IMG/VR virus record: IMGVR_UViG_3300032304_000587
Span: 1-21,574 of that record
Length of the DNA: 21,574 bases
Direction: 5' to 3' (one strand)
DNA from: a virus
Of this stretch, positions 1 to 21,574 are shown in pieces. Position numbers and translations under genes: made by a program. How positions within the stretch are numbered: position 1 is the first letter of the stretch; the number at the start of each line of letters is the position of its first letter. The notes under the pieces are model-generated. The model had not been told where the DNA came from and searched no databases. It was given only the letters and a program-made list of their open reading frames with translations.

Positions 1-156
1 ACCACAGGCGCACAAACTCAGACATTTACTCCAGGTGTATTTGGTTACAATGATGAAACAATTCCCACAACAGACATACAAATTAAAGTGGTCAATAGAA
101 GTGGAGCATCTGCGGCTATTACAGTAACAGTAAAATTATTACAATTGGAAGCATAA
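1..156 (+). CDS. C-terminal end of a virion-type protein (partial)
   Basis: Frame 1 is open from the first base to a TAA at 154-156, giving the last 51 residues of a protein whose start lies outside the window. The tail is rich in Thr, Val and Ile, with alternating hydrophobic residues typical of beta-structure (for example IQIKVVNRSGASAAITVTVK). The next gene starts one base after the stop, so the two are probably co-transcribed. The composition and the neighbouring tail-associated protease suggest a tail or baseplate component, but nothing in this fragment identifies a family. Confidence 0.7.
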   Translation, partial: TTGAQTQTFTPGVFGYNDETIPTTDIQIKVVNRSGASAAITVTVKLLQLEA

Positions 157-157
157 T

Positions 158-2815
158 ATGACAACACCTATTCCGCACTTAGGTAACCCTGACGACCAAA
201 GTCTAAAAGAATATATTGTTACATTAAAAGATTTTAAAGACTCCGATGGCTTCTACGAAGACATGGAATCAGTCGGGGGCAATTTATACATACCAGATAG
301 AATGGTAGAATGTATTAATCGCAGACCCATCAGTCGTAATACTCACTACATGCTGACCTACGATGAAGCGGCTCAGATTAAAAACGATCCAAGAGTATTC
401 ACAGTAGAATTAAATTATTCAGACTTGGGTATAGTTATTGGCTGTGATGGCTTTACACAAACCAGTGCCAACTTTGATAAACGAGTAGCCAGTGATTCCG
501 TTGACCTCAATTGGGGATTACTACGTTTAAACAGAAAGACTGATGTTGCCACTTGGGGTGTCAGCGGAACTGTTAATCAATCAGCGACCATTATCATGGA
601 TGCCAGCGGCAGGAACGTTGATGTAGTGGTCATGGATGACGGTGCCCCATATCCCACAACCTATGAATATGCGCAGAATCCCGATGGTACTGGTTATAGT
701 CGAATGGTCGAGTATAACTGGTATATACATAATCCTGTGGTAACTGGTGGCGCAGTAGGATCATACAGTTATCCAGGAACAAGGTTACAAGAGCACGGTG
801 CTCACACCTCTGGCAACTGTGCAGGCAACACACAAGGTTTTGCCAGAGATGCAAATATCTATAATATCACATTCTATGACAGCATTGACTATGTGCGCGA
901 GTTTCATAAAAATAAACCCGTTAACCCATTAACCGGAGTTAAGAATCCCACAGTTATGAATAACAGTTGGGGATATCGTTTAAACGGTATCAGCGAAGCC
1001 AGTATTAGTTCTGTTTTTTATCGTGGAGTTACATATACTCGTCCACCTACAGGATGGACCACAGCAGATTTAGATAATTTTAGAATTAGAACGGGTGCGG
1101 CACTGCCTACACAAAATGCAGGCACTGATGCAGATATGATCGAAGCCATGGCCGAAGGTGTGATTATTGTAGCCAGTGCTGGAAACAGTTACTGGTACGA
1201 GGATGTGCCAGGCGGCCCTGATTACGATAATTTCATGATTTACGGTGGCATAAGTTATTATATACATCGAGGCAGTAGTCCCGGAGCAGCCAATGGTGGC
1301 ACAGAAGGCACAAAAATTATATGTAGTGGTGCTATCGGACAACACGACGAAGCAACCGGTGCCAGTATCTATGCGTCAACTGGCGTTGAACAAGGCGACT
1401 ACAAAGCAGAGTTTAGTAATTACGGACCGCGAGTAGATGTGTTTGCACCTGGGTCAGGAATCCAAAGTATTTGGAACAGTGGTGCTGCCTTGTATGACGG
1501 AACTCCAGCAGTTGATTCCCGTGTGGCCGCATTGAGCGGTAATGATACTGTCAATAATAATTATAAAAAGTGTCCAGGAACTAGCATGAGCTGTCCTAAC
1601 ACTGTGGGAGTGCTTGCCTGTTATGCAGAAAAATATCCCCGCATGACGCAGGCTGATGCTCGTGCATTAATAAACGCAATTAGTACAGATACAGTATTAA
1701 GTACAAATGGTGGAACATTTGACGGCAAAGATGCTGGACATACTTATAATCCAAACAGTTGCAAAAAGATGATGTTCTTCCAAGGAACAAGACATCCAAG
1801 TCAAGAAGTGGGAGGTTACTACCCAACACCATTCCCCACAGTAAACAACTGGTATCGTCCCGCCAGCGGACAAGTATACCCAAGAAAGCCAACTCTTAAC
1901 AGTTATAATAAGGCCGCTACATTTGGTCTATCTGTGAACGACTCAACAGTGAGTACTGGTCAAACCGCAACAGTGACCTTGACCACTACTAATATTTCAA
2001 ACGGTACCGTAGTCCCATATATTATCACAGCTCGTCCTAATACTTCTGGAGGTGTTTTGACCACTACTGCCGTCGATGGTGTTTACTCAGCAAGTGCTGT
2101 GGTTACTGGAGTCACATTAAATACTAGACCAAACAGTGGTAACAGATTTACCACCACAGGCACTCCCAACGGTGTTAGTTCGACAATAACAAATAGTTTA
2201 CTTGGTCCAGGAGCACTGGCCAGTTCTACTCCAACTGTACCAGGTGCCCTGGGCTTTATAGGCGGTCAAGACGATGGCTACTGGGGTGTGCCTTTGCCGT
2301 TTCCTGTAACATTTATTGGGACCAATTACAGTACTTTGTATGTTGGTACTAACACCTACATAACTTTTACTGCTGGCTCTACAAATTATAGTCAGTTAAA
2401 TGCATCAAATCCTCCGTTTCCAAAAATAATGATTAGTTGTGCTGACAACAGTTGTCAACGAATTTATTATGGTGCAGAAGGCGTTGCACCTAACAGAACT
2501 TTTAGAGTTCGATGGGAGGGCACTGCTAGTACTTCTGGAACGCTAGGCTCACCTAACATGGTATACGAAGCAGTGTTTTATGAAAACACTCCCGCTCAAA
2601 TCGATGTGCATACTGGTGTAAATGCTCGATGGTCCACAACCACTTCAATATATCCGTTTACGTCTAATGATATAAGTGTTCCATTGACTGGATCTGTAAC
2701 AGTAAACAGTAACACAGCAACATTGCCGATAACTATAAACACAGCGTCATCTCTTTTGATGAATGTTAGATTGGATATGTTTCCTGCACCAAATATTGGC
2801 ATAACGGTAAACTAA
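158..2815 (+). CDS. Subtilisin-family (S8) serine protease with I9-like propeptide and beta-rich C-terminus
   Basis: A complete 885-residue peptidase of family S8. The catalytic triad is visible: Asp160 in VVVMDDG, His213 in HGAHTSG, and Ser476 in PGTSMSCP, with the oxyanion Asn343 in SAGNS. Residues about 18-88 resemble an I9 inhibitor/propeptide: it opens with EYIVTLKD and ends with the hallmark LTYDEAAQIKNDPRVFTVE, so autoproteolytic maturation is plausible. There is no N-terminal signal peptide, which argues against export and for packaging in the virion. After the protease (about 150-530) come an Ig-like segment (about 585-650) and a beta-rich segment (about 700-825) that loosely recalls nidogen-like domains. 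It starts one base after an upstream virion-type gene. A role in processing tail proteins or degrading host-surface protein is inference. No Shine-Dalgarno site is obvious, so translation may be coupled to the gene before it. Confidence 0.9.
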   Translation: MTTPIPHLGNPDDQSLKEYIVTLKDFKDSDGFYEDMESVGGNLYIPDRMVECINRRPISRNTHYMLTYDEAAQIKNDPRVFTVELNYSDLGIVIGCDGFTQTSANFDKRVASDSVDLNWGLLRLNRKTDVATWGVSGTVNQSATIIMDASGRNVDVVVMDDGAPYPTTYEYAQNPDGTGYSRMVEYNWYIHNPVVTGGAVGSYSYPGTRLQEHGAHTSGNCAGNTQGFARDANIYNITFYDSIDYVREFHKNKPVNPLTGVKNPTVMNNSWGYRLNGISEASISSVFYRGVTYTRPPTGWTTADLDNFRIRTGAALPTQNAGTDADMIEAMAEGVIIVASAGNSYWYEDVPGGPDYDNFMIYGGISYYIHRGSSPGAANGGTEGTKIICSGAIGQHDEATGASIYASTGVEQGDYKAEFSNYGPRVDVFAPGSGIQSIWNSGAALYDGTPAVDSRVAALSGNDTVNNNYKKCPGTSMSCPNTVGVLACYAEKYPRMTQADARALINAISTDTVLSTNGGTFDGKDAGHTYNPNSCKKMMFFQGTRHPSQEVGGYYPTPFPTVNNWYRPASGQVYPRKPTLNSYNKAATFGLSVNDSTVSTGQTATVTLTTTNISNGTVVPYIITARPNTSGGVLTTTAVDGVYSASAVVTGVTLNTRPNSGNRFTTTGTPNGVSSTITNSLLGPGALASSTPTVPGALGFIGGQDDGYWGVPLPFPVTFIGTNYSTLYVGTNTYITFTAGSTNYSQLNASNPPFPKIMISCADNSCQRIYYGAEGVAPNRTFRVRWEGTASTSGTLGSPNMVYEAVFYENTPAQIDVHTGVNARWSTTTSIYPFTSNDISVPLTGSVTVNSNTATLPITINTASSLLMNVRLDMFPAPNIGITVN

Positions 2816-2818
2816 AGG

Positions 2819-2847
2819 TTGACTTTCAATAAAGAACCTATTATACT
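2819..2847 (+). promoter_or_regulatory. Sigma70-type promoter, predicted leaderless
   Basis: TTGACT (2819-2824) and TATACT (2842-2847) are separated by 17 bases, a near-perfect sigma70 promoter starting three bases after the protease gene stops. Only six bases separate the -10 box from the ATG at 2854, so the expected start site is at the A of that ATG. Confidence 0.75.
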
Positions 2848-2853
2848 TAATCT

Positions 2854-3027
2854 ATGACTGAATCAAAAACTTATCTAGTTGAAGACCTATTTCATGACAT
2901 TCCGGGAGATCCGGATAATGTTATGTTTCAAATTCCTCCTGAAATCTGTGAAAAAATGGGATGGAAAGAAGGCGATAATATTCACATATCTGTAACTGAC
3001 GGTCGCATGATCATTTCTAAAACATGA
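2854..3027 (+). CDS. AbrB/MazE-like (swapped-hairpin) small protein
   Basis: A 57-residue gene. The segment [17 protein letters not shown] followed by [14 protein letters not shown] matches the SpoVT-AbrB/MazE swapped-hairpin pattern (a hydrophobic-x-IPPE strand, then GWKEGD, then a second hairpin). The N-terminal part, with DIPGDPDNV, is as I remember it in related small proteins of T4-like marine phages. The start is fixed because an in-frame TAA lies at 2848-2850 and no other ATG precedes the conserved N-terminus. There is no Shine-Dalgarno site upstream, consistent with a leaderless message. Its stop overlaps the start of the IF-1 gene (ATGA), so the two form one translation unit. It probably binds DNA as a dimer; its target is unknown. 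No toxin partner is present, so an antitoxin role is not supported. Confidence 0.8.
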
Positions 3028-3239
3028 GCAAAAGCGACTTGTTAGAAATGGAAGGCGCCATTTCTGAAGTATTACCTGGCAATATGTTTAGAGTAACTTT
3101 GGATAATGGACACGTTATTACTTGCTACACCAATGGCCGACTACGCCAAAACAAAATCAAAATAATCATGGGCGACAAAGTGCGTATTGAAATGAGCCCA
3201 TATGATTTATCCAAAGGTCGAATTACTTACCGACTTTGA
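3024..3239 (+). CDS. infA: Translation initiation factor IF-1
   Basis: A complete 71-residue S1/OB-fold protein, nearly the length of E. coli IF-1 (72 residues). Compared with the E. coli sequence from memory, a little over half of the positions are identical, including the strings MFRV, NGHV, GDKV and PYDLSKGRI. In bacteria IF-1 binds the A site of the 30S subunit and works with IF-2 and IF-3 in start-site selection. Here it overlaps the AbrB-like gene by four bases and shares its promoter. A second promoter begins immediately after its stop, so the pair forms a closed two-gene operon. The setting is clearly viral, so this is a host-derived gene kept by the phage. The invariant core residues look intact, so it is probably functional; a takeover role in translation is inference. 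Confidence 0.95.
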
Positions 3240-3240
3240 C

Positions 3241-3269
3241 TTGACTTTTAATTAAATTGACTGTATAAT
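3241..3269 (+). promoter_or_regulatory. Strong sigma70-type promoter
   Basis: TTGACT (3241-3246) and TATAAT (3264-3269) are 17 bases apart, placed directly after the IF-1 stop codon. The expected transcription start is about 3276-3277, which coincides with the first base of an 8-bp hairpin. Extra TTGACT/TTGAC copies occur just upstream (from 3236) and inside the spacer (3258-3263). Confidence 0.85.
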
Positions 3270-3276
3270 ATTCCAT

Positions 3277-3300
3277 ATACACAATAATAATGTTGTGTAT
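3277..3300 (+). promoter_or_regulatory. Perfect 8-bp inverted repeat at the 5' end of the leader
   Basis: ATACACAA (3277-3284) and TTGTGTAT (3293-3300) form a perfect inverted repeat around an 8-base loop. It begins at the predicted transcription start, so it could be a 5'-end hairpin that protects the mRNA, or a dyad operator for a dimeric regulator such as the AbrB-like protein encoded just upstream. Confidence 0.6.
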
Positions 3301-3323
3301 AGGTGGCCAAGAGAAGGCCTATA
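3298..3323 (+). promoter_or_regulatory. Second leader hairpin next to the ribosome-binding site
   Basis: TATA (3298-3301) and GGCC (3305-3308) can pair with GGCC (3316-3319) and TATA (3320-3323) around an AAGAGAA loop, with a three-base bulge. A variant pairs TATAGG with CCTATA. The structure ends at the Shine-Dalgarno sequence AAAGGA (3323-3328) and shares bases 3298-3300 with the first hairpin, so the two could be mutually exclusive. No computed folding energy supports this. Confidence 0.4.
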
Positions 3324-3334
3324 AAGGAAATTAT

Positions 3335-4480
3335 ATGACAGAAAAGACTCACGCTCAAGTTATCAACGAGCAATACCTCAAATCAGACAGTCACTTTGTA
3401 ACCTTACAAGAACGCCTGTCCGAATCATTAAAAACTGCGCCACTGTTTGTTGGACTACTCACTGGTGTAGTGGACGAATTCAAACGTCGACATAAAAATT
3501 GGACTACCTTTACAGACTTGCTATTGTGTAAGGCAATTATGGTTCCCATGGACAAGATCCTAATTGATACCACAATGCAACGTAGTCTTAATCTGCGACA
3601 TGTATTAAACATCCTACAGCACTTCCGTAGCACAATGACCATGGCTATTCAAGTGTATGAAGATTCTAACAAGCCTGGTTACTATATTGCATGGGACGGG
3701 CAACACACTGCTATTGCACTGTACATCATCCTTACCAAAGTGTTTGGTGAACAAACTGCCAAGACAATGATTCCAGTTGTTGTGTACAACGTAAAGCACA
3801 AATTAGAAATTCGCCGAAACTTTATTTTGTTAAACGGTGATGCCAAAGAAGAACTCGACTTCATTGACAAGTACAAGCAGATGGTTTTTGGTTCAAAGGT
3901 TGACGGTGCAGATGACACTGAATGGACCGACACAGCCAAAAAGAATGACTACCTAGCGGCCGCTGGCCTGTTTGCCACACACAGCAAGTTCGGCGATGAA
4001 GACCAACCAGGTGCATTCAGTTTGCTGGCTGATACACTTATGAGTAAATCGCTTAAGACACGTAAAGATCCAGAAGTCACTCGTATGTTTGCCACATACT
4101 GGACTTATCTAAATCAGGAACGTGCTGTAGAACCCAAGGAAGCCAGACAGTTGTACGAATACTTTAACCTGTGCTTTGAACAAGGTATCACAGTGGACGA
4201 TGCATACTTGCTGGAGTTTGCGGCATTTACAAAAGAAAACTTTGGCGGTGACTTTGGCCCCAATGGTCCGTTCTGGGATAAAGTTAAAATGTCATATGAA
4301 TCGTGGTATGCCAAGGCCAATCCTGAATCGTTTGCAGAGTTTGGCTTGAAAGGATTTACATCAGAAATGCGTACAGGTATTCCGTTTTTGATTGCACAGG
4401 TTAAAAAGAGTACTAAGTTGAAAACCCCTAGTTACTCTGCTAACAATGGCTTTACTGTTTCTGCAAAGGACTTGTGGTAA
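3335..4480 (+). CDS. ParB/Srx-like protein with a DGQHT motif
   Basis: A 381-residue protein. I chose ATG 3335 because AAAGGA lies at a good distance upstream; an in-frame ATG at 3290 lies inside the leader hairpin region and lacks a Shine-Dalgarno site. Residues about 70-150 resemble the ParB/sulfiredoxin-like fold: VPMDKILID, an MQR motif (81-83), then IAWDGQHTAIAL (118-129), recalling the DGQHR and DGHHR motifs of ParB-N, DndB and related proteins, followed by IPVVVYNV. The remaining 230 residues are helical in character and unrecognised. Members of this broad fold can be NTPases, nucleases or DNA-modification partners. It has its own promoter with a structured leader and is followed after one base by an HNH nuclease, which suggests a joint role on DNA. 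The specific activity is unknown. Confidence 0.65.
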   Translation: MTEKTHAQVINEQYLKSDSHFVTLQERLSESLKTAPLFVGLLTGVVDEFKRRHKNWTTFTDLLLCKAIMVPMDKILIDTTMQRSLNLRHVLNILQHFRSTMTMAIQVYEDSNKPGYYIAWDGQHTAIALYIILTKVFGEQTAKTMIPVVVYNVKHKLEIRRNFILLNGDAKEELDFIDKYKQMVFGSKVDGADDTEWTDTAKKNDYLAAAGLFATHSKFGDEDQPGAFSLLADTLMSKSLKTRKDPEVTRMFATYWTYLNQERAVEPKEARQLYEYFNLCFEQGITVDDAYLLEFAAFTKENFGGDFGPNGPFWDKVKMSYESWYAKANPESFAEFGLKGFTSEMRTGIPFLIAQVKKSTKLKTPSYSANNGFTVSAKDLW

Positions 4481-4481
4481 C

Positions 4482-4937
4482 ATGTCTACATTACGTGATC
4501 CAAACAAGGATAAACTCAAAGGTCAGAGTATCCTCAAGGAACAGTATCGCTTACAATGTAAGTGTAAATTAGAAGATTGCGATAATGATATTACAATCTT
4601 CGATGGTCCAGGCAGTGATGGTTACTGCCGTGAACATCAACTACAACTTACAGAGTATGGCGGTATGGGCAAAGCAGAACGCCCTCATACATTTTATCGT
4701 GGATGGGTATGCGTATGTTGTAAATACGATCCTCGCGAAGATCCTCAGTTTGATGATATCGAGGATCCGTTCCATAAGTTACGTTGTATGCGTGGTGTGA
4801 TGCACGGAGACCACCTAGAGCGTAAAAGCGATGGTGGTGCAGACACAGCAGAAAATATTCAGACACTGTGTTGTCGGTGTCATATGATTAAGACTTACAA
4901 AGAAAAAGATTATCTTAAAGGAAACAAAGAGGAATAA
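4482..4937 (+). CDS. HNH endonuclease
   Basis: A 151-residue protein with a C-terminal HNH (beta-beta-alpha metal) domain: GDHLERKSDGG (109-119), with D110-H111 as the first catalytic His pair, Asn125 in AENIQ, and His134 in LCCRCHMIKT. Zinc ligands are likely C77/C80 (CVCC) with C130/C133. The N-terminal half holds a second Cys/His-rich segment (CKCKLEDCDND, then YCREH), possibly another zinc site. ATG 4482 follows the previous stop by one base; an upstream in-frame ATG at 4446 lies inside the preceding gene and is not favoured. It could be a free-standing homing-type nuclease, but its tight fit between genes and its pairing with a ParB-like protein also allow a role in host-DNA breakdown or packaging. 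Confidence 0.85.
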   Translation: MSTLRDPNKDKLKGQSILKEQYRLQCKCKLEDCDNDITIFDGPGSDGYCREHQLQLTEYGGMGKAERPHTFYRGWVCVCCKYDPREDPQFDDIEDPFHKLRCMRGVMHGDHLERKSDGGADTAENIQTLCCRCHMIKTYKEKDYLKGNKEE

Positions 4938-4939
4938 CT

Positions 4940-5185
4940 ATGGAAGTAATTAATATTAACGACAAAAGCGAACAACGTCGAAAAGCAAATATGCTGGATG
5001 TTATCGATGAAGTGCGTAAGCGTATTGAAGACGGCTCCATGGAAGAATTTGTCATGTCTAGTATTGATAAAGAAGGCGAAGTAGTCATACATGCCAGCGT
5101 GAAAGATATGATTGGTGGTGTGGGGTTATTTGAAATTGGTAAAAATATTCTTATCCAACAACAGACTATGATCGACTATGAGTGA
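4940..5185 (+). CDS. Small phage protein of unknown function
   Basis: An 81-residue gene with a good ribosome-binding site (AGAGGA, 4928-4933) and ATG two bases after the HNH gene's stop. It has a charged helical N-terminus (RRKANMLDVIDEVRKRIED) and a compact C-terminal part ending in GGVGLFEIGKNILIQQQ. The layout recalls short conserved phage proteins with a GLFELGK-like ending, but I cannot name a family. Its last eight bases overlap the next gene, so the two are probably translated together. Confidence 0.75.
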   Translation: MEVININDKSEQRRKANMLDVIDEVRKRIEDGSMEEFVMSSIDKEGEVVIHASVKDMIGGVGLFEIGKNILIQQQTMIDYE

Positions 5186-5891
5186 ACTTACAGCATTAAA
5201 AGATAGAGTATGGCCTGCTGACAATGTGTTGGCTATGGCCTGTGCTATTTTTAGAACTAAGGGATTTACCAGCGTTAGTTCGGTGGTCAGTTCAGATTTG
5301 GACTCCGACGGTAGATGGAATAGCAAAGAACACCTGTGTTATCAAATGGTTCCAGACTTGGATAAAGAATATAAAGTTCTTATCCGAGTCACACAGGAAG
5401 ATATAGACAGTGCTAATGCTATTGTACAATACTATCGAAGATTAACATTTGGTGTTATTGCTGACAATCTCAGCGACTATATGCAACGAGTATTTTCCAG
5501 CACTCAGAAACCAGAAGTCAATTTCAAAGACTTTGGCATTTTGGCCAGTGTGCCCAGTGTGTATTTTAAAGAGATGGAAAAGAAACGCATTATCAGCGAA
5601 TCCAAATCTGCCGTACAAGAATATATCGGCACAGTGGGTGGCAATGTTTTATTGAACATTCGATATATCAATACCAGATTTGTTGACAAACTAAACTGCT
5701 ATGCACATGACGCAATAACTGATACGGGGCATTTGGTAAACTTTTTGAATAAATCGCAGTTGGGCAAGACCGGTGACAAGCAGACAATAAAAGCCAAAGT
5801 CAAAAATCACGGTGTAAACTTCATAACCAAATCAATCGAAACACAATTAAATTATGTCAAACCGGTTGACAATGAACTGGTTTGGCAGTAA
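5178..5891 (+). CDS. Phage protein of unknown function (237 residues)
   Basis: The gene starts inside the end of the previous one (8-base overlap) and is the last gene of the ParB-like/HNH operon. The protein is soluble, with no membrane segment and no motif that I recognise. A central part (about 75-130) is rich in aromatic and charged residues. The C-terminal part (IKAKVKNHGVNFITKSIETQLNYVK) is basic and beta-like, which would fit nucleic-acid contact, but this is only an impression. Its stop codon TAA (5889-5891) forms the first bases of the -10 box of the ligase promoter. Confidence 0.75.
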   Translation: MSELTALKDRVWPADNVLAMACAIFRTKGFTSVSSVVSSDLDSDGRWNSKEHLCYQMVPDLDKEYKVLIRVTQEDIDSANAIVQYYRRLTFGVIADNLSDYMQRVFSSTQKPEVNFKDFGILASVPSVYFKEMEKKRIISESKSAVQEYIGTVGGNVLLNIRYINTRFVDKLNCYAHDAITDTGHLVNFLNKSQLGKTGDKQTIKAKVKNHGVNFITKSIETQLNYVKPVDNELVWQ

Positions 5892-5894
5892 AAT
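5866..5894 (+). promoter_or_regulatory. Sigma70-type promoter for the ligase operon
   Basis: TTGACA (5866-5871) and TAAAAT (5889-5894) are 17 bases apart. The -35 box lies inside the upstream gene, and the -10 box begins with that gene's TAA stop codon. The expected start is near 5901, leaving a leader of about 24 bases before the GTG at 5925. Confidence 0.7.
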
Positions 5895-5913
5895 ACTAGT
5901 AAGTTAAAACTTT

Positions 5914-5919
5914 TAGGAG
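5914..5919 (+). promoter_or_regulatory. Ribosome-binding site for the GTG-started ligase
   Basis: TAGGAG lies five bases before the GTG at 5925 and supports this non-ATG start. No in-frame ATG of similar quality is nearby, and the first Met downstream is at residue 47, after a conserved-looking N-terminal segment. Confidence 0.75.
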
Positions 5920-5924
5920 ACATC

Positions 5925-7247
5925 GTGAGCGACCCTTGCCAATACGTTATCAGTACTTTAGAAGATCATCCAAGTAGATTAAACAAAGAAGCAATTATCC
6001 TTGCACAGGCAGAAGCAGGAAATAAAGAATTTTTCGAAGGATGTCGTCTAGCATTAGACTCAATGATTACATTTGGGTTAAAACAAATACCGGAGAAAAC
6101 AGATGAAGATGGCCCTGGCCTACCTTGGGATAGTTTTACTCTCGCTCTTACTGGCTTTGTTACTCGCAATGTCACCGGTAATACAGCGAGGGATATGATC
6201 CAAGCAATGATGAAGAGTGCTACCAAGGCACAGTGGAATGGTTGGTATCGACGCATCCTTATCAAAGACCTACGCTGTGGTGTCAGCGAAAAAACAATTA
6301 ATAAAATGGTAGAAGAAAAGTATGCTGACTATGCTATACCTGTGTTTAGTTGCCAACTTGCTCATGATAGTGCTAACCACGAAAGTAAAGTCACTGGAAA
6401 GAAACTTATCGAAGTTAAGCTCGACGGCGTCCGTGTTATCACTATTGTGCGTACAGATGGTCGCGTTGATATGTTTAGTCGTAACGGTAAGGAACTTGCA
6501 AATTTCCCTCACATTGTAGAACAAATCAGTGCAGTAGCAAAACAAAATCCACCGCCATGCGATTTGATTTTGGATGGCGAGATTATGAGTAGCAGTTTTC
6601 AAGACTTAATGACCCAGGTGCATCGTAAGAGTGATGTCAAAGCCAACGATGCTGTACTGCATTTGTTTGATACTATTCCATTGGAAAACTTTGAACAGGG
6701 TGCGTGGAGCAAGAGTCAATCGGATCGCAGTGACATGGTCTACTATTGGCACAAACAACATAAAGATGCACTGCCCAATGTGGCAGTTGTAGGACATGAG
6801 CTTGTGGATTTGGATACCGCAGAAGGTCAACAGCGTTACAAAGAAATTAATGCCAAGGCTATCGAAGGTGGGTATGAGGGCATTATGCTTAAAAATCCAG
6901 AAGCAGGTTACGAATGTAAACGCAGTGTGGCTTGGTTAAAATTGAAACCGTTTATCGAAGTTAGTCTTACTGTGGTTGCCACAGAAGAAGGTACTGGTAA
7001 GAATGTGGGCAAACTGGGTGCGCTGGTCTGCGAAGGTGTTGACGATGGTAAGGACATTCGAGTTAATGTTGGCAGTGGACTCACAGACGAGCAACGTGAT
7101 GGCTTTTGGAAGTTTAAGGATGACTGTGTTGGCATGATAGCAGAAGTACGTGCTGACGCTATTACACAGAATCAAGACGGCACATATAGTTTGCGCTTTC
7201 CAAGATTCTTGCGCTTTAGAGGTCTTGTAAAAGGTGAAAAGATTTAA
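5925..7247 (+). CDS. ATP-dependent DNA ligase
   Basis: A 440-residue ligase of the nucleotidyltransferase superfamily, near the size of T4 gp30. The motifs are present in order: motif I EVKLDGVR with adenylated Lys165; motif III FSRNGKE (184-190); LILDGEI (214-220); motif IIIa LHLFDT (245-250); motif IV EGIMLKNP (318-325); and motif V WLKLKP (337-342). A C-terminal OB fold follows (about 345-440, ending SLRFPRFLRFRG). The N-terminal 150 residues contain a helical domain with LIKDLRCGVSEKTIN, typical of the DNA-binding domain of phage ligases. It seals nicks during phage replication and repair. It starts with GTG behind a strong Shine-Dalgarno site and its own promoter, and it heads a long operon of small genes. 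Confidence 0.95.
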   Translation: MSDPCQYVISTLEDHPSRLNKEAIILAQAEAGNKEFFEGCRLALDSMITFGLKQIPEKTDEDGPGLPWDSFTLALTGFVTRNVTGNTARDMIQAMMKSATKAQWNGWYRRILIKDLRCGVSEKTINKMVEEKYADYAIPVFSCQLAHDSANHESKVTGKKLIEVKLDGVRVITIVRTDGRVDMFSRNGKELANFPHIVEQISAVAKQNPPPCDLILDGEIMSSSFQDLMTQVHRKSDVKANDAVLHLFDTIPLENFEQGAWSKSQSDRSDMVYYWHKQHKDALPNVAVVGHELVDLDTAEGQQRYKEINAKAIEGGYEGIMLKNPEAGYECKRSVAWLKLKPFIEVSLTVVATEEGTGKNVGKLGALVCEGVDDGKDIRVNVGSGLTDEQRDGFWKFKDDCVGMIAEVRADAITQNQDGTYSLRFPRFLRFRGLVKGEKI

Positions 7248-7259
7248 AGGTAACATATA

Positions 7260-7484
7260 ATGTATAAAACTATCTACACAGAAGTCGAAGTGGATGTTGA
7301 GTTAAGTGATTTTGAAACGGATGACTTAATTGAAGAATTAGAAAGCCGAGGTGCAGGAGTTGAACCCGAGTTCGGTGATGGCAAGGAAATGCTTAGGGCA
7401 ATTTACGAAAAACGTAGACTGGGTCAAGATTATCAAACGGAGTTAGATCAACTTATTTGGTTGGGATTGGGCAAAATAATATGA
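7260..7484 (+). CDS. Small acidic phage protein of unknown function
   Basis: A 74-residue gene 12 bases after the ligase stop, with AAAGG (7246-7250) as the ribosome-binding site. The protein is strongly acidic. The segment VEVDVELSDFETDDLIEELESRG looks like a conserved short motif followed by a helix with IYEKRRLGQDYQTELDQLIWLGLGKII. Similar small proteins, as I recall them, occur in environmental phage genomes, but no function is known to me. It shares ATGA with the next gene. Confidence 0.75.
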   Translation: MYKTIYTEVEVDVELSDFETDDLIEELESRGAGVEPEFGDGKEMLRAIYEKRRLGQDYQTELDQLIWLGLGKII

Positions 7485-7837
7485 GTGGTTGGAATGCAAT
7501 TCAAAGAATAAAACGTATTGAACAATTGATCGACGAACTTGGGTTTAAGTTCAGTAAAAGCAAACATACTGATTGGAGTGAAGATCATGGTTCTTTAAGT
7601 CTTGTGCCAAAAGATCAGGATGCACTGCCAATTTATAGCCGTGATGCAGAACTGTTTGTGGGCAGTCTTGAAAGACTAGAGGATTGGTTGGCTGGCGTTA
7701 AATGGGCTCGAGATTACGACATGATGTTGCAACTAAGCGATGACAAGAAACGCAGTGGTGCAGAACAAAAACAACGTAATAGGAATCTCATGAAGTCTAT
7801 CAAAGAAGGCAATACGATCACAGGAACTGTAGAATGA
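7481..7837 (+). CDS. Phage protein of unknown function (118 residues)
   Basis: ATG 7481 overlaps the previous stop by four bases. An earlier in-frame ATG (7457) lies inside the previous gene and is not favoured. The protein has a short helical start (IQRIKRIEQLIDELGFKF), a middle region with YSRDAELFVGSLERLEDWLAGVKWAR, and a basic, polar end (DDKKRSGAEQKQRNRNLMKS). The LEDWLAGVKWARDYD segment looks like a conserved helix. I recognise no catalytic motif. It is part of the ligase operon and shares ATGA with the next gene. Confidence 0.75.
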   Translation: MSGWNAIQRIKRIEQLIDELGFKFSKSKHTDWSEDHGSLSLVPKDQDALPIYSRDAELFVGSLERLEDWLAGVKWARDYDMMLQLSDDKKRSGAEQKQRNRNLMKSIKEGNTITGTVE

Positions 7838-8052
7838 CATATTCTTGGATTTTGATCATCGCCATGCATAGCCCTGCAGGAGATTTTATGAGCAAGGATA
7901 TTGTGAAATTTAATAGCCAAAAAGACTGTGAAGCAGTGCGTGTACAACTATCAAATTTAGACCATCCAATGCGTGTTAAACACAAAGGTTTGTGTGTGAC
8001 TCGAGATCATTGGGAAGGCAAAAAGCAAATGCCAGGAGTAGCGTATGACTAA
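7834..8052 (+). CDS. Small phage protein with a hydrophobic N-terminus
   Basis: A 72-residue gene that overlaps the previous one by four bases. It opens with a short hydrophobic run (YSWILIIAM) followed by SPAGDF, then two Cys residues (C32 and C54) that could form a disulfide, and ends with VTRDHWEGKKQMPGVAYD. The combination of a hydrophobic start, paired Cys and DHW motif resembles small proteins I recall from marine phages. Export or membrane attachment is possible, but the hydrophobic run is shorter than a usual signal peptide core. Function unknown. Confidence 0.7.
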   Translation: MTYSWILIIAMHSPAGDFMSKDIVKFNSQKDCEAVRVQLSNLDHPMRVKHKGLCVTRDHWEGKKQMPGVAYD

Positions 8053-8299
8053 AGCAAAACATAAACCGTATCAATGGATTGACGGTGAAACTGCGGATCG
8101 TATCACCAGCATGAATCTAAAAGACTATCGTGCTAATCTCAAAAGCGAATTGGCCAAGTGGAAAAAGAATCCCAAGACAGAAGATAATCCGGACGGGTAT
8201 TGGTTGCACCCCGAAGACGTAAGCGGTAACATACGTAGAATTGAAGCATTGAATTTGATTATCAACGACTTCGTTGAAACATCGGACGAGATAAAATGA
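8045..8299 (+). CDS. Small phage protein of unknown function (84 residues)
   Basis: The start lies eight bases inside the previous gene, and the stop shares ATGA with the next one. The protein is charged and mostly helical (LKDYRANLKSELAKWKK, then VSGNIRRIEALNLIINDFVE), with a short Pro/Asp-rich loop between (NPKTEDNPDGYWLHPED). No motif is recognised. Its position argues for a real, co-translated gene of the ligase operon. Confidence 0.7.
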   Translation: MTKAKHKPYQWIDGETADRITSMNLKDYRANLKSELAKWKKNPKTEDNPDGYWLHPEDVSGNIRRIEALNLIINDFVETSDEIK

Positions 8300-8520
8300 A
8301 TATTACCAGTCATCAAAGCAATATTAGAACTATTAGGCAAGGTGATCCCAAGTTCACACTCATAGACAAATTTGTTACTTGTCCAAGAGCTGGATTTGAA
8401 ATTAGTCAACGATGCCCTGAGAATTATCGAAGTTTGATTCAAGAGTGTATTCAGCACGGGTGGATCAAACCAGTGGCACATGTATATGGAAAAGAACTAA
8501 CAATGGATGCAATGAGATGA
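8296..8520 (+). CDS. Small phage protein of unknown function (74 residues)
   Basis: ATG 8296 overlaps the previous stop, and its own TGA overlaps the ATG at 8517. The sequence contains FVTCPRAGFEISQRCPENYRSLIQECIQHGWIKPVAHV, with three Cys residues and a compact helix-strand look. It could be a small zinc-binding or winged-helix-like protein, but the spacing of the Cys residues does not match a zinc motif I know. It is kept within the overlapping gene chain, which supports it as a real gene. Confidence 0.7.
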   Translation: MNITSHQSNIRTIRQGDPKFTLIDKFVTCPRAGFEISQRCPENYRSLIQECIQHGWIKPVAHVYGKELTMDAMR

Positions 8521-9131
8521 AACAAGAACTAGACAAACTGTTGTGCGAGCGGTATCCAAAGATGATGGTGAACCGCAACAAGGACATGAAAGAAACTTGT
8601 ATGTGTTGGGGATTCGAATGTGGCGATGGTTGGTTCAATATCCTAGATCAGCTCATGGACAGTATTCAGCATCACATCGACTGGAAAGAGAAACAGCGCA
8701 AGTGGGCTATGGATTACAATGCAATGGCCATGCAGGCCAAGGCTGGTAACTTTGAACTGTTTGAAGAGACCATGAAATCTCAACCCAACGACGAGTACAA
8801 AGAACAGCGTCTAGCAGAAATTGTTGCTGGAGACTTTAGAACTGTACCAGAATCAATTCCACAAGTGACCTTAGATCAAGTCAAAGAAAAGTTTGGCACA
8901 CTACGTTTCTACTACTCAGGTGGCGATGACTACATCAGCGGCATGGTATCATTGGCAGAAAGCATGAGTGGAGTCACTTGTGAAGGTTGTGGTAACGTTG
9001 GTGAACGTCGTGGCGGCGGATGGATACACACTTATTGTACTCCGTGTGAAGAAGCACGTGAACTAGCACGTAAACAAGCAGACGAAGAATGGCAACATCG
9101 TAAACTACTTAAAGAAGGATTCGAAGAATGA
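8517..9131 (+). CDS. Phage protein with a C-terminal zinc-ribbon-like motif
   Basis: A 204-residue protein. ATG 8517 was chosen because it overlaps the previous stop (ATGA); an upstream in-frame ATG at 8445 would overlap the previous gene by 76 bases. The N-terminal part carries MCWGFECGDGWFNILDQL (29-46), followed by QHHIDW (51-56). The C-terminal part has VKEKFGTLRFYYSGGDDYI (122-140), then two CxxC pairs (C155/C158 and C174/C177) flanking a GGGW turn, which fit one structural zinc site. Proteins with this arrangement are, as I recall, common but uncharacterised in phages and proteobacteria. A highly charged helix ends the protein. Function unknown. Confidence 0.75.
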   Translation: MKQELDKLLCERYPKMMVNRNKDMKETCMCWGFECGDGWFNILDQLMDSIQHHIDWKEKQRKWAMDYNAMAMQAKAGNFELFEETMKSQPNDEYKEQRLAEIVAGDFRTVPESIPQVTLDQVKEKFGTLRFYYSGGDDYISGMVSLAESMSGVTCEGCGNVGERRGGGWIHTYCTPCEEARELARKQADEEWQHRKLLKEGFEE

Positions 9132-9649
9132 GTCGTGTATACTTAATCAAACCGCTTGAAAAGAAAAGTGTAGTTTATCATGTAGAAATGTATCGTGAAA
9201 ATTCAGACGGTACCGTTAGTTGGTTTAACATCGATGAAACCTATCGTTGGGGTCAAGGTTTTATTGAAGAAGACATGGATTGTAATCTTCCCTACAAAGA
9301 TGATAAGGTTGCTTACACTCGCAATGACGCAGGGTGGGGCGCCGAACTTGACGATAGTTGTGCCTGTAATTTCGAATTCAGCGATGATATTACTGAAGAA
9401 GAGCAAGAAGAAATTAAAGAATCATACTACGAAGGTGGAGCGGCTTGGTTGTTTGATGGCGAACACGATTGGCAGGAAGAAGATACATCTATCGAAATAT
9501 ATGCTCCTTTCCAAATTAGTCTATGCGAAGAAGACGGTACAGTTATTGAAGAAAATATTGAACTAAAACCGCGCCCAGATCCAAGAACTAGTTGGCCGTG
9601 GAGTTTTGACAATCCTAAACCAGATAGTGAAGGCGGAGAAATTGATTAA
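9128..9649 (+). CDS. Acidic phage protein of unknown function (173 residues)
   Basis: The gene shares ATGA with the one before and TAATG with the one after. The protein is very acidic (for example ITEEEQEEIKESYYEGG and EHDWQEEDTSIEIY), with many aromatic residues and little basic charge after the first 20 residues. Such composition is seen in DNA-mimic inhibitors, but also in ordinary acidic proteins, so this is not a call. No family is recognised. Confidence 0.7.
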   Translation: MSRVYLIKPLEKKSVVYHVEMYRENSDGTVSWFNIDETYRWGQGFIEEDMDCNLPYKDDKVAYTRNDAGWGAELDDSCACNFEFSDDITEEEQEEIKESYYEGGAAWLFDGEHDWQEEDTSIEIYAPFQISLCEEDGTVIEENIELKPRPDPRTSWPWSFDNPKPDSEGGEID

Positions 9650-10038
9650 TGGCTCGAGCGCATACTCACTGGCCTGATCAAATACCTACTCCTGACGAAT
9701 ACGCCAATAAGCCGCCTGGTACATTTAAACATCAATATAATATTGTTGACAACCGGGTAATTGAGTTCAAAGAACTAGTTGTACACAGGTTTAAAATGGG
9801 CGACGTGGAAGACCCAGACTTGTATGCGGCCCAGCCACTATGGGAATGGCAACAAAGCGAAACAGGCACATGGGTTATGAGTCATGCCGTGGAAACTCCA
9901 GTTTGGCACAGGTATATGAATCCTGCGAGCTACCATACCGATTATGCTGTAGTAGCCAAACTAACTGCTCAAGATGCTACCTTTTTTATATTAAAGTGGG
10001 GCAATCTTATTGACAGAACCGGCACTTTTCAAGTATAA
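9649..10038 (+). CDS. Phage protein of unknown function (129 residues)
   Basis: ATG 9649 overlaps the previous stop by one base. The protein is rich in Trp, Tyr and His, with the segments PLWEWQQSETGTWVMSHAVETPVWHRYMNP and YAVVAKLTAQDATFFILKWG, which look like beta-strands of a small globular fold. No known motif is seen. Its last 29 bases contain the full promoter of the next gene, and its TAA stop (10036-10038) lies inside the -10 box TATAAT. It is the last gene of the ligase operon before that internal promoter. Confidence 0.7.
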   Translation: MARAHTHWPDQIPTPDEYANKPPGTFKHQYNIVDNRVIEFKELVVHRFKMGDVEDPDLYAAQPLWEWQQSETGTWVMSHAVETPVWHRYMNPASYHTDYAVVAKLTAQDATFFILKWGNLIDRTGTFQV

Positions 10039-10039
10039 T
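10010..10039 (+). promoter_or_regulatory. Consensus sigma70 promoter inside the end of a gene, predicted leaderless
   Basis: TTGACA (10010-10015) and TATAAT (10034-10039) match consensus at all 12 positions with an 18-base spacer. The promoter lies within the coding end of the upstream gene. Six bases separate the -10 box from the ATG at 10046, the same distance as for the AbrB-like gene, so transcription should begin at that ATG. Confidence 0.8.
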
Positions 10040-10045
10040 ACTATT

Positions 10046-10906
10046 ATGAAAATCAAACTTGTATCAGACCTCCATTTAGAGTTTTCGGACATCATGATCC
10101 CAAATGATCAAAACTATGATGTTTTGATTCTTGCTGGCGATATTATGATTGCCACGGACTTGCATGACCATCCAGAACCAAACAACACTGCGGACCAGGC
10201 CGCAATTGCCAATTCAACTGGGTTGGGACGAAGACAATTGGCCGCACAACGATTCCGTGACTTTTTGAAGCGATGCAGTTTTCAGTTTCCGCATGTTATC
10301 TACGTTGCCGGCAACCATGAGTTTTACAACGGCAAGTGGACACAAAGTCTCACCACTTTGAGCAACGAGTGTGCCAAGTTTCCCAATGTGTATTTTTTGG
10401 AGGCAGGCACAAAGAAAATTGATGACGTGACTTTTATCGGCGGGACACTTTGGACTGACATGAACAAAGGTGATCCGCTGACACTTCACGCTGTACGTGA
10501 CATGATGAACGACTTCCGTGTTATCAAAAAGGATCTGGAAGGATACACTAACCTCAAGCCACACGACACAGTCTTGCGACATCGTCATATGCTGGGCTAT
10601 ATTAAAACTGTGGTAGCAGAACGCCCTGACGAAAAGTTTGTTGTTGTAGGGCATCATAGCCCAAGTTTCCAAAGTGCTCATGAAATGTATAAGAATGACA
10701 CTTTGATGAATGGCGCATACCACAGCGACTTGAGTGAGTTTATTTTGGACCGGCCGCAGATCAAACTGTGGGTACATGGGCACACACATCACCCGTTTGA
10801 TTACATGATCGGTGAAACAAGAGTTGTGTGTAACCCTCGTGGTTACGAAAATGATGGCTACAGTGAGAACAGTGGCTGGAACCCTAATATTGTATTGGAA
10901 GTATAA
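10046..10906 (+). CDS. Calcineurin-like metallophosphoesterase
   Basis: A 286-residue enzyme with all the metallophosphoesterase motifs: DLH (Asp8, His10), GD (31-32), GNHE (89-92), GHH (202-204) and GHTH (245-248), which together bind two metal ions. ATG 10046 is preferred because family members usually begin a few residues before the DxH strand (here MKIKLVSDLHLEF). A TTG at 10010 in the same frame would add 12 residues that coincide with the promoter. The inserted stretch at residues 40-65 is polar. The substrate cannot be read from the sequence: phage members of this superfamily include protein phosphatases and nucleotide phosphodiesterases. It heads the downstream operon, with the next gene overlapping by one base. 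Confidence 0.9.
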   Translation: MKIKLVSDLHLEFSDIMIPNDQNYDVLILAGDIMIATDLHDHPEPNNTADQAAIANSTGLGRRQLAAQRFRDFLKRCSFQFPHVIYVAGNHEFYNGKWTQSLTTLSNECAKFPNVYFLEAGTKKIDDVTFIGGTLWTDMNKGDPLTLHAVRDMMNDFRVIKKDLEGYTNLKPHDTVLRHRHMLGYIKTVVAERPDEKFVVVGHHSPSFQSAHEMYKNDTLMNGAYHSDLSEFILDRPQIKLWVHGHTHHPFDYMIGETRVVCNPRGYENDGYSENSGWNPNIVLEV

Positions 10907-11346
10907 TGAAAATTGGACTTAGTTATAGCAGATGTGTGCGAGATATTGTCGACGGCAAGGTCGATATTGAGGATGTATTAGTGCTGATCACTCGTACAAA
11001 TTTTGATCCGCACGATGATGAACAGTGGCAGGGTATTTGGGTTGGCTATGGCGGTGGTACAGAAAATGCTTACTCGAATGGATTCTTTAGTCACAGCAAT
11101 CCAGAATGGGCCGGCTATGACAACGAAGCATTGTTCCGTTTGGTCAGTACTGAACTATGGGATCAAGGTAAATTGCACCAACCACGTAAGTTCGGCGCAC
11201 ACCCAAGTCGACGTCCAGAAATTTGGTTGGAGGCAGTACTGCCTAGCAGTGAACTAGAACGCAATCCTGCCGCCAAATCCGCTTGGGATAAATTCCAAAC
11301 TATCGCAGGCCTTACTAATGTAGAGTTGGATGACAAGTACAAATGA
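10906..11346 (+). CDS. Phage protein of unknown function (146 residues)
   Basis: ATG 10906 uses the last A of the phosphoesterase stop (TAATG). The protein starts MKIGLSYSRCVRDIVDGKVDIEDVLVLITRT, a segment I associate with uncharacterised environmental phage proteins, then has DPHDDEQWQGIWVGYGGG and the conserved-looking ELWDQGKLHQPRKFGAHP. It is a soluble alpha/beta-type protein without a known catalytic motif. The N-terminal Cys and the paired His residues are candidate functional residues but are not diagnostic. Confidence 0.75.
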   Translation: MKIGLSYSRCVRDIVDGKVDIEDVLVLITRTNFDPHDDEQWQGIWVGYGGGTENAYSNGFFSHSNPEWAGYDNEALFRLVSTELWDQGKLHQPRKFGAHPSRRPEIWLEAVLPSSELERNPAAKSAWDKFQTIAGLTNVELDDKYK

Positions 11347-11711
11347 TTAAAGGTTTAATGGGCACTTGTGGAGTTACAGTATCGGCGGGTAATACTGCCT
11401 TGCCTTATGTTGGTCCCAACAGCAGTAACCCCTTGACTGGTATGATACGCATTAACAACACAGAACTAGAAGTGTTTAATGGCAGTAACTGGCAACAGAT
11501 ACCCAGCAGTTATGCCACTGTGAGTTTAGATCAAGAGATCTTAGATGTAATACAATGGGCAAGAGCACAACGTACCATGGCTATGAATAGATTAACCCTT
11601 GCTCAAAATAATCCTGCACTGATGAAAGCCCTGGAGGCAGTCAAACGAGCAGAAGAAAACTTTGAATTATTATCAACCATTGCCGGAGAATATGAGCATG
11701 TCGAACGTTAA
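11343..11711 (+). CDS. Virion-flavoured phage protein of unknown function (122 residues)
   Basis: The ATG overlaps the previous stop (ATGA). Residues about 33-55 (GMIRINNTELEVFNGSNWQQIP) match the short fold seen in many phage fibre and baseplate proteins, where a parameter-like beta-hairpin is followed by NG-x-W. The C-terminal half is helical and likely coiled (EILDVIQWARAQRTMAMNRL, then LMKALEAVKRAEENFELLST). It therefore looks like a structural accessory protein, although it sits among non-structural genes. Function is not established. Confidence 0.7.
   Translation: MIKGLMGTCGVTVSAGNTALPYVGPNSSNPLTGMIRINNTELEVFNGSNWQQIPSSYATVSLDQEILDVIQWARAQRTMAMNRLTLAQNNPALMKALEAVKRAEENFELLSTIAGEYEHVER
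11684..11687 (+). promoter_or_regulatory. Ribosome-binding site with two candidate start codons
   Basis: GGAG is four bases before ATG 11692 and ten bases before ATG 11698, both in the same frame. I favour 11698 for the next gene because the longer gap is more usual and the protein then starts MSNVKTRYD. The alternative would only add two residues. Confidence 0.5.
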
Positions 11712-11934
11712 AACTAGATACGATTCTAAATGTACTGTTACACAGGATTCTACTGGTAAAAAGGTAGAAGCAGAAGTAATGGCATTCAACGAAGGACGCA
11801 ATCTAACAGTGGTCATGAACAAGAGTGTCAAACTACTTATGAACTGGAATGGTCGCTGTTACGAAGGTCGCATGGCTGGTATGGATTTTGTTAGCAACGG
11901 TCCAAAAGGACAACAGTATTCGGAGGGAAGATAA
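11698..11934 (+). CDS. Small phage protein of unknown function (78 residues)
   Basis: The gene overlaps the end of the previous gene by 14 bases in another frame. The protein looks like a small beta-barrel: strands such as KCTVTQDS, KVEAEVMAF, RNLTVVMNKSVKLLMNW, CYEGRMAGMDFVS are separated by short turns, and the end is polar. This recalls SH3-like or Hfq-like small barrels, but I see no specific signature. It shares TAATG with the next gene. Confidence 0.7.
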   Translation: MSNVKTRYDSKCTVTQDSTGKKVEAEVMAFNEGRNLTVVMNKSVKLLMNWNGRCYEGRMAGMDFVSNGPKGQQYSEGR

Positions 11935-12647
11935 TGAACGGTATCGCAGTTGCTGAGTATGACAGTATCTTTAGTGCAACGTATAATGAAAAAGAAGTAG
12001 AATTCAAAGAAGATCCATTGGTGTTGGCTGTGGCGTTGAAAGATATAATGACACGCAGTCCTGGTAGTTATTATTCGTTAGAGGATCCTCGAGTATCAGC
12101 GGGTGTCACTGACGATATCAAAGCACTGGCTGAACAAATTAGAAAATATTACGGTAAGAAATACTTTTGGAGCAATCTAGCCAGCAACAGGTCACTCAGT
12201 GATTTTAGAGGCAGAGTTTGCTATCTTTTAGAAAATCGTATTCACACCTGCAAAGACAAAGACGCAGGTATATATTATAAACTTCCTTATTTTTACGATG
12301 AAGATATGATATACGACGATTTTAAGAAACAGTACAACACCACAGACTTGCCTAGTGTTAGTAATTTTAACACTACCAAGACCAAGCATCTACTGACATT
12401 GAAGTATGTTAAAACTACTTCTAGTAGACAACAAAAGCGCAACATAAATCGGTTTTGGTTTACCGATGACACTTATCTATATGGCATCGAAATAACCAGC
12501 GATAATCCATTATTAGACTTATTCAAACAATTGGTTGTTGAACAAGTAACCGTTACATTCGACACCTATTACAATGTTGATAGACTGGATCAAATGTATT
12601 TTTATAAACTTTATAATTTTTCATTGGCAAAGGAACAAACAAAATGA
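11934..12647 (+). CDS. Phage protein of unknown function (237 residues)
   Basis: ATG 11934 uses the last base of the previous stop. The protein has a helical first half with KYYGKKYFWSNLASNRSLSDFRGRVCYLLENR (about 69-100) and a second half rich in Tyr, Phe and Thr with strand-like character (HLLTLKYVKTTSSRQQKRNINRFWFTDDTYLYGIEI). The balance of Lys and aromatic residues would fit nucleic-acid or protein binding. No motif is recognised. It is co-translated with the next gene through an ATGATG overlap at its stop. Confidence 0.7.
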   Translation: MNGIAVAEYDSIFSATYNEKEVEFKEDPLVLAVALKDIMTRSPGSYYSLEDPRVSAGVTDDIKALAEQIRKYYGKKYFWSNLASNRSLSDFRGRVCYLLENRIHTCKDKDAGIYYKLPYFYDEDMIYDDFKKQYNTTDLPSVSNFNTTKTKHLLTLKYVKTTSSRQQKRNINRFWFTDDTYLYGIEITSDNPLLDLFKQLVVEQVTVTFDTYYNVDRLDQMYFYKLYNFSLAKEQTK

Positions 12648-13102
12648 TGCGTGAATTTATCAACATTGTAGAAGGCAAGAAGAGCATAACCGATGCTTGG
12701 TTTAAGGATGATAGTTTCAAAGCCTTCAAGATTCCTGATAAACGAGAACCTTTTGAAGTAGCCAAAGATGATGGGACAATCAAAACCTTAGAAGGTCCAG
12801 TAAGTTACAATCAAGGTGATTATATAATGACTGGACCCAAGGGAGAGCAATATCCTATTAGTCCTGAAACATTTGATAAACTCAAAACAGATAATGGTGA
12901 CGGAACTGCTAGCCCAAAAAAGATTATCAAGTTAGCCAAAATGGCTGATCATGATGGGGAAGTGACGTTACAATACAATGGTAGCCAACTAGCATATCAC
13001 AAGGGCGAGGACATCATTGTTCGTCATGGTGAAGACGACTACGGTGTAGTCAAACGAGATATATTTGCACAAACATACGAGAAAGTAGAACAAGATGCCT
13101 AA
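12644..13102 (+). CDS. Phage protein with two related GDYI-type repeats
   Basis: A 152-residue protein that starts in an ATGATG over the previous stop (ATG 12644 or 12647; they differ by one Met). Two parts resemble each other: residues 58-80 ([20 protein letters not shown]) and 121-145 ([21 protein letters not shown]). Each has G-D/E-x-I-hydrophobic, a turn with GE, then a Tyr and a final Phe. This is a tandem copy of a small beta-domain that I recall, without a name, from phage and bacterial proteins with PGDYI-like motifs. Its end overlaps the ClpP gene by eight bases. Confidence 0.75.
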
Positions 13103-13718
13103 TTTAGTACCAATGGTGGTTGAATCCACCAACAAAGGCGAACGTGCCTATGACATTTATAGCCGTCTTTTAAAAGATCGTGTTATCATGTTAGACACGG
13201 ATGTCAATGAACACAGTGCCAGTATTATTGTTGCGCAGTTATTATTTCTTGAAAGCGAAAATAGCGAAAAGGACATTAGTCTGTTTATTAACAGTCCTGG
13301 TGGTAGCGTTACTGCCGGCCTGGCCATTTACGACACAATGCAGTTCATCAAACCCAATGTTGCCACTTATGTGGTTGGACAAGCGGCCAGTATGGGGTCG
13401 TTTTTAGCACAAGCGGGCGCCAAAGGTAAAAGGTTTGTATTGCCCGAAAGCCGCACAATGATCCATCGTGTTAGTTCGGGTACACCAGGTACACGCGGTA
13501 GCGTACACGTACAGGAACTTCAGTTCGAAGATTCGAAACGTGCCTACGAAGAAAGTCAGCGCATTAACAAGCGTCTTACAGAATTGTATGTACGTCATAA
13601 TACTGCTGGCAAGACCTATGACGAAATGTTTGGCGATATGAAATTTGATACTTTCTTAAGCGCACAACAGGCTGTTGAATACGGACTTGCTGACAAAGTT
13701 ATCGAGAAGCGTGAATGA
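13095..13718 (+). CDS. clpP: ATP-dependent Clp protease proteolytic subunit ClpP
   Basis: A 207-residue ClpP, the usual length. The triad is complete: Ser99 in [10 protein letters not shown], His124 in MIHR, and Asp185 two residues before [14 protein letters not shown], matching the order and position in E. coli ClpP. The SPGGSV loop (67-72) and the long helix [17 protein letters not shown] (149-165) are also typical. In bacteria ClpP forms a 14-subunit chamber that works with ClpX or ClpA ATPases; no such ATPase is in this window, so the phage subunit may join host ClpX/ClpA or host ClpP. It lacks the long N-terminal propeptide. It overlaps both neighbours and is followed by a 2OG oxygenase. 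It is distinct from prohead proteases, because no capsid genes are near. Confidence 0.95.
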
Positions 13719-14278
13719 CCAACTACGTAGATCATGCAGGTCAATTTGAAAAGTATGATTTTAGTTCTGTAATTACAAAACAGGATCAAGAGGATGCAGT
13801 AAAACGCATCACTGACATTGTAAATTCCGGACAGTACTTTAAAAATAGTCCCAAATACCAAACACAGGTCAACTTGTTTGGTACTGTTGATCCTCTGTGG
13901 ATGAAGTTTAGAATGAGTTTCATCTTTAGTGTGTTTATGTATTTGGGCAAGGAAGTAACGATTAATCAATTAATGGCTTGGAGTTTCATGACCAACAATG
14001 AGATCACCGAAGACAGAGATAATCTTTGGCACACTCATCATTACACTCCGGGGAAAACTACTATATCAGGCATTTGGTATTTAAAGATACCCACCGATGC
14101 AGACTATAAGTCAAGTGGTACAGAGTTTGCCCCCAATGGAGTGGATCAAGCAGAACGTTTAACAATGGCGCCAGTGGAAGGTCACTGGCTGATTTACCCG
14201 GGTAAAATTTATCATAGACCCACTGCTCCGCAGAGCAAGGACTATAGATACATTATTGCCGCCGATTTGGAGTTTTAA
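13715..14278 (+). CDS. 2-oxoglutarate/Fe(II)-dependent oxygenase-like protein
   Basis: A 187-residue protein with the double-stranded beta-helix pattern of the putative phage 2OG-Fe(II) oxygenases (PF13759-like): [23 protein letters not shown] (104-126) carries the first metal-binding His cluster, [15 protein letters not shown] (156-170) carries the distal His167, and [10 protein letters not shown] (178-187) carries the likely 2OG-binding Arg178 and the last strand. Such enzymes hydroxylate proteins or small molecules using iron and oxygen; the phage substrate is unknown. The exact second metal ligand is uncertain because the HTHH motif departs from a simple HxD. It is translated just after ClpP (ATGA overlap). 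Confidence 0.75.
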
Positions 14279-14279
14279 T

Positions 14280-14585
14280 ATGACACAGGTATCAGACTTA
14301 GTAGAGTTTCAAAGTGATTGGTATGTGACAGCCACCGAAGAAGAACGTAAAACATTTCGTGATTGGTTAATTGGTGTGTTACGTATGCACGAAACAGTTG
14401 ACGTAACATTTAAGAAAACGGACGGAACTGTTCGAGAAATGAAATGCACACTCAAAGAAGGCATTTGTCCCACTGTCGAAAATCCAAAAACATCAGATAC
14501 ACTGTGTACAGTTTGGGCAACGGATGTAAATGCTTGGCGCAGTTTCAAATTTGAAAATCTACAAAAAATAAACTTCATGCTATAA
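14280..14585 (+). CDS. DUF2693/SH3-fold-like phage protein
   Basis: A 101-residue protein. ATG 14280 comes one base after the oxygenase stop; an ATG at 14256 in the same frame lies inside that gene. The core VDVTFKKTDGTVREMKCTLKEG (40-61), then DVNAWRSFKFENLQKI (82-97) match the pattern of small SH3-like phage proteins (DUF2693), in which a KKDGT..MKCTL hairpin is followed by a WRSF strand. The N-terminus is an amphipathic helix (EERKTFRDWLIGVLRMHE). These proteins are widespread in T4-like and other phages and have no known function. It shares TAATG with the next gene. Confidence 0.75.
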   Translation: MTQVSDLVEFQSDWYVTATEEERKTFRDWLIGVLRMHETVDVTFKKTDGTVREMKCTLKEGICPTVENPKTSDTLCTVWATDVNAWRSFKFENLQKINFML

Positions 14586-14875
14586 TGAGGCCACAGTTCC
14601 GATTCGACAAACGAGACGGATTTTGGACTGCTGATGTTTTTTATGTTACCCACAGCGATCAATCAAATTTGTTTCCAGACTGGGATGGATTTGAAGAGCC
14701 CTTCAGTGAAGATACCTACCAATCCATGACCAAATGGTGCTACAACACATTTAAAACTTATATTTGGCCCAAAAGAGCCCGAAGAATGAGTTATAATCAG
14801 TTTTGGTTTAAGAATAAAAAGGATTTGGATTGGTTCGTTTTGTATTGGAGCGGGGTTGACATTTCGGAAGAGTGA
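14585..14875 (+). CDS. Phage protein of unknown function (96 residues)
   Basis: ATG 14585 uses the last base of the previous stop. The protein is rich in Trp, Phe, Tyr and basic residues (for example WCYNTFKTYIWPKRARRM and YNQFWFKNKKDLDWFVLYW), suggesting a compact alpha/beta fold. No motif is recognised. It is the last gene of the phosphoesterase-ClpP operon, and its last bases contain the -35 box of the next promoter. Confidence 0.7.
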   Translation: MRPQFRFDKRDGFWTADVFYVTHSDQSNLFPDWDGFEEPFSEDTYQSMTKWCYNTFKTYIWPKRARRMSYNQFWFKNKKDLDWFVLYWSGVDISEE

Positions 14876-14884
14876 CTATATAAT
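14856..14884 (+). promoter_or_regulatory. Perfect-consensus sigma70 promoter
   Basis: TTGACA (14856-14861) and TATAAT (14879-14884) match consensus fully with a 17-base spacer. The start site should be near 14891, giving a leader of about 25 bases with a CAGGAG ribosome-binding site (14904-14909) six bases before the ATG at 14916. This single-gene unit is the only one here with an ordinary leader, Shine-Dalgarno site and ATG. Confidence 0.85.
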
Positions 14885-14915
14885 ATGTTTATAAGTTAAT
14901 TAACAGGAGCAAGAA

Positions 14916-16124
14916 ATGGCAACTAAATCAGCAACCAAAACTCGTGTAACCAAAAAGCAAGTTACTGCACATCGTACCCGTGCAATCAAAGACCACAGCC
15001 CAGTTTGGGACGGTTGCGAAACTTGGGATGACGATACATTCCATCGCCATTTCAAACGTTCAATGGATTACTATCGTTTGGAAAGCGATATCAAAACTTA
15101 CAAGCCCACAGTAATTAAATGGATGACTGACGTTGGCTGTGCCAAATCAGACATTGTGGCTTTTAAGAAAGTCAAAGACAATCGTATTAATACCACAATG
15201 GGTGCTGTGGCCGCTTGTTTAAATCGCGGCATGACTCCGCAACGTCCTGGGTTTAATAGTGGCCGTGATACTGCCGCTTGGTTGCGAGCAGAGATTGTCA
15301 AAGTTCTTGCTGAAGGTGCAGACGACATTGATCCAGAAACACTGGCCGCAGAAAAAGAAGCCGCTAAAAAGGATGTGTATGTTCCTAGCATCCAAGAAAG
15401 ATTGCGTGAAGTTGCATTGGGCATGACTGAAGAACTGGAAAATGCCTACGAAAACTTTCAAACTGATCCAGAAAACTTTGATCCAAAGGCTTTTAAAGTA
15501 CTCAACTTGTTAAAGAGCCAGCAGGCCAAGGCCGCACATGCTCGTATCATTCGTGACTTCTATGCTCGTGATTTGGCAGAGCTCGAAGAACTGGCCAGCG
15601 GCAAAGGCTGTGAGCAGTTGCGTGAAGGCTACAGTCATCGTAGCAAAAAACAGATCAAGGCATTTATTGCTTTCTTAACTGAAATACAAACTGCCTGCAC
15701 CATGCTGATGCAAGAAGCCAAGGTCAATCGTGCGCCACGTGCTAAGAAAGCAGTGAGTGTGGATAAACTTGTTGCTAAACTCAAGTATAAGAAAACTGAC
15801 GAGCCGTTGAAGTTGGTCAGTATCAATCCTGCTGACATTATTGGTAGCAAGGAGTTGTGGGTTTACAACACCAAGAGTCGTAAGTTGGGCAAGTATGTGG
15901 CCAACGAGTACATGGACTTGGGTGTTAAAGGCACTACAATTACCGGCTTTAACGAAAGTCTCAGCGTAATGAAGACTGTGCGTAAACCAGAGGAAAAGAT
16001 GAAAGAGTTCAAAGCCGCTGGTAAGGTACAGTTACGTAAGTTCTTAGACGAGATTAATGCCACAGAGGCACGTATGAACGGACGCATCAACGAAGAAATC
16101 ATTCTTCTCAAAGCAACGTCTTAA
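14916..16124 (+). CDS. Lysine-rich phage protein of unknown function (402 residues)
   Basis: A 402-residue protein with its own consensus promoter and strong ribosome-binding site, so it is probably abundant. The N-terminus is basic and disordered-looking (KSATKTRVTKKQVTAHRTR). A long helical middle follows (about 155-270). The C-terminal part (about 285-400) contains KLKYKKTDEPLKLVSINP, then a strand-rich ELWVYNTKSRKLGKYV, GVKGTTI, RKPEEK and a closing RINEEIILLK. I recall this C-terminal pattern from uncharacterised proteins of T4-like marine phages. A DNA-binding or nucleoid-associated role fits the charge but is inference. Its stop overlaps, tail to tail, the stop of the minus-strand fibre gene, with no obvious terminator between. 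Confidence 0.8.
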   Translation: MATKSATKTRVTKKQVTAHRTRAIKDHSPVWDGCETWDDDTFHRHFKRSMDYYRLESDIKTYKPTVIKWMTDVGCAKSDIVAFKKVKDNRINTTMGAVAACLNRGMTPQRPGFNSGRDTAAWLRAEIVKVLAEGADDIDPETLAAEKEAAKKDVYVPSIQERLREVALGMTEELENAYENFQTDPENFDPKAFKVLNLLKSQQAKAAHARIIRDFYARDLAELEELASGKGCEQLREGYSHRSKKQIKAFIAFLTEIQTACTMLMQEAKVNRAPRAKKAVSVDKLVAKLKYKKTDEPLKLVSINPADIIGSKELWVYNTKSRKLGKYVANEYMDLGVKGTTITGFNESLSVMKTVRKPEEKMKEFKAAGKVQLRKFLDEINATEARMNGRINEEIILLKATS

Positions 16125-18169
16125 GTAGCGTTAGCGTTAATTGTTAGAGCACCAGTAGTTGCTATCACAGCGCCACTGGTGCTTACTGTTCTAATCTGTA
16201 CTTGGAATGTTTCGGCGGCTTCTGCTCCGCCCAATGTAGCGGCTGTAACTGTAAAGTTACCTGATGTTCCGTTACTGACTGCAAACGATCCACTAGCGGC
16301 TGTGAAGTCTGCGTTAGTAGTTGTTCCGTTAAGTATAGTCCAGAAATAAGTTCCATTTGGGAATCCAGTAGCACTGGCTGTAATAGTTGTTGATGCCCCT
16401 TCGTTAAATGATGTTGGACTGCCGCTGGCTGTGACTGTTGTGGATGTATCATTAACTGTTACACTTGAACTGGTTGCTAATACTGTGCCACTGACACTAC
16501 CTGTTCTTACACTGACTGTGAATGTTTGAGCACCTTCTGTAGCATAATCATTTACAGTAGTCACAGAGAATGTACCTGTGCCGTTATCCTGTGCGCCGCC
16601 TCCAGCAATAGTAAACGATCCATTCTCCGCACTGAAGTCTGCGGCCGCTGTTGAGCCGTGATTGATACTCCAGAAATAAGTTCCGTTTGGTCCAAGATTG
16701 GCCGCAGTAAATGATAGCGATGCTCCTTCGTTTACAGAACCTGCGGCTGGTGTTACTGTAGGTGTTAACGATACATCACTAATTGAAACACTGGCACTTG
16801 TTACAATAACTGTTCCGGAAACACTGCCACTTCGAACTTGTACTTGGAATGTTTCTGTACCCTCCGTGCTTAGGTCTTTAATTGGTGTTACTGAGAACGA
16901 GCCAGTACCATTATCAATTCCTCCAGTGCTACCACTCACAACGAATGATCCGCTAACAGCACTGAAGTCTGCGTTAACTGATGTGCTGTTTAACACAGTC
17001 CAATAGTATGTTCCGTCTACACCAACGTTGGCCACTGTAAACGATCCTGCACTGCCCTCGCCTATTGATGCTGGTGTAACTGTAAATGCTGGAGTTAACG
17101 ACACATCGGTTATAGTGATTTCATCGCTAGCGCCGATGATTGGTCCTGTTATAGATGTTTGTCTCACAGTCACAGAAAAAGTCTCTGTACCTTCTGTGAA
17201 TAAATCTTTAGTAGGTGTTAAAGTAAAAGATCCACTGTTGCCGGTTATGGCAAAACTACCAGATAAGGATGCTGAAGTAAAATCTGATGTTGTAATTGCT
17301 GTACTGCCAGATGCTTGATCTATAGTATAGTAATATGTGCCGTTTGCAGTATTAGTTCCAGCAACGGTAAATGTAATTACACTGCCTTCTGAGCCGGTTA
17401 ACGTAGAAGGAGTCACTGTGGCAGATACAACTATCACTGTTGGTGGTGTAACAAAGTTATCAGTATACGGAGATTGTGCGATGTATGTTACAAGATTGTT
17501 TGTTACTGCTATTGCATTTGCTGAACTGTCAGTGGTAAATGTTCCACTAGATTTCACATTTAACAATAATGCGGCAGTAGCGCCTTGACTTGTTCTTGTG
17601 AACGGAACTCTGCTAGGTGTAAAGTCAGTAGTATATACTGCACTTTTAGAAATCCTCAAATTAGTTAAGTAACCCAGTGCCGGGTATGTACTATTGCCTG
17701 GGGCCCATTGTCCCACACAGGGGTTATATGTTGTGTTAGTAGCATAGTTATTAGTACAACTTGCAGGCGTATAGGATACACCGTTAACAAACAATCTAGC
17801 ACTGCTACTATTACGAACTAAGGCAATGTGATACCAATTGTTAATTGACAGTGTTGCACCAAATGCCCGAATGGCTCCACCAACAGTGGCAAATACAATT
17901 TGTCCCGAACGCTGATATATCCAAAGGTAATTGTTGCTACCAAACCATTGAGCATATAAAACTTGAATTCCGCTCGTACCCCAATTTATATCAAGAATAG
18001 GGCGCCACCAAAACTCTATAGTAAAGTTACCTGTACCGTAGGTTAAACTAGTTCCTGAAAAAGTTAAGTATTGACTACCACCGACAAAAGAAAAACTTCC
18101 ACCTGGTTGTATTCCGGCTGTTCCGTATGATTGTATACTGGCATTACCTAATGTAGATAATAATGGCAT
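16121..18169 (-). CDS. Tail-fibre/adhesin-like protein: LamG domain plus four Calx-beta-like repeats
   Basis: A 682-residue protein on the minus strand. Residues about 30-205 form a LamG/concanavalin-like domain: GNFTIEFWWRP, WYHIALVRN, ARLFVNGV and LTNLRISKSAVY are its usual strands. From about 247 to 680 there are four repeats of about 105 residues (247-356, 359-466, 469-574, 577-680), each with an SxxEG start, NGTYxW(T/S)I, DF(S/T)A, GSF, and a TEGTETFxVxVR end, the Calx-beta pattern. Such repeats often bind calcium. The LamG domain suggests glycan binding on the host surface. No signal peptide is seen, fitting a virion protein. It follows the other minus-strand fibre by nine bases, with AAGG as ribosome-binding site seven bases from the ATG. 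The absence of a recognisable trimeric tip leaves open a head- or tail-decorating role. Confidence 0.8.
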   Translation of the reverse strand: MPLLSTLGNASIQSYGTAGIQPGGSFSFVGGSQYLTFSGTSLTYGTGNFTIEFWWRPILDINWGTSGIQVLYAQWFGSNNYLWIYQRSGQIVFATVGGAIRAFGATLSINNWYHIALVRNSSSARLFVNGVSYTPASCTNNYATNTTYNPCVGQWAPGNSTYPALGYLTNLRISKSAVYTTDFTPSRVPFTRTSQGATAALLLNVKSSGTFTTDSSANAIAVTNNLVTYIAQSPYTDNFVTPPTVIVVSATVTPSTLTGSEGSVITFTVAGTNTANGTYYYTIDQASGSTAITTSDFTSASLSGSFAITGNSGSFTLTPTKDLFTEGTETFSVTVRQTSITGPIIGASDEITITDVSLTPAFTVTPASIGEGSAGSFTVANVGVDGTYYWTVLNSTSVNADFSAVSGSFVVSGSTGGIDNGTGSFSVTPIKDLSTEGTETFQVQVRSGSVSGTVIVTSASVSISDVSLTPTVTPAAGSVNEGASLSFTAANLGPNGTYFWSINHGSTAAADFSAENGSFTIAGGGAQDNGTGTFSVTTVNDYATEGAQTFTVSVRTGSVSGTVLATSSSVTVNDTSTTVTASGSPTSFNEGASTTITASATGFPNGTYFWTILNGTTTNADFTAASGSFAVSNGTSGNFTVTAATLGGAEAAETFQVQIRTVSTSGAVIATTGALTINANAT
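16130..17431 (-). repeat. Four tandem Calx-beta-type coding repeats
   Basis: Four copies of about 310-330 bases lie at about 17102-17431, 16772-17095, 16448-16765 and 16130-16441 within the minus-strand adhesin gene. They share protein motifs such as NGTYFW and TEGTETF; DNA identity is partial, so they are diverged rather than recent copies. Repeat number may vary between relatives by recombination. Confidence 0.7.
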
Positions 18170-18178
18170 TGTTAAACC

Positions 18179-20113
18179 TTAAGCAAATCTAGCCTGGCTA
18201 GCAATAACTGTGTATGTGCTTGCGGCTGTTTTAATAATCGTAAATGAATATGAATCAATGCTACTAGCATTGCCACCTGTGGGAGCCGCGCCGCCTAACC
18301 ATTTTGGAGTAACAGCGGAGCCATCCACACTAAATGCTGTTGGATAAAATGCTGAACCGCCTTGTTGAGCTAATAGTACCACTGTTGCGCTCTGACCTGT
18401 GGTCAAGAATGCGTTCATTGTTGTACTACCGTCACCTCTAAAATTTATTTGCCAATTTGCGGCGGCGTTAGTTGAATAATAGAACACACTGTTTGTTTTA
18501 CAATCTAACGTAGTTGCTCCGCTGAGTGCGGCTGGATTAACGGAAACAGTTTCAATAGTACTAGTTCCAATACTAAGTGTGCTACTTGCACTGACTGTAC
18601 TGCCGCTGATGATACCGCTGAATGTGCCTGCTGTTAAAACATTTGTACTTGGGTTGTATGCCAAGTCCACATCAGTTCTAATGTTTTCATTGCCTGTGGT
18701 TGTGTCAACAAATGTTACATAGTGTGCGGCGTTAGTTGATGTTGCTGTCAATGCCACCTGACTGGCTGGGCCAGTAAATGCTGTGGCTGTAATTGTACCA
18801 GCACTGAAATCTCCGCTGGCATCTCTAAACACAATGGTTGAACCTGTATTGGTTGCTGTGGCGTTTGAACTAACTGTAAATGTGCCGCCTTCTGTAGTAG
18901 AACTACCCGACAGTCCGTTACCACTTACACCGGCTGTGGCCACATAGTTACCTGTGGTATCTGTGCCCAATGCCACTTGATCTGCGCCAACTGTCAGTGC
19001 CACACTGGCAACATCTGCTGATCCGTCAATGGTAAATGATCCTGTTACATCACCTGTGAATGTAACTGTGCGAGCAGTGTGCCATTTACTTGCAGTAGCG
19101 GCTTGTAAATTTGCCACTGCGGTGGTACTGGCTACAGTAAATGGAGCAGTGCCTGTGGCCTGTGTACTTTCGAATGTTGTGGCTTTAACGTAACCGCCCA
19201 CGTTGGCGTTTTCAAATACTGCTAATCCACCAGCAGTTAATTTTAATGCACCAGTTGAAGTGTTGCTACTACCTGTGGCATTGCTGATTGTGATAGCATT
19301 GGTTGAGCTTGCGCCTCTGGTTGTAACATTTTGCAGTGTGCTGGTAACAGCCAAATCAATATTATCCGAAGGAATAGGCGTGCCGGTTACCGACGTAATA
19401 GTTAATATGCCGCCGGATCCATTAATTGATCCAACTGTAATTGTTGCATTGTTGGCTGGATTTAATCCACCTGGAAAATTAGTTCCAAAAATTGTTACAG
19501 TATTGCCAACTGCATAGCCTGTGCCTGCTGTACTGACGCTGGCTACATAGACGTTGTTAATAATTGAAAGATTGAACACAGCGTTTATGCCACTGCCGCT
19601 GGTAGCGTCTTGTGCAAATGTCGAAGGCAGTGTAACAGAATCTTGATAAGTGACAGTGAGTTCTGTATGTGTTCCATTGGTTAACAGAGCCGCAGACAAG
19701 TCTTCAATCTGTTCCTGACTAAACGGCAAACTTGGATTGTTTGATCCGATTGTGATTTGATTGGTGCCAGTTCTAGTAATTAAAATTGGACTAATTGGAT
19801 CGGGCCTAAATTCAATGTCGCTGGTTTCAGCGCCGAGATCGCGTTCCAAACGTAATTTTGTTGTGCCCAGTGGCACGTAGGTTTGGTAATCCGGACCATG
19901 AATTGTAATGGTATCTGTGGTCTGCCCGGGCGTTGCTGTGGAACTGTCCTCAATGCTGAACGCAATATTCTGCCCTGCAACAATGGTAGCCGTATCTGTT
20001 ACGCTGTCCGCTTCAATCTCAGTGTCAACTGTGATAGCGTTGGGAATAGTCGTAGCACTTTCGCTGGGTCTAAACTTTATCTTTCTAAAAAAATCGTAAA
20101 AGGCTGCTGGCAT
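18179..20113 (-). CDS. Tail-fibre-like protein (644 residues)
   Basis: A 644-residue minus-strand protein with low Lys, Glu and Cys and very high Thr, Ser, Ala, Gly and Val, typical of phage fibres. The middle (about 260-520) has repeated short motifs such as TFTGDVTGSFTIDGSA, GNGLSGSSTTEGGTFTVSS and STNVLTAGTFSG, known from fibre shafts of marine T4-like phages. The last 110 residues (NWQINFRGDGSTTMNAFLTTGQSATVVLLAQQ, then a Gly-rich loop and SFTIIKTAASTYTVIASQ) look like a compact terminal domain that could contact the receptor. The start ATG is at 20113 with AGGAAT (complement of 20123-20128) as ribosome-binding site. It heads a two-gene minus-strand unit with the LamG/Calx-beta adhesin and diverges from a plus-strand fibre gene. 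Confidence 0.85.
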   Translation of the reverse strand: MPAAFYDFFRKIKFRPSESATTIPNAITVDTEIEADSVTDTATIVAGQNIAFSIEDSSTATPGQTTDTITIHGPDYQTYVPLGTTKLRLERDLGAETSDIEFRPDPISPILITRTGTNQITIGSNNPSLPFSQEQIEDLSAALLTNGTHTELTVTYQDSVTLPSTFAQDATSGSGINAVFNLSIINNVYVASVSTAGTGYAVGNTVTIFGTNFPGGLNPANNATITVGSINGSGGILTITSVTGTPIPSDNIDLAVTSTLQNVTTRGASSTNAITISNATGSSNTSTGALKLTAGGLAVFENANVGGYVKATTFESTQATGTAPFTVASTTAVANLQAATASKWHTARTVTFTGDVTGSFTIDGSADVASVALTVGADQVALGTDTTGNYVATAGVSGNGLSGSSTTEGGTFTVSSNATATNTGSTIVFRDASGDFSAGTITATAFTGPASQVALTATSTNAAHYVTFVDTTTGNENIRTDVDLAYNPSTNVLTAGTFSGIISGSTVSASSTLSIGTSTIETVSVNPAALSGATTLDCKTNSVFYYSTNAAANWQINFRGDGSTTMNAFLTTGQSATVVLLAQQGGSAFYPTAFSVDGSAVTPKWLGGAAPTGGNASSIDSYSFTIIKTAASTYTVIASQARFA

Positions 20114-20138
20114 TTTAGGTATATTCCTGTATTATCAA

Positions 20139-20146
20139 TATTTATG
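20139..20146 (-). promoter_or_regulatory. T4-late-type promoter (CATAAATA) for the minus-strand fibres
   Basis: On the minus strand the sequence reads CATAAATA, one change from the T4 late promoter core TATAAATA, and lies 25 bases before the fibre start codon. The predicted leader of about 20 bases contains the ribosome-binding site. No -35 box is needed for promoters of this type. Confidence 0.55.
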
Positions 20147-20161
20147 CTATGTTGAGATCTA

Positions 20162-20169
20162 TATAAATA
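20162..20169 (+). promoter_or_regulatory. T4-late-type promoter (TATAAATA) for the plus-strand fibre
   Basis: TATAAATA at 20162-20169 is an exact match to the T4 late promoter core and is followed by CT. There is no TTGACA at the right distance, which argues against a sigma70 promoter. The start codon is only seven bases downstream, so the transcript would have almost no leader, and no Shine-Dalgarno site is visible. Confidence 0.6.
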
Positions 20170-20176
20170 CTACACT

Positions 20177-21574
20177 ATGAGCACAAACATCGATAAAATT
20201 CTCCAAGATTTAGGTGACGCACTGAAATCTTCTGCCGCTGGCGGCGCATTAAGCAAAGGTATTCGCGATACTGCTACCCGTGAGCAGTTGATTGTTACTG
20301 ATAAGGGTGTACAAATTGGCGTATTAAGTGCTGACAGAATCAGCGGAAACATCAACGTAGAAGGCACCCTGGGTGCTGGAAAGATTGTGGCCGCAGGTAC
20401 TAGCGAATTTGCCAACTTAAAAGTCAACGGCAAATTAGAAGCAGATACACTGTTGGTCAAGAATGTTATTTCAGAACAAAGTCTGGAAACATTTACCAAA
20501 TCAATTGCGTTTGCATCTAGACAACTCAGCGATCTAGACGGAAAAGGCCTACAATGGGACAGTCCTGATGTAAGTTATCAGTTTGTTTTCAAGGCCAACC
20601 CTAGAAGAATTTTCAGCACAGAAACTATTGATTTGTACAAAGGTGCAAAGTATCAAATAGAAGGCATCGATGTACTTGAAAAAACAAGATTAGGAAATGC
20701 TGTTCGCGACAGTAATTTACGCACAGTGGGTCCATTGGAAAGTCTACGTGTCACAGGTGAAGTTAATCTAGGCGACACAGTGTTTGTAAATGCACTGGGA
20801 AGATTGGGTGTCAATACTCAAGAACCAAATGCTGTGATCAGTGCTGTGGATAATAATGTGGAAGTAATGCTGGGTGTCAGCGATGAAACTTCTGCGTTCG
20901 TGGGCACATGGGGCAATAACAGTTTCAGTATTGTTACCGACAATACAAAACGTATCACTGTATCTGGAAACATCACTGAGTTTGGCAATGCTAAAAGCAA
21001 AGGTGCTGTGGTAAAAGTACATGGCAGATTAGAAGTTGACAGTATTGTATCCGATATTAGAATTGAAAAAACCAGTCCTATAGAATTTCTTGCCAGCAAA
21101 GATAATTCAATTTTTGGCAAGGGTATGATTTGGAAGGGCGAAGGCGGCACACGCCAATTCGTAATGATGCCAAATCCAGATAGAATTTATTCCACAGAAA
21201 GCATCGACCTTGCAGTTAACAAAGAATACTGGATCGACGGCCGAAACGTACTAAGCAGAACTGACTTAGGTACTAGTGTGGTTAATTCTAGTCTTACTAG
21301 ATTGGGCACACTGACATCGTTAGATGTAAATGGTACTGTGAATCTTTCCGACAGCATCACTGTCGAAGACAGCGTGGTTACAATTAACAATTCAGTAACT
21401 ATCAAAGACGGTGCTGGCTCATTGAGATTATCCAGCAGTGGCATAACAGCAGACAAGTTCAGCATAGGTGATGACTTTGCTGTGGAAACAGCGGGCAGTA
21501 TACGTGTTGGTAACAAAGACAACACAACTAGAAATGTCAACGTCTACGGACAACTCAGCGTGAACATTACTAAC
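20177..21574 (+). CDS. Tail-fibre-like structural protein (partial, N-terminal 466 residues)
   Basis: The frame stays open from ATG 20177 to the end of the window, so the C-terminus is missing. The N-terminal 110 residues (STNIDKILQDLGDALKSSA, then GVQIGVLSADRISGNINVEG) look like an attachment region leading into beta-repeat shaft motifs such as NINVEGTLGAGKIV, LRVTGEVNLGD and LDVNGTVNLSDSI. Residues 122-201 and 314-393 are two copies of the same segment of about 80 residues, sharing RIFSTETIDL/RIYSTESIDL and G-x-VNL. LGRLGVNTQEPNAVISAVDN (208-226) matches the short motif common in fibre proteins of marine myoviruses. It probably works with the minus-strand adhesins as part of the tail-fibre apparatus. 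The start is fixed by the late-type promoter directly upstream. Confidence 0.85.
   Translation, partial: MSTNIDKILQDLGDALKSSAAGGALSKGIRDTATREQLIVTDKGVQIGVLSADRISGNINVEGTLGAGKIVAAGTSEFANLKVNGKLEADTLLVKNVISEQSLETFTKSIAFASRQLSDLDGKGLQWDSPDVSYQFVFKANPRRIFSTETIDLYKGAKYQIEGIDVLEKTRLGNAVRDSNLRTVGPLESLRVTGEVNLGDTVFVNALGRLGVNTQEPNAVISAVDNNVEVMLGVSDETSAFVGTWGNNSFSIVTDNTKRITVSGNITEFGNAKSKGAVVKVHGRLEVDSIVSDIRIEKTSPIEFLASKDNSIFGKGMIWKGEGGTRQFVMMPNPDRIYSTESIDLAVNKEYWIDGRNVLSRTDLGTSVVNSSLTRLGTLTSLDVNGTVNLSDSITVEDSVVTINNSVTIKDGAGSLRLSSSGITADKFSIGDDFAVETAGSIRVGNKDNTTRNVNVYGQLSVNITN
20540..21355 (+). repeat. Internal duplication inside the plus-strand fibre gene
   Basis: Segment 20540-20779 (residues 122-201) and segment 21116-21355 (residues 314-393) encode two alignable copies with the same order of motifs and equal length, 576 bases apart. 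They are clearly diverged at the DNA level, so this is an old in-gene duplication. Confidence 0.65.

Follow-up and report, generated by a model that had tools for sequence, protein, structure and literature searches.

The window, a stretch of viral DNA of 21,574 nucleotides (positions 1 to 21,574 of IMG/VR record IMGVR_UViG_3300032304_000587), encodes a subtilase with a complete set of catalytic residues and an N-terminal prodomain that is predicted to have the I9 fold. The protease gene is linked to a fibre gene that ends in a conserved tip, and in the phage family to which it belongs the prodomain is, in nearly all pairs compared, more conserved than the catalytic domain. We read the protein as the zymogen of a subtilase that a T4-like phage carries on its fibre or baseplate and that would process itself, stay capped until assembly or attachment, and then cut host surface proteins. 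We put the probability of this reading at roughly one-half. The features are listed in Table 1.

Table 1. Features of the fibre-protease region (window coordinates unless a locus is named)
Feature	Position	Strand	Basis
Fibre gene, C-terminal 51 aa and TAA stop (154-156); tip ends ...LLQLEA	1..156	+	
S8 subtilase ORF, ATG start, 885 aa, phrog_9158	158..2815	+	ORF, Pfam, PHROGs
N-terminal leader, 16 residues (MTTPIPHLGNPDDQSL), preceding the I9 core	158..205	+	
I9-type prodomain core, residues 17-85, beta-alpha-beta-beta-alpha-beta	206..412	+	Structure model, Foldseek
Signature ISRNTHYMLT, residues 58-67, covering strand 3 and the hairpin between strands 2 and 3	329..358	+	
Predicted autoprocessing site Ile92/Val93	431..436	+	Prediction from spacing and hydrophobic preference
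Linker, residues 93-115, poorly conserved, from prodomain to catalytic domain	434..502	+	
Subtilisin catalytic domain, residues ~116-540	503..1777	+	
Catalytic Asp160	635..637	+	
Catalytic His213	794..796	+	
Oxyanion Asn343	1184..1186	+	
Catalytic Ser476 (GTSMSCP)	1583..1585	+	
C-terminal region, residues 580-885, mostly beta	1895..2812	+	Prediction, low confidence
Proteins 1-5 nt after the tip	L040 6344-8599; L042 6344-8641; L043 6347-8173; L044 6349-8319; L045 7333-9663; L047 3921-6224		

Catalytic Domain and C-terminal Region

Pfam finds a single family in the protein, PF00082 (Peptidase_S8), at 66.7 bits (E = 2.7e-18) and well above the curated cut-off of 21.8 bits. The protein is also a member of phrog_9158 (286 bits, E = 1.1e-84), a family of unknown function in PHROGs, and this match spans residues 13-671. 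The PDB matches of the subtilase family profile are proteinase K, aqualysin, and subtilisins. The Asp/His/Ser triad and the oxyanion Asn occur in the correct order (Asp-160, His-213, Asn-343, and Ser-476), in agreement with the first-pass annotation, which had proposed a subtilase with all four residues. They are retained in 59 of 61 aligned relatives; one of the other two is truncated by the end of its contig, and one has Glu replacing Asp. Because of this retention and the S8 matches, the enzyme of the window is very probably active. No signal peptide is evident when the sequence is inspected by eye, as had been noted earlier.

The C-terminal region contains a DDGYW domain (residues ~700-840), which is found again in very large ORFs that related phages encode and which, in other phage subtilases, lies within the catalytic domain. 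In four of these (L028, L029, L030, and L032) it is inserted after the oxyanion Asn and ahead of the catalytic Ser, and we regard it as a mobile insert domain. A full-length AlphaFold model, built with 18 sequences, is poor (pLDDT 46, pTM 0.39), so that it does not make the prodomain visible in the active site, and it was kept out of the fold search.

Fold and Predicted Processing of the Prodomain

Structure prediction of the N-terminal domain, the check that had been proposed for an I9 propeptide, bears out the fold. The model, built with 53 natural sequences, has a mean pLDDT of 70.7, and its strands (residues 17-23, 51-55, 61-66, and 80-85) and helices (residues 26-37 and 68-75) follow each other in the I9 order. 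A Foldseek search with this domain returns the prosegments of subtilisin BPN'/E (1spb_P, 1scj_B, and 3cnq_P) together with 3whi as the best PDB matches, with a probability of 1.00 for the first four matches and an E value of 0.02. The TM score to the isolated prosegments is 0.68-0.69 by target length.

Proof of an I9 domain by sequence alone failed. The match to PF05922 (I9) scores 13.8 bits (E of about 0.1) against a cut-off of 21.2, and a profile-profile comparison of the prodomain with an I9 set by hhalign covers no more than 22 columns, in the region of helix 2 and strand 4. Because the PF05922 score lies below the cut-off, we file the prodomain as I9-like by fold and not as a member of the Pfam I9 family. 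The earlier view that the first 90 residues resemble an I9 propeptide thus holds for the fold, but the core comprises residues ~17-85 and is preceded by a leader of 16 residues, which is present in close relatives and missing from more distant ones. Within the signature that covers the hairpin between strands 2 and 3, Ser-59, Arg-60, Thr-62, and Tyr-64 are invariant among 53 sequences.

In the BPN' prosegment, 15 residues lead from the Asp of the D-P-x-V motif to Tyr-77, which is its last residue. Counting 15 residues in this way in the window protein leads to Ile-92, and 78% of 58 relatives have a hydrophobic residue at this position. On the basis of the equal spacing and the hydrophobic preference, the bond between Ile-92 and Val-93 is the predicted site of self-cleavage. 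The segment NDPRVFTVE, which the first-pass annotation took for the end of the propeptide, instead runs from helix 2 into strand 4. In several relatives, ~200-300 aa are inserted slightly beyond the linker and before the catalytic Asp. The S8 domain follows the I9-like prodomain, and no prodomain without a protease was found among about 110 ORFs, save for ORFs cut by a contig end and one weak match.

The Upstream Fibre Gene and Its Tip

The ATG of the protease lies 1 nt after the TAA stop codon of the fibre gene. The fibre gene is whole in a sister contig, L006 (5840-7999, 719 aa), which is 84% identical to the window, 270 kb long, and T4-like by its gp23; the tip of this fibre is encoded at 7613-7996. 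The protease had been described as lying beside tail genes, which is correct for the fibre gene, present in the window as bases 1-156, but the other tail and structural genes of the window start at 16.1 kb, 13 kb from the protease.

The fibre tip, phrog_15343, consists of the C-terminal ~125 aa and is roughly 45-60% identical across phages, in fibres that range from 143 to 1795 aa in length. Upstream DNA of at least 400 nt is readable for 73 distinct ORFs that carry the prodomain, and in 65 of these a tip ORF lies directly upstream. The gap from stop to ATG is exactly 1 nt in 42 relatives, and nearly all others fall between -4 and +3 nt. Most of the loci counted come from a set of 80 that was gathered by prodomain similarity, so the neighbouring gene lay outside the selection criteria. 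PF07880, the T4 gp9/10 baseplate domain, starts several of the partner fibres, with scores above the cut-off in L098, L018, L021, L123, and S-CREM1; one partner fibre has collagen repeats and one Mtd_N. In plain reading, the sequences suggest a fibre that is anchored to the baseplate, continues as a shaft whose length varies, and finishes in the tip, with the protease gene next in order. No convincing match was found between the tip and sequences of solved structures, and Pfam gave no match for one tip that was scanned alone.

The pairing of prodomain and tip is not obligatory, because the SRNT signature is kept in six prodomain sequences with no tip detected upstream (L033, L114, L115, L117, L153, and L134/L135) and a further prodomain in L137 has no upstream tip of its own. 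L137 carries a tandem pair of prodomain-bearing subtilases (3178-8178) behind a single tip fibre, and the prodomain in question belongs to the second of them.

The tip is also found in front of other proteins. In other cyanophages it is followed, at equal or near-equal spacing, by proteins of ~610-930 aa without a subtilase domain; in S-CRES1 it is followed by a small ORF, and in S-CAM1 (L040) by a divergent subtilase-like protein in which Glu replaces the catalytic Asp and which is classed as a tail fibre (phrog_15006). In S-H9-1 and ACG-2014i, one tip precedes a subtilase and another precedes a different protein. A tip specific for subtilases was therefore rejected. With such varied proteins behind it, the tip looks like a general connector whose partners can be swapped. 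It is conserved to its final residues even where the next gene encodes a non-protease. The non-subtilase family has no Pfam domain, starts like MAVTKTEYLVNGGNTGWS, and ends like KGIAFCARTT.

Two further observations concern these loci. Just downstream of the first pair, L012 (11781-13397), L013 (4646-6262), and L015 (4432-6027) encode a second, different subtilase of ~530-540 aa behind another fibre-like ORF. Three contigs of one metagenome-assembled genome, Rhodobacteraceae bacterium Water_Bin34 (L053, L054, and L055), each carry a tip fibre and a subtilase; they are probably phage contigs binned with their host, and they hint at a host group.

Conservation of the Prodomain

In secreted bacterial subtilases the prodomain usually evolves faster than the enzyme. 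A control set of 20 cellular I9 subtilases, almost all of them members of a single bacterial family, agrees with this: the propeptide is less conserved than the catalytic domain in every pair below 90% catalytic identity. The phage family shows the reverse, which the first-pass annotation had not foreseen. Of 2016 pairs, 95% show higher conservation in the prodomain than in the catalytic domain; the loci in these pairs were partly picked by prodomain similarity. Where the catalytic domains are 35-40% identical, prodomain identity averages 59%. The isolates found with the whole protein, when compared with the window, are 45-70% identical in the prodomain and 31-44% in the catalytic domain. Some closer pairs, such as S-MbCM7 and ACG-2014i, are exceptions without an excess in the prodomain. 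A milder form of the excess is found in related phage subtilases that lack a tip upstream.

For a prodomain to be conserved beyond its own enzyme is unusual, and it is measurable. Because of this inversion, the simplest explanation is probably that the prodomain has a second partner or is permanently retained in the particle. The fibre tip is not the sole cause, because the signature is kept in the six sequences without a tip. The idea that the SRNT signature serves solely to bind the fibre tip is weakened by these sequences and by the tandem second copy. A possible, if doubtful, form of retention is that the prodomain is a permanent adaptor: after self-cleavage it would stay in the virion and hold the protease on the fibre or the baseplate, and its receptor-triggered release would be the activation step. 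If so, a classical zymogen prodomain would have been turned into a structural part of a phage.

Virion Annotation of Relatives

The location in the virion, originally a guess, gains indirect support from the synteny with the fibre gene and from one relative that is labelled as a virion protein. This relative, S-SCSM1_228 (1411 aa), carries the tag "(virion protein)" in its annotation and is a full-length member of phrog_9158, with a match over residues 23-759. Mass spectrometry of S-SCSM1 names ORF213 and ORF214 as detected in that region (PMC9602691). Since ORF213 and ORF214 are tagged and the structural genes 209, 211, and 215 are not, the tag marks detection by mass spectrometry. In S-SCSM1, the virion-protein label is also carried by the tip fibre (231) and by the product of the gene that follows it (232). 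S-SCSM1_228 itself is 23% identical to the window protein in the N-domain and 31% in the catalytic domain, lacks the SRNT signature, and has no tip-bearing fibre detected directly upstream.

Deposited annotations describe cyanophage relatives as "subtilisin-like serine protease" adjoining "baseplate wedge subunit and tail pin." A search of the open literature found no paper that studies these annotated proteases and none on a virion subtilase of phages.

Other Genes of the Window and the Sister Contig

Directly downstream of the protease lie an ORF similar to MazE/AbrB and a gene for IF-1, a bacterial translation initiation factor, and further on are genes for an HNH protein, a DNA ligase, and a phosphoesterase. 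The IF-1 gene (3024-3239, + strand) encodes 71 aa (PF01176, 82.9 bits) and is kept in L006 at 10865-11080 (phrog_30201). The MazE/AbrB-like ORF (2854-3027, + strand, 57 aa) scores 22.0 bits with PF04014, just under the cut-off, and overlaps the start of the IF-1 gene. In Sf-FR1, AbrB-type and Phd-type genes are situated near the fibre-subtilase pair. In L006 the protease lies amid DNA-metabolism genes.

On the minus strand, at 16121-18169, a protein of 682 aa with LamG, Calx-beta, and Ig-type domains is encoded beside a minor-tail-like ORF; it is likely an adhesin. The T4 late-promoter sequence TATAAATA occurs at 20162-20169 on the + strand and ends 7 nt before the ATG, at 20177, of a predicted virion structural gene; chance alone would give one match in the window. 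No copy of this promoter was found near the fibre-protease pair in the window, and none in L006. The host photosynthesis gene psbA had no match in the sister contigs, which are possibly incomplete; gp23 is present in the near sister.

Discussion

Because the pairing of fibre and protease recurs across many aquatic phages, the protein is probably a virion-borne enzyme that is switched on at assembly or attachment. In such a scheme the subtilase, having no signal peptide, would be synthesised in the cytoplasm and co-translated with a baseplate-anchored fibre, on which it is probably mounted. The I9 prodomain (residues 17-85) would fold the enzyme and cap its active site, and the enzyme itself would cut the prodomain off at about Ile-92/Val-93. 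In the finished particle the protease, probably with the prodomain still bound, would sit at the conserved fibre tip; we infer both this location in the virion and the physical docking for the phage of the window. On contact with a cell the prodomain would be lost or degraded, and the enzyme would cut surface or envelope proteins, its presumed substrates, at the site and presumably at the time of attachment. The timed activation suggested by the first-pass annotation fits the anatomy of the protein. Against the scheme speak the SRNT prodomains without a tip, the tip in front of non-proteases, the poor full-length model, and the sub-threshold I9 scores.

An inhibitory prodomain would also suit an enzyme that shares a compartment with its substrates, and the tight one-gene coupling to the fibre might point to a morphogenetic protease, which would act in assembly, trim the adjacent fibre or another tail protein, and not be needed at attachment. 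Detection of the S-SCSM1 relative in virions would be compatible with a protease of this kind left in the particle. However, the tip is conserved to its last residues also before non-protease genes and is thus unlike a sacrificial end that is cleaved off, and we consider a purely morphogenetic role unlikely. It is still less probable that the protein works inside the cell late in infection, as a zymogen that is activated at lysis, degrades host proteins or debris, and shares only an operon with the fibre. The lack of an evident signal peptide and the copy amid DNA-metabolism genes in L006 agree with a role in release, but the 1-nt coupling to the fibre recurs in many different gene neighbourhoods, and one relative, in S-SCSM1, is labelled a virion protein.

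The S-CAM1 partner, with its Glu for the catalytic Asp and its filing as a tail fibre, raises the question of whether the protein serves in the tail as a structural or receptor-binding component, with a subtilase fold kept from an ancestor but without its enzymatic activity, and the C-terminal DDGYW domain common to very large ORFs could be read in the same way. Loss of activity is nevertheless very improbable for the window protein, as Asp, His, Asn, and Ser are all kept in the relatives apart from the contig-end truncation and the one substitution.

Phage tails are known to carry enzymes that cut polysaccharides and enzymes that cut the cell wall. If the preferred reading of a fibre-mounted zymogen is true, a self-inhibited protease of a broad class, encoded next to a fibre tip in many T4-like aquatic phages, would add the digestion of a protein layer to this repertoire. 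A zymogen linked to a fibre also offers a test of how a virion avoids self-digestion before it meets a cell.

Comparison with Known Systems

The window protein shares the catalytic residues and the prodomain topology of subtilisin BPN'/E and its I9 prosegments (MEROPS S8 / I9; PDB 1spb, 1scj, 3cnq, and 3whi), as well as the spacing from D-P-x-V to the cut site, which is a predicted site in the window protein. In contrast to these subtilisins, it has no evident signal peptide, a fibre gene 1 nt upstream, and a long C-terminal extension, and conservation is higher in its prodomain than in the enzyme, whereas the 20 cellular I9 subtilases show the opposite. The N-terminal domain of T4 gp9/gp10-type baseplate fibre connectors (PF07880) is common to several partner fibres, which differ from these connectors in ending in the tip of ~125 aa (phrog_15343). 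S-SCSM1_228 belongs to phrog_9158 like the window protein and differs from it in the divergent N-domain, the missing signature, and the lack of a detected upstream tip fibre. The gene order is shared with the phrog_9158 proteins of T4-like cyanophages (T4-GC 292; S-H38, Sf-FR1, S-WAM2, and S-H9-1), which are encoded behind a tip-bearing fibre or tail-pin gene; the window member, whose catalytic domain has 31-44% identity to theirs, carries in addition the leader and the DDGYW domain.
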